DNA from: Aestuariibaculum sediminum
GTDB lineage: Bacteria > Bacteroidota > Bacteroidia > Flavobacteriales > Flavobacteriaceae
Length of the DNA stretch: 64,000 bases
Reading direction: 5' to 3'
Assembly (NCBI RefSeq): GCF_014596945.1
Contig: NZ_JACVXB010000001.1
Span: 62,001 to 126,000 of the forward strand
This document shows positions 1 through 64,000 of the stretch, piece after piece. The notes beneath the pieces are model-generated. The model was not told the DNA's origin and did no database searches. It saw nothing but the letters and a program-made list of their open reading frames with translations. Each line of letters begins with the position of its first letter. Position 1 is the first letter of the stretch. The position numbers and the translations under genes were made by a program.

Positions 1-2
1 TT

Positions 3-620
3 CATAAAAAGTATAACGTATTTGCCACAAATTTTGGTTTACTAAATCCTAATTATAAACCTAATTTGTATACTAAAACATTTGACAAAAAAAATGTTAA
101 GATAATATCAGATTATTTTAATATGAATAAAAATATACTTACTCCTAGTTCTATTGTTATTAATAAAAATGTTTTTAAAAACATAGGTTATTTTAATGAA
201 TCTGTAAATTACGGTGAAGAATACGATTTTTACATTAGATGCTTTAGTAGATACGATTTAATATATTATTCCGAATTTAAGGTATATTACAGAATTAATG
301 TTCCAAATCAGTTAACAGCGCCTAATAAGAATTTTTATAAAAAATTACCAGACTATGAGATGCTTCTAAAAACTTATGACTGTAAGCACTTAAAAAAATT
401 CGTTGATTTTGCGCATTATGAGTTAGTTGTATTATATAAGATGGAAAGAAATAAAAAAATGGTTAATTTTTACAAAACTAAAATTAACACCAATAACCTT
501 AATAAAATACAGAGATTAAAATTTTGGCTACCTATTCCAGCTTTTTATTGGTCTAAACTTATATATAATTGGTTTTCTAACAAATTCATTAATCTTTTAT
601 ACTTTCTCTTAATAATTTAA
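3..620 (+). CDS. Glycosyltransferase family 2, C-terminal part (cut by window start)
   Basis: The reading frame is open to the left edge of the window, so the gene begins upstream; the TTG at 66 is only an internal codon. The visible part carries the second half of a GT-A (family 2) glycosyltransferase: a segment reading FKNIGYFNES followed by GEEYDFYIRC, the usual place of the acceptor-binding and catalytic-base acidic residues (EEYD). A basic region and a hydrophobic C-terminal tail follow, which suggests membrane association. It converges with the polysaccharide genes on the other strand and probably adds a sugar to a surface glycan. The sugar cannot be told from the sequence. Confidence 0.75.
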   Translation, partial: HKKYNVFATNFGLLNPNYKPNLYTKTFDKKNVKIISDYFNMNKNILTPSSIVINKNVFKNIGYFNESVNYGEEYDFYIRCFSRYDLIYYSEFKVYYRINVPNQLTAPNKNFYKKLPDYEMLLKTYDCKHLKKFVDFAHYELVVLYKMERNKKMVNFYKTKINTNNLNKIQRLKFWLPIPAFYWSKLIYNWFSNKFINLLYFLLII

Positions 621-677
621 ACATTGAAATATAAATTACCTTCATCATAATTAATAAGTTCTAATCCAAACTTATAG

Positions 678-1769
678 TTAGTTTTTCTTCAAAACAGCTA
701 AATACTTCTGCCATTGCTCACTAATGGTTTGTAACGAGTATTTCTCAACACTTTTGAGAGCTTCATTTTTACATCGGAAATAGAGCGTTTCATCATCAAC
801 CATTCTGTTCATAGCTAAATTTAATGCTTCGAAATTTTGATTTTCTACAAGCAACCCATTATTCTCATGATTTATTATTTCATTAGGTCCAGATTCACAG
901 TTAAAAGAAACAACAGGTGTTCCGCTAGCTAAAGACTCTATTAACACCCTCGGAAACCCTTCATATTTACTGGATAAGATCAGAAATTTAGCATTTTTCA
1001 TATATTTAAAAGGGTTGTTGTTATAAGGAATCAAATTGACTTTATCTACTAAGTTTAAGTTGGTAATCTCATTTATAATAGATTCCTTTTCTTCTCCTTC
1101 GCCTAAAATATATAATTTAATATTAAACTTTGGCAGTTTAGAATTTGCATAGACTTCTACCAATTGAACAACCTGTTTTACTGACGATAACCTTCCTACA
1201 AATAAAATATATCTATCAATTACTTCAATAGACTCTTTTGCCTTGTTTTGAACAAAACTTATATCGATTGGATTGGGTATAAAATTAACATTTTTAAATC
1301 CAAACTCATATTCTATTTTTTTTTTAATTTCTTGAGAAACCGTATTAATACTCAGATATTTTGAATATAACCATTTTGAAACCATTTTATTATTAGTAAG
1401 ATACCAGTCTACACGAAAACTTCTTACCATATTTATGACATTATCTTTAAAAACAAACATATTAAGTAGTACCTCTCTTAACACGCTTTTTTTCATTCTG
1501 AAATCTAAAACAAAATCAAAATTGTTATCATCTATTACTTGTTTTAGGTTTCTATATTTTTTAAATTTCTTAAAAATTGAATTTGAATGTTCCTTCTTTT
1601 TTTCTAAAACAATCAATTTACCTTTATAAGGATAAACAATATTATTGTTCAAAAGAATAACAAAAACTTTGTGATTTAAATGGGAAAAGATTTTTGATAA
1701 AATACCAGCGGAACGCTCGGCACCCCCACTACTCAATGTTTCAACAAGTATTCCTATTTTATATTTCAT
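678..1769 (-). CDS. Glycosyltransferase family 4 (GT-B fold)
   Basis: This 363-residue protein begins with KIGILVETLSSGGAERS, the N-terminal glycine-rich loop of GT4 enzymes that act on lipid-linked or surface glycans. The C-terminal half has the nucleotide-sugar site typical of the family: LFVGRLSSVKQ, then a segment SSKYEGFPRVLIESLASGTP holding the EX7E motif, then GPNEIINHENNGLLV. It is the last gene of a minus-strand run with the two flippases and the phosphoethanolamine-transferase-like gene, two bases after the latter stop. It most likely extends a lipopolysaccharide or capsule oligosaccharide at the cytoplasmic face of the inner membrane. Donor and acceptor are unknown. Confidence 0.85.
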   Translation of the reverse strand: MKYKIGILVETLSSGGAERSAGILSKIFSHLNHKVFVILLNNNIVYPYKGKLIVLEKKKEHSNSIFKKFKKYRNLKQVIDDNNFDFVLDFRMKKSVLREVLLNMFVFKDNVINMVRSFRVDWYLTNNKMVSKWLYSKYLSINTVSQEIKKKIEYEFGFKNVNFIPNPIDISFVQNKAKESIEVIDRYILFVGRLSSVKQVVQLVEVYANSKLPKFNIKLYILGEGEEKESIINEITNLNLVDKVNLIPYNNNPFKYMKNAKFLILSSKYEGFPRVLIESLASGTPVVSFNCESGPNEIINHENNGLLVENQNFEALNLAMNRMVDDETLYFRCKNEALKSVEKYSLQTISEQWQKYLAVLKKN

Positions 1770-1771
1770 TT

Positions 1772-3307
1772 TTACTTTACGAAGTATTCATCAAAATCTA
1801 CATCGTTAACAATAATACGTTTTCTTTCTTTAAACGAACTACTAAACACACTCCTTGTTGAGTCTAATCTTTTATAAGTTATACCATTTAAATGCAATAC
1901 ACTTTCGTAAAGGTGATCACACATAAACTTTCTTTGCCTCTCGTATATAAAATCGTTTGGTTTTTTAAAATCCTTTGATGCCCATAAAATAAAAGGTATT
2001 TCAAACATACTGGCCGTTATCTTCTCCTCTGTTCTACCAAAAAAATTAGCATCATCGAAAACATTCTCTCCATGATCAGAGACATAAAGTAAGGCACTCT
2101 TTTTGGATGACTGTTTTAGCTTATTTATTAATGTATAAACAACATAATCATTATACAGTACGGCATTATCGTAGTGACTGATTATTTTGTCTCTTTTTGT
2201 TTTGGTCTTTGGTTTAAACTTTGCAAAATCATCGGGATATCTATTTTCATAATCAAAATGTGTTCCAATTAACCTTAAAACTATAAGTTTCTTACCTTCT
2301 TCATTTAAAATTTTATCATATTCTGAGATCATCGTTCCATCGTAAACTGTAGCATATTTATCAACTTTATAATTGAAAAATTTTAGAAATTTAGAATATG
2401 ATGCAATCTTACTTATTGCATTATCATGATAACTTATTGGTCTTTGATTTGATAACCAATACGTATTATAACCTGCGGCATTAAAAAGTTCTACTAGATT
2501 ATAATTTGCCACCGCATGCCCGCTATTGGATAAGGCTGTTAACATTTTTGGAACCGCCTTTAACGTCAAAACATCTGTAGAAACAACATCGGCAAACACG
2601 TACAAACTATCCTGCATAGAACTTAATAACGGTGTAGACTCTTGAGTATAACCATATATACCCATATGATTTCTATTGGTAGATTCCCCTAACACTAAAA
2701 CGAAAACTTCATTATCATTTGAATAATTTAACACTATTTCCTGTTGTATTTCATCGGATTGTGAAAATTTATTCTGTAATTCATAATAACCATAAACACC
2801 TCTCAACATGTTATGATAAAGGTTCTGTTCTATATATCCTGTAAATTTTAAACCAACAAGTATTGAAACACAAATTACCAACGCTATTTGTTTTTTTAAA
2901 GTTTTTTCAAAACTGCTGAAAAGTTTTTTGTAGAATAATGCTAATCCAATCATTATCACTAACACTAGAAGTATTTTAGAACTCAAATAAGCCTGAAAAA
3001 CTTCGATAAGCTCGGCAATATTTGTTTCAATTAGCACATACATAAATGATGAATTAAACGTAGATTTTAGTGCCAAATATGTAGAGGTTTCAATAGTAAA
3101 ATACAGTAAGTATGTCATAATAAGCAGCCATTCAATGATTTTATTTTTTATCGAAAACAACAAACTGAAAATAAAAACACAAAAAAATAAGTCCTCTACA
3201 AAATCCATAAAAGTGAGAATGCCTTTACCTACAAATAAGGACACAAAACCAAACTTAATCAACAGCGGTAATAATAAATAAAGAATATTCCTTAAATAGA
3301 GTTTCAT
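1772..3307 (-). CDS. Phosphoethanolamine transferase-like membrane protein (EptA/CptA superfamily)
   Basis: The 511-residue protein has about four to five N-terminal membrane segments (within residues 5-155) followed by a periplasmic alkaline-phosphatase-type domain. The motif LGESTNRNHMGIYGY around residue 207 contains the Thr210 that corresponds to the phosphorylated threonine nucleophile of EptA-type enzymes, and YVSDHGENVFDD supplies the second metal-binding Asp/His pair. Family members move phosphoethanolamine from phosphatidylethanolamine onto lipid A or core sugars. Its place between flippases and a glycosyltransferase suggests that it decorates the locus glycan or its lipid anchor. 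The substrate is inferred only from family and context. Confidence 0.85.
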   Translation of the reverse strand: MKLYLRNILYLLLPLLIKFGFVSLFVGKGILTFMDFVEDLFFCVFIFSLLFSIKNKIIEWLLIMTYLLYFTIETSTYLALKSTFNSSFMYVLIETNIAELIEVFQAYLSSKILLVLVIMIGLALFYKKLFSSFEKTLKKQIALVICVSILVGLKFTGYIEQNLYHNMLRGVYGYYELQNKFSQSDEIQQEIVLNYSNDNEVFVLVLGESTNRNHMGIYGYTQESTPLLSSMQDSLYVFADVVSTDVLTLKAVPKMLTALSNSGHAVANYNLVELFNAAGYNTYWLSNQRPISYHDNAISKIASYSKFLKFFNYKVDKYATVYDGTMISEYDKILNEEGKKLIVLRLIGTHFDYENRYPDDFAKFKPKTKTKRDKIISHYDNAVLYNDYVVYTLINKLKQSSKKSALLYVSDHGENVFDDANFFGRTEEKITASMFEIPFILWASKDFKKPNDFIYERQRKFMCDHLYESVLHLNGITYKRLDSTRSVFSSSFKERKRIIVNDVDFDEYFVK

Positions 3308-3313
3308 AAATAA

Positions 3314-4606
3314 CTAATCAGCTACGTTTTTTTTAAAGTAATGCAAAACAAATCCGAAAACCATCAGCAAGTATATAGCATAGCTTAATGCATAAGCTTT
3401 AGTTACACCAACAATTCCGTAATCTTGTATGAACAAATAACTTAAACAAAAATACATTAAGTTAAGTACGCCATTACAAATAACATATGCCTTCACCATT
3501 AATTTAGCATGAAATTGTTTTACCAGAGCAATTGCAAGTACACTAATAGAATCCCCTACTAACTGCCAAAAAAACAAATTTGCCGTTGGCATAAATGCTT
3601 TACTAAGTAATAATTTTAATAATAAAAATCGAAATAAATAAATTCCAATAAAGAATACTGCAAGGACGGGAATTACTAAACTATAAAAGGATTTTATTTC
3701 TCGTTTAAATCGCTTTACACTATTCGTTTTTGAAAATTGAGGTAATAAATAAATTGAGGTTAAACTTAAAAAAAACATCAAATAGTAAGTCGATATTCTA
3801 TTCATGGCCTCCCAATAACCAGCTTCTAGAATGCCCTGCTGGGATATAATTAGTGTTCGTATTGCTATCAAATTTCCGTAGCTAATTACCATACCATATG
3901 CCGCCATAAAAAAATATAGATTTGCTTTTTTTAGGAACGCTGTTGAAAACCACTTTATATTGAATATATCGAATAACAGATAACGATCTTTAAACAGAAA
4001 AAAAACAACGATTAGAAATACAATTACTGGACCTATTGAAAATGAAATTAAACCACCTGCTAAATCGTAAACATAACAAAGACCAATCCCGACGAGCATA
4101 CCAACGACAGACAAAACCGAATTAACAAACGCCAGTTTTTTATATTTTTGCAAACCGTTAAGCACATAAATTGTAATGAGATTAAAAGATATAAATGGTA
4201 AACCAACAGCTAAACATTTTATAACATGATGATATTCCTTAGTTTGAAAAATCAACTCGCTCCAATAATGGGAAAACACAAATAAAACCACCCCTACTAT
4301 AATCGAAAACACCAAACTTATTTGATAAATCGTGGCTCTAATCTTTTTTAATTTTATTGGAACTTCACTATATTGGGATGTAAACCTTATAACTCCATTT
4401 TGGTAACCTTCTGCGGTAAAGGCGGTAGCTAATTTGCTTAAATTTTGAAAGTTTCCAATAAATGCATAACCCGATGGCCCTAATAACACTGCGAATACTT
4501 TTGATAAAATAAAGCCCGATAAAACCTTAACTGATACTATAATTAAATTGAAATAAGACGCCTTAATCAAGGAGCTTCGAAAAAATATTTTAAGCTGTTC
4601 TATCAT
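3314..4606 (-). CDS. O-antigen translocase (Wzx-type flippase), second of a tandem pair
   Basis: This 430-residue polytopic protein has about twelve hydrophobic segments and no soluble domain, the usual size for Wzx flippases of the MOP superfamily. It resembles its neighbour at 4607-5920 along its length: both have a segment GP-GxAxIGNxQN near residue 45 and a shared stretch around AGYWEAMxRIS. It would move undecaprenyl-linked oligosaccharide across the inner membrane. Its start codon lies directly next to the stop codon of the upstream paralogue, so the two are probably co-transcribed and translationally coupled. The glycan substrate cannot be deduced. Confidence 0.85.
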   Translation of the reverse strand: MIEQLKIFFRSSLIKASYFNLIIVSVKVLSGFILSKVFAVLLGPSGYAFIGNFQNLSKLATAFTAEGYQNGVIRFTSQYSEVPIKLKKIRATIYQISLVFSIIVGVVLFVFSHYWSELIFQTKEYHHVIKCLAVGLPFISFNLITIYVLNGLQKYKKLAFVNSVLSVVGMLVGIGLCYVYDLAGGLISFSIGPVIVFLIVVFFLFKDRYLLFDIFNIKWFSTAFLKKANLYFFMAAYGMVISYGNLIAIRTLIISQQGILEAGYWEAMNRISTYYLMFFLSLTSIYLLPQFSKTNSVKRFKREIKSFYSLVIPVLAVFFIGIYLFRFLLLKLLLSKAFMPTANLFFWQLVGDSISVLAIALVKQFHAKLMVKAYVICNGVLNLMYFCLSYLFIQDYGIVGVTKAYALSYAIYLLMVFGFVLHYFKKNVAD

Positions 4607-5920
4607 TTATTCTCTGTTAACTTCGTTGTCTCCATCAACACCAAAAAGCGAACTTCCAAAAATGAGTAAAATGATACCATAATACATCACGTAGGTCACA
4701 AAATGTGCAATAACAGCACCATTTGCACTATCAAACATATTTACAAAATAGATGCTTGTTGTGTAAAGTGTTAATAACAGAAAAGCTTCGGTTAATATAT
4801 AATGCCAAAACATTTTTTTTGCCAAAAACTGATAGGCTATAACAGATGCCAGAACTTTTAAAAAGTCTCCAAACAGTTGCCATAAAAACAAATCTTCAAC
4901 AGGTTGAAATTCTTCGGATAATATTACCTGGACAAGAACACCTTTGAAAATATAGATAAAAACAAATCCAATTAATAATACCGGAATTATCATTTTATAA
5001 AAATCAAAAACTTCTTTCCTAAACTCTTTAACATCGTTTATTTCAGAAAATCTCGGCAAGATATACAACGCAATTAACGACGTAACGATCATTAAATAAT
5101 ACTTTGATATTCTGGTCATAGCTTCCCAAAAACCAGCATCCTTATACCCAACATTTTCCATAATATGCATTCGAATTGCAATAGCTACAATAGGTAATAA
5201 AACAGCTGAAAAAAGAGCCATCAAAGCATGAGGGCTTAACTTTTTTATAAACGGAATACTGATGCTTTGAATTTTAATAAGCGGCACTAACGATCGCCTA
5301 TTTATGATACCAACCAAAGTGATTAAAAAAATTAGCGATTCGGCAATAACCACAGAAATTAGCGCTCCTTTTATTGCATTTAAGTAAATAAGCAATAGGG
5401 CTACCGACATACTTAAAATCTGACCAATAATATTTATTACAATAAGAATTTTATACTTCGAGAACCCATTCATTATTGAAAATGAAAACATATTCAACGC
5501 ATAAAATGGCAATACAATAGCAAAAACCTTTATAACAAAAGCGTAATTGTTGTAGGATGGAAATATGAGATTATTAATTAAATCGGCATTAAAATAACAG
5601 AAAAATGAAACCAGTACTGTGGTAAAGAAACCAACATAAAACACCGAAGAAACAGCCTTACTTAATTGTGTTACACTATTTTTATAAGCGTTAATATATT
5701 TTACAGTTCCCTTATATAAACCCGCTACAGAAATGGTTTGAAATGCACTTACAAAATTTTGTAAATTACCAATTAGAGCCAGTCCTACCGGACCAATAAA
5801 AACAGCTATGGCCTTAGATGTAAGTATTCCTGCAATTATTCTGGTAATAACAGAAATAGATTGTAGCGAGGTAACTTTAACTAAAACGTTATCGTCTATA
5901 TAGTCTATTAATTTCTTCAA
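4607..5920 (-). CDS. O-antigen translocase (Wzx-type flippase), first of a tandem pair
   Basis: This 437-residue integral membrane protein has about twelve membrane segments and the features of polysaccharide-lipid flippases (GPVGLALIGNLQN near residue 43, AGFWEAMTRISKYYLMIV in the middle). It is the first gene of the minus-strand run flippase, flippase, phosphoethanolamine-transferase-like protein, GT4. The 88 bases before it separate it from the next gene upstream, and I could not assign a convincing promoter there. Two adjacent and clearly divergent paralogues suggest either two glycan substrates or duplication followed by specialisation. Confidence 0.85.
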   Translation of the reverse strand: MKKLIDYIDDNVLVKVTSLQSISVITRIIAGILTSKAIAVFIGPVGLALIGNLQNFVSAFQTISVAGLYKGTVKYINAYKNSVTQLSKAVSSVFYVGFFTTVLVSFFCYFNADLINNLIFPSYNNYAFVIKVFAIVLPFYALNMFSFSIMNGFSKYKILIVINIIGQILSMSVALLLIYLNAIKGALISVVIAESLIFLITLVGIINRRSLVPLIKIQSISIPFIKKLSPHALMALFSAVLLPIVAIAIRMHIMENVGYKDAGFWEAMTRISKYYLMIVTSLIALYILPRFSEINDVKEFRKEVFDFYKMIIPVLLIGFVFIYIFKGVLVQVILSEEFQPVEDLFLWQLFGDFLKVLASVIAYQFLAKKMFWHYILTEAFLLLTLYTTSIYFVNMFDSANGAVIAHFVTYVMYYGIILLIFGSSLFGVDGDNEVNRE

Positions 5921-6008
5921 TTAATTGAGATGTGATTAACTTTGTTTGTGAATGTAGCAATTTAGGCTAAAAGTACAAAAACACAAAAAGTTAAGGTGAT
6001 AGAGAAGC

Positions 6009-6236
6009 CTATTTTTTTAAAATGTAGAATAAATTAACGCATAAAATTGCGCCATTAGTTATAATTATAGGCTTAGAGACAGGCTCTAACATAATACCAT
6101 AAACGACAAATAGTAAACACCCTAGAGCGTTTACTATTCGTAATTTATTTACATGTTTCATTAAAAATGACAAAAGCACGATAGCCATAGCTGCATATCC
6201 AACCCAATCGGTTAATGAAACATCTAGAAATTCCAT
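6009..6236 (-). CDS. Small inner membrane protein (YgjV-like)
   Basis: This 75-residue protein consists of roughly three hydrophobic segments: WVGYAAMAIVLLSFL, then LRIVNALGCLLFVVYGIM after a KHVNK loop, then IIITNGAILCVNLFYIL. This layout matches short YgjV-like membrane proteins of Bacteroidota, whose function is not known. It lies two bases after the typA stop codon on the same strand, so it is probably read from the typA transcript. A link with TypA function is only suggested by this position. Confidence 0.6.
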   Translation of the reverse strand: MEFLDVSLTDWVGYAAMAIVLLSFLMKHVNKLRIVNALGCLLFVVYGIMLEPVSKPIIITNGAILCVNLFYILKK

Positions 6237-6238
6237 TG

Positions 6239-8038
6239 TTAAATCGCTTTATTACGTTTGCGTTCAACTTCGGTTAAAAAGATTTTACGGATACGTATAT
6301 GATTTGGTGTTACCTCAACGTATTCATCTTTTTGAATATATTCTAAAGCTTCTTCTAAACTGAATTTTATTGCCGGTACAATTTTAGCTTTATCATCGGC
6401 TCCAGCAGAACGAACGTTACTTAATTTCTTTGTTTTTGTAACGTTAACTGTCATATCGTCTCCACGAGAATTCTCTCCAATTACCTGACCTTCGTAAATG
6501 TCTTCACCTGGGTCAATAAAGAATTTACCTCTTTCCTGTAATTTATCGATAGAATAAGGAATAGCTGTACCTTTTTCCATAGACACTAAAGAACCATTTA
6601 AACGCTCTGGAATACCTCCTTTTAACGGTTGATATTCTTTAAAACGGTGTGCCATGATCGCTTCACCCGCTGTTGCTGTAAGCAACTGGTTTCTTAACCC
6701 AATAATACCACGAGATGGAATAATAAACTCACAAACCATACGGTCGCCCTTAGCTTCCATACTTAACATTTCTCCTTTACGTAGTGTTACCATTTCAACA
6801 GCTTTACCAGAAACTTCTTCTGGCAAGTCTATTGTCATCTCTTCAACTGGCTCACATTTTACACCATCAATTTCTTTGATGATTACCTGTGGCTGCCCTA
6901 TTTGAAGCTCGTAACCCTCGCGACGCATCGTTTCAATTAATACCGATAAATGAAGAACACCACGACCAAATACCATAAATTTATCTGCACTATCGGTTTC
7001 CTCTACTCTTAAGGCTAAGTTTTTTTCTAACTCCTTAGTTAATCGTTCTTTTATATGACGAGATGTTACAAATTTACCATCTTTACCAAAGAAGGGCGAA
7101 TCGTTAATGGTAAACAACATACTCATTGTTGGCTCATCGATAGCTATGGTTTTTAAACCTTCCGGATTTTCAAAATCGGCAACAGTATCTCCAATTTCAA
7201 AACCTTCAAGACCTACAATAGCACAAATATCACCAGCTTGTACTTCCTCTACTTTTTTACGGCCTACACCTTCAAATATATGAAGTTCTTTAATTCTGTT
7301 TTTTACTATGGAGCCATCGCGTTTTACCAAAGAAATATTCTGACCAACTTTAAGTTCACCACGAGTTAAACGTCCAATAGCGATACGCCCCGTAAAGGAC
7401 GAATAATCTAAAGAAGTAATTAACATTTGTGTTGTACCTTCCTCAATTTTAGGTGAAGGAATATGATCGATAACCATATCTAATAAAGGCTCAATGTTTT
7501 GTGTTGGTTTCGCCCAGTCTTCACTCATCCAATTGTTTTTTGCCGAACCGTAAACGGTTGGAAAATCCAACTGCCATTCTTCCGCACCCAATTCGAACAT
7601 TAAATCGAATACTTTTTCATGCACCTCATCAGGCGTACAGTTTTCCTTATCTACTTTATTAACAACCACACAAGGCTTTAAACCAAGGTCTATTGCCTTT
7701 TGAAGCACAAAACGTGTTTGTGGCATAGGCCCTTCGAAAGCATCTACTAATAGCAAAACACCATCTGCCATATTTAGTACACGTTCTACTTCTCCACCAA
7801 AATCGGCGTGACCAGGGGTATCAATAATATTGATTTTTGTGTCTTTATAAATAACAGAAACGTTTTTAGAGGTAATTGTAATACCTCTTTCACGCTCTAA
7901 ATCGTTGTTATCTAGAATTAAATCACCCGTATTCTCATTTTCCCTGAATAACTGACAGTGATACATAATTTTATCAACCAAAGTCGTCTTACCGTGGTCA
8001 ACGTGCGCAATAATTGCAATGTTTTTAATATTAGCCAT
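6239..8038 (-). CDS. typA: Ribosome-associated GTPase TypA/BipA
   Basis: The 599-residue protein is a full-length translational GTPase of the TypA/BipA family. The G1 loop is AHVDHGKT at residues 11-18, the G3 motif DTPG is at 73-76 and the G4 motif NKVD at 127-130. A beta-barrel domain II, an EF-G-like domain III and the family-specific C-terminal domain (with [19 protein letters not shown]) follow. TypA binds the ribosome at the A-site factor position and supports ribosome assembly and growth at low temperature or under stress. A short YgjV-like gene follows it by two bases. The ATG start is preceded by a good TACCTTTG promoter box about 24 bases upstream. Confidence 0.97.
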
Positions 8039-8061
8039 AATAGTGCCTGAATTTAAGGCTG

Positions 8062-8069
8062 CAAAGGTA
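8062..8069 (-). promoter_or_regulatory. Predicted typA promoter, -7 box
   Basis: On the minus strand this reads TACCTTTG, a perfect match to the Bacteroidota -7 consensus TAnnTTTG, 23 bases before the typA start codon. I see no clear TTG at the -33 position. A start of transcription near 8055 would give a leader of about 17 bases. Confidence 0.55.
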
Positions 8070-8213
8070 CGTCTTATTTTTGGATTTAGTTAATTATTTG
8101 TTATAATTAAAAAACAGTATAATTTCAATTTTAATTTTACGTTAACCTATTGTATACTTGCAAGTAAACAAGAATTAATTAATAGTAAATTGCATTCAAA
8201 TTCTCTCAAACAA

Positions 8214-8573
8214 ATGAAAACTTTCAACAAATATTCAAATTTTGTTCCTTATCTGTATTTTGTAGCAGCCAGCGCCTATTGGTTTACCTTAATAAACCAG
8301 TCGGAAGGTATTTCGGCTTACCCTGTTTTACTAATAGGTATTCCATTTTTATGGCAGATTATAAAACCTAATAAACAGCTTAACTTTACACTAGGCATCA
8401 CTTTTGTATGCCTATCATCTTATTTAATATTTGGTTATTTATTAGACCTATCAAACCTAACCAGTTTCTTACCAAATACCAGTGCTCTACCTTTTAAAGG
8501 TGGCATATTTGTGGTTTGCAACTTTTTAATGGCCTTGTGGATAATTAAAAATAGTTTAAATAGAGCGTCGTAA
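8214..8573 (+). CDS. Hypothetical four-helix membrane protein
   Basis: I do not recognise this 119-residue protein. It has about four hydrophobic segments (residues 10-25, 30-43, 50-68 and 88-106) separated by short polar loops, with a basic C-terminus (IIKNSLNRAS). The frame can be opened further to a TTG at 8190, but the ATG at 8214 gives the typical short polar N-terminus (MKTFNKYSNF) and is preferred. It stands between the divergent typA gene and kdsA; the kdsA promoter box begins only eight bases after its stop codon. No function is proposed. Confidence 0.55.
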   Translation: MKTFNKYSNFVPYLYFVAASAYWFTLINQSEGISAYPVLLIGIPFLWQIIKPNKQLNFTLGITFVCLSSYLIFGYLLDLSNLTSFLPNTSALPFKGGIFVVCNFLMALWIIKNSLNRAS

Positions 8574-8580
8574 AATTAAC

Positions 8581-8588
8581 TATCTTTG
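8581..8588 (+). promoter_or_regulatory. Predicted kdsA promoter, -7 box
   Basis: TATCTTTG matches the TAnnTTTG consensus and lies 24 bases before the kdsA ATG. The -33 region is AT-rich without a clear TTG. Transcription would start near 8594. Confidence 0.5.
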
Positions 8589-8612
8589 CGGCTCATTTCG
8601 AATCTATATTAA

Positions 8613-9431
8613 ATGAACCTAAAAGAAATACCTAACATAAAACACACAGATTCTAATAATTTTTTTCTACTGTGTGGCCCTTGCGCTATAGAAGGCGAAG
8701 ACATGGCGCTTCGTATTGCTGAAAAAGTAGTTTCTATAACCGATAAACTTGAAATCCCTTATGTTTTCAAGGGAAGCTTTAAAAAAGCAAACCGAAGCCG
8801 TGTTGATAGTTTTACAGGAATTGGCAATGAAAAAGCCCTGGAAATACTAAAAAAGGTTTCTGAAACTTTTAATATTCCAACCGTAACCGATATTCATGAA
8901 GTATCTGATGCTGCTTTTGCCGCTCAATATGTCGATGTTTTGCAAATACCTGCCTTTTTAGTTAGACAAACCGATTTAGTAGTAGCAGCAGCTAAAACCG
9001 GAAAAGTGGTTAACTTAAAAAAAGGACAATTTATGAGTCCGGAGGCCATGCAACACGCTGTACAAAAAGTGAAGGACTCAGGAAACAATAAAGCATGGAT
9101 AACCGACAGAGGCACCATGTTTGGTTATCAAGATATGATTGTCGATTTTCGCGGAATCCCTACCATGCGACAATTTGCACCGACTGTTTTAGATGTTACG
9201 CACTCCCTACAACAACCAAACCAGTCCAGTGGTGTTACAGGTGGACGACCTGATATGATTGAAACTATTGCCAGAGCTGGCGTAGTAAATAACGTCGATG
9301 GATTATTTATAGAAACTCATTTTGATCCTGCAAACGCAAAAAGCGACGGCGCGAATATGCTTCATTTAGATAATTTAGAAAACCTCCTAAGTAATTTAGT
9401 AGCTATTAAAAAAACAATTAATACGCTATAA
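8613..9431 (+). CDS. kdsA: 3-deoxy-8-phosphooctulonate synthase (KDO-8-P synthase)
   Basis: This enzyme condenses phosphoenolpyruvate with arabinose 5-phosphate to KDO 8-phosphate, the precursor of the inner-core sugar of lipopolysaccharide. The 272-residue length is normal. Family landmarks are CGPCAIEGED at residues 21-30, VFKGSFKKANRS at 51-62, the segment QIPAFLVRQTDLV, and a late FIETHFDPANAKSDGAN. The Cys24 in GPCAIE corresponds to the metal-ligand cysteine of the metal-dependent (Aquifex-type) class; the E. coli enzyme has Asn there. It is preceded by its own TATCTTTG promoter box. An outer membrane protein gene follows after 13 bases and may share the transcript. Confidence 0.96.
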   Translation: MNLKEIPNIKHTDSNNFFLLCGPCAIEGEDMALRIAEKVVSITDKLEIPYVFKGSFKKANRSRVDSFTGIGNEKALEILKKVSETFNIPTVTDIHEVSDAAFAAQYVDVLQIPAFLVRQTDLVVAAAKTGKVVNLKKGQFMSPEAMQHAVQKVKDSGNNKAWITDRGTMFGYQDMIVDFRGIPTMRQFAPTVLDVTHSLQQPNQSSGVTGGRPDMIETIARAGVVNNVDGLFIETHFDPANAKSDGANMLHLDNLENLLSNLVAIKKTINTL

Positions 9432-9444
9432 CTATAAAATCTGA

Positions 9445-10302
9445 ATGACAAAATATTCGATTAAACCGAGCCTGCTTGGCCTAACCTTTATATCCCTAAT
9501 TTTTAAAACCAACGCCCAAGAAACCGAAAGATACACCTCCAGCAACAAAGGAAAATTCTTTGTTAGTTGGGGTGGAAACAGAGAAAAATTCTCAAAATCC
9601 GATATTACCTTTGAAGGTGAAGACTATAATTTCACTATTAAAGACGCTACTGCCCACGATAAACCGAAAGGCTGGCACATCGATTATATAAATCCAACCA
9701 GAATTACAATTCCGCAAACCAATGTTAAAGTCGGTTATTTTATTTCTGAAAACTACACACTGTCCTTGGGTATAGACCATATGAAATACGTCATGGATCG
9801 TAACAGGGAGCGGGTACTTGATGGCTATATTGATTTGCCTTTATCTGAAGATGGCTCGCTATATAATGGCACATACAATAATGAAAGCTATTTTGTATCG
9901 GAAGACTTCCTAAAGTTTGAACATACCAATGGTTTAAATTATGTTTATGCCGAAATTGCACGTTTTGATGATATCTCTTCTTTTTTTGGAATAAATAATA
10001 CCGATAAATTTCAGATAAATCTCACCGAGGGTTTTGCTGCAGGTGCGCTCGTCCCTAAAACTAATACAACGCTGCTTCAAAAAGACCGTTACGATGAATT
10101 TCATTTATCGGGTTATGGTGTTTCTGCTACGGCAGGACTACATTTTTTGATACTAAAACACTTTTTTATCCAAACCGATTTAAGAGGTGGCTATATTAAT
10201 ATGCCAGATATCAGAACTACTAGTAATACTGCTGAAAGTGCTTCGCAGCATTTTATGTTTATTCAAAGTGTTATATCCATTGGCTGGATGTTTAAAATTT
10301 AA
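9445..10302 (+). CDS. Hypothetical exported outer-membrane beta-barrel protein
   Basis: The 285-residue protein starts with a signal peptide ending in KTNAQ-ET. The mature part has alternating hydrophobic and polar beta-strand patterns (for example TNVKVGYFISENYTLSLGID and YGVSATAGLHFLILKHFFIQ), and it ends with an amphipathic strand closing in SIGWMFKI. A C-terminal aromatic or hydrophobic residue and strand pattern like this are typical of outer-membrane barrels. I recognise no named family. It follows kdsA by 13 bases on the same strand, so it may be co-transcribed; a role in the envelope is plausible but not shown. Confidence 0.65.
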   Translation: MTKYSIKPSLLGLTFISLIFKTNAQETERYTSSNKGKFFVSWGGNREKFSKSDITFEGEDYNFTIKDATAHDKPKGWHIDYINPTRITIPQTNVKVGYFISENYTLSLGIDHMKYVMDRNRERVLDGYIDLPLSEDGSLYNGTYNNESYFVSEDFLKFEHTNGLNYVYAEIARFDDISSFFGINNTDKFQINLTEGFAAGALVPKTNTTLLQKDRYDEFHLSGYGVSATAGLHFLILKHFFIQTDLRGGYINMPDIRTTSNTAESASQHFMFIQSVISIGWMFKI

Positions 10303-10353
10303 ATGTTTTTAACGTTTAAACACAGATACGAGAGGTGGCATAAAATATATCTT

Positions 10354-10381
10354 CAACCTGAACTCGATTCGGGTTCTCATT
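10354..10381 (+). repeat. REP-like CAACCTGAA hairpin, copy 1
   Basis: AACCTGAA (10355-10362) and TTCGGGTT (10368-10375) form an 8-base stem with one G-T pair around a 5-base loop, followed by CTCATT. A near-identical element in the opposite orientation lies at 35977-36007. The element sits in the intergenic stretch between the outer membrane protein gene and the convergent DUF1801 gene. It could serve as a terminator or mRNA-stabilising hairpin, but the match to the distant copy marks it as a repeat. Confidence 0.55.
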
Positions 10382-10461
10382 AAAACTGATAAGGAATAAA
10401 ATGAGATTATGAAACGAGTTTTGAATGACATCTTTAATTATTTTTGAGAGTCCCTTTTTAT

Positions 10462-10839
10462 TTACAAAAACCAAGCTTTTTTGCTATCCTTCAATATTTT
10501 AGAAGCCACATGAAGTAATTTCACAAAATTATCATGATCTAAATCTTCTAAAGCTCTTAATTGAATAGACCGTACCTGTTTACGTTTATTATCATTTTTT
10601 AAAACAGGAAATTCCTTTTCCAACAAAACGCCCTGAACGAAAGCGACATCGACGTAATTTTTGCCTTTTAAAACATTTAAGTAAATCATAGGTTTTCCAT
10701 GACAATTGTAAAAAGGTATTTTGTAGCTGTAGCGCTCCTCTACCTCAGGTAAAGCATTGAAAATAATACCTCGAACATATAACATAATTGATTGATAGGG
10801 CTCCTTTTGATTTAAAAAATATTGGTCTACCAGTTTCAT
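10462..10839 (-). CDS. DUF1801 domain protein
   Basis: This 125-residue soluble protein has the pattern of the small DUF1801 (YdhG-like) domain: an N-terminal helix containing PYQSIMLYVRGIIFNALPEV, then YSYKIPFYNCHGKPMIYLN, then a strand KNYVDVAFVQG, and a long C-terminal helical part. Proteins of this fold are often annotated as iron-chaperone-like, but for most the function is unknown. It stands alone on the minus strand, divergent from the creD-associated unit. A related domain occurs in the protein at 60986-61624. Confidence 0.65.
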   Translation of the reverse strand: MKLVDQYFLNQKEPYQSIMLYVRGIIFNALPEVEERYSYKIPFYNCHGKPMIYLNVLKGKNYVDVAFVQGVLLEKEFPVLKNDNKRKQVRSIQLRALEDLDHDNFVKLLHVASKILKDSKKAWFL

Positions 10840-10908
10840 AAACTACGTAATTAAACAACAATTTAAACTTAATAAAAAAATATAAGGTAAAATTCAAATT
10901 AATTTATT

Positions 10909-10927
10909 TACTTTGCAATTCAAAGTA
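10909..10927. promoter_or_regulatory. Palindromic operator candidate O1 (TACTTTG-N5-CAAAGTA)
   Basis: TACTTTG (10909-10915) and CAAAGTA (10921-10927) form a perfect inverted repeat with a 5-base centre, ending eight bases before the ATG of the membrane protein at 10935. The left arm resembles a Bacteroidota -7 box, so a bound repressor would block the promoter. The same palindrome with the same spacing stands before creD at 11906-11926. The likely ligand is the winged-helix protein encoded at 11594. Confidence 0.65.
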
Positions 10928-10934
10928 CTTTAAT

Positions 10935-11549
10935 ATGGAATCAAGAGACTATCTAAAAGACATTAGCGAAATTAAAGATTTAATGAATAAATCGTCAAGA
11001 TTTATTTCTTTAAGCGGACTATCAGGTGTTATGGCTGGAATTTACGCTTTAATTGGCGCTGCTTATGCATATTGGTCAGTTTCTAACTCACATAGAGAAT
11101 ATCTAATATTAGACGGCCTAGTCTTCAAATTAATTTTGTTAGATTTATTTTTGGTAGCCTTATTTAGCGTACTTACAGCAATTTTTTTAACCACTCGAAA
11201 AGCAAAAAAAAATGGTGCTAAAGTATGGGATGCGTCATCAAAACGTTTACTTATCAACTTTTTAATTCCATTACTTAGTGGCGGCCTTTATATCCTAATC
11301 ATTTTAGGGAATCAAAAATATGGTCAAACTGGAGCTTTAATGCTTATTTTTTATGGTTTAGCCTTAATAAATGCTTCAAAATACAGTATTGGTGATATAA
11401 AATACTTAGGTTTTATTGAAATTATTTTAGGCTTAATAAGCGCTTTACTTCCTGGCTACGGATTTTGGTTTTGGGTTCTGGGTTTTGGACTTATGCATAT
11501 CATTTATGGTACTTGGATGCATTTTAAGTATGACAAAGCCAAGTATTAA
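10935..11549 (+). CDS. Hypothetical membrane protein of the creD-associated unit
   Basis: The 204-residue protein has a soluble N-terminal stretch of about 20 residues (KDISEIKDLMNKSSRF) and then about six membrane segments ending near residue 195. It has no motif that I can assign to an enzyme or transporter. Its neighbours are a small winged-helix regulator 44 bases downstream and a CreD-like gene after that, and similar palindromes precede this gene and creD. The set therefore looks like a regulated envelope-response unit. The ATG start lies directly downstream of operator candidate O1. The function is unknown. Confidence 0.6.
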   Translation: MESRDYLKDISEIKDLMNKSSRFISLSGLSGVMAGIYALIGAAYAYWSVSNSHREYLILDGLVFKLILLDLFLVALFSVLTAIFLTTRKAKKNGAKVWDASSKRLLINFLIPLLSGGLYILIILGNQKYGQTGALMLIFYGLALINASKYSIGDIKYLGFIEIILGLISALLPGYGFWFWVLGFGLMHIIYGTWMHFKYDKAKY

Positions 11550-11562
11550 ATTAAAAATCATG

Positions 11563-11581
11563 AACTTTGAAACACAAAACA
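11563..11581. promoter_or_regulatory. Degenerate operator candidate O2
   Basis: AACTTTG (11563-11569), five bases, and CAAAACA (11575-11581) keep the arm order and spacing of O1 and O3, with one mismatch in the left arm and two in the right. It lies 12 bases before the start of the regulator gene at 11594. It may be a weak autoregulatory site or chance in AT-rich DNA. Confidence 0.3.
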
Positions 11582-11593
11582 TAAAAGATTAAT

Positions 11594-11887
11594 TTGAGCA
11601 TTATACACAACATAAATAAAGTTTTCGATCATCGTATTCGTTTAGGTATCATGTCTATTCTTATGGTTAACGAGTACGCAGATTTTAACACGCTTAAAGA
11701 GTTGTTAGGTGCCACAGATGGCAATTTGGCAAGCCACACCAAAGCCCTTGAAAAAGCCGAATACATTACCGTTGAAAAACAATTCATTGGACGAAAACCT
11801 AATACCAGATACAGTACAACCAAACTGGGCGAAGCAGAATTTAAAAAGCATATTGAAGCTCTTGAAAAATTAATACATAAACAATAA
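11594..11887 (+). CDS. Small winged-helix transcriptional regulator
   Basis: The 97-residue protein is a single winged helix-turn-helix domain. The N-terminal helix VFDHRIRLGIMSILMV is followed by DFNTLKELLGATDGNLASHT, the helix-turn-helix with its recognition helix, and then by a wing with GRKPNTRYSTTKLGEAEF. It resembles the MarR/PadR-like winged-helix proteins often found before membrane-protein genes in Flavobacteria. The start is a TTG at 11594, chosen because the next ATG would remove the first helix. Neighbouring palindromes (10909, 11563, 11906) suggest that it represses its own unit, as a dimer. Confidence 0.75.
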   Translation: MSIIHNINKVFDHRIRLGIMSILMVNEYADFNTLKELLGATDGNLASHTKALEKAEYITVEKQFIGRKPNTRYSTTKLGEAEFKKHIEALEKLIHKQ

Positions 11888-11905
11888 CACTATTTTTTTA
11901 TCATC

Positions 11906-11926
11906 GTACTTTGTTTTTCAAAGTAC
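11906..11926. promoter_or_regulatory. Palindromic operator candidate O3 (GTACTTTG-N5-CAAAGTAC)
   Basis: GTACTTTG (11906-11913) and CAAAGTAC (11919-11926) form a perfect 8-base inverted repeat around TTTTT, ending 16 bases before the creD ATG. It is the longest and best of the three related palindromes in this unit. A terminator is less likely because no T-run follows the right arm. Confidence 0.7.
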
Positions 11927-11942
11927 TTTTAAAACTTATATT

Positions 11943-13305
11943 ATGGAACTTAAACAACAAAACAAATTCAGCAATTGGTTAAAAACCTCAATTACCGCAA
12001 GAATGCTCATGGTTGGCTTTTTAGTCATCATTTTATTAATTCCGCTATCGTACATTAACAGCTTAATTACCGAGCGCACCTACAGACAACAAGATGTTGT
12101 AAACGATATAAATTCTAAATGGGGAAACCATGTTTTGGTATATGGTCCGATTCTAAAATTACCCTATAAAACCTATACCGAAACCTCAACATTTAATCAA
12201 GACACTAAAACTTATTTAACCGAAACACAAACCCACACAAAATATGTCTATATTTTTCCAGAAAACCTAAATACCGCGGCTTCGGTAGACTCTAAAACCT
12301 TGAACCGAGGAAATTTTGAATCGGCTGTATTTACAACAAAAATGAATTTTTCAGGACATTACAGCCCCATAGACTTATCATTAAAAGACATAAAAAAACG
12401 AAGATATTATTTGGGATAAAGCCAGTATTCTCGTTCAAACCTCAAATTTAAAAGGCATAAAAAACGAAATGTTTATAAAACTAAACGATGCCAATTACAG
12501 TTTTGAAACCAATTTTTCAGAAAACTCACGAAAAGATCCCCTCGACGAACTCGAATCAGGCTTCATAAAAAACTTAGATACCACAAAAAAAAATAACATA
12601 ACGTTTAATTTCGATATGACGTTTAACGGCAGCCGAGAAATTAAATTAATACCCATTGGCAAAACCACAACCATGCATATGAAATCCAACTGGGCAGACC
12701 CTAGCTTTATTGGCAATTACCTGCCAAAAGACGAAACCAAAGAAATTAACAAGGAGGGCTTTAAAGCCGACTGGAAAGTGTTACACATTAACCGTGCATT
12801 TTCACAAGTCTATCTTAATAACATACCAAACCTAAACCAATTTGCCTTCGGAACAAAATTTATGGTTATGGTCGACGAATATCAAAAAAGCGAACGCTCT
12901 GCTAAATACGGCTTTTTAGTTATTGCGCTAACTTTTTTAATATTTTTTCTCATTCAAACCATGAGCAAAATAAACATCCATCCATTTCAATATTTAATGA
13001 TCGGGCTCGCCTTAACCATGTTCTACACCCTTTTGGTATCAATTTCAGAACATAGCAACTTTTTAAAAGCGTACCTAATTGCAGGTATTTCGGTGGTTGC
13101 TCTAATAACTCTCTATTCAAAATCCATTTTAAAAACTCTAAAATTCCCACTCTTAATTGGGGCGTCGTTAACGGCACTCTACACCTTTATTTACGTTATT
13201 ATTCAGCTAGAAAATTATGCGCTGCTTGTTGGTAGTGTTGGCCTGTTCTTAATTCTTGCCATCGTTATGTTTGTTTCCAGAAAAATAGACTGGAACAATG
13301 TCTAA
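11943..13305 (+). pseudogene. creD: CreD-like inner membrane protein, one-base frameshift in a poly-A run
   Basis: Two consecutive frames together encode a full CreD-type protein of about 453 residues. The first part (11943-12419) has an N-terminal membrane helix (ARMLMVGFLVIILLIPLSYI) and the periplasmic start of the domain. The second part (in the +1 frame from about 12400 to 13305) continues with EDIIWDKASILVQTSNLKGI, the rest of the periplasmic domain, and five to six C-terminal membrane helices. The frame changes in a run of seven A at 12392-12398; six A would join them as IKNEDIIWDK. CreD proteins are envelope proteins linked to stress or beta-lactam response in other bacteria. The break may be a sequencing error, a real mutation, slippage or phase variation. 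The codons on both sides are well preserved. Confidence 0.85.
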
Positions 13306-13320
13306 TTAATCTCAATTTGA

Positions 13321-13462
13321 GCGTTACCCCGAAACCTTTCGGGGTCGCGCTTTATTCGTAGCTTTTTCATTTTTAAATTAATGGACTCATGAATAAAATA
13401 TTTCACTACGCGCTGCCTTCCTTTGGTCGGCGAGTTTAAACAAACCGTTCAATCGCTAACGC
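13321..13462 (+). repeat. Dispersed GCGTTA...TAACGC repeat, copy A (diverged centre)
   Basis: The element begins GCGTTACC, continues with a hairpin CCCCGAAA-CC-TTTCGGGG (13327-13344) and TCGCGCTTT, and ends with GTTCAATCGCTAACGC. The end hexamers are inverted repeats of each other. The centre differs from the two other copies (16969-17043 and 34199-34294). An ORF extension upstream of the gene at 13471 runs through this repeat and should not be taken as coding. It follows the creD stop codon by 15 bases. Confidence 0.6.
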
Positions 13463-13470
13463 AAACACTC

Positions 13471-13776
13471 ATGAAACATTTAACAAATATTAGCAAACTT
13501 GTTGCCTTACTTAGTTTTGTTTTTGGCACCCTATTGCTATCTACTTATTTATATTTTGGTCGGTCAGAACAATTACTCTTTATTGGGCTAAAATATGTCT
13601 TATTAGCAATTGCAATTAATAGCATTCTGCTTTTCGCTAACCTACTAGCAACTATTCCTGCATCGAGTAACAGATTAGAACACCTTAAAACCTGCGGCAT
13701 CATTCTCTTAAATATTCCAATCGCTTGCCTATACATTTACATTGTAATTCAATTTAAAATAACCCCTAATTTTTAA
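13471..13776 (+). CDS. Hypothetical three-helix membrane protein
   Basis: The 101-residue protein has three hydrophobic segments (about residues 8-25, 33-55 and 73-96) and no motif that I recognise. The frame can be extended upstream to 13423, but that part lies in the dispersed repeat, so the ATG at 13471 (MKHLTNISKL) is preferred. The next two genes follow after three and five bases, which makes a probable operon of three small membrane proteins. The function is unknown. Confidence 0.55.
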   Translation: MKHLTNISKLVALLSFVFGTLLLSTYLYFGRSEQLLFIGLKYVLLAIAINSILLFANLLATIPASSNRLEHLKTCGIILLNIPIACLYIYIVIQFKITPNF

Positions 13777-13779
13777 TAA

Positions 13780-14145
13780 ATGAAAGTAAGCTTTAATAAA
13801 ACTTATTTTGTACTAGCCACTACTCTACTTGTTGTAGAAATAGCAATCGCCCTATTTTTAAAAACTGGGTTTATCCGCCATACGTTTGGCGATTATTTGG
13901 TAGTAATCTTAATATACTGTAGTATTAAAACCATAGTAAACGCAAAACCAATAAAAACGGCTATTACCACACTAATCTTTGCATTTATCGTTGAACTTTT
14001 ACAGCTAACACCATTGTTAGAATTTTTAAATCTTCAAAATAATACACTAGCAAAAATCATAGTAGGAACCACTTTCAATATATCCGATTTAGGCGCTTAT
14101 GTCTTGGGCATAATTACAGTAATCATCATCGAAAAAACATCATAA
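13780..14145 (+). CDS. DUF2809 family membrane protein
   Basis: The 121-residue protein has four membrane segments. The conserved loop GFIRHTFGDYLVVILIYC near residues 30-47 and the acidic segment FIVELLQLTPLLEFL near 70-84 match the DUF2809 family, small membrane proteins common in Flavobacteria and Firmicutes. Their role is not established. It lies three bases after the gene at 13471 and five bases before a DUF1361 gene, so the three are probably translated from one mRNA. Confidence 0.7.
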   Translation: MKVSFNKTYFVLATTLLVVEIAIALFLKTGFIRHTFGDYLVVILIYCSIKTIVNAKPIKTAITTLIFAFIVELLQLTPLLEFLNLQNNTLAKIIVGTTFNISDLGAYVLGIITVIIIEKTS

Positions 14146-14150
14146 AAACC

Positions 14151-14810
14151 ATGGAAACTATAAAACAACATATCTTTTACAGGTTTAAAACTTACTTTGT
14201 TTTAAGCATGTCTTTTACCTTGAGTATAATTCTTTTAATGATAAGAATGAAACTAAACCTTTCATTTTTTTACCTCTTTCTTGTTTGGAACTTGTTTTTG
14301 GCTGTTATTCCGTTTGTAATAACATCATACTTATTAACCAAGCCTAATTTGAACCGCATTGTATTTTACATATCATTTTGCCTTTGGTTAGCCTTTTTGC
14401 CCAATGCACCATACATCATTACCGACTTTTTACATCTGCGATTAGGTAACCTCAATTTACTTTGGTTGGATGTTTTAATGCTTTCATCGTTTTCTTTAAA
14501 CGGTCTTTTACTTTTTGTTTTATCGGTTAACGATATGGAAACACTTCTCTCGAAGCATTTTAGAAAAAAAATAGCTTCCTGCATTATAGCCATTACTTTC
14601 CCTTTAACCGCTTTCGGTATGTATCTCGGACGGTTTTTAAGATATAATTCATGGGAAATTATTCAGTACCCAACTGCATTGTTTGAAGACATTTTTGATA
14701 CTATTTCAAACCCCGATTTACATATTGACGCCTGGTTATTTACTTTGCTATTTGGGTTGTTTTTAAGTGCTTTATACCGATTACATTCCTTGTTTTACAA
14801 ATCGAATTAA
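14151..14810 (+). CDS. DUF1361 family membrane protein
   Basis: The 219-residue protein has about six to seven membrane segments. The hallmark of the DUF1361 family, WLAFLPNAPYIITDFLHL, is present near residues 79-96 and is followed by a helix WLDVLMLSSFSLNGLLLFVL. The function of the family is unknown. It is the last gene of the three-gene run of small membrane proteins and converges with the SDR gene at 14815, with only four bases between the two stop codons. Confidence 0.75.
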   Translation: METIKQHIFYRFKTYFVLSMSFTLSIILLMIRMKLNLSFFYLFLVWNLFLAVIPFVITSYLLTKPNLNRIVFYISFCLWLAFLPNAPYIITDFLHLRLGNLNLLWLDVLMLSSFSLNGLLLFVLSVNDMETLLSKHFRKKIASCIIAITFPLTAFGMYLGRFLRYNSWEIIQYPTALFEDIFDTISNPDLHIDAWLFTLLFGLFLSALYRLHSLFYKSN

Positions 14811-14814
14811 GCGA

Positions 14815-15600
14815 TTAAACTGTTTCACGATTTTTTTCCTGAATTCGTCTAACAATAGAGGTTGCGGTACGTCTTGAAACAAACCTAGGAATGACTGCTA
14901 AAAACTTATTAAAGCGCCCCGGTATTGCATAACTTTTACCTCTAAGCATGGCCTTATAGCCATAGGCTGCTACTTGTTTTGCGCATCCCATATTAAATGA
15001 AATTTTGTTTTCGCTTGAATCAGCTGATACAGTTTCCTGAAAGCCTGTTTTTGTTGGTCCTGGGCATAATGCCGTTACCGTAACCCCTGTACCTTTAAGC
15101 TCATTTGCAATGGCCTCGGAAAACGATAATATATAGCTTTTGGAAGCGTAGTAAATAGACATTAAAGGACCTGGTTGGAATGCTGCTAATGACGATACAT
15201 TTAATATTTTTCCTGAACCCTGTTTTACCATCCCTTCGAGTATTAATTTAGTTAAATGTGTTGTGGTTAAAATATGTACATGAAGCATATCCAATTCTCG
15301 CTTCCAGTCGGTATCTACAAATAAACCAAAAAGACCAAAACCCGCATTATTAATTAGAACATCAACGGTAACACCTCCAATATCCAGCATAATTTCACTG
15401 GCGACATCTATTTTACTTAAATCCTTAACAAGAATATCCACCTTGTTTCCGTAGGTTTCCTTAATATGCTTTTGAGTACATTTTAAATTTTCTTCATGGA
15501 TATCTATTAAGATTAAATCGTAGTGATCATTTGCTAAAAGCAAAGCAATTTCATATCCCAGACCAGATGCGGCACCTGTTATTAATGCAGTTTTTGTCAT
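14815..15600 (-). CDS. Short-chain dehydrogenase/reductase (SDR family)
   Basis: The 261-residue protein is a classical SDR oxidoreductase. The N-terminal cofactor loop is TGAASGLGYEIA (residues 7-18), the NNAGFG motif follows near residue 85, and the catalytic set is formed by LNVSSLAAF and YYASK (Ser, Tyr and Lys). The segment CPGPTKTGF is typical after the active site. The acidic residue at the end of the second strand (LIDIHEEN) suggests NAD preference. The substrate cannot be predicted. It lies 39 bases after the dehydrogenase gene at 15640 on the same strand. Confidence 0.85.
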   Translation of the reverse strand: MTKTALITGAASGLGYEIALLLANDHYDLILIDIHEENLKCTQKHIKETYGNKVDILVKDLSKIDVASEIMLDIGGVTVDVLINNAGFGLFGLFVDTDWKRELDMLHVHILTTTHLTKLILEGMVKQGSGKILNVSSLAAFQPGPLMSIYYASKSYILSFSEAIANELKGTGVTVTALCPGPTKTGFQETVSADSSENKISFNMGCAKQVAAYGYKAMLRGKSYAIPGRFNKFLAVIPRFVSRRTATSIVRRIQEKNRETV

Positions 15601-15639
15601 AATTTTTTTAATGATATTTGGGGCTTTAAAGGGCTAAAA

Positions 15640-16851
15640 CTAATGTTTTCCATCCACATAATCCTGCAAATATGAAAAACGTTGGGTTAATTTCCCATGT
15701 TCTGTCATTTTTGCACGTTCTAACACCCCGTCTTTATCGTTATTAAAAAAAGCAGGTATTACATGTTTTAAAAACATATCCCCAAAACCTTCACTAGCAT
15801 CTTTAGGTAATTCGCAAGGTAAATTATCGACCGCCATTACGGCAATGGCATTAGGGTTTGTAAAATCGGTTTCCGATTCGGTTAGTGGGTCGTAACCATA
15901 AATTGGGTCTGCAATGGTTGAAGCCCTAAGTGTTGTTGCAACCGGCCCGTCGACATCGCAACTAATATCGGCCACTACTTTTATCTTAAAATCTTTAGTT
16001 TTAACGTCTTCTCGGGTATATAAAAACGGTGCACCATCGCCATAAAAGTGCCCTGCGATATAAAAGTCGGTTACCTTGGCGAAACGCATAAAATCTGATT
16101 GATACTGTTCAGGATGATCAAAAAAGTCAAAATTATCTAATATTTTCCCATCGTTTCGTTTATTATAATCCAAAACATCTATTTTACAATATATTGGCTC
16201 ATTGAAACTTTTATTTAGATACTCGTTGACGGTCACCTGCTTAAGCTGCATAGCATTAAGCATTTCCTGAGCACCAGCAGCTACCTTACCACTTCCTGTT
16301 AATAAAATTTTAATGTTTGGAATTTTTAAGGTTTTTAATTGCTGAATCAATTCTTTCTGTCCTGATAAAGTTCCCGCCTTGGGTAAATGCCAACAATTAT
16401 ACTTGAGTCCCCAAGTTCTAAAACCATTATAAGCCCCCACGATACCGGCATACTTTCCAAAACCTATGAGGCGAAAACCTTTTTCATTCACTATCGTTTC
16501 ATGATCGTAAAGTTCGATGTTCTTTTCTAAAATGGCCTTTAGTAACATTCTGTTATAGGGCTGCTTTTTTATGGTATGGGAAAAGAAAAAATATTTTTTA
16601 TTCGGAATTAATGCTGAAATAGGCACTTCTTTTACACCTAATAGCACATCACAATCTGATACATTCTTTGTAACTTCGAAACCTTTTTCCTCATATTCTT
16701 TATCTGAAAACACTCGTATATTTGAAGACTCTACTTTAAACATCGCTTCAGGAAATTCCCCTTGTACTTCCACTAATTTGTTAGGTGAAAAAACGACACG
16801 TCGGTCGGGTGGATTTTTTCGTTCTTTAATTATAGCAAAGGTTACAGACAT
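15640..16851 (-). CDS. NAD(P)-dependent dehydrogenase, alanine dehydrogenase/saccharopine dehydrogenase-like
   Basis: The 403-residue protein begins with an alanine dehydrogenase/PNT-type N-terminal domain (KERKNPPDRRVVFSP, then DCDVLLGVKEVP and YFFFSHTIKKQPYN). Next come the segment EKGFRLIGFGKYAGIVGAYN and a Rossmann part with ILLTGSGKVAAGAQEML. This arrangement is like lysine-forming saccharopine dehydrogenases or the lysine-ketoglutarate reductase part of the bifunctional enzymes. In Flavobacteria such genes are usually annotated only as NAD(P)-dependent oxidoreductase. A role in lysine degradation is possible. It may share a transcript with the SDR gene downstream. Confidence 0.75.
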   Translation of the reverse strand: MSVTFAIIKERKNPPDRRVVFSPNKLVEVQGEFPEAMFKVESSNIRVFSDKEYEEKGFEVTKNVSDCDVLLGVKEVPISALIPNKKYFFFSHTIKKQPYNRMLLKAILEKNIELYDHETIVNEKGFRLIGFGKYAGIVGAYNGFRTWGLKYNCWHLPKAGTLSGQKELIQQLKTLKIPNIKILLTGSGKVAAGAQEMLNAMQLKQVTVNEYLNKSFNEPIYCKIDVLDYNKRNDGKILDNFDFFDHPEQYQSDFMRFAKVTDFYIAGHFYGDGAPFLYTREDVKTKDFKIKVVADISCDVDGPVATTLRASTIADPIYGYDPLTESETDFTNPNAIAVMAVDNLPCELPKDASEGFGDMFLKHVIPAFFNNDKDGVLERAKMTEHGKLTQRFSYLQDYVDGKH

Positions 16852-16934
16852 AAAGACTATTGATTTTATTAGAGAATAAGTTTAGTTGAGAATAAAATTG
16901 GAATAATTCTTGCTCTAAAATAGTTGGATTATTA

Positions 16935-16962
16935 TTGATTTACAAACTTTTTAATACCTTTG
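16935..16962 (+). promoter_or_regulatory. Predicted tmRNA promoter
   Basis: TTG at 16935-16937 and TACCTTTG at 16955-16962 are separated by 17 bases and match the Bacteroidota -33/-7 consensus well. Transcription would start near 16968, at the edge of the dispersed repeat and about 97 bases before the mature tmRNA end. I see no better box closer to the tmRNA gene. Confidence 0.6.
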
Positions 16963-16968
16963 CTGCCC

Positions 16969-17043
16969 GCGTTAAGGATTGAGGCCTTGTTGAAGCTCCT
17001 TGCAAAGAGCGACTGCCGAAAGCCTGCCCCGAAAGGGTAACGC
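16969..17043 (-). repeat. Dispersed GCGTTA...TAACGC repeat, copy B
   Basis: Read on the minus strand, this 75-base element starts GCGTTACCCTTTCGGGG, continues GGCTTTCGGCAGTCGCTCTT and ends TCAATCCTTAACGC. It matches copy C at 34199-34294 at both ends and across the central TTTCG-AGTCGCT and CAACAA parts. It lies between the predicted promoter and the tmRNA gene and so would be part of the precursor transcript. Confidence 0.75.
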
Positions 17044-17064
17044 CAAACTTAATAAATTAATACT

Positions 17065-17456
17065 GGGGTCGACTGGTTTTGACAGCGAGATTAATTGAAC
17101 GGTAAGCACGTCGTGTAATGATTTTGAAACACGTAAAAGGCTAAATCGAACTTTAAACGGCGAGAATAACTACGCTTTAGCTGCTTAATCTGAATTATAG
17201 TAAGATTGCCTAGGTACACAAGGTGTACAAGCTAAATGTCTCCGGAAAGCCTTGGTTAACGGCGTTCCTTTTAGAGGCATCGTAAATGTTAACATAGATG
17301 GAGTACTGCTTTGATGCTCTTTCGAAATTTAAGAAGCTAAGCTTGTAAGTAGGTTGTCTTTAACCAGCTTCTAGTCGAAAAACCAAGAAAAGAATAAACG
17401 TGTAGAAAGCCCTTTGGTTACTTGTTTGGACGAGAGTTCGATTCTCTCCGACTCCA
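17065..17456 (+). ncRNA. ssrA: tmRNA (transfer-messenger RNA)
   Basis: The 5' end GGGGTCGACTGGTTTTGACA and the 3' end with GAGTTCGATTCTC and CGACTCCA form the tRNA-like domain: GGGGTCG (17065-17071) pairs with CGACTCC (17449-17455), and the T-arm loop TTCGATT is present. The tag frame is GGC-GAG-AAT-AAC-TAC-GCT-TTA-GCT-GCT-TAA at 17159-17188, giving GENNYALAA after the charged alanine. tmRNA with SmpB frees stalled ribosomes and marks the unfinished protein for proteolysis. CCA does not appear to be encoded after the discriminator A. The length of about 392 bases is normal. Confidence 0.96.
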
Positions 17457-17459
17457 CAA

Positions 17460-17500
17460 AAAACCCTCAAAATACGTTTGTTTTTGAGGGTTTTATTTTT
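17460..17500 (+). terminator. Intrinsic terminator of tmRNA
   Basis: AAAACCCTCAAAA (17460-17472) pairs with TTTTGAGGGTTTT (17482-17494), followed by ATTTTT. It lies a few bases after the tmRNA 3' end. Confidence 0.85.
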
Positions 17501-17575
17501 AGTTGATAGGATAGTTGATACTTTTTTGTTGAATATAACTATTATAATTGTAAAAATATAAAAGCTAAATCCAGC

Positions 17576-17670
17576 ATGGAATCACAAAAAGACCTTAATA
17601 TAGAGACTGTTAAAAAGAAGAACCCGCTGAAAACTTTAAAAAAGACGAACTAAATTTAGATTTTATTTAA
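17576..17670 (+). pseudogene. Possible decayed small ORF
   Basis: An ATG at 17576 opens a 25-codon frame (MESQKDLNIETVKKKNPLKT and on to a stop). If one base were restored near 17624, the frame would continue AENFKKDELNLDFI to a stop at 17670. The peptide is charged and unlike any family I know. It could be the remnant of a small gene or chance. The rest of the stretch from 17501 to 17682 shows nothing that I can name. Confidence 0.15.
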
Positions 17671-17682
17671 TAATAGAATAAA

Positions 17683-18093
17683 GTGAGAAAAATATTCTTA
17701 ATATTAGTAATAGCCATAATCCAGTTAAATTATTCTTATGCCCAAGATATCAATAATGATATTCTGGGAAGCTGGGATTTAATAGAATTTAATTTGGAAG
17801 GAGAGCAGCAAGTTACAGGAGCTGTTTGGGAGTTTAAATCAGATGGTACGTGTAAGTCTACAGAAGAAACGTTAATATATAATTATACTTACAGTATATC
17901 TAATAATAAATGCACTGATGGCTCATTAGATAACGAAAATAATTATATTAGAATTTATAAAACTTCTAATAGTAATCTGGAATATTGTTTTAAAATTATT
18001 AACATAGGTCTTTTAGATGATTCAGACACTAGAGTTTTTATGACACTGTATAATTATGGAGCTATACAACCTCTTATTTTTGTTAAAAAATAA
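17683..18093 (+). CDS. Hypothetical exported lipocalin-like protein
   Basis: The 136-residue protein starts at a GTG and has a signal peptide (KIFLILVIAIIQLNYSYAQ) cleaved before DINND. The mature part begins ILGSWDLIEFNLEGEQQVTG and continues with WEFKSDGTCKSTEETL. This is the opening of lipocalin-like secreted domains of Bacteroidota, in which a G-x-W near the N-terminus is the only firm motif. Its ligand is unknown. It stands alone between the tmRNA gene and glmM, and a hairpin at 18119-18150 ends it. Confidence 0.6.
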   Translation: MRKIFLILVIAIIQLNYSYAQDINNDILGSWDLIEFNLEGEQQVTGAVWEFKSDGTCKSTEETLIYNYTYSISNNKCTDGSLDNENNYIRIYKTSNSNLEYCFKIINIGLLDDSDTRVFMTLYNYGAIQPLIFVKK

Positions 18094-18118
18094 AAGTAAT
18101 TTAGTTAAGGTAAAGCAA

Positions 18119-18150
18119 AAAATATCGAGAGCATTAACTCTCGATATTTT
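18119..18150. terminator. Bidirectional intrinsic terminator
   Basis: AAAATATCGAGAG (18119-18131) and CTCTCGATATTTT (18138-18150) form a perfect 13-base stem with a 6-base loop, with A-rich DNA on the left and T at the right. It lies between the convergent gene at 17683 and glmM and can serve both strands. Confidence 0.8.
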
Positions 18151-18213
18151 ATACTTTACACACTTCTTGTTTTTTTACCAAAAGAACCTTTTTAATAAAA
18201 CGAAACAAAAACT

Positions 18214-19599
18214 TTAAATTAAGCTTTTTATTTCTTCAATTATGCTATCAGCTAACTTGTCAGCACATTCCTGAGAAGTGCTCTCTGTATAAATTCTGAT
18301 AATCGGTTCGGTGTTTGATTTACGTAGGTGTACCCACTCACTTTCAAAATCGATTTTCACGCCATCTATAGTATTCACCTCTTCGTTTAGATAATTTTGA
18401 GCCATCTTTTCCAAAATAGCATCAACATTAATTTCAGGTGTTAATTCTATTTTTTTCTTGCTCATAAAGTAGTTCGGGTAGGACTCACGCAAGGCTTTAC
18501 ATGATACCTTTTGATGTGCTAAATGAGATAAAAATAGTGCCACTCCAACTAGAGAATCTCTTCCATAATGGGAGTCCGGATAAATTATTCCGCCGTTTCC
18601 TTCACCTCCAATAACTGCTCCAGCTGCCTTCATTTCGATAACGACATTCACTTCACCTACAGCACTTGCACTATATTTACCTCCATGTTTCTGCGTAACA
18701 TCTCTTAAAGCTCTAGACGACGATAAATTAGAAACCGTATTTCCACCTTCTAATCTCCCTAAAACATAATCGGCACAAGCTACAAGTGTATACTCTTCAC
18801 CAAACATGGAACCGTCTTCACATATTAAAGCTAACCTGTCTACATCTGGATCTACCACAATACCAAAATCTGCTTTTTCATCAACTACAAGTTTCGAGAT
18901 ATCTGTTAAGTGTTCTTTTAAAGGCTCTGGATTATGCGGAAAATGACCATTAGGTTCACAATACAACTTTACACAATCTACGCCTAAACGTTCCAAAAGT
19001 GCTGGGATAGCAATACCTCCTGAAGAGTTTACTGCATCTACCACCACTTTAAACCCTGCTTGTTTTATAGCTTCAACATCAACGAGTTTAAGTTTTAAAA
19101 CTTCGTCAATATGCTTTTCTATATAGCCTTCAATTTCTGTATAAACCCCTAAATTATCAACTTCGGAAAACGTGTAAGCATCGGTTTCTGCAATGTCTAA
19201 AATTTTAGCGCCTTCCTCGCCATTTAAAAATTCACCTTTGTGGTTTAATAGTTTAAGTGCATTCCATTGTTTGGGGTTATGGCTAGCGGTAATAATAATA
19301 CCACCATCGGCATTCTCTAACGGAACGGCTACTTCAACAGTAGGTGTCGTTGATAAACCAATACTTTTTACATGGATACCTAGTCCAATAAGTGTTTGAC
19401 TTACTAAAGTACTTATCATAGTACCTGAAATTCTGGCATCTCGACCTATAACAACGGTAAGTTCCTTTTTGGAATTTTGTTGCTTTAACCACATGCCGTA
19501 GGCAGCAGCAAATTTTACAGCATCTACAGGTGTTAAATTTTCACCTACGTGCCCACCAATGGTTCCGCGGATTCCGGAAATTGATTTAATTAATGTCAT
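18214..19599 (-). CDS. glmM: Phosphoglucosamine mutase
   Basis: The 461-residue enzyme is an alpha-D-phosphohexomutase. The catalytic phosphoserine is Ser106 in TASHNPKQWNALK, the metal loop is DPDVDRLAL near residue 250, the sugar-binding loop is GGEGNGG, and the C-terminal phosphate loop is RKSNTEPIIRIYTES. It would convert glucosamine 6-phosphate to glucosamine 1-phosphate for UDP-GlcNAc, and thus peptidoglycan and lipopolysaccharide. Members in Bacteroidota of this length are normally called GlmM, though a phosphomannomutase role cannot be ruled out from the sequence. It precedes, on the same strand, an amino-sugar operon that handles the same intermediates. Confidence 0.85.
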   Translation of the reverse strand: MTLIKSISGIRGTIGGHVGENLTPVDAVKFAAAYGMWLKQQNSKKELTVVIGRDARISGTMISTLVSQTLIGLGIHVKSIGLSTTPTVEVAVPLENADGGIIITASHNPKQWNALKLLNHKGEFLNGEEGAKILDIAETDAYTFSEVDNLGVYTEIEGYIEKHIDEVLKLKLVDVEAIKQAGFKVVVDAVNSSGGIAIPALLERLGVDCVKLYCEPNGHFPHNPEPLKEHLTDISKLVVDEKADFGIVVDPDVDRLALICEDGSMFGEEYTLVACADYVLGRLEGGNTVSNLSSSRALRDVTQKHGGKYSASAVGEVNVVIEMKAAGAVIGGEGNGGIIYPDSHYGRDSLVGVALFLSHLAHQKVSCKALRESYPNYFMSKKKIELTPEINVDAILEKMAQNYLNEEVNTIDGVKIDFESEWVHLRKSNTEPIIRIYTESTSQECADKLADSIIEEIKSLI

Positions 19600-19913
19600 T
19601 TTAAATATATTAAGCTAGATTATAATGAAGCTGAATTGCTTCAAGTGCTGCTGAAAAAGTTGCAAGACTTTTCCTTTAGAAACACAGCAGTGAGTTAGTT
19701 GATGCGTAAACCATAACTAATACTAAACCACCCACCAGGAAAAAAACACTTTCAATGTCTATGACTTTTCGTTCTTAAGGAATCATCAACCCAAAACTAT
19801 AATAATGTTCGTATAAAATGGGATTACTTTTACTTATGCTATATCCTAGATTTTAAATAGGTGGTTTAGATATTTAGTTATATGTTCATATAAAATAATT
19901 AAGATTTAGGTCT
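19600..19913. other. Intergenic region without recognised gene
   Basis: This 314-base stretch lies between glmM and the nagB-type gene, both on the minus strand. It has no ORF of useful length, no tRNA-like fold and no clear repeat. It must contain the glmM promoter on the minus strand, but I found no TAnnTTTG box that convinces. Confidence 0.5.
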
Positions 19914-21842
19914 TTAGAATATCCATCTTACAAAGGCCTCCATAGCGGCATAATGCGCTAAACCTAGTTGATGGTAAAGTTCGGCTGTTTCACGGTTTCT
20001 ATCCTCAGCTCTTTGCCAGAACTCTCTACTATCACTACCTTGAAACACAACGCCGTCCTTTTGCGACTGGTGTTTAAATATCCCGTGACGTTTTTCTAAC
20101 ACTTGGCCCGGACTCATAGGTACCGCCATTTCTATTTCGTCGATACCCCATTCTTGCCATGCACCACGATATAACCATACCCAGCAATCATCCATAAATG
20201 GTTTTTCTTTTAATCGTTTTACCGATTCGAAAATAGCATCTAAACATACTTTATGCGTACCATGTGGATCGGCTAAATCTCCTGCTGCATAAATTTGGTG
20301 AGGCTTAATTTCTTCTATCAAATCCATGGTGATTTTAATATCTTCTTCTCCAATTGGATTCTTCTCGATAGTACCTGTTTCATAAAAAGGTAATTCCATG
20401 AAATGTATATTTTCATCGGGTAACCCTACAAACTGAGCAGTTGCTCTAGCTTCTCCTTTACGAATTAACCCCTTTATGTAACGCACCTCCGGAATATCAA
20501 TTTCACTATCTTTTTTATTCTTAAGAAAATCTACGGCCTTCTCGTAAATAAGCGTTGCTTCAGAACTTTTAATTCCGAATTTTTCATTGTAATCACATAC
20601 GAAAGCAGCAAAACGAAGCGCTTCGTCGTCGGCTACGGCTATATTTCCCGAGGTTTGGTAAGCAACATGTACGTCGTGCCCCTGCTCTTGTAAACGTTTG
20701 AAAGTTCCTCCCATACTAATGATATCATCATCTGGGTGTGGCGAAAATATTAAAGCACGCTTTTTCGCTGGCTCAGCACGCTCCGGACGCTTACTATCGT
20801 CGGCATTAGGCTTTCCGCCTGGCCATCCTGTAATGGTTTGCTGTACTTTATTAAATATTTTAATGTTAATATCGTAAGCAGGTCCAGAATCAGCTAATAA
20901 ATCGCTCATTCCGTTTTCGATATAATCAGCATCTGTAAGCATCAAAATCGGCTTTTTTAAGCTTAAAGCTAAACCTAAAACAGCTTTTCTTGCCATTTTA
21001 TCGGTCCACTCGATTTTTTCAACTAACCAAGGTGTATCAATTCTTGTTAATTTAGAAGAAGCACTTTTATCTATAACAAATGTGGCATTTCGATGTTCTT
21101 GTAAAAACGAGGCAGGAACTTGATTTGTTACCTGGCCTTCAACTGAAGCTTTGATAATATTTGATTTTCCTTCACCCCAGGCCATTAATACCACGCGTTT
21201 CGCTTCCATGATTTTTTTAACTCCCAAAGTAATGGCCGTTCTTGGCGTTTTGTCTAAGCCGCCAAAATCTTTACTTGCAGCAACACGTGTAATATGATCT
21301 AGTGCCACTAATCGTGTTTTAGAATTCTGTAAAGATCCAGACTCATTAAATCCGATATGCCCGTTACCTCCAATACCTAACACCTGTAAATCAATGCCTC
21401 CTAAAGCTTCAATTTTAGCTTCGTAAGCATTACAGTATGCCGATATTTCTTCTTTCGACAATTTTCCATCTGGAATATGGACATTTTCAGGTAGAATATC
21501 TACATGGTTAAAAAGCCTTTCATTCATAAACCTTACATAACTGTAAACTGAATCCGGCTCCATTGGATAATACTCATCTAAGTTAAAGCTGATTACATTT
21601 TTAAAGCTTAAACCTTCTTCTTTATGTAACCGAACCAATTCGGCATACAGCCCTTTAGGTGTTGAACCTGTAGCTAATCCTAGAATACAATTCTCATTCT
21701 TAGATTGCTTTAACTTTATCAGCTCTGCGATTTCATTTGCAACTGCTTTTGATGCTGCAATAGAATCTTCAAAAACAACGGTATCAACATTTTCGAACCG
21801 TTTTTCGAATCCTGTGGCTTTGTCTGCACTACTTTTAATCAT
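19914..21842 (-). CDS. nagB: Glucosamine-6-phosphate deaminase fused to a PIG-L/LmbE deacetylase-like domain
   Basis: The 642-residue protein has two domains. Residues 1 to about 290 form a glucosamine-6-phosphate deaminase with FNLDEYYPM and GIGGNGHIGFNESG, the active-site segments of NagB. Residues from about 365 onward form a PIG-L/LmbE-type domain opening with FSPHPDDDIISMGG, the metal-binding motif of N-acetylglucosaminyl deacetylases, with a later GDLADPHGTHKVC. Long NagB proteins of this kind occur in Bacteroidota. The deaminase makes fructose 6-phosphate from glucosamine 6-phosphate; the second domain may supply deacetylation. It is the last gene of the operon read from 25726. Confidence 0.9.
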   Translation of the reverse strand: MIKSSADKATGFEKRFENVDTVVFEDSIAASKAVANEIAELIKLKQSKNENCILGLATGSTPKGLYAELVRLHKEEGLSFKNVISFNLDEYYPMEPDSVYSYVRFMNERLFNHVDILPENVHIPDGKLSKEEISAYCNAYEAKIEALGGIDLQVLGIGGNGHIGFNESGSLQNSKTRLVALDHITRVAASKDFGGLDKTPRTAITLGVKKIMEAKRVVLMAWGEGKSNIIKASVEGQVTNQVPASFLQEHRNATFVIDKSASSKLTRIDTPWLVEKIEWTDKMARKAVLGLALSLKKPILMLTDADYIENGMSDLLADSGPAYDINIKIFNKVQQTITGWPGGKPNADDSKRPERAEPAKKRALIFSPHPDDDIISMGGTFKRLQEQGHDVHVAYQTSGNIAVADDEALRFAAFVCDYNEKFGIKSSEATLIYEKAVDFLKNKKDSEIDIPEVRYIKGLIRKGEARATAQFVGLPDENIHFMELPFYETGTIEKNPIGEEDIKITMDLIEEIKPHQIYAAGDLADPHGTHKVCLDAIFESVKRLKEKPFMDDCWVWLYRGAWQEWGIDEIEMAVPMSPGQVLEKRHGIFKHQSQKDGVVFQGSDSREFWQRAEDRNRETAELYHQLGLAHYAAMEAFVRWIF

Positions 21843-21872
21843 AACCTATCTGCTTTAGTCTAATTTTGATCT

Positions 21873-23687
21873 TTACAATATATTTGCTTTAATTTTTTTC
21901 CAAACTCGAATTAATAACCCTCCACTAATAATAGCAAGTACTGTCATTATTAAAGCTTGGTTTGTTTTTCCATAAATCCAATATCCTGTTGCGAACATCG
22001 AACTGTATATTAATACACAACCTAACAACATAGCCATAATACCTGCAGGTACAGACCATGGTTGTTTATTAGTTACTAACGTAACACCTTCTGCTTCAGC
22101 CTCGGTTAGTACATGTGCCCATCCAGGCCCTCCAGGTTGAATTTTTCTATAGAAATCCTGTAATACGGCTTTGCTTTCCGGTTGTGTGATAAAGGTAGCT
22201 GCCAACCAGATTAAAGTTGTTATTAATACGACTAATGGATATTCTAAATAACTTGAAAACACGCCAGTTTCTTTTGCGAATAAAAAAGCGCCTGCTGGTG
22301 TTAATTTTAATATAATTGAAATAATACCTGATGCAAACATCGCGGTTATTTCACTCCAAGCATTAATTCTCCACCAGAACCAACGTAAAATAAATATTAA
22401 TCCAGTACCTGCTCCAAACACTAATAATACTTCAAATAATTGAAGTGCATTTTGAAGTAACAATGCTAATAGGGCACTAAAAACCATAAGCACTATTGTC
22501 GATATTCTACCTACTGCTACCAAACGTTTCTCAGAAGCATTAGGGTTAATTTGTTCTTTATAAAAATCGAATACGATATAAGATGACCCCCAGTTTAACT
22601 GCGTAGAAATTGTACTCATATACGCCGCTATTAATGACGCTAAAACCAGTCCCAATAGACCACTAGGCAGTTTCGTTAACATAGCTGAATACGCTAAATC
22701 ATGTCCCAATTTATCATCAGTAATACTAGGAAAAGCCTCTTGTATACTTGCTAAATCTGGAAATACCACTAACGAGGCTAAAGCCACAATAATCCATGGC
22801 CAAGGGCGTAAAGCATAATGCATAATGTTAAAGAAGAAAGTTGCTCCAATGGCATGGTTTTCATCTTTAGCAGCTAACATACGCTGTGCAATGTAACCGC
22901 CTCCACCAGGCTCCGCTCCTGGATACCAAGAACTCCACCACTGTACAGCTAAAGGAATAATTAACAAAGTAATTAAGGCATCGGTATTGCTAAAATCTGG
23001 TAGTATTGATAATTTATCAACAACATTCTCATTAGTTATTAATGTAGCTACACCGCCAACTTCTGGTAAATTAACCAAATAGTAAGCTGCTCCAATGGCA
23101 CCACCCATTGCTACAAAAAACAGTAAAAAATCGGTGTATATAACCCCTTTAAATCCACCAAGCGCACTAAAGGTTACGGTTATAATACCAGCACTAATTA
23201 CCGTTTGCCAGGGTTCTAGTCCTAACATAATACCTCCAATTTTTATAGCTGCTAAAGTTACAGCCGACATAGTAATTACGTTAAAAATAACACCTAAATA
23301 AACCGCTCTAAATTTTCTTAAAAAGGACGCCGGTTTTCCGCCATAGCGCAACTCATAAAACTCTAAATCGGTATTTACATTAGATTTACGCCAAAGTTTC
23401 GCGTAAACGAATACAGTTAATAATCCGGTAAGTAAAAAGGCCCACCACACCCAGTTTCCTGAAACACCATGTGTTCTAACAATATCGGTTACTAAGTTTG
23501 GTGTATCGGTTGAAAATGTAGTAGCGACCATAGATATCCCTAACAACCACCAGGGCATACTTCGACCTGATAAAAAGTATTCGGAAGAGTTTTTTCCTGA
23601 TTTTTTTGAAACCCAAATTCCAATTCCTAGGGTCATGGAAAAAAAGGAAGCTATTAAAATGTAATCTAAAGTGCTTAATGATACCAT
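21873..23687 (-). CDS. Sodium:solute symporter (SSS family)
   Basis: The 604-residue protein has about fourteen membrane segments. It opens with LSTLDYILIASFFSMTLGIG and has the family segment SSEYFLSGRSMPWWLLGISM near residues 34-53, with ATTFSTDTPN after it; these form the usual start of SSS transporters, including the sodium-site region. Its genes on either side encode a sugar kinase and an amino-sugar deaminase, which suggests sodium-driven uptake of an amino sugar or a related sugar such as N-acetylglucosamine. It lies 46 bases after the kinase and 30 bases before nagB. The substrate is inferred from context only. Confidence 0.85.
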   Translation of the reverse strand: MVSLSTLDYILIASFFSMTLGIGIWVSKKSGKNSSEYFLSGRSMPWWLLGISMVATTFSTDTPNLVTDIVRTHGVSGNWVWWAFLLTGLLTVFVYAKLWRKSNVNTDLEFYELRYGGKPASFLRKFRAVYLGVIFNVITMSAVTLAAIKIGGIMLGLEPWQTVISAGIITVTFSALGGFKGVIYTDFLLFFVAMGGAIGAAYYLVNLPEVGGVATLITNENVVDKLSILPDFSNTDALITLLIIPLAVQWWSSWYPGAEPGGGGYIAQRMLAAKDENHAIGATFFFNIMHYALRPWPWIIVALASLVVFPDLASIQEAFPSITDDKLGHDLAYSAMLTKLPSGLLGLVLASLIAAYMSTISTQLNWGSSYIVFDFYKEQINPNASEKRLVAVGRISTIVLMVFSALLALLLQNALQLFEVLLVFGAGTGLIFILRWFWWRINAWSEITAMFASGIISIILKLTPAGAFLFAKETGVFSSYLEYPLVVLITTLIWLAATFITQPESKAVLQDFYRKIQPGGPGWAHVLTEAEAEGVTLVTNKQPWSVPAGIMAMLLGCVLIYSSMFATGYWIYGKTNQALIMTVLAIISGGLLIRVWKKIKANIL

Positions 23688-23733
23688 ACGGTTATTTTGT
23701 TTAATTAATAAATAGTTCTTCTGTTTTTGTTAG

Positions 23734-24822
23734 TCATGCTAAACGGGTTACCTTTTTTACTTCTTCATATTGTTCTGTAAAACTTCTTAAAAGTTTAAAT
23801 TGATTTTTAGCTCTATCTAAATTATGCATACTATACGATGCTTTGTAATAAATATCGTTATTTAAAAAATCGGTTAAAAACCTAAGTCCCATTATAAAAA
23901 TAATAGTTTTTGCGCCTAGTGGCAGGTTTTCTAACTCTAAAGTTGTTAATGAGCTTCCAACTTTTTCAAGAAACCCCTTTACATAAGCTTTGTAAAACGG
24001 CAAATTAAAATTAATCTTAGTGAGATCGGTTTCGTCTTCGGCCGCCGTATTACAAATGGTTCTTATGGCATCGCCAAAATCGTAATGAACAATTCCTGGC
24101 ATGACTGTATCTGTATCTATAACACAAAGTCCTTTGTTACCTGTATCGAAAAGCGCATTTGAAATTTTCGTATCGTTGTGTGTAACACGAGTAGGAATAG
24201 CCCCCGAATCTTTTAATCCTTGCAAAATATGCATTTCGTCTTTAGACCCTAAAACCAAATCGATATAGGGTTTAGCTTCATCAATACGTTCTTTTGTAGC
24301 TCTTTTTAATGCAGCTTCAAATTGTTTATAACGAAAAGACATATCGTGAAAATTTGGAATAACTTCAATTAAATTATCCACATCAAAATCACTGGTTTGA
24401 TTTAAAAATTCACCAAATAGTTTACCTCCTTCGTATGCTATTTCTTCCTCAACAACGGTTTCAAAAGTGACGCTATCTTCTATAAACAACATCAAACTCC
24501 AGTACCCTTCTTCGTCCCCGCCAAAATATTGCTTTCCTTCTAGCGTTGGAAAAAAAGACAATACGCGACGTTGCACTTCTTCCTTGGGTAAGTTCGCAAG
24601 TTTTTCTCTTAAGTGAGCACTTACAGAAACCTTATTATTTATCAATCCCGGAACATCTGGAAATACCCCATGATTTATGCGTTGCAAAACATAGTGTGGT
24701 TTATTTTTCGTTTTAATCAAATAGGTATCGTTAATGTGACCTGAGGCTAAATAAGAAAAAGATTCAAATTCACTCTCATGCTGAAACTGGTCAAAAACAT
24801 ATTTTAAGCGCTCCTGATTCAT
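23734..24822 (-). CDS. Sugar kinase, aminoglycoside phosphotransferase fold (NahK-like)
   Basis: The 362-residue protein has the APH/choline-kinase fold. The catalytic loop is THNDTKISNALFD (HxDxxxxN type), followed by the metal motif in VIDTDTVMPGIVHYDFGD. The N-terminal lobe has HINDTYLI and YVLQRINHGVF. This is the pattern of N-acetylhexosamine 1-kinase (NahK), which makes GlcNAc 1-phosphate or GalNAc 1-phosphate in bifidobacteria. The preceding nucleotidyltransferase ends one base before it, so the two are translationally coupled and may act in series as kinase and pyrophosphorylase. The exact sugar is not shown. Confidence 0.75.
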   Translation of the reverse strand: MNQERLKYVFDQFQHESEFESFSYLASGHINDTYLIKTKNKPHYVLQRINHGVFPDVPGLINNKVSVSAHLREKLANLPKEEVQRRVLSFFPTLEGKQYFGGDEEGYWSLMLFIEDSVTFETVVEEEIAYEGGKLFGEFLNQTSDFDVDNLIEVIPNFHDMSFRYKQFEAALKRATKERIDEAKPYIDLVLGSKDEMHILQGLKDSGAIPTRVTHNDTKISNALFDTGNKGLCVIDTDTVMPGIVHYDFGDAIRTICNTAAEDETDLTKINFNLPFYKAYVKGFLEKVGSSLTTLELENLPLGAKTIIFIMGLRFLTDFLNNDIYYKASYSMHNLDRAKNQFKLLRSFTEQYEEVKKVTRLA

Positions 24823-24823
24823 T

Positions 24824-25726
24824 CTACCACAAATTTTCAGGATAAACGTTTGCTGCTTTCAACGCACCAATAGCTTTTTGCACAATAGCCTTATCTTCCT
24901 GATAAGTAACCCCAAACCATTTGGCGTCCGATTTTAATACTTCTACCCTAGCTTTACCAGATTTTAAAATCTCGTTTACTATGGTCGGCAAATAAAACTC
25001 AGCTTTTAAATTTTCTTTATTTTCTTCCAAGAAATTTAAAAACAAGGCTTCACCAAATTCAAAACATTTTGGTGTAAAACCCCAAAAATTCATTGAAACC
25101 ACTGTCTCGGGATCGATATCTATAAATTCACCCGCGTCATTTTTACGTTTTAACGTTCCATTTATCTTTTCAATATGCGTTCTTTCCGTTACATCCACCA
25201 AAAAGCCATTTTCATCTACCTGACATTCTCCTCTTGACACATATCCGTGATCGGAAACCGTATTTTTTAGTAAATAAGCCATCGTCTTAAACTCATAAGA
25301 CGTCTTATCCGTTTCCATTAAAGCTTTAGCCATACTTTCAAAAGCTTCCTTACTATAAAAATCGTCGGCATTAATAATAGCAAAGTTTTCTTTAACAGCA
25401 TCTTTAGCCATTAAAAGCGCATGACCGGTACCCCAAGGTTTAGTTCTCTCCGGGTTCACATATGCTTCAGGCACGCAATCTAGCTCTTGGTACACATAAT
25501 CCACCTCGGCTTTACCTTCTAGTTTCTTATTAAAAATTTCTTTAAACTCCTTTTCGAAACTTTTTCTTATGATAAACACAAATTTACCAAAGCCCGCCTG
25601 TAGCGCATCATAAATCGAAAAATCAATTATTGTATCTCCCTGAGGAGTAAATGAATCGATTTGCTTTAATCCACCGTATCGACTTCCCATACCAGCCGCT
25701 AATACTACTAATATTGGCTTTTCCAT
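24824..25726 (-). CDS. Sugar-1-phosphate nucleotidyltransferase
   Basis: The 300-residue protein has the N-terminal signature of NTP-transferases, VVLAAGMGSRYGGLKQIDSF (residues 8-27), and a central FAIINADDFYSKEAF with the metal-binding Asp. There is no left-handed beta-helix, so it is a single-domain enzyme that lacks the GlmU acetyltransferase part. It would use a sugar 1-phosphate made by the adjacent kinase to form a UDP- or other NDP-sugar. It is the first gene of the operon and divergent from the LacI regulator at 25969, with 242 bases between them. Confidence 0.8.
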   Translation of the reverse strand: MEKPILVVLAAGMGSRYGGLKQIDSFTPQGDTIIDFSIYDALQAGFGKFVFIIRKSFEKEFKEIFNKKLEGKAEVDYVYQELDCVPEAYVNPERTKPWGTGHALLMAKDAVKENFAIINADDFYSKEAFESMAKALMETDKTSYEFKTMAYLLKNTVSDHGYVSRGECQVDENGFLVDVTERTHIEKINGTLKRKNDAGEFIDIDPETVVSMNFWGFTPKCFEFGEALFLNFLEENKENLKAEFYLPTIVNEILKSGKARVEVLKSDAKWFGVTYQEDKAIVQKAIGALKAANVYPENLW

Positions 25727-25886
25727 AATTGCTATTAATTATTCTTTCTTAAAAACTTAAAATACCTAACAAACACTTAAAAACCAATATTTTACAACCT
25801 TAGTAATTTTACCAAGCTTGCTGATTTTCAATTGTTTGTTTTGCGAAAATATGTAATAAGATTGACAAAAAAAAGAAAAAACACAA

Positions 25887-25930
25887 AAAATGTGCTCGAC
25901 AACATGTATTTGTGTGTTCGAGCACATTTT
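25887..25930. promoter_or_regulatory. Paired LacI-type operator candidate
   Basis: AAAATGTGCTCGA (25887-25899) and TCGAGCACATTTT (25918-25930) are a perfect 13-base inverted repeat with an 18-base spacer. Each arm also belongs to a shorter CG-centred site: TGTGCTCGACAACA (25891-25904) and TGTGTTCGAGCACA (25913-25926), with centres 22 bases apart. LacI-family operators are typically near-palindromes with a central CG. The probable ligand is the regulator at 25969, which would control itself and the amino-sugar operon. Confidence 0.65.
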
Positions 25931-25955
25931 TATTTTAACAAGACAAGCTTTTTAC

Positions 25956-25963
25956 TATATTTG
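25956..25963 (+). promoter_or_regulatory. Possible promoter box of the LacI-type gene
   Basis: TATATTTG matches TAnnTTTG perfectly but ends five bases before the ATG at 25969, so the mRNA would be leaderless or nearly so. I see no clear -33 TTG. It could also be chance in an AT-rich region. Confidence 0.3.
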
Positions 25964-25968
25964 TAGTA

Positions 25969-27398
<1,430 letters not shown>

Positions 27399-27412
27399 AA
27401 TAAACTGTTCGG

Positions 27413-28861
27413 TTAATCTGGTTTTTTAAATCTATTTGGATGTGTTTTGTTGTACTCCTTATCATCGGATAACCCTAAAAATACAGGTTTGATATTTTCG
27501 ATATCCCACTGACTATAGGTCTTTAATAAATTATTAAACGTAGTATTTTCAAATGCTCTCAAATTTGCCTGTTCTGATATATCATTTTTCAGATTAAAAA
27601 CCATAGTTTCAGTGGGGGTCACAACTATTTTATTTCCATTAGCCTCTCGTAATGCATAACTGTTGTCGTCAAATTTTTTCCAATATAAGTAATCATGTGG
27701 CGCGCATTTATTTTCACCTAAAATAAAAGGCATAAGGTTAACCCCATCAATAGAATGTTTAAGTGTAATAGGAGTTTTAGTCTGCGCTATAATGGTTCCA
27801 AAAATATCTAAGGAAATCACCGGTTTATCATAGGTAATTCCAACAGGAATAACCCCTTTCCATTGCATAGCAAAAGGCACCCGAATACCTCCTTCAAATA
27901 AATCTCCTTTTTTACCTCTTAACTCACCATTATCTGATCCATTATGCGTTAGTGGCCCACCATTATCCGACAAAAACACCACAATCGTATTATCTGTTAA
28001 TTCAAGCTCATCTAAACGGTTTAAAACTTCTCCAACCCCATCGTCGACAGCACTTACCATAGCTGCATAGGTTTTTCGTTTCATATTCTGTATCGTATCA
28101 AAACGATTTAAATATTTCTCGGTAGCTTGTAACGGCGCATGCGGTGCATTATAAGCTAAATACATAAAAAATGGATTATTCTTATTTTGTTCTATATAAG
28201 AAACTGCTTCACGTGAAAGCGCATCAGTTAAATAGGCTTTTTCTTCAACCCTTTGGTTATTCCTTAACAACTTTGTTCTATGGGCTTCATATTGAGATTT
28301 AACTTGGTATTCATTTTCTAAATCCCATTTTTCAGGCAAATACTGATGACCACCAGTTAAAAACCCATAAAAATCATCAAACCCTCTTTTTAGAGGCCTC
28401 AAAGATGCCTCGGCTCCTAAATGCCATTTTCCTAGAGCAATACACCTGTAATCTGCTTTTTTGAGTACCTCAGCTAGGGTTTCTTCACTTAGCGGCAATC
28501 CCATTTTTGGGTCGTTAGGGGCAAACAAAGGATTTCTAGAAAAACCGAAACGATCTTGATAACGCCCTGTTATTAACCCCGCTCTGCTTGGACCACAGGT
28601 TGAATAACTCACGTATCCATTTGTGAATTTCACACCATTTTTTGCAATTCTATCAATATTTGGTGTTGGTATATCTTTACAACCATTAAAGCCTACATCG
28701 GCATAACCTAAATCATCAACCAATATCAAAACTAAATTCGGTTGCTTTTGTTCAACCTTAGAATTTGAATCTTGATTTTTAGACATATGTTTTGTTTTCA
28801 TACATGAGAACATGGTTAACACAATGAAAACTATAACCGAATGTTTTAAACACCTACTCAT
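27413..28861 (-). CDS. Exported sulfatase (type I, formylglycine-dependent)
   Basis: The 482-residue protein is an S1-type sulfatase. The N-terminal NLVLILVDDLGYADVGFNG gives the metal-binding DD, and TCGPSRAGLITGRY carries the C-x-P-x-R motif in which Cys89 becomes formylglycine. A late GGIRVPFAMQWKG and FLSDNGGP supply further active-site residues. The N-terminus (VFIVLTMFSC) ends in a possible lipobox at Cys20, so it may be a lipoprotein at the cell envelope. The substrate is probably a sulfated polysaccharide. It lies between a sugar regulator and a PfkB kinase. It does not resemble the pair at 42455 and 44216 closely. Confidence 0.9.
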   Translation of the reverse strand: MSRCLKHSVIVFIVLTMFSCMKTKHMSKNQDSNSKVEQKQPNLVLILVDDLGYADVGFNGCKDIPTPNIDRIAKNGVKFTNGYVSYSTCGPSRAGLITGRYQDRFGFSRNPLFAPNDPKMGLPLSEETLAEVLKKADYRCIALGKWHLGAEASLRPLKRGFDDFYGFLTGGHQYLPEKWDLENEYQVKSQYEAHRTKLLRNNQRVEEKAYLTDALSREAVSYIEQNKNNPFFMYLAYNAPHAPLQATEKYLNRFDTIQNMKRKTYAAMVSAVDDGVGEVLNRLDELELTDNTIVVFLSDNGGPLTHNGSDNGELRGKKGDLFEGGIRVPFAMQWKGVIPVGITYDKPVISLDIFGTIIAQTKTPITLKHSIDGVNLMPFILGENKCAPHDYLYWKKFDDNSYALREANGNKIVVTPTETMVFNLKNDISEQANLRAFENTTFNNLLKTYSQWDIENIKPVFLGLSDDKEYNKTHPNRFKKPD

Positions 28862-29053
28862 TAAAAATGTATTTATTATATCCGTAAAGATAGTAATAAG
28901 CTAAATCCGATTAGGGTATCAAACATGCAAAAATAGGAGGTCGAATTATGCAAACAACCTTATTAATTGATAAATCACAATAAATTGGAGTTTCATAATT
29001 TATTCGTATTTTGAAAGCATTACTGTCTTTTTGATAAAACTTAATACCGAATT

Positions 29054-29938
29054 ATGGCCAATATTGTTTGCTACGGAGAAATTTTATTTGATGTATTTTC
29101 AAAACACCGAAAAATTGGAGGAGCTCCTTTGAATGTCGCCAGTCGACTTCAATCTTTTAATCATGAGGTTACTATGATTAGTGCTGTTGGAAACGATGCT
29201 CCAGGTTCGGAACTCATAAACTACTTAAAGACAAATAATATTAATACCGAAAACATCCAAATCACAAAAGACTACGCTACTAGCGAGGTTCATGTAACCT
29301 TAAATGAAAAAGGATCTGCCACATATAATATAATGCATCCTTGTGCCTGGGATAAAATTGAGTTGCATAATGATGCAGAAAATGCCGTAAAAAAAGCCGA
29401 TGCCTTTGTTTTTGGAAGTTTAGTTGCTCGAGACTACAACTCTAAAAACACCTTATACAAATTGCTAGAAAGTGCTAAGTATAAAATTTTTGATCTTAAT
29501 TTAAGACCTCCACACTACACAAAAGACCTTTTAGTGTATTTGATGAATAAGGCTGACTTTATAAAATTTAATGATGATGAATTATTTGAAGTTTGCATGT
29601 TTTTAGACTCCAAGTATAAATCGCTTGAACAAAACTTAATGTTTATTGCCGAACAAACTAACACCAAGCATATTTGTGTTACCAAAGGCCCTCATGGTGC
29701 TGTTTTGCTTTATAACAATAAATTATATTATAACAGTGGTTTTTTAATAAAGGTTGTTGACACCGTTGGAGCTGGCGACTCCTTTTTAGCTTCGCTGATA
29801 AGCAAACTGTTAAACAATACAAATCCGCAAGAAGCAATAGATTTTGCCTGTGGTGTCGGTGCATTAGTAGCTCAAAATGAAGGTGCAAATCCCCCGCTAT
29901 CAAATGAAGAAATTGATAACTTTATTAATCCAAAATAA
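29054..29938 (+). CDS. PfkB-family carbohydrate kinase (fructokinase-like)
   Basis: The 294-residue protein has both PfkB signatures: an early IGGAPLNVASRL (residues 21-32), with GNDAPG after it, and a C-terminal DTVGAGDSFLASL that contains the catalytic Asp and anion hole. It starts with NIVCYGEILFDVF, as in fructokinases. The likely reaction is phosphorylation of fructose or a related ketose at C6; other members use ribose, adenosine or 2-keto-3-deoxygluconate. It is divergent from the sulfatase at 27413, which could point to joint use of a sulfated glycan, but this is only suggested by position. Confidence 0.85.
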   Translation: MANIVCYGEILFDVFSKHRKIGGAPLNVASRLQSFNHEVTMISAVGNDAPGSELINYLKTNNINTENIQITKDYATSEVHVTLNEKGSATYNIMHPCAWDKIELHNDAENAVKKADAFVFGSLVARDYNSKNTLYKLLESAKYKIFDLNLRPPHYTKDLLVYLMNKADFIKFNDDELFEVCMFLDSKYKSLEQNLMFIAEQTNTKHICVTKGPHGAVLLYNNKLYYNSGFLIKVVDTVGAGDSFLASLISKLLNNTNPQEAIDFACGVGALVAQNEGANPPLSNEEIDNFINPK

Positions 29939-29953
29939 AAACAGCGAGCAAAT

Positions 29954-30220
29954 TTAACTTATCTGCTGCTTTTTCATTTTTTCAAGAAGTTCTAACTCGT
30001 GTTGAATCTCTTCTTTTCGCTTGTTGAATTTTGCAACCCTTGCATCAACCTCAGCTTGTCTTTGCTGACGAAGGAGCTGTCTTTCTTTTTCAGCCTTAGC
30101 TTCGGCATCTTGAGCTTTACGCTGATTCATTTTTTCACGAAAAACTGAATAATACGAATAGCCGTACATAGAGATAAATAACAAGGCAATGATGCCCAAA
30201 ATTAAGTAACCGTTTTCCAT
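29954..30220 (-). CDS. Small membrane-anchored coiled-coil protein
   Basis: The 88-residue protein has one N-terminal membrane segment (YLILGIIALLFISMYGYSYY) and a long charged helix with heptad-like pattern, rich in Lys, Glu, Arg and Gln (NQRKAQDAEAKAEKERQLLR and on to LELLEKMKKQQ). It resembles the stalk-like small proteins that are common in Flavobacteria. I cannot assign a function. It stands alone on the minus strand between the PfkB gene and the rhodanese genes. The stretch 30221-30391 upstream of it holds nothing I recognise. Confidence 0.5.
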   Translation of the reverse strand: MENGYLILGIIALLFISMYGYSYYSVFREKMNQRKAQDAEAKAEKERQLLRQQRQAEVDARVAKFNKRKEEIQHELELLEKMKKQQIS

Positions 30221-30391
30221 AAGTCTTATTTTTTAATTGTTAGGGTGTTTAAAAAAGGCTTTGTAACTAATTGCAAACAATGCCTTTACACTATAAAATT
30301 ATGAAAATGACCTAATGAAAAAAAATAAACAAGTTAAAGTGCCGAAAAAAAAGATAAACCAATTTGGCGTTCGGTAAAAGGCAATTATTAC

Positions 30392-30787
30392 CTACTTAAC
30401 GCATTCAAATCTAGCATCTTTCCATGCTGTAATACCTCCTTCTATGCTATAAATTTTGGAGAACCCTAGCGCCTTCAAAATGATTGCACTTTTGCTACTG
30501 CGCTTACCCGATTTACAATAAACAAGTACCTTTTTATTTTTATCTAATTTAAAAGCTTCATCTTTAAAAGTCTCTGAAAAGTAATTGATATTTAAAGCTC
30601 CTTCAAGATGTCCTTCAGCATATTCTTCAGGTGTTCGAACATCCAAAAGCTGAATTTTTTTTGGTTTTTGAAGTAAATGTTTTGCCTGCTCAACCGAAAC
30701 AACTTCAAACTCTTTTTGAGTCGACAATTGATTACATCCAAACATACTTAACAGCATAAAATATCCGATTACAATTTGTCGTCTCAT
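30392..30787 (-). CDS. Exported rhodanese-like protein (probable lipoprotein)
   Basis: The 131-residue protein has an N-terminal hydrophobic signal ending in SMFGC, a lipobox-like site at Cys18. A single rhodanese domain follows: IQLLDVRTPEEYAEGHLEGA, then VLVYCKSGKRSSKSA with the active-site cysteine (CKSGKR), then YSIEGGITAWKD. Rhodaneses move sulfane sulfur or act in persulfide and thiol handling. It lies 16 bases after a second rhodanese gene, and two thioredoxin-fold genes follow upstream, so the four form a thiol-redox group at the envelope. The exact substrate is unknown. Confidence 0.85.
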   Translation of the reverse strand: MRRQIVIGYFMLLSMFGCNQLSTQKEFEVVSVEQAKHLLQKPKKIQLLDVRTPEEYAEGHLEGALNINYFSETFKDEAFKLDKNKKVLVYCKSGKRSSKSAIILKALGFSKIYSIEGGITAWKDARFECVK

Positions 30788-30803
30788 AGGATTACTTTTT
30801 TAA

Positions 30804-31121
30804 TTATTCTAAATCAACCAGATCACCTTCCCACTCTAATATACCACCTTCTAAGTTATAGGTGTTATCAAAACCTAATTGTTGCATAATATTGCATGCT
30901 TGCCCACTTCTATTTCCTGAGCGACAATACACATAATAGTTTTTACTTTTATCTAGCTCCTCGAGAGCATAAACAAAGCCTTGACCTTTATAAATATCAA
31001 TATGAATCGCATTTGGGATAATTCCGTCGGCTACTTCTCCATCTGTTCTAACATCTAAAACTACGGCGTTATCATCGTTAGCCAATTGCTCTGCCCATTC
31101 TTCTTGTGTTAAATCTTCCAT
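30804..31121 (-). CDS. Rhodanese-like protein, cytoplasmic
   Basis: This 105-residue protein is one rhodanese domain without a signal peptide. It has AVVLDVRTDGEVADGIIPNA near residue 20-39, the active-site loop YVYCRSGNRSGQA near residue 67-79, and YNLEGGILEWEG near the end. The active Cys is present, so it is probably catalytic. It differs from its exported neighbour at 30392 by the lack of a signal peptide. The two genes are separated by 16 bases and probably co-transcribed. Confidence 0.85.
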   Translation of the reverse strand: MEDLTQEEWAEQLANDDNAVVLDVRTDGEVADGIIPNAIHIDIYKGQGFVYALEELDKSKNYYVYCRSGNRSGQACNIMQQLGFDNTYNLEGGILEWEGDLVDLE

Positions 31122-31177
31122 TGTAATCTGTTTTTTTAAACGTTACAAAATTAATATTTAAAAAATTAAAGACTAAA

Positions 31178-31210
31178 AAAAAATCTAAAGTATTACACTT
31201 TAGATTTTTT
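31178..31210 (-). terminator. Intrinsic terminator after the redoxin gene
   Basis: AAAAAATCTAAAGT (31178-31191) pairs with ACTTTAGATTTTTT (31197-31210) around a 5-base loop. It lies 26 bases past the stop codon of the minus-strand gene at 31236, before the rhodanese gene, so the redox cassette is probably at least two transcripts. Confidence 0.7.
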
Positions 31211-31235
31211 TATGGTTGACGTTCGAAAAATGTAA

Positions 31236-31856
31236 TTATACTTTAATCGAACACCCAATAGCTTTTGTTTCTTTTTGTTCTATTTCCTTTCCTGCCAATA
31301 AAGCATCTACTGCTGCTTCAATATATTTTGTGGTAACCGCATCGGCATCTTTATAATTGTCATCAATAGCACCTATATACTTTACAACTGGTCCTTTTTT
31401 GGTTTTTTGTAATACAAACATATGCGGTGTTTTTGTAGCGCCATATTTTGGAAACACAGTCTGCTCACTGTCAATCAAATATGGAAATGTAAAGCCTTTA
31501 CTTTTTGCTCTTTCTTTCATAGCTTCGAAATTGTCTCCAGGTTTTTTATTGGTATTATTAGGCATAATAGCAATAACCGGATAACCTTTAGACGCGTATT
31601 TTTTATCTAATTCGATAATACGATCTTCATATTGTACCGCAAATGGACAGGTATTGCAAGTAAACGTTAATATAAATCCTTTAGCATCTTTATAATCCTT
31701 TAGAGACACCATTTTTCCATCGATATTTTTCAGCGAAAAATCGTCGGCAACATCACCTATTTTATAACCTTGATTATCTACTATTTTATCCACAGTAAAA
31801 GCACTCACTGCAATTACCAACAAAACTAAGGGCAACAATTTTATTACTTTTTTCAT
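31236..31856 (-). CDS. Exported thioredoxin-fold protein (redoxin/AhpC-TSA-like)
   Basis: The 206-residue protein has a signal peptide or N-terminal anchor (KLLPLVLLVIAVSAFTV). A redoxin domain follows with VADDFSLKNIDGKMVSL and FILTFTCNTCPFAVQYEDR, where CNTC is a CxxC site. The segment DSEQTVFPKYGATKTPHMFV holds the cis-proline region. Proteins of this type (often called thioredoxin family or redoxin domain proteins) reduce or oxidise thiols outside the cytoplasm. It lies six bases after the TlpA-like gene and likely forms an operon with it. Confidence 0.8.
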   Translation of the reverse strand: MKKVIKLLPLVLLVIAVSAFTVDKIVDNQGYKIGDVADDFSLKNIDGKMVSLKDYKDAKGFILTFTCNTCPFAVQYEDRIIELDKKYASKGYPVIAIMPNNTNKKPGDNFEAMKERAKSKGFTFPYLIDSEQTVFPKYGATKTPHMFVLQKTKKGPVVKYIGAIDDNYKDADAVTTKYIEAAVDALLAGKEIEQKETKAIGCSIKV

Positions 31857-31862
31857 AGTGTT

Positions 31863-32408
31863 TTAATTTAAAAATGGTTTAACTTGGTTTTCTAATTCTT
31901 CATAGGTAAACGATTGTTCAAAAAATTGACGATCATCGTCCTTATATATTATAGTGGCAGGAATAGACCCCGACCACGTTGAATCAACTTTTGGTATCCA
32001 GGTATTCATATCGGCATCGTCCAGAGCTACAACTTTCGATTTTATTCCTTTATCTTTTATAAATGGCTTTAGTTTACTGTCGTATTGATGAGGAAAATCT
32101 AAGCTCACTAATAGAACTTCTACATTTTTATCCGCATACGCTTTATTTAATGCCTCAAAATAAGGTAGCTCCTTAACACATGGCACGCACCAAGTGGCCC
32201 AGAAATTAACCACATATACTTTACCATCCTTTTTATTCAATAAAGGTTCTAAACCTTCATAATCGTAAACTTTTAAATCTGTTTCAAAATCTTCATGAGC
32301 GACAACCAAAGCTTTCCCTTCCTTTACAAGGCTATTTTCTTGTTTTTGGCTCTTCTGTTTACAGCTAATAAAAATTAACAGAACAATAAGTAATGTATTT
32401 AATTTCAT
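31863..32408 (-). CDS. TlpA-like thiol:disulfide oxidoreductase, lipoprotein
   Basis: The 181-residue protein starts with a lipoprotein signal (TLLIVLLIFISCKQKSQKQ, Cys16). The TlpA/ResA-type domain has VYVVNFWATWCVPCVKELPY with the WCVPC active site, and a cis-proline region SGSIPATIIYKDD. Such proteins are exported reductases that keep cytochrome c or other envelope cysteines reduced. The redoxin gene follows after six bases. The AT-rich stretch of about 130 bases upstream separates it from the divergent trp promoter. Confidence 0.9.
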   Translation of the reverse strand: MKLNTLLIVLLIFISCKQKSQKQENSLVKEGKALVVAHEDFETDLKVYDYEGLEPLLNKKDGKVYVVNFWATWCVPCVKELPYFEALNKAYADKNVEVLLVSLDFPHQYDSKLKPFIKDKGIKSKVVALDDADMNTWIPKVDSTWSGSIPATIIYKDDDRQFFEQSFTYEELENQVKPFLN

Positions 32409-32541
32409 TTGTATTTATATTTCTTAGACCAGCAAAATACATTTTAGTTTAAAAATATATCAATATACACTTAAAAATAATTAATAGTTGTTAGATAATA
32501 TATAGTTTAACAGTCTTTTATGTAAAAATTAGCCTTAAGTA

Positions 32542-32572
32542 TTGTTTAATTTTATTTTCATTTCTATATTTG
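32542..32572 (+). promoter_or_regulatory. Predicted trp operon promoter
   Basis: TTG at 32542-32544 and TATATTTG at 32565-32572 are separated by 20 bases and match the Bacteroidota -33/-7 consensus. Transcription would start near 32578, about 13 bases before the leader peptide ATG. Confidence 0.75.
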
Positions 32573-32590
32573 GAGCTCACAAATAAAAAC

Positions 32591-32647
32591 ATGAAAATAA
32601 TTTTAAATAATATTTGGTGGTGGCACTTTACAAACTCTGGTTCGTGA
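32591..32647 (+). CDS. trpL: trp leader peptide (three consecutive Trp codons)
   Basis: An 18-codon ORF reads MKIILNNIWWWHFTNSGS and stops at TGA 32645-32647. The three TGG codons are at 32615-32623. It lies 25 bases downstream of the predicted promoter and about 35 bases before an intrinsic terminator, ahead of trpE. This is the layout of ribosome-mediated attenuation: at low tryptophanyl-tRNA the ribosome stalls at the Trp codons. TCGTGAA at 32642-32648 can pair with TTCACGA at 32695-32701 in the terminator, which would serve as antiterminator when the stop region is free. The Trp run is far beyond what chance would give at this position. Confidence 0.9.
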   Translation: MKIILNNIWWWHFTNSGS

Positions 32648-32681
32648 AGCAGACCCCTTATGTATTTAAACCAAAATATTG

Positions 32682-32713
32682 AAAAGGCTTGTCGTTCACG
32701 ACAAGCCTTTTTT
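32682..32713 (+). terminator. trp attenuator terminator
   Basis: AAAAGGCTTGTCGT (32682-32695) pairs with ACGACAAGCCTTTT (32698-32711), with a very small loop and a following T-run. AATATTTGG at 32609-32617, which overlaps the first Trp codon, can pair (one bulged A) with CCAAAATATT at 32671-32680 just before the stem. It lies about 75 bases before trpE. Confidence 0.9.
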
Positions 32714-32788
32714 AATATCTATAATAAAACAGAACTAGATAATAATAAAGAACTTATAAATCGAATAAACGGAACAAATTAAGTGCAA

Positions 32789-34192
32789 ATGACAAACTAT
32801 AACTTATACACGCATTACAAAAAAATTCTGGCAGACACGATTACGCCTGTTAGTATATACTTAAAAATACGCGACAAATATCCAAACAGTATCTTGTTGG
32901 AAAGTAGCGATTACCATGCTAACGACAATAGTTTTTCTTATATCTGTTTTAACCCAATTGCTTCAATAAAAGTTGAAAATGAAACTATTACGCAAAGTTT
33001 CCCCGACAGAAGTTCTGTAAGCAAATCGATTACAGCGGAAACCGATGTAGCAGAAGAAATACATCAGTTTACCAAACGTTTTGAGGCAAATTCAGATGAA
33101 GATTTCAAATTTATTAACAACGGTATTTTTGGTTACCTTGCTTACGATGCAGTACGATATTTTGAAGATGTTGCCATTAGCAAAAAAGAAAATTCTATTT
33201 CTATCCCCGATGCTTACTACGCGGTTTATCAAAACATAATCGCAATTAATCATCATAAAAATGAAGCTTATATTTTTGCACATTGTTACAATACCGAAAG
33301 TAATATAGACGAAATAGACCACCTAATTAAAGTTCGTAATTTCGCATCATATAATTTCACCTCTAACGGAGATATAACCTCAAACCTTACCGACGACGAA
33401 TACAAAACTCATGTCGAATTAGCCAAAAAACACTGCGCTCGTGGCGATGTATTCCAGCTGGTGCTTTCAAAAAGTTTTACACAAGATTTTAAAGGCGACG
33501 AATTTAATGTATATCGTGCACTACGCAGCATCAACCCGTCACCGTATTTATTTTATTTCGATTACGGCAACTTTAAAATATTCGGTAGTTCGCCCGAGGC
33601 TCAGTTAGTTGTAAGCGATGGTATGGCCGAAATACATCCTATTGCCGGAACCTTTAAACGCACCGGAAATGACACAAAGGATGCCGAATTAGCTCAAAAA
33701 CTGGTTAACGACGACAAAGAAAACGCCGAACATGTGATGTTGGTCGACCTTGCCAGAAACGATTTAAGTCGACACGGCAGCGGTGTAACTGTTAACACCT
33801 ATCGTGAAGTTCAATTTTTCTCACATGTCATCCACCTTGTAAGTAAGGTTACAGGAAAAAAACATACAGAAACTGCAACCATGCAAGTCGTGGCCGACAC
33901 CTTTCCTGCGGGAACTTTAAGTGGAGCTCCAAAACATCGCGCCATGCAACTTATTGAACAATATGAAAAAACAAGCCGCTCATTTTACGGTGGAGCTATC
34001 GGATTTATGGATTTTAACGGCAACTTTAACCACGCGATCATGATACGAACCTTTTTAAGCAAAAACCATCAATTACATTGGCGCGCTGGAGCCGGTATCG
34101 TTTCCAAATCCAGTCCCGAAAGTGAATTACAAGAAGTATATAACAAATTAGGAGCGCTAACCAAAGCCATACAACTGGCAGAAACCATATAA
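32789..34192 (+). CDS. trpE: Anthranilate synthase component I
   Basis: The 467-residue enzyme converts chorismate to anthranilate with ammonia supplied by TrpG. It has the chorismate-binding core: HCARGDVFQLVLSKSF, SPYLFYFDYGNFKIFGSSPE, HPIAGTFKRTGND, LVDLARNDLSRH and GGAIGFMDFNGNF. Near the N-terminus LLESSDYHANDNSFSY is the usual place of the feedback Trp site. A GTG six bases upstream (32783) is an alternative start; the ATG is preferred. The gene follows the leader attenuator and opens the seven-gene trp operon. A dispersed repeat separates it from trpG. Confidence 0.97.
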   Translation: MTNYNLYTHYKKILADTITPVSIYLKIRDKYPNSILLESSDYHANDNSFSYICFNPIASIKVENETITQSFPDRSSVSKSITAETDVAEEIHQFTKRFEANSDEDFKFINNGIFGYLAYDAVRYFEDVAISKKENSISIPDAYYAVYQNIIAINHHKNEAYIFAHCYNTESNIDEIDHLIKVRNFASYNFTSNGDITSNLTDDEYKTHVELAKKHCARGDVFQLVLSKSFTQDFKGDEFNVYRALRSINPSPYLFYFDYGNFKIFGSSPEAQLVVSDGMAEIHPIAGTFKRTGNDTKDAELAQKLVNDDKENAEHVMLVDLARNDLSRHGSGVTVNTYREVQFFSHVIHLVSKVTGKKHTETATMQVVADTFPAGTLSGAPKHRAMQLIEQYEKTSRSFYGGAIGFMDFNGNFNHAIMIRTFLSKNHQLHWRAGAGIVSKSSPESELQEVYNKLGALTKAIQLAETI

Positions 34193-34198
34193 ATTAGG

Positions 34199-34294
34199 GC
34201 GTTACCTTTATCCTGAAATAAATTCAGAATAAAGGTCGGGGTTTCGCAAGTCGCTTTTTTCAAAGAGCGCCAACAATTGCTCAATCCCAAACGC
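34199..34294 (+). repeat. Dispersed GCGTTA...AACGC repeat, copy C (between trpE and trpG)
   Basis: The 96-base element starts GCGTTACC and has a hairpin CCTTTATCCTGAA-ATAAA-TTCAGAATAAAGG (34205-34235). The shared centre TTTCGCAAGTCGCT follows, and the element ends CTCAATCCCAAACGC. It matches copy B at 16969-17043 at both ends and in the centre, but has a different hairpin. It lies seven bases after the trpE stop codon, inside the operon. Confidence 0.75.
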
Positions 34295-34347
34295 AAAACA
34301 AATGAACAAAAACAAACTAAAAACCTTGTTCATCAAGAATTATAAAA

Positions 34348-34914
34348 ATGAAAAAAATATTAGTTATAGATAATTACGACAGTTTTACTTACAATCTTGT
34401 ACATTACTTAGAAGATTTAAACTGCGACGTAACCGTTTTTAGAAACGACAAACTCACTCTAGAAGACGTTAAACCCTTCGATAAAATAGTACTTTCACCG
34501 GGTCCCGGTATTCCAGACGAGGCTGGGTTATTAAAAGACATTATTAAAGTCTATGCGCCCACAAAAAGTATTTTAGGTGTTTGTTTGGGGCAACAAGCCA
34601 TAGGCGAAGTATTTGGAGGTACACTGCAAAATTTAGACGATGTTTATCATGGTGTGGCTACACCAGTTAACATTACAGTAGACGATGAAATTCTGTTTAA
34701 AGGTTTAAACAAACAAATTGAAGTAGGTCGCTACCACTCTTGGGTAGTTAACCCCGATTTACCTGAAGTATTGGAAGCCACTTCGTTCGACGCTAACGGT
34801 CAAGTTATGTCGTTACGACACAGAGTTTACGATGTAAAAGGTGTTCAATATCATCCCGAATCGGTATTGACCCCAGACGGAAAACAAATATTAAAAAACT
34901 GGTTAGAAAATTAG
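34348..34914 (+). CDS. trpG: Anthranilate synthase component II (glutamine amidotransferase)
   Basis: This 188-residue class I glutamine amidotransferase gives ammonia to TrpE. The oxyanion loop is LSPGPGIPDEAG (residues 49-60), the catalytic cysteine is Cys79 in GVCLGQQAIGE, and the His/Glu pair is in GVQYHPESVLTP. It could also serve 4-amino-4-deoxychorismate synthase, as TrpG/PabA does in some bacteria, but its position in the trp operon points to tryptophan synthesis. A spacer of 155 bases with the dispersed repeat separates it from trpE. Confidence 0.95.
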   Translation: MKKILVIDNYDSFTYNLVHYLEDLNCDVTVFRNDKLTLEDVKPFDKIVLSPGPGIPDEAGLLKDIIKVYAPTKSILGVCLGQQAIGEVFGGTLQNLDDVYHGVATPVNITVDDEILFKGLNKQIEVGRYHSWVVNPDLPEVLEATSFDANGQVMSLRHRVYDVKGVQYHPESVLTPDGKQILKNWLEN

Positions 34915-34949
34915 TCTTTAAGACTTCAAACCATTTAGACTAAAAAAAC

Positions 34950-35942
34950 ATGAAAACAATATTAAACCGACTTATAAACCACGAAAGCATCTCTACTGAA
35001 GAAGCCAAACAAGTTCTCGTTAACATATCAAAAGGCGACTACAATCAAAGTCAGATTGCTGCATTTTTAACCGTATACATGATGCGCAGTATAACTTTAG
35101 ACGAATTAAAAGGTTTTAGAGATGCACTTTTGGAGCTTTGTATCCCTATTGACTTAAAAGAGTTTAATGCTATAGATTTGTGTGGTACGGGTGGTGATGG
35201 CAAAAATACGTTTAACATATCTACATTAGCTTCGTTTGTAACGGCTGGTGCTGGGGTAAATGTAGCGAAGCATGGTAATTACGGTGTATCTTCCGCTTGT
35301 GGTTCATCTAATGTAATGGAATATTTAGGTATTAAATTTTCAAACGACGAAGCTTTCCTTAAACGCTGCATAGATAAAGCAGGAATATGCGTACTGCATG
35401 CACCATTGTTTCACCCCGCCATGAAAAACGTGGCACCTATTCGTCGTGAATTGGGCGTAAAAACCTTTTTTAATATGTTAGGGCCTATGGTAAATCCGTC
35501 GTTTCCTAAAAACCAAATGGTAGGCGTTTTCAATTTAGAATTATTAAGACTTTACGGATATTTGTATCAAAACACCGATAAAAATTACAGCGTTGTTCAT
35601 GCCCTCGATGGTTATGATGAAATTTCATTAACGGGTGGCGCAAAAGTTATTTCAAACAATCAGGAAACCATGTTTATACCCGAAGATTTAGGTATTGAAC
35701 AAATCACGCAGCAATCTATTTATGGTGGCAATACAGTTGAAGAGGCTGCTAAAATTTTTGTGAATGTGATTAACGGAAATGGCACAGTACAACAAAACCA
35801 TGTAGTTTGTGCTAATGCTGGATTAGCGATTGCTACGACCAAACAAATTAGCCACAAGGAAGGTTTTGAATTAGCGAAAGAATCCTTACTATCAGGAAAA
35901 GCGAAAGCAAGTTTAGACACATTAATTGAATTAAGTAAATAA
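34950..35942 (+). CDS. trpD: Anthranilate phosphoribosyltransferase
   Basis: The 330-residue enzyme joins anthranilate with phosphoribosyl pyrophosphate. Its landmarks are the PRPP loop LCGTGGDGKNTFNIST, the KHGNYGVSSACGSSNVME segment that follows, and HPAMKNVAPIRRELGVKTFFN, which holds the anthranilate site. A fusion with TrpG, seen in enterobacteria, is not present here. It begins 35 bases after trpG. A spacer of 69 bases with two hairpins separates it from trpC. Confidence 0.97.
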   Translation: MKTILNRLINHESISTEEAKQVLVNISKGDYNQSQIAAFLTVYMMRSITLDELKGFRDALLELCIPIDLKEFNAIDLCGTGGDGKNTFNISTLASFVTAGAGVNVAKHGNYGVSSACGSSNVMEYLGIKFSNDEAFLKRCIDKAGICVLHAPLFHPAMKNVAPIRRELGVKTFFNMLGPMVNPSFPKNQMVGVFNLELLRLYGYLYQNTDKNYSVVHALDGYDEISLTGGAKVISNNQETMFIPEDLGIEQITQQSIYGGNTVEEAAKIFVNVINGNGTVQQNHVVCANAGLAIATTKQISHKEGFELAKESLLSGKAKASLDTLIELSK

Positions 35943-35976
35943 AAAAATTTGCTGAATGCATTTCAGCTTCACAAAT

Positions 35977-36007
35977 AATGAGAACCTGAAACAAGTTCAG
36001 GTTGACG
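35977..36007 (-). repeat. REP-like CAACCTGAA hairpin, copy 2 (between trpD and trpC)
   Basis: AACCTGAA (35983-35990) and TTCAGGTT (35996-36003) form a perfect 8-base stem around ACAAG. On the minus strand the element reads CAACCTGAACTTGTTTCAGG and on to TTCTCATT, the same as copy 1 at 10354-10381 apart from a few substitutions. A second small hairpin, GCTGAA-TGCAT-TTCAGC at 35951-35967, stands next to the trpD stop. Because no T-run follows, termination is unlikely. Confidence 0.6.
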
Positions 36008-36011
36008 AAAA

Positions 36012-36797
36012 ATGAATATACTAGATAAAATAACCGCCGACAAAAAGAACGAAGTTGCGTTACGAAAATCGTTAATCCCAACCTCGCAATTGGAGCAATC
36101 GGTATTATTCAACAGAACAACAATTTCCTTAGCCAAAAAACTTAGAACGAGCAATACAGGCATTATCGCCGAGCATAAACGTCGTTCGCCATCAAAATCG
36201 GTTATCAATCACAATTTAAATGTAAACGATGTTGCCCAAGGCTACGAAAATGCTGGCGTTTGCGGTATGTCTGTTTTAACCGATGGCAAATATTTTGGAG
36301 GCTCTTTAGACGATTTATTACTGGCGCGTGCCTCATGTAATTTACCATTATTACGTAAAGAGTTTATTATAGACGAATACCAACTACTGGAAGCCAAAGC
36401 TTACGGCGCCGATGTTATTCTGCTCATCGCTGCTATTTTAAGCAGAGATGAGATAAAACGATTTTCAGAATTTGCAAAAAGCTTGAACCTTGACGTGTTG
36501 TTAGAAGTGCACAACGAAGAAGAACTCAACAAAAGCATCATGCCAAGTTTAGATATGCTGGGCGTAAATAACCGAAACCTTAAAACCTTCGACGTGAGTT
36601 TAGAGACCAGCAAATCTTTAAGCCAGCAAATTCCAGACGATTTTGTAAAAGTATCCGAAAGTGGCATAAGTAATATCGACGCCATTAAAGCATTAAAACC
36701 TTTTGGTTACCAAGGATTTTTAATTGGTGAAAATTTTATGAAAACCAATAACGCTGGCGAGAGTGCAGCGCAATTTATAAAAGAACTGAAGTCATGA
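36012..36797 (+). CDS. trpC: Indole-3-glycerol phosphate synthase
   Basis: The 261-residue TIM-barrel enzyme cyclises and decarboxylates carboxyphenylamino-deoxyribulose phosphate. Diagnostic segments are AEHKRRSPSKSVIN near residue 57-70, LPLLRKEFIIDEYQLLEAKAYGAD, LEVHNEEEL, GVNNRNLKTF and SESGISN, which together supply the catalytic Lys and Glu residues and the phosphate site. The start lies five bases after the REP-like hairpin. Its stop codon overlaps the trpF start by four bases (ATGA), a sign of translational coupling. Confidence 0.97.
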   Translation: MNILDKITADKKNEVALRKSLIPTSQLEQSVLFNRTTISLAKKLRTSNTGIIAEHKRRSPSKSVINHNLNVNDVAQGYENAGVCGMSVLTDGKYFGGSLDDLLLARASCNLPLLRKEFIIDEYQLLEAKAYGADVILLIAAILSRDEIKRFSEFAKSLNLDVLLEVHNEEELNKSIMPSLDMLGVNNRNLKTFDVSLETSKSLSQQIPDDFVKVSESGISNIDAIKALKPFGYQGFLIGENFMKTNNAGESAAQFIKELKS

Positions 36798-37444
36798 AGT
36801 TAAAAATTTGCGGCATGAAATACCAAGATAATATCCAAGCGGTAGCAGCTTTGCAGCCCGATTATTTAGGATTTATCTTTTATGAGACATCAGCAAGATA
36901 TTTCAATTCAGCTATTCCAAATATTTCTAAAACTATAAAAAAGACAGGGGTTTTTGTGAATGAAACTTTAGATGTGGTTCATGAAAAAATTAAAACATAC
37001 AACCTACAAGCCGTTCAATTACATGGCGAAGAATTGCCCGAATATTGCGAAAGATTAAGAGATACAATCTTGTCTGGCGGAGTCGAGATAATAAAAGTAT
37101 TTTCAATAAAAGACGACTTCAAATTCGACCAATTAGAACCTTATGAAACGGTTTGCGATTTCTTCTTGTTTGATACCAAAGGAAAATTACCTGGAGGCAA
37201 TGGTTACACCTTCAATTGGGATGTATTAAATAAGTATCCTTCAACAAAACCTTATTTTTTAAGCGGAGGCATAGGCTTGGAAGAAACTGAGAAATTAAAA
37301 TCATTTTATAAAAGTCCGGCATCAAAATACTGTTACGCTATTGATGTAAACAGTAAATTTGAAATTGAACCAGGCCTAAAAGATACAGAACAACTAAAAC
37401 AATTTATTAATCGGATTAGAAAATTAAATTCGAGTAGGCACTAA
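36794..37444 (+). CDS. trpF: Phosphoribosylanthranilate isomerase
   Basis: The 216-residue TIM-barrel isomerase begins MKLKICGMKYQDNI, where Cys5 is in the place of the catalytic base of the family. The general acid is the Asp in FFLFDTKGKLPGGNG, which is followed by a phosphate-binding FLSGGIGLEE. It overlaps trpC by four bases. It is a separate protein here and not fused to TrpC. The C-terminal extension is basic (NRIRKLNSSRH). It gives the substrate for TrpC. Confidence 0.95.
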   Translation: MKLKICGMKYQDNIQAVAALQPDYLGFIFYETSARYFNSAIPNISKTIKKTGVFVNETLDVVHEKIKTYNLQAVQLHGEELPEYCERLRDTILSGGVEIIKVFSIKDDFKFDQLEPYETVCDFFLFDTKGKLPGGNGYTFNWDVLNKYPSTKPYFLSGGIGLEETEKLKSFYKSPASKYCYAIDVNSKFEIEPGLKDTEQLKQFINRIRKLNSSRH

Positions 37445-37477
37445 GCCAAAATTTTCTAACTTATTAAAAGAAATAAA

Positions 37478-38659
37478 ATGAACTATAACGTAAATGAAAA
37501 AGGGTATTATGGCGAATTTGGAGGTGCCTTTATTCCTGAAATGCTTTACCCAAACGTAGAAGAATTACGCCAAAATTATTTAAAAGTTATGGCCGAGCCT
37601 TCTTTTCAGCAGGAATTTAATCAACTACTAAAAGATTATGTGGGTCGCCCGTCGCCTTTATATTTTGCCAAACGCTTATCTGAAAAATACAATACCAAAA
37701 TTTATTTGAAGCGCGAAGACCTAAATCATACTGGAGCACATAAAATCAACAATACCATTGGGCAAATTCTTATGGCAAAACGTTTGGGCAAAACCCGCAT
37801 TATTGCCGAAACTGGTGCTGGACAGCATGGTGTGGCCACTGCCACGGTTTGTGCATTAATGGGATTAGAATGTATAGTATACATGGGCGAAATTGATATT
37901 GCTCGCCAAGCGCCAAATGTAGCCCGCATGAAAATGTTAGGCGCAAGCGTAATTCCTGCAAAATCGGGTAGTCGCACACTAAAAGATGCCACCAACGAAG
38001 CCATTCGCGATTGGATAAACAACCCCGTAAACACCCATTATATTATTGGGTCGGCCATTGGACCACACCCCTACCCCGATATGGTAACTCGATTTCAGTC
38101 GGTAATTTCAGAAGAAATTAAATCGCAATTAAAGGAACATGAAGGTCGCGAAAACCCAGATTATGTGGTAGCTTGTATTGGCGGTGGAAGTAACGCTGCT
38201 GGCACATATTATCATTTTTTACATGAAGAAGATGTTAATATTATTGCGGTTGAAGCAGCTGGCCATGGTGTCGATTCTGGTGAAAGTGCGGCAACTTCCA
38301 TATTAGGAAAAGAAGGTGTTATTCATGGTTGTAAAACCCTATTAATGCAAACTAACGACGGACAAATTACTGAGCCCTATTCCATTTCCGCAGGTTTAGA
38401 TTACCCTGGCGTTGGCCCCATGCATGCGCATTTATGCAAAACTGGACGCGCTGAATTTATGGCCATAACCGACGACGATGCCATGAATGCAGGCCTCGAA
38501 TTATGTAAATTGGAAGGTATTATACCTGCTATAGAAAGTTCGCATGCCTTAGCCATTTTCGAACAAAAACCCTTTAAACCAGACGATGTTGTTGTAGTTA
38601 GTTTATCGGGACGCGGTGATAAAGATTTACAGAATTATATTGATTATTTTAAGATATAA
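37478..38659 (+). CDS. trpB: Tryptophan synthase beta chain
   Basis: The 393-residue PLP enzyme joins indole with serine to form tryptophan. Lys89 in [13 protein letters not shown] is the PLP Schiff-base lysine, and the phosphate is held by [12 protein letters not shown] near residue 228-239. The N-terminal [14 protein letters not shown] and the segment [14 protein letters not shown] are typical for the TrpB1 type that pairs with TrpA. It lies 33 bases after trpF and eight bases before trpA. Confidence 0.97.
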
Positions 38660-38667
38660 CAATTACA

Positions 38668-39429
38668 ATGAACAGAATACAGCAAAAAATACAAGAAGAT
38701 AAAAAATTACTATCTATATATTTTACCGCAGGTTACCCCAACTTAAACGATACGGTAACCATAATTGAAGATTTAGAAAAAAACGGAGTTGATTTAATTG
38801 AAATCGGTTTACCGTTTAGCGACCCGTTAGCTGATGGCCCAACCATTCAAGACAGCTCAACAAAAGCATTGAAAAATGGCATGACGACCGAAACGCTTTT
38901 TAATCAATTAAAGGATATTCGCAAAACCGTAAATATTCCGTTAATTATTATGGGATATTTCAATCCTATGTTACAATATGGGGTTGAAGCATTTTGTAAA
39001 AAGTGTGCGGAGATTGGTATCGACGGATTAATCATCCCCGATTTACCTGTTGATGTATATCACGAAGAATACAAAGCTATTTTCGATACATACGGATTAA
39101 TTAACGTGTTTTTAATAACGCCACAAACAAGCGATGATCGTATTCGATTTATCGATTCTATCTCTAACGGATTTATCTATATGGTGAGTAGTGCCAGCGT
39201 AACGGGTAGTCAGTCTGGATTTGGAGATGAACAAAAAGCTTATTTCAAGCGTATTGCCGATATGCAATTAAAAAATCCACAAATTGTTGGCTTTGGCATT
39301 AACAATAATGACACCTTTGCTCAAGCCACTTCGTATGCGCAAGGTGCTATTATAGGAAGTGCATTTATAAAGCATTTAACTGAAAAAGGCACCAATCAAA
39401 TTGAAAAATTTGTAAAAACTATTCGATAA
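38668..39429 (+). CDS. trpA: Tryptophan synthase alpha chain
   Basis: The 253-residue TIM-barrel protein cleaves indole-3-glycerol phosphate to indole, which is channelled to TrpB. LIEIGLPFSDPLADGPTIQ holds the catalytic Glu45 and Asp56, which correspond to Glu49 and Asp60 of the E. coli enzyme. The phosphate is bound near GFGINNND and GAIIGSAF. It is the last gene of the trp operon. A weak hairpin at about 39488-39520 may end the transcript before the GNAT/nitrilase gene. Confidence 0.97.
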   Translation: MNRIQQKIQEDKKLLSIYFTAGYPNLNDTVTIIEDLEKNGVDLIEIGLPFSDPLADGPTIQDSSTKALKNGMTTETLFNQLKDIRKTVNIPLIIMGYFNPMLQYGVEAFCKKCAEIGIDGLIIPDLPVDVYHEEYKAIFDTYGLINVFLITPQTSDDRIRFIDSISNGFIYMVSSASVTGSQSGFGDEQKAYFKRIADMQLKNPQIVGFGINNNDTFAQATSYAQGAIIGSAFIKHLTEKGTNQIEKFVKTIR

Positions 39430-39485
39430 ACCATCATTTCATTCCCTTACTTCGATTACAATTTACCTACCTGAATAACATCGAA

Positions 39486-39520
39486 TTAAGGGGATTGAAT
39501 TTATTTACTAATCCTTTTTA
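39486..39520 (+). terminator. Possible terminator after trpA
   Basis: AAGGGGATT (39488-39496) can pair, with two G-T pairs, with AATCCTTTT (about 39510-39518), and a short T-run follows. The stem is weak and the call uncertain; read-through into the gene at 39583 is possible. Confidence 0.4.
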
Positions 39521-39582
39521 CTTCTGTTTAAAATCCTTAAATTTCATAGCATAAACAAGTAATAAACTATCCTGAAATATTT

Positions 39583-41103
39583 ATGGAAGACATTGAAAAC
39601 ATTGAATTAGCCTACCTAAGTTTAAATGATTACGATGAATTAAAGGAGGCGATGATCGCTTCTTATTCTACTATGCCTGATGCCTATTGGCGTGAATTTC
39701 AGATAAAAAAACTCATCGACATGTTCCCTGAAGGTCAGGTAGTTATAAAGGTTAACAATCAAATTGCGGGTTGCGCGTTATGTATTATTGTCGATTATGA
39801 TAAATTTGGAGACAACCACACTTACAAGGATATAACGGGCAACTATACTTTTAACACGCATAACCCCAAAGGTGATATAATTTATGGTATAGAGATATTT
39901 ATTAAACCTGAATTTCGCGGCTTACGCTTAGGCAGAAGGCTTTACGATTATCGCAAAGAACTATGCGAACGGTTAAATTTAAAAGGTTTAGCCTTTGGCG
40001 GGAGAATTCCAAACTACAAACAATATGCCGAGACCTTAAGTCCTAAAGAATATATTGCTAAAGTACGAAGCAAAGAAATTAATGATCCTGTACTTAACTT
40101 TCAAATATCTAACGACTTCCACCCCACCCGGATAATCAAAAATTATTTGGAAGGCGATGTCGATTCAAAAGATTATGCGGTGCTTTTAGAGTGGGATAAT
40201 ATCTATTACGAAAAAGAAACCCAACAAGCAGCAACCATAAAGAAAATTGTACGTCTAGGCCTAATTCAATGGCAAATGCGCACTTATAAAGATTTAGACG
40301 AACTCATGCATCAGGCCGAATTTTTTGTTGATGCCGTTTCTGGCTACCGGAGTGATTTTGCTTTGTTCCCGGAGTTCTTTAATGCACCTCTGATGGCAGA
40401 AAACAATCATATGTCTACCCCAGATGCCATAAGAGAATTAGCTAAACATACATCGGAAATCGTACAAAGGTTTTCAAAATTAGCCATCAGTTATAATATT
40501 AATATCATAACGGGTAGTATGCCAGAAATGGTAAACGACAAATTGTACAATGTTGGATATTTGTGCCGACGCGATGGGTCTATGGAACGTTACGAAAAAC
40601 TTCACGTAACGCCCGACGAAGCAAAAGTCTGGGGCATGGTAGGTGGCAACAAGCTTAATACTTTTGAAACCGACTGTGGCAAAATTGGGGTTTTAATCTG
40701 CTACGACTCCGAATTTCCTGAATTAAGCCGTTTACTGGCCGATGAAGGCATGGATATTTTATTTGTTCCCTTTTTAACCGACACTCAAAACGGGTATTCT
40801 CGTGTCCGTCACTGTGCACAGGCTCGAGCTATTGAAAATGAATGCTATGTCGCCATTGCTGGTAGTGTTGGTAATTTGCCAAAGGTGGAAAATATGGACA
40901 TACAATATGCACAATCTATGGTATTTACACCCTGTGATTTTGCCTTTCCTACCAATGGCATAAAGGCTGAAGCAACACCTAACACCGAAATGATTTTAAT
41001 TGCTGATGTAGATATCGATTTACTTCGAGAACTGAATCAATTTGGAAGTGTTAAAAACCTGAAAGACCGTAGAAAAGACATTTTCAACCTAAAAAAATTG
41101 TAG
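39583..41103 (+). CDS. GNAT acetyltransferase fused to a carbon-nitrogen hydrolase
   Basis: The 506-residue protein has two domains. Residues 1 to about 220 form a GNAT-type acyltransferase with GIEIFIKPEFRGLRLGRRLY, where RGLRLGR is the acetyl-CoA loop. Residues from about 225 onward form a nitrilase-type hydrolase with its Glu-Lys-Cys triad: FALFPEFFNAP, MERYEKLHVTPDE and GVLICYDSEFPE. Bifunctional proteins of this layout are known in bacteria, but the substrate is not. A likely scheme is release of a carboxylate or ammonia from an amide next to an N-acylation step. It follows trpA by 153 bases on the same strand and may or may not be read from the trp transcript. Confidence 0.85.
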   Translation: MEDIENIELAYLSLNDYDELKEAMIASYSTMPDAYWREFQIKKLIDMFPEGQVVIKVNNQIAGCALCIIVDYDKFGDNHTYKDITGNYTFNTHNPKGDIIYGIEIFIKPEFRGLRLGRRLYDYRKELCERLNLKGLAFGGRIPNYKQYAETLSPKEYIAKVRSKEINDPVLNFQISNDFHPTRIIKNYLEGDVDSKDYAVLLEWDNIYYEKETQQAATIKKIVRLGLIQWQMRTYKDLDELMHQAEFFVDAVSGYRSDFALFPEFFNAPLMAENNHMSTPDAIRELAKHTSEIVQRFSKLAISYNINIITGSMPEMVNDKLYNVGYLCRRDGSMERYEKLHVTPDEAKVWGMVGGNKLNTFETDCGKIGVLICYDSEFPELSRLLADEGMDILFVPFLTDTQNGYSRVRHCAQARAIENECYVAIAGSVGNLPKVENMDIQYAQSMVFTPCDFAFPTNGIKAEATPNTEMILIADVDIDLLRELNQFGSVKNLKDRRKDIFNLKKL

Positions 41104-41207
41104 AACTTACAAATTGTATTTCAACGAATTAACCAAAAATTACTTTTCATATTGTAGTTAATTTAATAACTTGTTGTAACCAAATTTAACAAACTAACCC
41201 TACAATT

Positions 41208-41615
41208 ATGAAATGGTATTTAAAAGTCATTCTAGACAACTATGCCAATTTTAATGGCAGAGCCCGACGTAAGGCCTATTGGATATTCTTTTTTTTCAAT
41301 TTACTCATCACTTATGTAATTGCACATATTGCCAGTATTTTGGTTGAACTTACAGACGTTTTATATTTAATGTTTCTCCCCATAATTTATCTCATTGCAG
41401 TTGCAGTTCCAACTATTGCAGTTGGAGTGAGACGTATGCACGACCTTGGAAAACCAGGCTGGATTTTATTTATACCAATTTATAGCTTTGTTCTAGCTGT
41501 ATCGAGCGGCGAAGTTGGAACTAACAAATATGGCGAAGATCCAAAACATGAAACTCAAGAAACTATTAAAGATTATATAAACGACATATTTGCATTACGA
41601 GAACAGCAAACTTAA
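41208..41615 (+). CDS. DUF805 membrane protein, first of a pair
   Basis: The 135-residue protein begins MKWYLKVILDNYANFNGRAR, the start typical of DUF805, followed by RKAYWIFFFFNLLITYVIA. There are about four membrane segments, and the family loop AVGVRRMHDLGKPGWILFIP is present near residue 74-93. A charged tail with EDPKHETQET follows. DUF805 proteins are small inner-membrane proteins without an assigned role. It is 45-50 percent like the next gene by eye, which marks a tandem duplication. Confidence 0.8.
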   Translation: MKWYLKVILDNYANFNGRARRKAYWIFFFFNLLITYVIAHIASILVELTDVLYLMFLPIIYLIAVAVPTIAVGVRRMHDLGKPGWILFIPIYSFVLAVSSGEVGTNKYGEDPKHETQETIKDYINDIFALREQQT

Positions 41616-41717
41616 TCAGAGATATTTTATTACATATTAAAAAAGAAATATCCTACTATTTTAAATAAATTGAATATATTTACCCTAATAATTTGTAATC
41701 AATTTAACCCAAATCTT

Positions 41718-42107
41718 ATGAAATGGTATTTGAAAGTCGTAAAAGAAAATTACGCCAATTTTAACGGAAGGGCACGTCGTAAAGAGTATTGGATGTTCGT
41801 TTTGTTCAACATGCTTTTTACTTATGCAATTGCTTTTTTGTCTGGACTATTAGTAACACTAACCGATAATGTTGCTTTAGCTTTTATCTATGTAATATAC
41901 CTTTTGGCTGTATTTATTCCATCGTTGGCAGTGGGCGTTCGCCGAATGCATGACGTTGGTAAAAGTGGCTGGTATTTATTAATCCCAATTTATAGCTTTA
42001 TACTGGCAGTTACAGAAGGTGATCGCGGTGTAAACAAATATGGTCCAGACCCTAAAAATGAAAACATTGAAGAAATAGACCAGATTGGACAAGTACAAGT
42101 AGACTAA
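41718..42107 (+). CDS. DUF805 membrane protein, second of a pair
   Basis: The 129-residue protein starts MKWYLKVVKENYANFNGRAR at the ATG at 41718; an upstream extension to 41670 is unlikely because the family start fits here exactly. It has four membrane segments and the loop AVGVRRMHDVGKSGWYLLIP. The C-terminal tail (DPKNENIEEIDQIGQVQVD) differs from that of the first copy. A strong terminator follows at 42130. The function is unknown. Confidence 0.8.
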   Translation: MKWYLKVVKENYANFNGRARRKEYWMFVLFNMLFTYAIAFLSGLLVTLTDNVALAFIYVIYLLAVFIPSLAVGVRRMHDVGKSGWYLLIPIYSFILAVTEGDRGVNKYGPDPKNENIEEIDQIGQVQVD

Positions 42108-42129
42108 CTTTATAATAATTCCAAAATGA

Positions 42130-42160
42130 CCCCATAATTTTTATTATGGGGTTTTATTTT
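42130..42160 (+). terminator. Intrinsic terminator after the DUF805 pair
   Basis: CCCCATAAT (42130-42138) pairs with ATTATGGGG (42143-42151) around a TTTT loop, and TTTTATTTTTT follows. The stem is perfect. Confidence 0.85.
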
Positions 42161-42454
42161 TTCTTATGTATCCAGAACTTCTACTGTTTAATCCCTAAAC
42201 CAGAAAATTGAATCCATAAACCAAAATTATTTCAGTTATTCCAGCCACCATTATTAGCACAGAAAACACCTACGGCAAAAGGATTTTACAGATGATTAAA
42301 CGTATCTTAACCTAAACTAAATATTAAAATATTAATTAATTAAAAAAAAATCATTATTTTTAAGAAAACCATTACAAATAAATTTTTCTATAAGGTTACA
42401 ATTAAAAGTTAGTCACTTTTTATTTTTTATCAACCTTTAACTTTTTTAATCATT
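42161..42454. other. Intergenic region before the sulfatase pair
   Basis: The stretch holds no ORF of useful length. Its last 70 bases resemble the 5' leader of the second sulfatase gene (AAAAGTTAGTCACTTTT here and AAAAGTTATTCACTTTT at about 44169), so the two genes share a leader from their duplication. No promoter box of the TAnnTTTG type was found. Confidence 0.4.
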
Positions 42455-43996
42455 ATGAAATTAAAATCCTTTGCAACAACACTATTTTTATGCGTTACAA
42501 TGAGCGTTTTGGCGCAAGACAAACCCAACATTCTAATTATCTTTCCAGATGATGTCGGTTGGAGTAACGTAAGTGCGTTTGGCAATGGCGTTATGGGATA
42601 CACAACCCCCAACATAGACCGCATTGCTAAAGAAGGTGCCATGTTTACAGAGCACTACGCACAACCTAGTTGTACTGCTGGACGGGCAGCATTAATAACC
42701 GGACAATACCCGATAAGAAGTGGTATGACTACCGTAGGACGCCCAGGAGCTGAACTAGGACTAAAAAAGGAAAGTCCAACATTGGCCGAAGTTCTTAAGG
42801 AGCAAGGCTATGCTACAGGACAATTCGGAAAGAATCATTTAGGCGACAGAAACGAGCATCTTCCAACAGTGCATGGTTTTGACGAATTCTTTGGAAATTT
42901 ATACCATTTAAACACGCAGGAAGAGTTTGAGCAAAAAGACTACCCTCAAGACCCAGAATATTTCAAAAAATATGGAACAAGAGGCGTGCTTCATACCTGG
43001 GCAACAAATAAGGATGACCAAACGGTGGATCCGAGATTTGGAAAAGTTGGTAAACAAAAAATTGAAGATACAGGTCAACTATCTAGAAAAAGAATGGAAA
43101 CCGTTGATGAAGAATTCAAAGAAGCTATGATGGATTTCATCAAAAGATCTAAGTCGGATGACAAACCTTTCTTCGCTTGGTTTAACCCAAGTAGAATGCA
43201 CATGTTTACACGACTGAAAGAGGAAAGTCGCTATCTAGCTTTACCACACACTACCGAACATGATTTTTACGGAAGTGGGATGATAGAACATGACATGATG
43301 GTTGGTGAGATTTTAGATGAACTAGAGGAAATGGGATTACTAGATAACACTATCGTTGTTTATTCTACTGATAATGGTCCTGAGCACAGTGCTCGTACTC
43401 ATGGTGGAACCACCCCTTTTAGAGGTGAAAAAATGACTACTTATGAAGGTGGTGTTAGAGTCCCTACCATGGTTATGTGGAAAAATAAGATTCCTGCAGG
43501 ACAAAGGCTTCAAGGTATTCAATCTCATATGGATTTCTTTACAACACTTGCCGCAGCAGCAGGAGTACCTGATGTCGTTGAAAAAATGGATAAAGAAAAA
43601 AAACAATATATCGATGGGGTAAACAATCTTGATTATTGGTTAGGTAAAACCGATAAGAGTAACCGAAACAACTTCATATATTATCACGAATCAGATATTA
43701 GGGCGGTAAGAATAAATCAGTGGAAAATGCATTTCCAAACAAGTGAAGATTATTATGCTGTTTATGTGAAACAAAAATTCCCAATCATGTATAATATCCA
43801 TTTCGACCCTTACGAAAGTTTTGATAATTTAACCGATAGGTCGGACATGCTTCAACGTAAGCAATTTATTAACGAACCTATGCAGGAGCTTCTTGCTGAA
43901 CACATTAAATCGTTAGTAGAATATCCTCCTGTACAAAAAGCTGCTAGCTTTGACTTTTCTGAAATCATTAAACAATTACAGGAAGGCAAACAATAA
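42455..43996 (+). CDS. Exported sulfatase, first of a paralogous pair
   Basis: The 513-residue S1-type sulfatase has a signal peptide ending VLAQ-DK. The metal-site start is ILIIFPDDVGWSNVS and the formylglycine motif is CTAGR at residues 73-77, a C-x-A-x-R variant of the usual C-x-P-x-R. Late active-site parts are [20 protein letters not shown] and GGVRVPTMVMWKN. It would remove sulfate esters from a polysaccharide or other sulfated compound outside the cytoplasm. The gene at 44216 is a clear paralogue with the same signal peptide and the same C73 motif. Confidence 0.92.
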   Translation: MKLKSFATTLFLCVTMSVLAQDKPNILIIFPDDVGWSNVSAFGNGVMGYTTPNIDRIAKEGAMFTEHYAQPSCTAGRAALITGQYPIRSGMTTVGRPGAELGLKKESPTLAEVLKEQGYATGQFGKNHLGDRNEHLPTVHGFDEFFGNLYHLNTQEEFEQKDYPQDPEYFKKYGTRGVLHTWATNKDDQTVDPRFGKVGKQKIEDTGQLSRKRMETVDEEFKEAMMDFIKRSKSDDKPFFAWFNPSRMHMFTRLKEESRYLALPHTTEHDFYGSGMIEHDMMVGEILDELEEMGLLDNTIVVYSTDNGPEHSARTHGGTTPFRGEKMTTYEGGVRVPTMVMWKNKIPAGQRLQGIQSHMDFFTTLAAAAGVPDVVEKMDKEKKQYIDGVNNLDYWLGKTDKSNRNNFIYYHESDIRAVRINQWKMHFQTSEDYYAVYVKQKFPIMYNIHFDPYESFDNLTDRSDMLQRKQFINEPMQELLAEHIKSLVEYPPVQKAASFDFSEIIKQLQEGKQ

Positions 43997-44006
43997 ACAA
44001 TTTTCA

Positions 44007-44041
44007 CAAAAAAAGCCGGAGTAAATGCTCTGGCTTTTTTT
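44007..44041 (+). terminator. Intrinsic terminator after the first sulfatase
   Basis: AGCCGGAG and CTCTGGCT form a stem with one G-T pair, flanked by A- and T-runs. Confidence 0.75.
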
Positions 44042-44215
44042 CATTTAATAAATCCTTTTTATTTTAAATTTTATTAACCAAAACCAATTTAATAAGCAGC
44101 CAATCAAACAATAAAAAAATTGTATATTTAAAGAACCAACAAAACAATTCTTCAAAAGAGTATAGCCAAAAGTTATTCACTTTTAAAATTTATTAACCTA
44201 ATTTAATATTAACTT

Positions 44216-45787
44216 ATGAAATTAAAATCCATCGCAGCAACACTATTTTTATGTGTTACAACGGGCGTATTCGCTCAGGACAAACCCAACATTTTAGTTA
44301 TTTGGGGTGACGACGTAGGTTGGCAAAACGTAAGTGCCTATGGTATGGGTACCATGGGGTATACCACGCCAAATATTGACAGAATTGGAAATGAAGGTAT
44401 ACGATTTACAGACCATTATGCACAACCGAGCTGTACTGCTGGTAGAGCATCATTTATTACTGGGCAATACCCTATTAGAAGTGGTATGACCACAGTAGGA
44501 CAACCTGGAGACGCACTCGGTCTGCAAGCTGCTTCGCCTTGTCTTGCCGAAGTATTAAAAGAAGAAGGCTATGCTACGGGACATTTTGGAAAAAACCACC
44601 TTGGTGACCGAAATGAACATTTACCCACGGCGCATGGATTCGATGAGTTTTACGGAAATTTGTACCACTTAAACACTCAGGAAGAGTCAGAGCAACGAGA
44701 CTATCAGAACTTTGCTAAAGCCTATTCGGGAAATTTAGAAGAATATGAGAAAAAATTTGGAACTCGAGGTGTCATTCACTCATGGGCAACCGATAAAGAG
44801 GATAGTACAGACGACCCGCGCTTTGGAAAAGTAGGCAAACAACGTATTGAAGACACAGGGCCATTAACTCAGGAACGCATGAAAGACTTCGATGGAGCTG
44901 AAGTAATTCCTATGGCCGAAAAATTCATGAAGAAAGCCAAAGACGATAAAAAGCCCTTTTTTGTTTGGTTAAATACCTCTAGAATGCACCTATATACCCG
45001 TTTAAATGAAAAATGGCGTTATGCAGCTGAAAATTATACTTCTGAAGCAGATGTTTACGGTAGCGGTATGCTACAACATGATCATGATATAGGCACCGTA
45101 TTAAAATGGTTAGAAGACCAAGGTTTAGATGAAAATACAATTATATGGTACTCTACCGATAATGGCCCCGAACATAATTCCTGGCCACATGGAGGAACAA
45201 CCCCATTTCGCGGAGAAAAAATGGGAACTACCGAAGGTGGTGTGCGCGTACTTAGTATGGTAAAATGGCCAAACGTTATTAAACCTGGACAAGTTTTAAA
45301 CGGAATTCAAGCACATATGGATATGTTTACATCATTAGCTGCAGCTGCCGGAGTAGAAGATGTTGCCGACAAAATGATGAGAGAGAAAAAACAATATATA
45401 GATGGCGTTAATAATCTGCCGTACTGGAAGGGCGAGACCGATAAATCGGAGCGTGATATGTTCTACTATTATTACGAAAGTAAATTAAATGCGGTCAGGA
45501 TGGGACCTTGGAAATTCCATTTCAATTATAAAGAAACCTATTATGGTAATATTCAACCAAGGACTGCGCCTCTGATATTTAACTTAAGAATGGATCCTTT
45601 TGAAAGTTATGATAGTGAAGACGCTTACGGGCACCTGATGCAAAAAGTATCCTGGTTAATGGCTCCTATGGGAGAACAAATGGGTAAACACATAAAAACG
45701 CTTATCGATTACCCTCCTGTACAAGGTGGAAAAAGTTTCGATATGTCTAACGTAATGGATGCTGTAGTTAAAAAAGGACATCAGTAA
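44216..45787 (+). CDS. Exported sulfatase, second of a paralogous pair
   Basis: The 523-residue protein is like the gene at 42455 over its length. It has the signal peptide ending VFAQ-DK, the metal-site [15 protein letters not shown], the C-x-A-x-R motif CTAGR at residues 73-77, and [19 protein letters not shown] near the C-terminal part of the active site. An insertion of about ten residues (around [14 protein letters not shown]) distinguishes it. The first start residues ([17 protein letters not shown]) are nearly the same as in the paralogue, as is the leader. It ends at a strong terminator. Confidence 0.92.
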
Positions 45788-45806
45788 TTTATGTTGATAT
45801 AAAGTC

Positions 45807-45839
45807 AAAAAAGTTCGGGCTGTTGCCCGAACTTTTTTT
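45807..45839 (+). terminator. Intrinsic terminator after the second sulfatase
   Basis: AAAAAAGTTCGGGC and GCCCGAACTTTTTTT form a nearly perfect stem around a short TGTT loop, with a T-run. Confidence 0.9.
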
Positions 45840-45955
45840 GTTAAAACATACTGTTTAAAAACTTCATAAAACAATTTATCACGAATTATTTCACTTTTAG
45901 TATCTTGAACAAATTTTATAGTTAAACAACTAACACAACCAACAATACCCTAATT

Positions 45956-46756
45956 ATGATTAAATTAAAATCAATACTATTACTTGTTTTTCTATTTAAC
46001 ATTCAAATTATCTGGACACAAACTTCAGTTGATAGTTCTAAAGTTATACGAGTACTTTCTTTTAATATTTTACATGGTGCAACAACTAAAGGAGACTTTA
46101 ATTTAGATGTATTAGCGCAAGTTATAAATGATGCTAAGCCCGATTTTGTTGCCATGCAGGAAGTTGATTTTAAAACTAATCGAGCTAAGCAGTTAGATTT
46201 AACTACCGAACTTGGTTGGCGTACAAAAATGGCTTCTGTTTTTGGAAAGGCAATGCCATTTGACGGCGGTGAATATGGTGAAGGTGTATTATCTAGATAT
46301 TCCTTTATTTCAACTAAAACCAATGCCTTACCTTATCTTGCAGGAACTGAACCCAGAGCCGCATTAGAAATAACTACTACTTTACCTTCCGGAGATACTA
46401 TTTCATTCATTGGCACACACCTCGATCATTTAAAAGAGGAAACCAACAGAATAGCACAAGCTAAAAAGATTAACGAGATTTTTACTTTAAATGAACATCC
46501 AACACTTTTAGTGGGTGACTTAAACGCAACACCAGGAAGCACACCTATAAATATACTTGAAAGCAGGTGGAACGCTTCATATAAAAAAAATAATCCAGAA
46601 CCTACCTACCCCTCTAGTAGTCCTAAAATAAAAATTGACTATGTCATGTATTATCCCAAAAACCGATGGCGTGTTCTAAAAACTGAAGTCATAAAAAACA
46701 CCATTGCATCCGACCATTGTGCATATCTGGTAACATTAGAACTTTTGGACAAATAA
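45956..46756 (+). CDS. Exported endonuclease/exonuclease/phosphatase-family protein, first
   Basis: The 266-residue protein has a signal peptide (LKSILLLVFLFNIQIIWTQ). The domain is of the DNase I/phosphodiesterase fold (EEP): VLSFNILHG, DFVAMQEVDF, FIGTHLDHL, VGDLNATPGS, KIDYVMYYP and SDHCAYLVT give all the conserved metal and catalytic residues. It may cleave phosphodiesters in nucleic acids, phospholipids or other compounds; export and neighbours suggest a non-nucleic-acid substrate. Its stop codon lies 26 bases before the GH29 gene. A second member of the same fold is at 51327. Confidence 0.85.
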   Translation: MIKLKSILLLVFLFNIQIIWTQTSVDSSKVIRVLSFNILHGATTKGDFNLDVLAQVINDAKPDFVAMQEVDFKTNRAKQLDLTTELGWRTKMASVFGKAMPFDGGEYGEGVLSRYSFISTKTNALPYLAGTEPRAALEITTTLPSGDTISFIGTHLDHLKEETNRIAQAKKINEIFTLNEHPTLLVGDLNATPGSTPINILESRWNASYKKNNPEPTYPSSSPKIKIDYVMYYPKNRWRVLKTEVIKNTIASDHCAYLVTLELLDK

Positions 46757-46782
46757 TACTTAAACAACTGCCAATTCAACTC

Positions 46783-47832
46783 ATGAGAAATCCTTTATTA
46801 TTAATTATTGCTACCTTGTTTTTTCTTAATTGTTCAACAAAAAAAACAAGTATTCTTCCAGTACCTTCCAATTCACCAAGTAAATCTCAGTTAAAACAAA
46901 TAAACAGAAAATATGGTATGTTCATACATTTTGGCATTAATACGTTTCACGACATGGAATGGACCGATGGAACAAAGCCTGCCTCATCATACAAACCTAC
47001 AAATATAGATGCCGAACAATGGATAAAAACTGCAAAAGATGCCGGTATGAAATATGTTATTTTAATTACTAAACATCATGACGGCTTTTGTCTTTGGGAT
47101 AGTGAATTTACCGATTACGATGTTTCTAATTCAGGAAATAGAACCAATGTTATAGAGGAGGTTGCCAAAGCTTGCAAAAAATACAATATTGGTTTAGGTC
47201 TTTATTATTCGCTATGGGACCGACATGAAAATGGTGATGTAAATGATTTAGCTTTGGATAGCACCTACAATTCGTACATGATAAAACAATTAAACGAACT
47301 TATCGACATTACTGAAAAACATACAAAGCTTGTAGAATTCTGGTTCGATGGTGGATGGAAAAAAGAAAATACCCGTTGGCCAATACAAGACATTTATCAA
47401 ACGATTAAATCTCGAGAGGCTGAATGCCAAATTGGTGTTAACTGGACGATTGGATTACCTGAAAATCCAGACCATCACGCCGTATTACCAAAGGATCAAA
47501 AAGAAGGGTACCCGATAAGGTATTTCCCTAGTGATTTCAGACTTGGCGATCCTTATTTACCTGCCAAGAACGATCCTAAATTATTTACTAATAATGGAAA
47601 ACAATATTATATGCCTTGGGAATCTACTGTGTGTATAAGTCAGCGATGGTTTTACAATACTACCGACACTATTTTTAAATCAGTTAATGAGCTTGCTAAA
47701 TTATATAAAACAACAACGTCTCAGGATAATATTTTAATACTAAACTGCCCTCCGAATAGAGATGGGAAACTAAGAGAAAAAGATATTAAAGTATTAACAG
47801 AATTAAGAAACGTGCTAAATATTACTCATTAG
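46783..47832 (+). CDS. GH29-type alpha-L-fucosidase lipoprotein
   Basis: The 349-residue protein starts at the ATG 46783; an earlier in-frame start at 46717 lies inside the preceding gene and is not likely. The N-terminus is a lipoprotein signal with Cys17 (TLFFLNCS). The glycoside hydrolase family 29 domain has KYGMFIHFGINTFHDMEW, YVILITKHHDGFCLWDS and the nucleophile motif VEFWFDGGW, where Asp189 is the nucleophile. The length is short because C-terminal domains are absent. The enzyme would release fucose from glycans at the cell surface. Confidence 0.9.
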   Translation: MRNPLLLIIATLFFLNCSTKKTSILPVPSNSPSKSQLKQINRKYGMFIHFGINTFHDMEWTDGTKPASSYKPTNIDAEQWIKTAKDAGMKYVILITKHHDGFCLWDSEFTDYDVSNSGNRTNVIEEVAKACKKYNIGLGLYYSLWDRHENGDVNDLALDSTYNSYMIKQLNELIDITEKHTKLVEFWFDGGWKKENTRWPIQDIYQTIKSREAECQIGVNWTIGLPENPDHHAVLPKDQKEGYPIRYFPSDFRLGDPYLPAKNDPKLFTNNGKQYYMPWESTVCISQRWFYNTTDTIFKSVNELAKLYKTTTSQDNILILNCPPNRDGKLREKDIKVLTELRNVLNITH

Positions 47833-47858
47833 AAACCAAATTCGAAAAAAATCATAAA

Positions 47859-48767
47859 ATGAAATTCTCAAATATTACCTTATTTCTCATTTTTATTAGC
47901 GCCTTTAGTTGTTCAGTTGAAAGTAACAAAACTAATAGAGTTATAATTATTGGTATCGACGGATTAAGTGTAGAAGGATTTAAACAATCTCATCACCCTA
48001 ATTTAGATTCTCTTTTAGTAAACGGGACACTGTCACTCAACACGCGCTGTGTTATGCCCTCAGTAACCTCACCCAACTGGACAAGTCATTTAACTTCGGG
48101 AGGTCCTGAGCAACATGGTGTCACCTCTAATTCATGGGAAATTGATAATCAAAATTTTCCTCCCATTGAACAAGATAGTTCAGGTTATTATCCATCAATC
48201 TTTAAAGTTTTAAAAGACCAGGTACCAAATATTAAAACAGCCTATTATTATAACTGGGGAAATTTGATTAATTCGATAAACCAGACTTATTTAGATGACA
48301 TTAGTTTTGAAGAAAATGATGCCTACAATGCGAATTATAATAAGGCTTTTAATTTTATCAAAAAACACAAATCGAACCCTACACTCCTATTTTTGTATAC
48401 AGTTCACGTAGACCATGCCGGACATCAATTTGGCTGGATGTCGCCTGAATATATTAATGCCATCGAGACCTGGGATGTGGGATTTGGAAAACTTATCAAT
48501 AATTTAAAACAAGAAGGACTTTACGATGAAACAAATTTTATTGTTATTTCCGACCATGGCGGGCATCCGGATTCTGGGCATGGAGGGCAATCCATTGACG
48601 AAATGGAAGTACCATGGGGTATTACGGGACCTGGCATTATTAAAAGCAAAAAATTAAACGAGCCTAATAGCAATGCCAATACGGCAACCGTTGTTTCAAG
48701 AATTTTTAACTGTAACGACACCCCAAAATCGTGGATCGGAAAAGTACCAGATCATATTTTTGAATAA
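47859..48767 (+). CDS. Alkaline-phosphatase-superfamily phosphodiesterase/pyrophosphatase lipoprotein
   Basis: The 302-residue protein has a lipoprotein signal (FLIFISAFSC, Cys18). The type I phosphodiesterase/nucleotide pyrophosphatase domain has VIIIGIDGLSVEGF, the nucleophile loop CVMPSVTSPNWTSHLTSGG with Thr70, the segment YTVHVDHAGHQFGWMSP, and FIVISDHGGHPDSGHGG. Metal-binding Asp/His residues are all present. Substrates of relatives are nucleotides, phospholipids or glycan phosphodiesters. The gene follows GH29 by 26 bases and is probably co-transcribed. Confidence 0.85.
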   Translation: MKFSNITLFLIFISAFSCSVESNKTNRVIIIGIDGLSVEGFKQSHHPNLDSLLVNGTLSLNTRCVMPSVTSPNWTSHLTSGGPEQHGVTSNSWEIDNQNFPPIEQDSSGYYPSIFKVLKDQVPNIKTAYYYNWGNLINSINQTYLDDISFEENDAYNANYNKAFNFIKKHKSNPTLLFLYTVHVDHAGHQFGWMSPEYINAIETWDVGFGKLINNLKQEGLYDETNFIVISDHGGHPDSGHGGQSIDEMEVPWGITGPGIIKSKKLNEPNSNANTATVVSRIFNCNDTPKSWIGKVPDHIFE

Positions 48768-48851
48768 CCCGTAAATTGATTCAATAATTCTTTCTAGCAA
48801 ACGACATTTATAAGGTTAAATTATCCCATTATTTTCAAATCATTAATTATT

Positions 48852-48890
48852 AAAAGATGTAATATTAGTTATATTTACATCTTTTTTTTT
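48852..48890 (+). terminator. Terminator after the phosphodiesterase gene
   Basis: AAAAGATGTAATAT pairs, with one bulged A, with ATATTTACATCTTTT, and a run of T follows. The right half also includes TTATATTTAC, a promoter-like box for the gene at 48948. Confidence 0.65.
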
Positions 48891-48947
48891 TAATCAAAAC
48901 GATTAGTAATAACGCTAATTATACCAAATCTTATTTACTGCATTAAC

Positions 48948-50177
48948 ATGAAAAAACACCTAAAGTTCGTATTAATTTCTCTTTTAACCCTAAATTCTTT
49001 TGCGCAAATCAGTTTTGAAAAAGCCTATTATATTGATAATACAGGCAACAAAATAGAGTGTCTGATTAAAAATAAAGACTGGCGCAACAATCCGACTGAA
49101 TTTGAGTATAAATTGACTGAACAATCGGAAGAAAAAGAAATAACTATTGCTTCTGTGCAGGAATTTGGCATAAACAATAATTTAAAATATATCAGACAGC
49201 AAGTTGAAATGGACCGTTCCAGCGACGAGGTTAAGCATCTGGACACCAGAAGAACACCCCTTTATAAGGTTGAAAAAGTCTTCTTGAAGGTATTGGTTGA
49301 AGGCAGTGCATCTCTTTATAAGTATACCGATGGTAACCTAATACAATTTTTTTATGCTAATATCAATTCTGAAATAAAGCCATTAGTTTATAAAAAATTT
49401 AAAACCACTAGTGGCTATATAGGAGAAAACACGCAATACAGAGAACAATTAGCGAACACCCTTATTTGTGATGGATATAAACAAAATAAGATTAAAAAGC
49501 TTAAATACACTAGCAGCGATTTAATAGCGGTTTTCACCGAATATAATAACTGCAAAAATGGAGGCATTAAAAATACCGAGGTTAATAAATCGAAACAAAA
49601 AAAGGATGTATTCAATTTAACATTAAGACCACGCATAAACAACCAATCTTTTAAAATAAGAAACCTTAATTATATTACAGATCGCGAAGCTAATTTAGGT
49701 TCTAAAACAACTTTTGGATTTGGTATTGAAACAGAATATATACTCCCATTTAATAACAATAAATGGTCTGTTATTTTCGAACCTACCTATCAATATTTTA
49801 ATTCCGAAAACACCTTTAACTCTAACGATCCCAACCGAGAAAAAACAGTTATTAATGTAGATTATACCTCTATCGAATTACCGCTTGGTTTAAGGTATTA
49901 CATCTTTTTAAAAGATAATTCTAAATTTTTCTTGAACGCTTGTTTTTTAAATGATATTAACTTCAACTCATTAATAAAGTTTAGCGAAGTAGATGGCACT
50001 CAGGTTGGTTATAACGAACCTCTTGAAAATAATCTTAATTATGTGTTTGGCGCAGGCTATAAGTTTTTGAATAAATTTAGTGTTGAATTAAGATACCAAA
50101 CTGGCAGACACATTGTTTACACAACTTCCTCCAGTTATAAAACAGCAGCAGTTATTTTCGGATACACACTTTTTTAG
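48948..50177 (+). CDS. Hypothetical exported beta-barrel protein
   Basis: The 409-residue protein has a signal peptide (FVLISLLTLNSFAQ-IS). The N-terminal domain (residues 22 to about 200) opens FEKAYYIDNTGNKIECLIKN, a pattern common in Bacteroidota proteins of unknown role. The second half has strands typical of an outer-membrane barrel (TFGFGIETEYILPFNNNKWS, SIELPLGLRYYIFL, VEFRYQTG-like RYQTGRHIVYTTSSS) and ends VIFGYTLF with a terminal Phe. It may be a barrel with a periplasmic or surface head. It lies between the phosphodiesterase and SGNH genes in the hydrolase cluster. Confidence 0.6.
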   Translation: MKKHLKFVLISLLTLNSFAQISFEKAYYIDNTGNKIECLIKNKDWRNNPTEFEYKLTEQSEEKEITIASVQEFGINNNLKYIRQQVEMDRSSDEVKHLDTRRTPLYKVEKVFLKVLVEGSASLYKYTDGNLIQFFYANINSEIKPLVYKKFKTTSGYIGENTQYREQLANTLICDGYKQNKIKKLKYTSSDLIAVFTEYNNCKNGGIKNTEVNKSKQKKDVFNLTLRPRINNQSFKIRNLNYITDREANLGSKTTFGFGIETEYILPFNNNKWSVIFEPTYQYFNSENTFNSNDPNREKTVINVDYTSIELPLGLRYYIFLKDNSKFFLNACFLNDINFNSLIKFSEVDGTQVGYNEPLENNLNYVFGAGYKFLNKFSVELRYQTGRHIVYTTSSSYKTAAVIFGYTLF

Positions 50178-50269
50178 TACATTACTTGAAATAAGGCAAT
50201 ACTAAAATATATAGTTAACCGAACTTAAGTAATAAAACAAAAGTCTAATTTGAAAGCGTAAATAAGAAA

Positions 50270-51214
50270 ATGGTCATTTATAAAACCAAAAATCTGATTA
50301 CCATTATAGGCCTCATGGTCATGCTGAGTTGGTATGATACCTGTCACTCCCAAACGTTCAAGATAAACAACGATATTAAGCGTATTGTTTTTTTAGGAAA
50401 CAGCATCACGTATCAAGGCAAATACATTGAATATATTGAAGCTTATTTTATAACACATTACCCTGATAAACAATTCGAATTTATTAATGTAGGCTTACCA
50501 AGTGAAACAGTTTCCGGACTTTCAGAACCAAATCATGCCCAAGGCGCATTTCCACGTCCAGATTTACATGAACGACTCCATCGGGTACTATCGAAAACCA
50601 AGCCCGATATGGTTTTTTCATGTTATGGTATGAATGATGGCATTTATTTACCCTTTGATGAATTAAGATTTCAGAAATTTAAAGAAGGGATCCATTGGCT
50701 ACATCGTGAAGTTATAAAGTCTGGCTCTAAAATAGTTCATATTACGCCTCCCATTTTTGATGAAAGAAAAGGTAAAGCTTATGCCAACGTATTGGATTTA
50801 TATTCCGATTGGTTAATTAGTAAGCGGTATACCGATAACTGGAATGTTATTGATTTACACTGGCCCATGAGAAAGGAACTGGAATCACAACGATTAATAA
50901 ATACAGATTTTGTACTTGCCCAAGATGGCATTCATCCTAACAATTATGGTCATTTCATTATGGCGTGTAACATTTTATGGGAACTTGATGAACACCTGTC
51001 AAGTGCTTCATATGGATTTGAAAATTTTCTTTCTGAGTATTCAAATCGTGATAATATCTTGAATCTTGTCCACAAAAAACATGTTTTAATGAAAGACGCC
51101 TGGTTAACCGATATCGGACATAAACGCCCAAGAATGACCATAGGACTCCCACTAAATGAAGCATTAAAACAGAAAGACTCTATTAACAAAGCGATAAAAT
51201 TACTCATTGATTGA
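50270..51214 (+). CDS. Exported SGNH/GDSL hydrolase
   Basis: The 314-residue protein has an N-terminal hydrophobic signal (TIIGLMVMLSWYDTCHSQ) followed by the SGNH set: block I IVFLGNSITYQGKYIEY with the catalytic Ser, block III CYGMNDGIYLPF, and block V AQDGIHPNNYGHFIM with the Asp-His pair. The enzyme type removes acyl groups such as acetyl from polysaccharides or lipids. A long C-terminal tail follows the catalytic domain (residues about 240-314). It belongs to the exported hydrolase cluster. Confidence 0.85.
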   Translation: MVIYKTKNLITIIGLMVMLSWYDTCHSQTFKINNDIKRIVFLGNSITYQGKYIEYIEAYFITHYPDKQFEFINVGLPSETVSGLSEPNHAQGAFPRPDLHERLHRVLSKTKPDMVFSCYGMNDGIYLPFDELRFQKFKEGIHWLHREVIKSGSKIVHITPPIFDERKGKAYANVLDLYSDWLISKRYTDNWNVIDLHWPMRKELESQRLINTDFVLAQDGIHPNNYGHFIMACNILWELDEHLSSASYGFENFLSEYSNRDNILNLVHKKHVLMKDAWLTDIGHKRPRMTIGLPLNEALKQKDSINKAIKLLID

Positions 51215-51326
51215 CAAATATTATTAGCTATAAACTTCATAACAAATTGATTTCATCACATCGAATTATAATATGTAATTTTATCTTGTACTAAGCAAAA
51301 CTATTATTCAAAAAGAATTTATCATC

Positions 51327-52160
51327 ATGACCAAAAAAGTTCACCAAATAGTGTCATTGCTTCTATTGTATTGCAGCTTGTCACTACAAGCACAAACGAC
51401 TGCCATGTCATTCAATATAAGATACGACAACCCTAACGATAAAGAAAATTGGTGGGAACATCGTAAAAGCGATGTTTGCAAACTTATCAACTACTATCAG
51501 CCAGATTTTTTAGGAATTCAGGAAGGCTTAGAGCATCAGGTTGCTTTTTTGAAAAACAATACGGCTAATTACAATTTTATAGGAGTAGGTCGTGATGACG
51601 GAAAAATGAAAGGCGAATACTCCGCGTTATTTTTTAACGATAGTAAATTCGAATTGCTTCAGGAAAAAACATTTTGGCTTTCAGATACCCCAGATAAAGT
51701 CTCTGTAGGCTGGGATGCTTCAATGGAGCGTATTTGCACTTTTGGCAAGTTTAAAAATAAAAACACCAAGAAGATTATTTATGTTTTCAATACTCACTTC
51801 GATCACATCGGCGAAAAAGCTCAGGAAGAATCGGCAAAATTAATTCTGAAAACCATAAAAAAATTAAAAATCAAAAAAGATAAACTTATCGTAATGGGAG
51901 ATTTAAATAGTGAGCCCGAAAGCAAACCTATCCGTCTTTTAAAATCAAAACTGGATGATGGTTTAGAAACTGCTAAAAAGGCTTTTTACGGCCCTGTTGG
52001 CACCTTCAATAACTTCGACCCAAATGCTATATTAAAAAATCGTATAGACTATATTTTCACTAAAAACATAAAAGTTTTAAGCTACAGGCATATTGATGAC
52101 AGACGCGGCAATAATCTTTGTATTTCAGACCATTTACCTATTTTTATAATAGTAGAATAA
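51327..52160 (+). CDS. Exported endonuclease/exonuclease/phosphatase-family protein, second
   Basis: The 277-residue protein has a signal peptide (IVSLLLLYCSLSLQAQ-TT). The EEP fold is complete: MSFNIRYDNPNDKENWWEHR, DFLGIQEGLEHQ, YVFNTHFDHIGEKA, VMGDLNSEPES, RIDYIFTKNI and ISDHLPIFIIVE. The N-x-R-Y-DN start and the WWEHRK segment are typical of the exported phosphatase-like branch found in glycan-utilisation clusters of Bacteroidota. It is only distantly like the member at 45956. The substrate is unknown. Confidence 0.85.
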   Translation: MTKKVHQIVSLLLLYCSLSLQAQTTAMSFNIRYDNPNDKENWWEHRKSDVCKLINYYQPDFLGIQEGLEHQVAFLKNNTANYNFIGVGRDDGKMKGEYSALFFNDSKFELLQEKTFWLSDTPDKVSVGWDASMERICTFGKFKNKNTKKIIYVFNTHFDHIGEKAQEESAKLILKTIKKLKIKKDKLIVMGDLNSEPESKPIRLLKSKLDDGLETAKKAFYGPVGTFNNFDPNAILKNRIDYIFTKNIKVLSYRHIDDRRGNNLCISDHLPIFIIVE

Positions 52161-52228
52161 CTAAAACAAAATTTGTATCTTTATAATAACCAGTCTCCCA
52201 AAACTTGAACACTTTAAAAGTATTCTGT

Positions 52229-52744
52229 ATGAAAAAGTTTTGGCTCGTTATTCTGTTTCTAATCGCATTCGGTTTTTCTAACCCTATAAAAGCTCAGCAA
52301 GGTTTTCGATTTGAAGCCAATTTAGGCTTTCCTTTAGGAGAATCGAGCGACTACTTTTCTTATGTTTTACAAGGTAACTTCTTCTATTTATGGAACATAA
52401 AAGACAATGTAGATGTGGGGCTTACAACAGGTTGTATCATTTTTTTAGGTGAAGGTAATAACGCCGATGGTTCTCTTGGCTTATTTAGTTCTATACCCGA
52501 TGTTTATTTACCAATAGCCCTGAGTGGTAGAATTGAAATCATACCAAGATTAAAGGCAGGATTAGATATAGGATATTCCCTTAGTGCTAATATGGAAACC
52601 AAAGATTCTGGAGGGTTATATTTTCGGCCTTTAGCAACTTATAAAATTAAAGAAAAACTTGCCATAGTATTCTCCTATGCTCAGATAAGCGAAGATGATT
52701 ATAATGCCACTTCCTTAAGCATTGGTATTAACTTCTGGTTTTAA
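52229..52744 (+). CDS. Hypothetical exported outer-membrane beta-barrel protein
   Basis: The 171-residue protein starts at ATG 52229 (MKKFWLVILFLIAFGFSNPI), preferred over the TTG at 52205. The signal ends KAQQ. The mature part is a beta-barrel with FRFEANLGFPLGE, FYLWNIKDNVDVGLTTGC, LKAGLDIGYSLSAN and a C-terminal strand ISIGINFWF ending in Phe (SLSIGINFWF), as in OmpA/OmpW-like barrels. I recognise no named family. The gene is 68 bases after the second EEP gene. Confidence 0.6.
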   Translation: MKKFWLVILFLIAFGFSNPIKAQQGFRFEANLGFPLGESSDYFSYVLQGNFFYLWNIKDNVDVGLTTGCIIFLGEGNNADGSLGLFSSIPDVYLPIALSGRIEIIPRLKAGLDIGYSLSANMETKDSGGLYFRPLATYKIKEKLAIVFSYAQISEDDYNATSLSIGINFWF

Positions 52745-52894
52745 AGCATTCTTAATAATAACTTCTTGCATTCCTTTGAAAACGCCTACTTTAAAAGTCT
52801 TTTTTTATTCGAAAATACTAGAGATTTAGTCTTTGTAATTACAGAAAAGGATTATATATTGTAAGAATATTACAAACAAACCATCTCGTCTACT

Positions 52895-53551
52895 ATGTAT
52901 CATATCATTAAAACGCTGGGCATAGCGTTAATTTTCACGATTTTAAACAGTTGCGGTTCCAAAGGGAAACCAGATAATTTTGATTACGGACACGTAAACG
53001 ATTACGTATATTCCAACAATTTCTTTAAATGCTCGATGAAACTTCCTGATAATTGGAATATTCAATCTGAAGAATCGACTCAACAAATAATGGAAATGGG
53101 AAAAGACATAGTTGCTGGAGATGATGATAAAATGAAAGCAAAAATTACCGCTGCAGAGGTAAATGTAGCTAATCTATTAGCTGTTTTTGAACATGAAATT
53201 GGAACTACTTTAGAAGGACAATATAATCCTAATATTATGTTAGTTGCTGAAAATATTAGTCGTGCTCCGTTAGTGAAAACAGGTGCCGATTATTTGTATC
53301 ACTCGAGAGAATTTCTAAAACAAAGTCAGTTTCAATATGATTACTTATCAGATGAATTTAAATCGGAAAATATAAATGGTACGGAATTCTATAAAATGGA
53401 AGCCATGATGCATTATATGGGGTTTGATATTAAACAAATGTACTACTCCACTATAAACAAAGGGTTTAGCTTTAATGTTATTCTATCGTATACCACCGAA
53501 GCGCAAAAGCAAGTCTTACTTAAATCGCTCCAGTCGTTACTTTTTGAATAG
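52895..53551 (+). CDS. Hypothetical lipoprotein
   Basis: The 218-residue protein has a lipoprotein signal (TLGIALIFTILNSCGSKGK). The mature part contains FFKCSMKLPDNWNIQSEEST, a start seen in PsbP/DUF1795-like lipoproteins of Bacteroidota, and then mixed alpha/beta sequence with MKMEAMMHYMGFDIKQMYYS-like late segment and a C-terminal helix. It has no catalytic motif that I can see. It stands alone, with 150 bases before it and 222 bases after it. Confidence 0.55.
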   Translation: MYHIIKTLGIALIFTILNSCGSKGKPDNFDYGHVNDYVYSNNFFKCSMKLPDNWNIQSEESTQQIMEMGKDIVAGDDDKMKAKITAAEVNVANLLAVFEHEIGTTLEGQYNPNIMLVAENISRAPLVKTGADYLYHSREFLKQSQFQYDYLSDEFKSENINGTEFYKMEAMMHYMGFDIKQMYYSTINKGFSFNVILSYTTEAQKQVLLKSLQSLLFE

Positions 53552-53773
53552 AAAACGGCTTTCAATTTTCATGAAGATTACTATTATAATAGCGATTTTC
53601 ATAATATGTGATTCAATTTTTAGATAGGAGAAAAAAACTTAATAGTTTAAATATTAAGATTCAGTTATATAAGAATTTTCTTTAGTGTATTTTATTATTT
53701 TCTCATTTTATTTTGTATTAATAGTTATCTTTACATCTGGATTATGCGACGCTAATGTCACAAAACAAATTGA

Positions 53774-53986
53774 ATGAAAAAATACTTCCTTTTACTTCCA
53801 GTGCTACTGGTTGGTTTATATGCTAAAGTTCAACTTAAAAATCAAAAAGTCGTTGAAATTTCAATTAAACAAAGCAATGTTGCATTTAGTATTAACACAG
53901 AGAACGATCATATAGAAACTTTTACAAATGATGCTTTTGTGTTATACACATCTATAACAAATAACCTATTTTCTACTCAAACATAA
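53774..53986 (+). CDS. Small hypothetical exported protein
   Basis: The 70-residue frame begins MKKYFLLLPVLLVGLYAKVQ, a possible signal peptide or anchor, and continues with a polar, mostly beta-like part with no motif that I know. A TTATCTTTAC box about 40 bases upstream resembles the -7 element. The coding status is uncertain because the frame is short. The stretches 53552-53773 and 53987-54110 around it show nothing else. Confidence 0.35.
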   Translation: MKKYFLLLPVLLVGLYAKVQLKNQKVVEISIKQSNVAFSINTENDHIETFTNDAFVLYTSITNNLFSTQT

Positions 53987-54110
53987 ATCAAGATAATAGT
54001 ATTTTAATGATAGGCTGCACCCCGATTAATTATTACACTTTTAGAACAATAAGTTAGAACAGTATTTTACTGCCTAAACACCTTTTAAACAATTAACAAA
54101 AACTCTTTTT

Positions 54111-54614
54111 ATGAAAAACAAAATTACATCTCTGTTCTTTGCAGGAACCATTATGTTAGCGACCAGTTGCGCTAGTATCGTAAGTAAATCTAAATACCCG
54201 ATATCTATAAATAGTATGCCTTCAGAAGCATCTATAACCATTACCGATAAAAAAGGTGTTGAAATTTTTAAAGGACATACCCCTGCCAATTTAAAACTAA
54301 AATCAGGTAGCGGATTTTTTGGAAAAGCCCGTTACCAAGTTAAGTTTGAAAAAGAAGGTTACGATACTAAACTTGTTCCTGTTGAATTCAAATTAGACGG
54401 TTGGTACTTTGGTAATATTTTAATTGGTGGTCTTCTTGGCTTATTAATAATTGATCCGGCTACTGGTGCCATGTACAAACTAGACACCGAATTCTTAAAT
54501 GAGACTTTAGCCCCTGTTAGCACGGCTAGTACAAATCATGAAGGCTTAAACATTTACAGTATTAACGACATTCCGAGCAACTGGCAAAACCACCTATCGC
54601 TTATATCAAAATAA
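54111..54614 (+). CDS. PEGA-like lipoprotein
   Basis: The 167-residue protein has a lipoprotein signal (FAGTIMLATSCASIVSKSK). The mature part carries a PEGA-like module: SINSMPSEASITITDKKGVE, then GHTPANLKLKSG, then YQVKFEKEGYDTKLVPVEF. This is a common surface-exposed beta module of Bacteroidota. A glycine-rich hydrophobic segment (NILIGGLLGLLIIDPATGAM) follows near residue 104-123. Similar proteins often serve as small envelope lipoproteins with unknown ligands. A hairpin terminator follows at 54628. Confidence 0.7.
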   Translation: MKNKITSLFFAGTIMLATSCASIVSKSKYPISINSMPSEASITITDKKGVEIFKGHTPANLKLKSGSGFFGKARYQVKFEKEGYDTKLVPVEFKLDGWYFGNILIGGLLGLLIIDPATGAMYKLDTEFLNETLAPVSTASTNHEGLNIYSINDIPSNWQNHLSLISK

Positions 54615-54627
54615 GAAAAGTTCAATC

Positions 54628-54670
54628 AGGAGGGAGTAATATTAAGTTATCTACACCCTCCTATTTTTTT
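54628..54670 (+). terminator. Intrinsic terminator after the PEGA-like gene
   Basis: AGGAGGG (54628-54634) pairs with CCCTCCT (54656-54662) around a loop of 21 bases, followed by ATTTTTTT. Confidence 0.6.
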
Positions 54671-54694
54671 CAACATATCAGAATCTATTAAAAC

Positions 54695-55315
54695 ATGAAT
54701 TTGTTCAAATCAGTCTTAGTTGTCGTTACTTGTCTAACTTTAACCAATTGCGCTTCACGTTACAAGCCCCTTAATCCTTCAACCGTAAATTATGTTTCAC
54801 AAACCGAAAACAAAAATCTAAAACTCGAGTACCGTTATAGTTTATTAGAAAAAAAATACGCAAAAAAAGAAATTAAAAAAGGCGTAAAATTAGTAGCTCT
54901 AAAAGTTACTAACAACTCCGATAAAACTATCGTTTTCGGTCAAGATGCAACTTTAAACTATGCAAATGGCACCCCTGTTACCATTTTAAACACCGAAGAA
55001 ACCTTTAAATCCTTAAAACAACATTCGGCCCTCTATTTATTGTATCTGCTATTAACGCCTGTAAATTTTTACACTTATGAAACCAACTCTTATGGTGTTC
55101 AAGAAACCACGAGTTCAACGCCTGTAGGATTAGTGCTTGGTCCTGGTATTGCCGCAGGCAATGTTATTCTAGCGAGCTCATCAAATAAAAAATTTAAAAA
55201 CGAGCTACAGCAAAACGAGATTATAGGTATGACAATACAACCAGGGGAAACCAAATTTGGCTTAATAGGTTTAAAATCCTTCACCTACGACAGTTTAAAA
55301 CTGAAGGTTAATTAA
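54695..55315 (+). CDS. Hypothetical lipoprotein
   Basis: The 206-residue protein has a lipoprotein signal (SVLVVVTCLTLTNCASRYK). The mature part has VKLVALKVTNNSDKTIVFGQ near residue 65-84, an immunoglobulin-like strand pattern, a hydrophobic alanine/glycine-rich segment VGLVLGPGIAAGNVILASSS near residue 150, and a C-terminal PGETKFGLIGLKS. It resembles the adhesin-like or transport-associated lipoproteins of Flavobacteria, without a named family. A hairpin terminator follows. Confidence 0.55.
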   Translation: MNLFKSVLVVVTCLTLTNCASRYKPLNPSTVNYVSQTENKNLKLEYRYSLLEKKYAKKEIKKGVKLVALKVTNNSDKTIVFGQDATLNYANGTPVTILNTEETFKSLKQHSALYLLYLLLTPVNFYTYETNSYGVQETTSSTPVGLVLGPGIAAGNVILASSSNKKFKNELQQNEIIGMTIQPGETKFGLIGLKSFTYDSLKLKVN

Positions 55316-55343
55316 ATGAAAATATCTCAATTAAAACAATTTT

Positions 55344-55371
55344 AAAAAGCACCTTTTAGAGGTGTTTTTTT
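55344..55371 (+). terminator. Intrinsic terminator
   Basis: AAAAGCACC and GGTGTTTTTT pair around TTTTAGA, with a T-run at the right. Confidence 0.7.
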
Positions 55372-55456
55372 TATCCCTATAAATATATACTTAATGGTAT
55401 AGTGATTTTTATAAACAGCCTTATATTTACATGCCAATCTAATTATTTCAAATAAA

Positions 55457-57820
55457 ATGCTTTTAAAATCAAAATTATTCATACTATTTTTAACAGGTAT
55501 CCTTTTTATAGGATGCAAATCTTCAAATAACGACATTTATGTAAGCGTGGCGGGGAGTGACTCGAACTCGGGCACTAAGGATTCTCCCGTTCAAACGATT
55601 ACTCAAGCCTTAAAAATCGCAAAGTCAATAAAAACCAAAAGTAACAACTCCATTACTATCATGGTAAAATCAGGAGATTACCATTTAACAGAACCGTTGG
55701 TTATTACACCTGAATTAAATGACCTTTCTATTGTTGGTGAGTTTAAAGGCCAAGTCAAAATAAAAGGTTCTAAAGTCATAGCAACCCATTGGAAGCGTTT
55801 TGATGAAAATATTTGGGTAACAGACCTTACCGATGATATTGATTTTAATCAGCTGTTTGTAAATGGTGAAAAACAAATATTAGCACGTTTTCCGAATTAT
55901 GATGAAAATGAAAAGTATTGGCAAGGCTATTCAGCAGATGCGACATCAAAGGAACGCATTATGTCCTGGAAAAATCCTGTTGGTGGATTTATTCATGGTA
56001 TGCACAGTGGGCGCTGGGGTGGATTTCATTACCAAATAACCAATGTAACAGAAGACGGCGAACTAAATCTTTCTGGTGGCCATCAAAATAACAGACCATC
56101 AGACATGCATCCGGAGTTTAGAATGGTTGAAAATATTTTTGAAGAACTCGATAGTGAAAATGAATGGTATTATAATTCAAAAGAGAAAAAACTCTATTTG
56201 TGGCCTTCTGAAAAAACCAATCTTAATGCTTCAATTATTGAAGCTTCAACTCTTAAACATCTTATCGAAATTAAAGGGAATATAGAAAATCCTGTGGAGC
56301 ATATAACAATTGAAAACTTAATATTTGAACATACCCAACGTACGTTCATGGAACCATACGATCCTTTACTTCGTAGTGACTGGACAATTTATCGAGGTGG
56401 TACAATTACCTTAGATGGAAGTGCGCATTGCATGATTAATAATTGTGAATTCACCAACCTTGGTGGCAATGTTATATTTGTTAACGGTTATAATCGTGAA
56501 CATACTTTTAAGGGAAACCACATATACAATTGTGGGGCTTCGGCAATTAGTTTTGTTGGTGATGCTTCGTCGGTACGGTCACCTTCATTTCAATATGGTG
56601 AATTTGTCCCTGCAAAGGACATGGATACCGTTAAAGGTCCTGCTAATGAATTATATCCAGCCAAATGCATGGTGGAAAATAACCTCATCTATAGAATTGG
56701 TCGGGTTGAAAAACAAGTGGCTGGGGTGCAAATTTCTATGGCTATGAAAATCCATGTTAAAAACAATAGTATTTACGATGTTCCCAGAGCAGGAATTAAT
56801 GTAAGCGAAGGTACCTGGGGCGGCCATATAATAGAATTTAACGACGTTTTCAATACAGTTTTGGAAACCAGCGATCATGGTGCCTTTAATTCCTGGGGAA
56901 GAGACCGATTCTGGCACCCTACATACCATGTTATTGATAGTTTAGTTCATGCCAATCCTAAAATGCCTTACTGGGATGCCATGTATACAACAATTATTAG
57001 AAATAATCGGTTTCGATGTGACCATGGATGGGATATCGATCTTGATGACGGCTCATCAAACTACCACATATATAATAACTTGTGTTTAAATGGCGGTATA
57101 AAACTACGTGAAGGGTTTTATCGAACAGTTGAAAATAATATTATGGTAAATAATGGGTTCCATCCACATGTTTGGTTTGATAATAGCAACGATGTTTTTA
57201 AACATAATATTATGATGACCAAACATTTCCCAATAAGACTTAAAGGTTGGGGTAAAGAAGTGGATTATAATGTGTTTCCCGACTCTACCGCTTTGGCTTT
57301 AGCCCAAAAAAACAACACCGATATACATAGTGTATTTGGCAATCCATCGTTTGTTTCTCCAAAGGACAGCGATTTTTCTGTTTCTGAAAATTCCATTGCC
57401 TTAAACATTGGTTTTAAGAACTTTTCAATGGATCAATTTGGTGTTCAGAAACCAGATTTAAAGCTAATTGCCAAACAACCTGAAATACCAGAACTAATTA
57501 GCAAATTAGAAAAAAACTCAAAAACCAACACCTTTAAATGGCTAGGGACCACATTAAAAAACATTGAAACCCCAGAAGAACAATCGGCTTCCGGGCTGTT
57601 CGATATGAACGGTATTATCGTGTTAAAAATTGAAGAAAACAGTAAACTATCGCCGTCTAACCTAAAAGAAAATGATGTTATTATTGGTTTAAATGACGAC
57701 AAAATTAAAAACACTGAAGACTTTTTAAACAAATACCAAGGTGTTAGCTGGCAAGGTCAGATGACTATAACAGTAATTAGAAATCAGCAGCGCATTAAAA
57801 TTCATGTAAACCTAAAATAG
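55457..57820 (+). CDS. Right-handed beta-helix lipoprotein with C-terminal PDZ domain (glycan-active, GH141-like)
   Basis: The 787-residue protein has a lipoprotein signal (FLTGILFIGCKSSNN, Cys20). The beta-helix part opens IYVSVAGSDSNSGTKDSPVQ (residues 28-47) and has repeated rungs rich in N (for example MINNCEFTNLGGNVIF and HVKNNSIYDVPRAGINV). After about residue 690 there is a PDZ-like module (NSKLSPSNLKENDVIIGLND, then MTITVIRNQQRIKIHV). This layout occurs in glycan-active Bacteroidota proteins such as the GH141 fucosidase/xylanase type. The neighbourhood fucosidase makes a fucose-linked glycan plausible, but the activity is only inferred. Confidence 0.7.
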   Translation: MLLKSKLFILFLTGILFIGCKSSNNDIYVSVAGSDSNSGTKDSPVQTITQALKIAKSIKTKSNNSITIMVKSGDYHLTEPLVITPELNDLSIVGEFKGQVKIKGSKVIATHWKRFDENIWVTDLTDDIDFNQLFVNGEKQILARFPNYDENEKYWQGYSADATSKERIMSWKNPVGGFIHGMHSGRWGGFHYQITNVTEDGELNLSGGHQNNRPSDMHPEFRMVENIFEELDSENEWYYNSKEKKLYLWPSEKTNLNASIIEASTLKHLIEIKGNIENPVEHITIENLIFEHTQRTFMEPYDPLLRSDWTIYRGGTITLDGSAHCMINNCEFTNLGGNVIFVNGYNREHTFKGNHIYNCGASAISFVGDASSVRSPSFQYGEFVPAKDMDTVKGPANELYPAKCMVENNLIYRIGRVEKQVAGVQISMAMKIHVKNNSIYDVPRAGINVSEGTWGGHIIEFNDVFNTVLETSDHGAFNSWGRDRFWHPTYHVIDSLVHANPKMPYWDAMYTTIIRNNRFRCDHGWDIDLDDGSSNYHIYNNLCLNGGIKLREGFYRTVENNIMVNNGFHPHVWFDNSNDVFKHNIMMTKHFPIRLKGWGKEVDYNVFPDSTALALAQKNNTDIHSVFGNPSFVSPKDSDFSVSENSIALNIGFKNFSMDQFGVQKPDLKLIAKQPEIPELISKLEKNSKTNTFKWLGTTLKNIETPEEQSASGLFDMNGIIVLKIEENSKLSPSNLKENDVIIGLNDDKIKNTEDFLNKYQGVSWQGQMTITVIRNQQRIKIHVNLK

Positions 57821-57848
57821 CATAATTTCAAAACATTTAATACAGACT

Positions 57849-57879
57849 CAAAAACGCTCTTTCGGGCGTTTTTTTTTGT
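57849..57879 (+). terminator. Intrinsic terminator after the beta-helix gene
   Basis: AAAACGCTC and GGGCGTTTT pair around TTTC, followed by a long T-run. Confidence 0.85.
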
Positions 57880-58038
57880 GGTGAAAACTATACCATTAAG
57901 AAAATTAAAAAATAGACACATACTTATTAATAATGATAAAATATTCGTTGCAAAATAAAATTGTAAGAATTTTTTCTATATTAGTATTATTCAAAATACA
58001 CCCTTTTTTATGCTAAACGGTGTACATATATTAAATAA

Positions 58039-58173
58039 ATGAGAAACATCTTTGCTTGTTTGCTATTAGCATTTTTAACCTTCATTAAAATAAACATTTA
58101 CATGTTTTTTAAACCAATAGCATACGGCAAAAAGTTCGTATTAACTTCTCAAAAAACGTTCAGCTACTTATGA
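58039..58173 (+). CDS. Possible 44-residue membrane peptide coupled to the M48 gene
   Basis: An ATG at 58039 opens a frame that stops with TGA at 58171-58173. Its last codons overlap the ATG of the peptidase gene by four bases (ATGA). The peptide begins MRNIFACLLLAFLTFIKINI, an evident membrane or signal segment, and ends with a basic tail (KKFVLTSQKTFSYL). The overlap is typical of translational coupling, but no homologue is known to me, and the frame is short. The rest of 57880-58038 shows no gene. Confidence 0.4.
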   Translation: MRNIFACLLLAFLTFIKINIYMFFKPIAYGKKFVLTSQKTFSYL

Positions 58174-60251
58174 TCAAAGACACCGTTAAACTATCGGAAG
58201 CATTCAAAGCACAAACTAAAAAAGCGATTATATCCATTTGTTTATTTGTATTCACATACGTTATTATGCTTGCCCTCTCGGTAGGGTTAACCTTATTATG
58301 TGTTTATGGCGGTATTGCTTTGATAACAGCTAAACCTACATTAATAACTATTGCATTAGGTATTGGTTTAGCCAGTATGGGCGTATTCATTTTAATTTTT
58401 TTAATAAAATTCATTTTTAAATCCCACAAAACAGACCGCTCTCATTTAGTAGAGATAACAAAAGAAAACGAACCTGAACTTTTTAATCTCATCGGAACTA
58501 TTGTTAAGCAAGTAGGCACAAATTTCCCAAAAAAGGTCTATCTATCATCAGAGGTTAATGCCGCTGTTTTTTATGATTCTAATTTTTGGAGTATGATTTT
58601 CCCTGTTCAAAAAAACCTACTCATTGGAGTTGGTTTGGTTAATACCATTACCAAAGCTGAACTGACCGCAATTTTAAGCCATGAATTTGGACATTTTTCA
58701 CAAAAATCAATGAAAGTAGGTAGCTATGTTTACAATGTAAATCAGGTTATTTTTAATATGCTTTATGATAACGATTCGTATGACAAAATGATTCAGGGGT
58801 GGGCAAACGTAAGCGGTTACTTTTCAATCTTTGCCATAATTGCTGTAAAAATTATTGAAGGCATTAAGTCTGTACTTAAAAACATGTACGAACTTGTTAA
58901 TAAAAACTACATGAGCTTATCCAGAGAAATGGAATTTCATGCCGATGAAATAGCTGCAAGCATAACCGGATACGAACCTTTGAAAAGCTCACTACTAAGA
59001 ATGGAACTAACCAATCACGCTTTAAATGCGGTATTTATGCATTACGAGAATAAAATAGCCGAGAATGTAATAAGTGAAAATATTTTCAAAGAACAAACCT
59101 TCGTTATGAACTTTATTGCTGAGGACAATCAAATTCCAATAAAAGCTAACCTCCCTATGTTGAGCGTTGAAGAAATTAATAAGTTCAACAAATCAAAATT
59201 GGTTATAACTGATCAATGGGCATCTCACCCGAGTACTGAAGAACGAATTGAGCGATTAGAAAAAATCATCGACACTTCAACAAATCATCAATTATACACC
59301 CCTGCCAACGATATCTTTAAAGACTATAAAGCTATTCAAACAAGATTAACTAAACTGCTTTTTAAAGACATAAAATATGAAACCGAGCCTACGGTTTCTT
59401 CTTTTGAAACATTTAAAGATAATTTCACCCAAGAATTTTATAACAATACATTTCCGAAGTATTATAATGGCTATTACGACAATAAAATTCCAGTACAATT
59501 TGAACTTCCTGACCCTTCTGAGCATCTTAAAACAGAACATCGTGAGTATCTTTTTTCTGAAGAAAAACTTGACTTAATTTATACAAGTATTGCTTTACAA
59601 AACGATATTGATATTTTAAACCAAATTGCAGATAAGTCGATTAACCTAAAAACTTTTGATTATGATGGCATTAAATATTCAAGAAAACATGCCAAAACGT
59701 TAATTAATAAATTAAGTTCTGAATTAGAAACTACAAATACTGAAATTAAAGAAAATGACCTTAATATTTTCAAGTACTTCCTTGGATTAGAATCCCCTTT
59801 AAGCCAAACATCGACATTAAAAACATTATATCTCAATTTCTTTAAATTTAATGAAGGTTTAGAGACAAAATATGAAATTTACAATAACCTGAATAATGCG
59901 TTACAATTTGTTAGTCAGGTAACACCCGTTGATAAAATACGAGCTAATTTTATTAATATACAAGCCTTAGAAATTAAACTAAAGGATCAAATAAAAGCCA
60001 TTTTAAAAGACCCCAAATTAATATCTGAAATGACCAAAGAGATGACAGATAATTTCGAGGCATACTTATCTAAACAATGGATTTATTTTGGTAATGAAAA
60101 CTATTTCGACAAAAATCTCCAGATGCTCTACATAGCCATGAATAATTTTATTTACCTGTTATCGAGAGAACAATTTCTTTTAAAGAAGGAACTTCTTCAA
60201 TACCAAATAGAACTCCTTCCTACGGCACAAAAGTCGGTAAGTAATAACTAA
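58170..60251 (+). CDS. M48-family membrane metallopeptidase
   Basis: The 693-residue protein has two N-terminal membrane helices (residues about 20-45 and 60-82), followed by a peptidase domain. The zinc motif is AILSHEFGHFSQKS with HEFGH at residues 171-175, and SREMEFHADEIAA near residue 250 provides the third ligand Glu. The segment QWASHPSTEERIERLEKI after it is also typical of HtpX/Ste24-like proteins. The C-terminal 300 residues are a large, mostly helical extension with no motif. M48 peptidases take part in membrane protein quality control. A small ORF overlaps its start by four bases. Confidence 0.85.
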   Translation: MIKDTVKLSEAFKAQTKKAIISICLFVFTYVIMLALSVGLTLLCVYGGIALITAKPTLITIALGIGLASMGVFILIFLIKFIFKSHKTDRSHLVEITKENEPELFNLIGTIVKQVGTNFPKKVYLSSEVNAAVFYDSNFWSMIFPVQKNLLIGVGLVNTITKAELTAILSHEFGHFSQKSMKVGSYVYNVNQVIFNMLYDNDSYDKMIQGWANVSGYFSIFAIIAVKIIEGIKSVLKNMYELVNKNYMSLSREMEFHADEIAASITGYEPLKSSLLRMELTNHALNAVFMHYENKIAENVISENIFKEQTFVMNFIAEDNQIPIKANLPMLSVEEINKFNKSKLVITDQWASHPSTEERIERLEKIIDTSTNHQLYTPANDIFKDYKAIQTRLTKLLFKDIKYETEPTVSSFETFKDNFTQEFYNNTFPKYYNGYYDNKIPVQFELPDPSEHLKTEHREYLFSEEKLDLIYTSIALQNDIDILNQIADKSINLKTFDYDGIKYSRKHAKTLINKLSSELETTNTEIKENDLNIFKYFLGLESPLSQTSTLKTLYLNFFKFNEGLETKYEIYNNLNNALQFVSQVTPVDKIRANFINIQALEIKLKDQIKAILKDPKLISEMTKEMTDNFEAYLSKQWIYFGNENYFDKNLQMLYIAMNNFIYLLSREQFLLKKELLQYQIELLPTAQKSVSNN

Positions 60252-60270
60252 TTCTCAAATCTTACAATAC

Positions 60271-60954
60271 ATGAAAATAGTCTTTTCCTTATTACTTTGT
60301 TCCGTTGTCTTTTTATTACAGGCACAAGATATGACATTTGAAAAACCAAACTATAAGCAAATTAAACGAAATATTGCGAATGAAAAATCTAATTTGTTTT
60401 ACGACATCTTAATGCAAAAATATAAGAATTCGGACTCTACCCTAAACCTAAACGAAAAAAGACATTTGTACTATGGTTATACATTTCAGGACACCTATTC
60501 TGCTTATGCTATTTCCGATTATGAAGATAGTTTAAACGTGCATTTTAAAAACGAGAGTCATAATCCTTTCGTATTACAGGAAATCATTCGGGTGAGCGAT
60601 TCTATATTAAAAGAAAAACCGTTTAGTTTACAAACCTTAAATGCGCAACTTTATGCCTTTGATAAATTGGGGGATCAGGAAAATTTCAATAAAAAAATAA
60701 CACAGGCCAAAATTATTTTCGATGCGCTTCTAAGCTCAGGTAATGGGCACTCAAAGCAAGATGCTTTTTATGTTATTTATACGTCACATGAATACATTTT
60801 GCTCAATTACTTAGGGTACCAATTTGGAGGCCAGCAAAGTTTAATTGAACATTACGATTTTTTAACTATTAAAAACCCAACTGAAGAACTTGAAGGCTTA
60901 TACTTTGATGTTAGTCCCTGCTTAAACTCCCTAAATAGTTTATTTAAAAATTAA
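60271..60954 (+). CDS. DUF4919-like exported protein
   Basis: The 227-residue protein has a signal peptide (VFSLLLCSVVFLLQAQ-DM). The mature part opens FEKPNYKQIKRNIANEKSNL and has LNLNEKRHLYYGYTFQDTYS near residue 63-82, the pattern of the DUF4919 family of Bacteroidota, proteins with mostly alpha-helical, TPR-like structure. The role is unknown. It follows the M48 gene by 19 bases on the same strand and may be its partner or substrate adaptor, which is speculation based on position. Confidence 0.65.
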   Translation: MKIVFSLLLCSVVFLLQAQDMTFEKPNYKQIKRNIANEKSNLFYDILMQKYKNSDSTLNLNEKRHLYYGYTFQDTYSAYAISDYEDSLNVHFKNESHNPFVLQEIIRVSDSILKEKPFSLQTLNAQLYAFDKLGDQENFNKKITQAKIIFDALLSSGNGHSKQDAFYVIYTSHEYILLNYLGYQFGGQQSLIEHYDFLTIKNPTEELEGLYFDVSPCLNSLNSLFKN

Positions 60955-60985
60955 ATAATTTAGCATTAAGAAAATATTTTTTTAA

Positions 60986-61624
60986 ATGACTTCAAATGTT
61001 GAAACCTATTTTAATGAAGGTTGTAATAGATGTTCCCTTGGAGGCACACATGGCTGTAAAGTGCATAACTGGATTGAAATACTACAAGCGTTACGCCATA
61101 TTATTTTAGAATGCGGTCTAACAGAAACTTGTAAATGGGGTGTGCCATGTTACACATATAACAATAATAATGTAATTATGCTTAGTGCTTACAAAAATTT
61201 TTGTTGTATTAGCTTTTTTAAAGGAGCATTACTCAGCAATGACCGCGACTTGTTAGTAGCTCCAGGTGCTAACTCGCAAGCAGCTCGTTTACTAAAGTTC
61301 ACAAAAATAGATCAAGTAAAACAACTAAAACAAAGTATTAAAAGCTATATATATGAAGCGATAGAAATCGAAAAACAAGGCCTTAAAGTTTCTTTTAAAA
61401 CTCAACCAGAACCACTTCCTGGAGAACTTCTTGAAATATTTGAAACTGACCCACTACTTAAATCAGCTTTTGAAGCTTTAACACCCGGAAGACAGCGTGG
61501 ATATATACTTTACTTTTCAGCGCCTAAACAATCTAAAACAAGAGTTTCTCGTATTGAAAAATGTACCCAGAACATCCTACACGGCATTGGATTGCATGAC
61601 AATTATAAAGCTAAAAAAAGATAA
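60986..61624 (+). CDS. YdeI/OmdA-like protein with DUF1801 N-terminal domain
   Basis: The 212-residue protein has two parts. The N-terminal part (residues 1 to about 125) with CRWCSLGG-like start (NRCSLGGTHGCK) and ETCKWGVPCYTYNNNNVIML belongs to the DUF1801 fold. The C-terminal part has KTQPEPLPGELLEIFETDPL and AFEALTPGRQRGYILYFSAP, the signature of YdeI/OmdA-like proteins that are involved in envelope stress or antimicrobial peptide resistance in some bacteria. It lacks a signal peptide. A related small domain is encoded at 10462-10839. It follows the DUF4919-like gene by 31 bases. Confidence 0.75.
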   Translation: MTSNVETYFNEGCNRCSLGGTHGCKVHNWIEILQALRHIILECGLTETCKWGVPCYTYNNNNVIMLSAYKNFCCISFFKGALLSNDRDLLVAPGANSQAARLLKFTKIDQVKQLKQSIKSYIYEAIEIEKQGLKVSFKTQPEPLPGELLEIFETDPLLKSAFEALTPGRQRGYILYFSAPKQSKTRVSRIEKCTQNILHGIGLHDNYKAKKR

Positions 61625-61696
61625 TGTATTAAAGCCAACAAGAGCCCTTCGAATAAGAAAAGTTTACTATATTTAAAACTAACCATTACAACAGCT

Positions 61697-63601
61697 ATGA
61701 ACATAAAATTCAATATATTACAATTTCAATTTGTATTAAAACACTTTATTCTGTTATGCTTTCTAATCGCATGGAATTATAATTTCGCTCAAGAATTACA
61801 AGAAATATCTCTTAAATCGGAAGTAAGTGCTGTAACTGTTTTTATCGAAGGTGCACAGATTACTCGAGAAAAATCGGTTGATTTAAAACCTGGTATTACT
61901 AACATTAAATTCACAAACCTCTCCCCGTTTATTAAGGGCAAAAGTGTTCAGGTTAAAGCTACTGGGAACGTTACTGTATTAGGAGTAAATCACCAACAAA
62001 ATTATATTGATGAATTAAAAAAGTCGGATGAAGTTATTGCACTGGAAACGCGTGCAGAAGAATTACAAGACAAAATTAAAATTGAAAACACACATTTAGA
62101 AATTATCTCTGAAGACATTAAATTTTTAACAGAAAACCGACAAATTGGTGGTAAAAATGAAACCCTTACGGTAACCGATTTAAAAACAACCTCCGATTTT
62201 TACAGTAGTAAATTAACCAGTTTAAGGTTAGAAGAAATAGAAAGACAAAAAACATTAAAAAAGCTGCTAAAAGAAGCTAATGATGTGAGCGACCAGTTAA
62301 ACAGCATAACTAGCAAAAAAGATTTTGCTAATGGTGAAGTCGTTATAAAAATTAAAGCAAACACCTATCAAAAATCTAATATTGCATTAAATTATGTTGT
62401 TAATAATGCCGGGTGGTATCCTAGTTACGATATAAGAGCAAAAAACATATCTGAGCCTGTTCAAATGGTATATAAAGCAAATGTAAAACAAGATACCAAA
62501 GTCGATTGGAAAAATGTAAAATTGAAATTTTCATCGGCCAACCCAAACCTTTCTGGCACAGCCCCTCAATTAAAAACTTATTTCCTCGATTACCACTCAG
62601 CGCCGCCGAGATACAAAACACAAATTAATGAAGTTTCAGGAAGGGTAACCGACCTGAATAACACGCCTCTTCCTGGAGTTAATGTAAATATTGAAGGAAC
62701 AACAATTGGTACCGTAACCAATTTCGATGGTTTTTACTCACTGGCAATACCTAACAATTCAAGTCGACTACAGTTTTCTTATATCGGTTTTCAAACAAAA
62801 ACCTTACCCGTTTTTAATTCGACTGTAAATGTAAAACTAACCGAAGACCAATCTCAATTAGATGAAGTGGTTGTCGTTGGATATGGGAAAGAAAATAGAG
62901 CTGCTGCCGTAGGGAGTATTCGAGCCGAAAAAATAACTGGATCAAATTTAAACACGGTAAAAAAAACAATACCGCTTCAACAGGTTGAAAACCAAACCAC
63001 CGTTGATTTTGAAGTTGAAATTCCATACACGATCAACTCTGACAATAAAAATTATGCCGTAGACATGGTTAATTATGAGCTACCAGCGAATTATCAATAT
63101 TATGCCATTCCTAAAATTGAAAAAGAAGCTTATTTGGTGGCCAGTATTAATAACTGGGAGCAATACAATTTACTTGAAGGTGAAGCCAATATCTTTTTTG
63201 AAAATACTTTTATTGGCAAAACCATACTCGATACCAGATACGCAAGCGACACATTGCAAGTATCTCTTGGCAGAGACAAAAATATAAGCATTAACAGAGA
63301 AAAGGTTACCGATTATACATCGAAAAAGTTTATCGGAGGGAAAAAGGAACAATCGCGAGCATGGAAAATTTCAGTAAAAAATAACAAATCGAAAACCATT
63401 AATATGATTGTTCTAGATCAGGTTCCGGTATCGATACAGGAAGATATTAAAGTTGATATTTTAGAAATATCAAAAGGGAAATTAACCCCAGAAAATGGCG
63501 AAGTTAAATGGGAGTTAGAAGTGTCTCCAAATGAGAATAAAGTATTGAATCTATATTACAGTGTTAAATTTCCGAAGAATCAAAACTTAATTATCGAATA
63601 A
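61697..63601 (+). CDS. DUF4139/MuiA-like exported protein with inserted SusC-type N-terminal domain
   Basis: The 634-residue protein has a signal (FILLCFLIAWNYNFAQ-EL). A DUF4140-like start (SAVTVFIEGAQITREKSVDL) is followed by a helical coiled part and a first beta-domain (LNYVVNNAGWYPSYDIRAKN). Between residues 312 and about 398 is a carboxypeptidase-regulatory-like domain (VSGRVTDLNNTPLPGVNVNI) ending DEVVVVGYGKE, just as at the N-terminus of SusC-type receptors. DUF4139 resumes after it (DFEVEIPYTINSDNKNYAVD to the C-terminus). The inserted part lacks a plug and barrel, so it is not a receptor. The function of MuiA-like proteins is unclear. Confidence 0.8.
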   Translation: MNIKFNILQFQFVLKHFILLCFLIAWNYNFAQELQEISLKSEVSAVTVFIEGAQITREKSVDLKPGITNIKFTNLSPFIKGKSVQVKATGNVTVLGVNHQQNYIDELKKSDEVIALETRAEELQDKIKIENTHLEIISEDIKFLTENRQIGGKNETLTVTDLKTTSDFYSSKLTSLRLEEIERQKTLKKLLKEANDVSDQLNSITSKKDFANGEVVIKIKANTYQKSNIALNYVVNNAGWYPSYDIRAKNISEPVQMVYKANVKQDTKVDWKNVKLKFSSANPNLSGTAPQLKTYFLDYHSAPPRYKTQINEVSGRVTDLNNTPLPGVNVNIEGTTIGTVTNFDGFYSLAIPNNSSRLQFSYIGFQTKTLPVFNSTVNVKLTEDQSQLDEVVVVGYGKENRAAAVGSIRAEKITGSNLNTVKKTIPLQQVENQTTVDFEVEIPYTINSDNKNYAVDMVNYELPANYQYYAIPKIEKEAYLVASINNWEQYNLLEGEANIFFENTFIGKTILDTRYASDTLQVSLGRDKNISINREKVTDYTSKKFIGGKKEQSRAWKISVKNNKSKTINMIVLDQVPVSIQEDIKVDILEISKGKLTPENGEVKWELEVSPNENKVLNLYYSVKFPKNQNLIIE

Positions 63602-63621
63602 ATAGAATCAAAAAAAGACTT

Positions 63622-64000
63622 ATGGAAGAACAAACCACAATGGAAAGCCAATTTGAAGAATTTGAAACCTTAACTAAAAAACGTCGCAACCTACTACCTT
63701 GGTGGATTAAATTCTTCAGTTGGTTTTTTATGATTTTTGGTGTTTTTACTTTAATATGTTTATGCATTGGCATTTTTGGTGGCTCCGCCGAATTATCATT
63801 TTATGGTTTTGAAACCTACCAACCTATTTCTGCACTTGGTTTACTTATTGTAAGCTTGGCACTATACAAAGCTTTTGTGGGCTACTCCCTATGGTTTGAA
63901 AAGGATAATGCTGTAATGCTTGGCAAAATGGATGCTATTTTAGGTATTATTTTATGTACCGTAGGTATGGTTATTATACCATTTTTTCAAGAAGGTTTTA
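63622..64000 (+). CDS. Hypothetical membrane protein (cut by window end)
   Basis: A frame opens at ATG 63622 with a polar N-terminus (MEEQTTMESQFEEFETLTKK) and then at least three membrane segments (ICLCIGIFG region, LGLLIVSLALYKAF, ILGIILCTVGMVIIPFF). The frame is open to the window end, at 126 codons. It follows the DUF4139 gene by 20 bases and may share its transcript. No family is recognised. Confidence 0.55.
   Translation, partial: MEEQTTMESQFEEFETLTKKRRNLLPWWIKFFSWFFMIFGVFTLICLCIGIFGGSAELSFYGFETYQPISALGLLIVSLALYKAFVGYSLWFEKDNAVMLGKMDAILGIILCTVGMVIIPFFQEGF

Follow-up and report, generated by a model that had tools for sequence, protein, structure and literature searches.

How does Aestuariibaculum sediminum control transcription of its tryptophan biosynthesis genes? 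In the window (the whole stretch of 64,000 nucleotides analyzed here), the trp operon is preceded by a short open reading frame with three Trp codons and by a predicted intrinsic terminator, which raises the question of attenuation. Attenuation of the Escherichia coli trp operon is ribosome-mediated, and the same logic is proposed here for the A. sediminum leader. Merino and colleagues reportedly may have described trp attenuators of Bacteroidota in 2008. We consider the leader very probably to be a ribosome-mediated transcription attenuator of the trp operon and a member of the Bacteroid-trp RNA family. This prediction is based on the parts of the leader, their conservation, spacing and complementarity, the matching of one segment (segment 2) to the terminator across families, and computed folding. 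The type of device is familiar, whereas its antiterminator layout is unusual.

Parts of the trp leader and the Bacteroid-trp family

The leader and operon comprise the following features.

32542-32572, + strand: Bacteroidota-type promoter, TTG (32542-32544), 20 nt, and TATATTTG of the form TAnnTTTG (32565-32572); from sequence and relatives
32571-32693, + strand: match to Rfam RF01692 (Bacteroid-trp), 66 bits with a gathering score of 49, ending within the terminator 5' arm
32591-32647, + strand: leader peptide ORF of 18 codons, MKIILNNIWWWHFTNSGS, from ATG 32591-32593 to TGA 32645-32647; from sequence and relatives
32602-32670, + strand: outer stem, 5' side 32602-32621 (Trp codons inside), 3' side 32653-32670; from the minimum-energy fold
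32615-32623, + strand: putative sensing codons, three Trp, TGGTGGTGG; from sequence and relatives
32626-32649, + strand: predicted protector hairpin, segment 1 CUUUAC (32626-32631) with segment 2 GUGAAG (32644-32649); from the fold and a shuffle control
32642-32648, + strand: segment 2, TCGTGAA, the predicted 5' strand of the antiterminator, overlapping the leader stop codon; from complementarity, conservation, spacing and folding
32682-32713, + strand: predicted intrinsic terminator, 13-bp stem 32682-32694/32699-32711, loop TTCA, T-run 32708-32713; from sequence, fold and relatives
32695-32701, + strand: target of segment 2, TTCACGA, made of the terminator loop and the first three bases of the 3' arm; from complementarity
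32789-39429, + strand: putatively regulated operon trpE-trpG-trpD-trpC-trpF-trpB-trpA; from NCBIfam matches and ORFs

The promoter, the 18-codon ORF and its three Trp codons lie where the earlier note placed them. The terminator stem with its T-run before trpE and the complementarity of TCGTGAA to TTCACGA are also as it described, and NCBIfam matches bear out its seven downstream trp genes. Two elements were absent from that account, namely the protector hairpin, which shares segment 2, and the RF01692 match. The start codon of trpE is the ATG at 32789; the best-matching NCBIfam model identifies this gene at 428 bits, below the strict cut-off of 517.7, and the closest named TrpE among the matches listed is that of Flavivirga rizhaonensis (89% identical). 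Downstream of trpA, the + strand at 39583-41103 encodes an N-terminal acetyltransferase-like part (recognized by eye) joined to a nitrilase/amidase-like C-terminal domain. Elsewhere in the window, a tmRNA gene lies at 17065-17459 on the + strand (Rfam RF00023, 138.7 bits).

The 148-nt leader is more stably folded than expected (z -4.94), and none of 200 shuffles was equally good. The terminator sequence at 32682-32711 reads AAAAGGCTTGTCG/TTCA/CGACAAGCCTTTT, and four of the six T in the T-run are also counted as stem. A simple terminator scan reported this hairpin for the - strand only, since on the + strand it assigns most of the T-run to the stem. A sigma-70 scan, which looks for a different consensus, missed the TAnnTTTG promoter. 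On the - strand, where the hairpin is also terminator-like, a leftward transcript is possible, but no gene of that strand ends just ahead of it.

The trp leader belongs to the catalogued family Bacteroid-trp, RF01692. The match covers model positions 1-131 with an E-value of 2.9e-8 (301 bases searched) and exceeds the curated gathering score. Family and leader share the trp genes downstream, the Trp-codon leader and the outer and inner stems, and the outer stem of the Rfam model structure falls at the same place as in our fold. They differ in that the model stops at 32693, inside the terminator 5' arm and just short of the segment-2 target; closure of the terminator and pairing with segment 2 are therefore absent from it. 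The other Rfam candidates here (S15-Flavobacteria at 30.5 bits, AbsR25 and others) were all under their gathering scores and were rejected. In the available portion of Weinberg et al. (2010; PMC2864571), Bacteroid-trp has a row in Table 1 and is put forward as a candidate cis-regulatory RNA of Bacteroidetes. The available text of PMC6414381 places it upstream of the trp operon of Flavobacterium psychrophilum and compares it with E. coli, and that of PMC9723704, on the F. psychrophilum transcriptome and its structured 5' elements, reports strong clues for leader-peptide attenuation before amino-acid operons. These portions of the three papers yielded no direct test of trp attenuation. No description of the antiterminator pairing was found in the literature passages covered; outside these, Lopatovskaya et al. 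(2010) and Merino et al. (2008) may treat trp attenuators of Bacteroidota, which limits any claim that the layout is new.

Conservation of the leader and of segment 2

A search for trpE in 149 Flavobacteriaceae genomes, including that of A. sediminum, gave 136 places. Three were left out as partial (G066, G079 and G147), leaving 133 with our own, and the regions of 132 relatives were fetched. One of these, G082, had 143 nt upstream and was left out of the full-upstream set of 131 relatives. A mini-ORF with WW(W) is present in 130 of the 131 and absent in G035. A terminator follows 130 of 131 leaders, own included, the exception under the script rules being G016. TAnnTTTG lies within the 75 nt preceding the leader start in 127/131 leaders, where about 9.6 are expected from mononucleotide shuffles. 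In 29 of the 131 it starts only 12-13 nt before the predicted leader start, which may make these leader mRNAs leaderless or almost leaderless. Among named loci (74 of 80 used, the other six having less than 400 nt upstream), which may overlap the other genome sample, leader and terminator were present in 74/74, and the loop plus 3' arm was used in 69.

Segment 2 is held at a nearly constant distance from the Trp codons. TCGTGA or a close variant was located in 117 of 130 leaders, and in 110 of those 117 the distance from the first Trp codon to its start is 26-28 nt. The start of the stop codon varies from -13 to +8 nt relative to segment 2 (116/117 leaders), which would place segment 2 beneath a terminating ribosome. 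TCGTGA is retained in differing frames, its TGA serving as the stop codon or not, and the constraint therefore looks like one on RNA rather than on peptide. The logic of ribosome-mediated attenuation put forward in the earlier note fits this narrow spacing of Trp codons, segment 2 and stop codon, and also the matching of segment 2 to the terminator across families.

Within Flavobacteriaceae, 805 of 895 alignment cells preserve the pairing of segment 2 with the terminator, compared to 16-48% in four slid controls. Changes on both sides were seen in 11 cells, and two of the seven pairs score above all 300 column shuffles; such changes are few because the pairing hardly varies in the family. The earlier note had proposed looking in trpE leaders of relatives for conserved Trp codons and covarying stems. 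Codons and terminator are each conserved in 130/131, and covariation in the column test stood out for those two pairs. Among diverged members, joint change is visible by eye in G042 (GGATTCAG/CTGAATCC), G128 (ACCGGAT/ATCCGGT), G043 (TTGTCGCAAT/ATTGCGACAA) and G064 (TGCGATGAT/GTCATCGCG). The segment-2 helix is unconvincing in G052, G060 and G122 and weak in G010, G047, G065 and G067. An unrestricted helix test within the family gave some rows, such as G018 and G001, a best partner in the Trp codons, a choice barred in later scripts; it gave a mean of 16.9 for real leaders, 16.0 for swapped and 12.0 for shuffled ones. The swap is uninformative here because most terminators share TCACGA, and a permutation was consequently run on leaders outside Flavobacteriaceae.

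The sample outside the family comprised 37 places, of which 33 were fetched (G468, G487, G442 and G538 are missing). Leader ORFs were picked by eye, and a Trp-rich leader was recognized in 28 of the 33 trpE upstream regions; the places without one were G496, G457, G526, G439 and G489 (191 nt). The permutation set of 29 consisted of these 28 leaders and G423, the family members G234, G368 and G199 having been dropped, and segment 2 was sought between 18 and 40 nt downstream of the first Trp codon. Summed pairing was 528, compared to 454 for the best of 2000 terminator permutations, a test that counts sequences rather than independent events. Real pairing was greater than the mean of a leader's own swaps in 25/29. 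In the unrestricted row-by-row swap test, p was 0.10 or less in 13 of 32 leaders, and G518, G160, G510, G533 and G368 stood at p 0.58-0.73. As judged from these sequences, segment 2 changes together with its terminator between lineages. RF01692 itself, searched with strict filters in 296 genomes of the phylum, matched in 30, two of them outside Flavobacteriaceae. The model thus seems to miss many Bacteroidota trp leaders, the two fractions (28/33 and 30/296) coming from different genome samples.

Folding and the proposed mechanism

From these features we infer ribosome stalling, delay of termination and a response to tryptophan, which would proceed as follows. With no ribosome on the leader, the outer stem and protector hairpin would hold segment 2, and the terminator would form. 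When Trp-tRNA is ample, a ribosome at the stop codon would cover segment 2, with the same outcome. When Trp-tRNA is scarce, the ribosome would halt at the Trp codons and cover part or all of segment 1, freeing segment 2. The freed segment would pair with the emerging terminator loop and the first bases of the 3' arm and so delay nucleation of the hairpin, and RNA polymerase would continue into trpE.

Folding of partial transcripts, as the earlier note had suggested doing with ribosome-covered segments, agrees with this scheme. We folded 130 leaders ending 4 nt into the 3' arm, with the ribosome modeled as 15 nt covered, counted from the first A-site base; the folding model excludes pseudoknots. 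Mean antiterminator probability was 0.28 in the free state, 0.94 with a ribosome at the first Trp codon and 0.007 with a ribosome at the stop codon, the last value being nearly forced by the masking. The ribosome-free state still prefers the antiterminator in 36/130 leaders. Shuffling the upstream part raised the mean free probability from 0.28 to 0.76, and the real value was below the shuffled one in 116 of 130, indicating that the upstream part holds segment 2 back. Alignment columns give the protector hairpin 362 of 776 cells, no better than the 44-50% of slid controls, so support for the protector comes from folding, from the shuffle control and from the Rfam structure. For A. sediminum, the free antiterminator probability was 0.17; four more upstream bases brought it to 0.50 at the same 3' end and to 0.74 one base earlier. 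In the model, protection in this leader looks weak and sensitive to the chosen 5' end.

The outcome depends on how far the transcript has grown. On the A. sediminum leader, a stalled ribosome keeps the antiterminator in the lead up to 32705, with a switch to the terminator at 32706-32707. If the ribosome is absent or sits at the stop codon, the terminator leads from 32703 at the latest. Across the 130 leaders with a stalled ribosome, the median length of 3' arm after which antiterminator probability falls below 0.5 is 8 nt. At full length, the A. sediminum terminator is favored in every ribosome state, and to this extent the expected folding contrast is limited to partial transcripts. The finished terminator is more stable than the antiterminator; thus, antitermination would have to be kinetic.

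Predicted antiterminator layout in trp, his and phe leaders

In trpE leaders of Flavobacteriaceae, segment 2 takes the loop and 3' arm of the terminator in 119 of 130 and the 5' arm in four; in A. sediminum it takes four loop bases and three of the 3' arm. Leaders of hisG and pheA in the same family are built alike, with a short ORF rich in the product amino acid followed by a terminator and a competing segment. They differ in the partner of segment 2, which is the 5' arm in 27 of 29 hisG leaders (29 of 30 loci classified) and in 19 of 21 pheA leaders (21 of 30 loci classified; the other nine had no leader, and in three of these the gene was not at the expected place). E. coli trpL shares the tandem-Trp leader peptide, the terminator before trpE and the competing segment, but under the same rules its segment 2 takes five bases of the terminator 5' arm. 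The A. sediminum leader does not have this E. coli-type layout, and the earlier note was right that the pairings differ. Among the 29 trp leaders outside Flavobacteriaceae, the 5' arm is used in 19 and the 3' arm in five (including G155, G380 and G530); use of the 3' arm is therefore typical of Flavobacteriaceae trp leaders and not unique to them. We lean toward the reading that the Flavobacteriaceae antiterminator captures the loop and the start of the 3' arm and so blocks nucleation, a lineage shift from the 5'-arm form commoner in other Bacteroidia.

The A. sediminum genome carries comparable leaders elsewhere. At locus L213 (contig C14, near 627110), a His leader, MKFIQNHHHHFQICSQAN, and a terminator lie upstream of hisG, and the antiterminator takes the 5' arm. 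At L232 (contig C17, near 73522), a Phe/Tyr-rich leader, MTRTVYYTYFSFWFYFFFSKRNEA, and a terminator precede a prephenate dehydratase gene.

Alternatively, segment 2 and the loop could form a kissing pseudoknot alongside a closed lower terminator stem, without blocking termination; release would then come mainly from another step, for example from the stalled ribosome. The contest involves no more than three stem bases, so the remaining stem could still close, and the full-length preference for the A. sediminum terminator in every ribosome state points the same way. If the pairing aided termination, however, starvation would turn the operon off, and the corresponding pairing in the majority of hisG and pheA leaders involves the 5' arm, where it must compete with the stem. 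We regard the pseudoknot as unlikely.

Control by another route, through an RNA-binding protein or a leader peptide acting in trans with the terminator merely setting a basal level, appears very improbable. A precedent is Sinorhizobium peTrpL, a leader peptide reported, in the part of the source available, to act in trans, and residues near WWW do recur by eye in the peptides of relatives (NNT before, R after). Yet the peptide ends vary among relatives while the spacing from Trp codons to segment 2 is nearly fixed, a family search of the A. sediminum genome gave no match to TrpR or TRAP, and the matching of segment 2 to the terminator calls for an RNA explanation. An unregulated leader, with an incidental ORF and a terminator that only lowers trp expression, is hardly credible, as consecutive Trp codons in 130 of 131 relatives and the narrow spacing are unexpected without selection.

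Ribosome-mediated attenuation by capture of the terminator loop thus remains the preferred reading. It implies that the Rfam model of a family known from sequence alone omits a conserved antiterminator, one that changes together with the terminator between lineages. Comparing trp leaders with his/phe leaders in Flavobacteriaceae would offer a clean test of nucleation block at the loop against pre-emption of the 5' arm.
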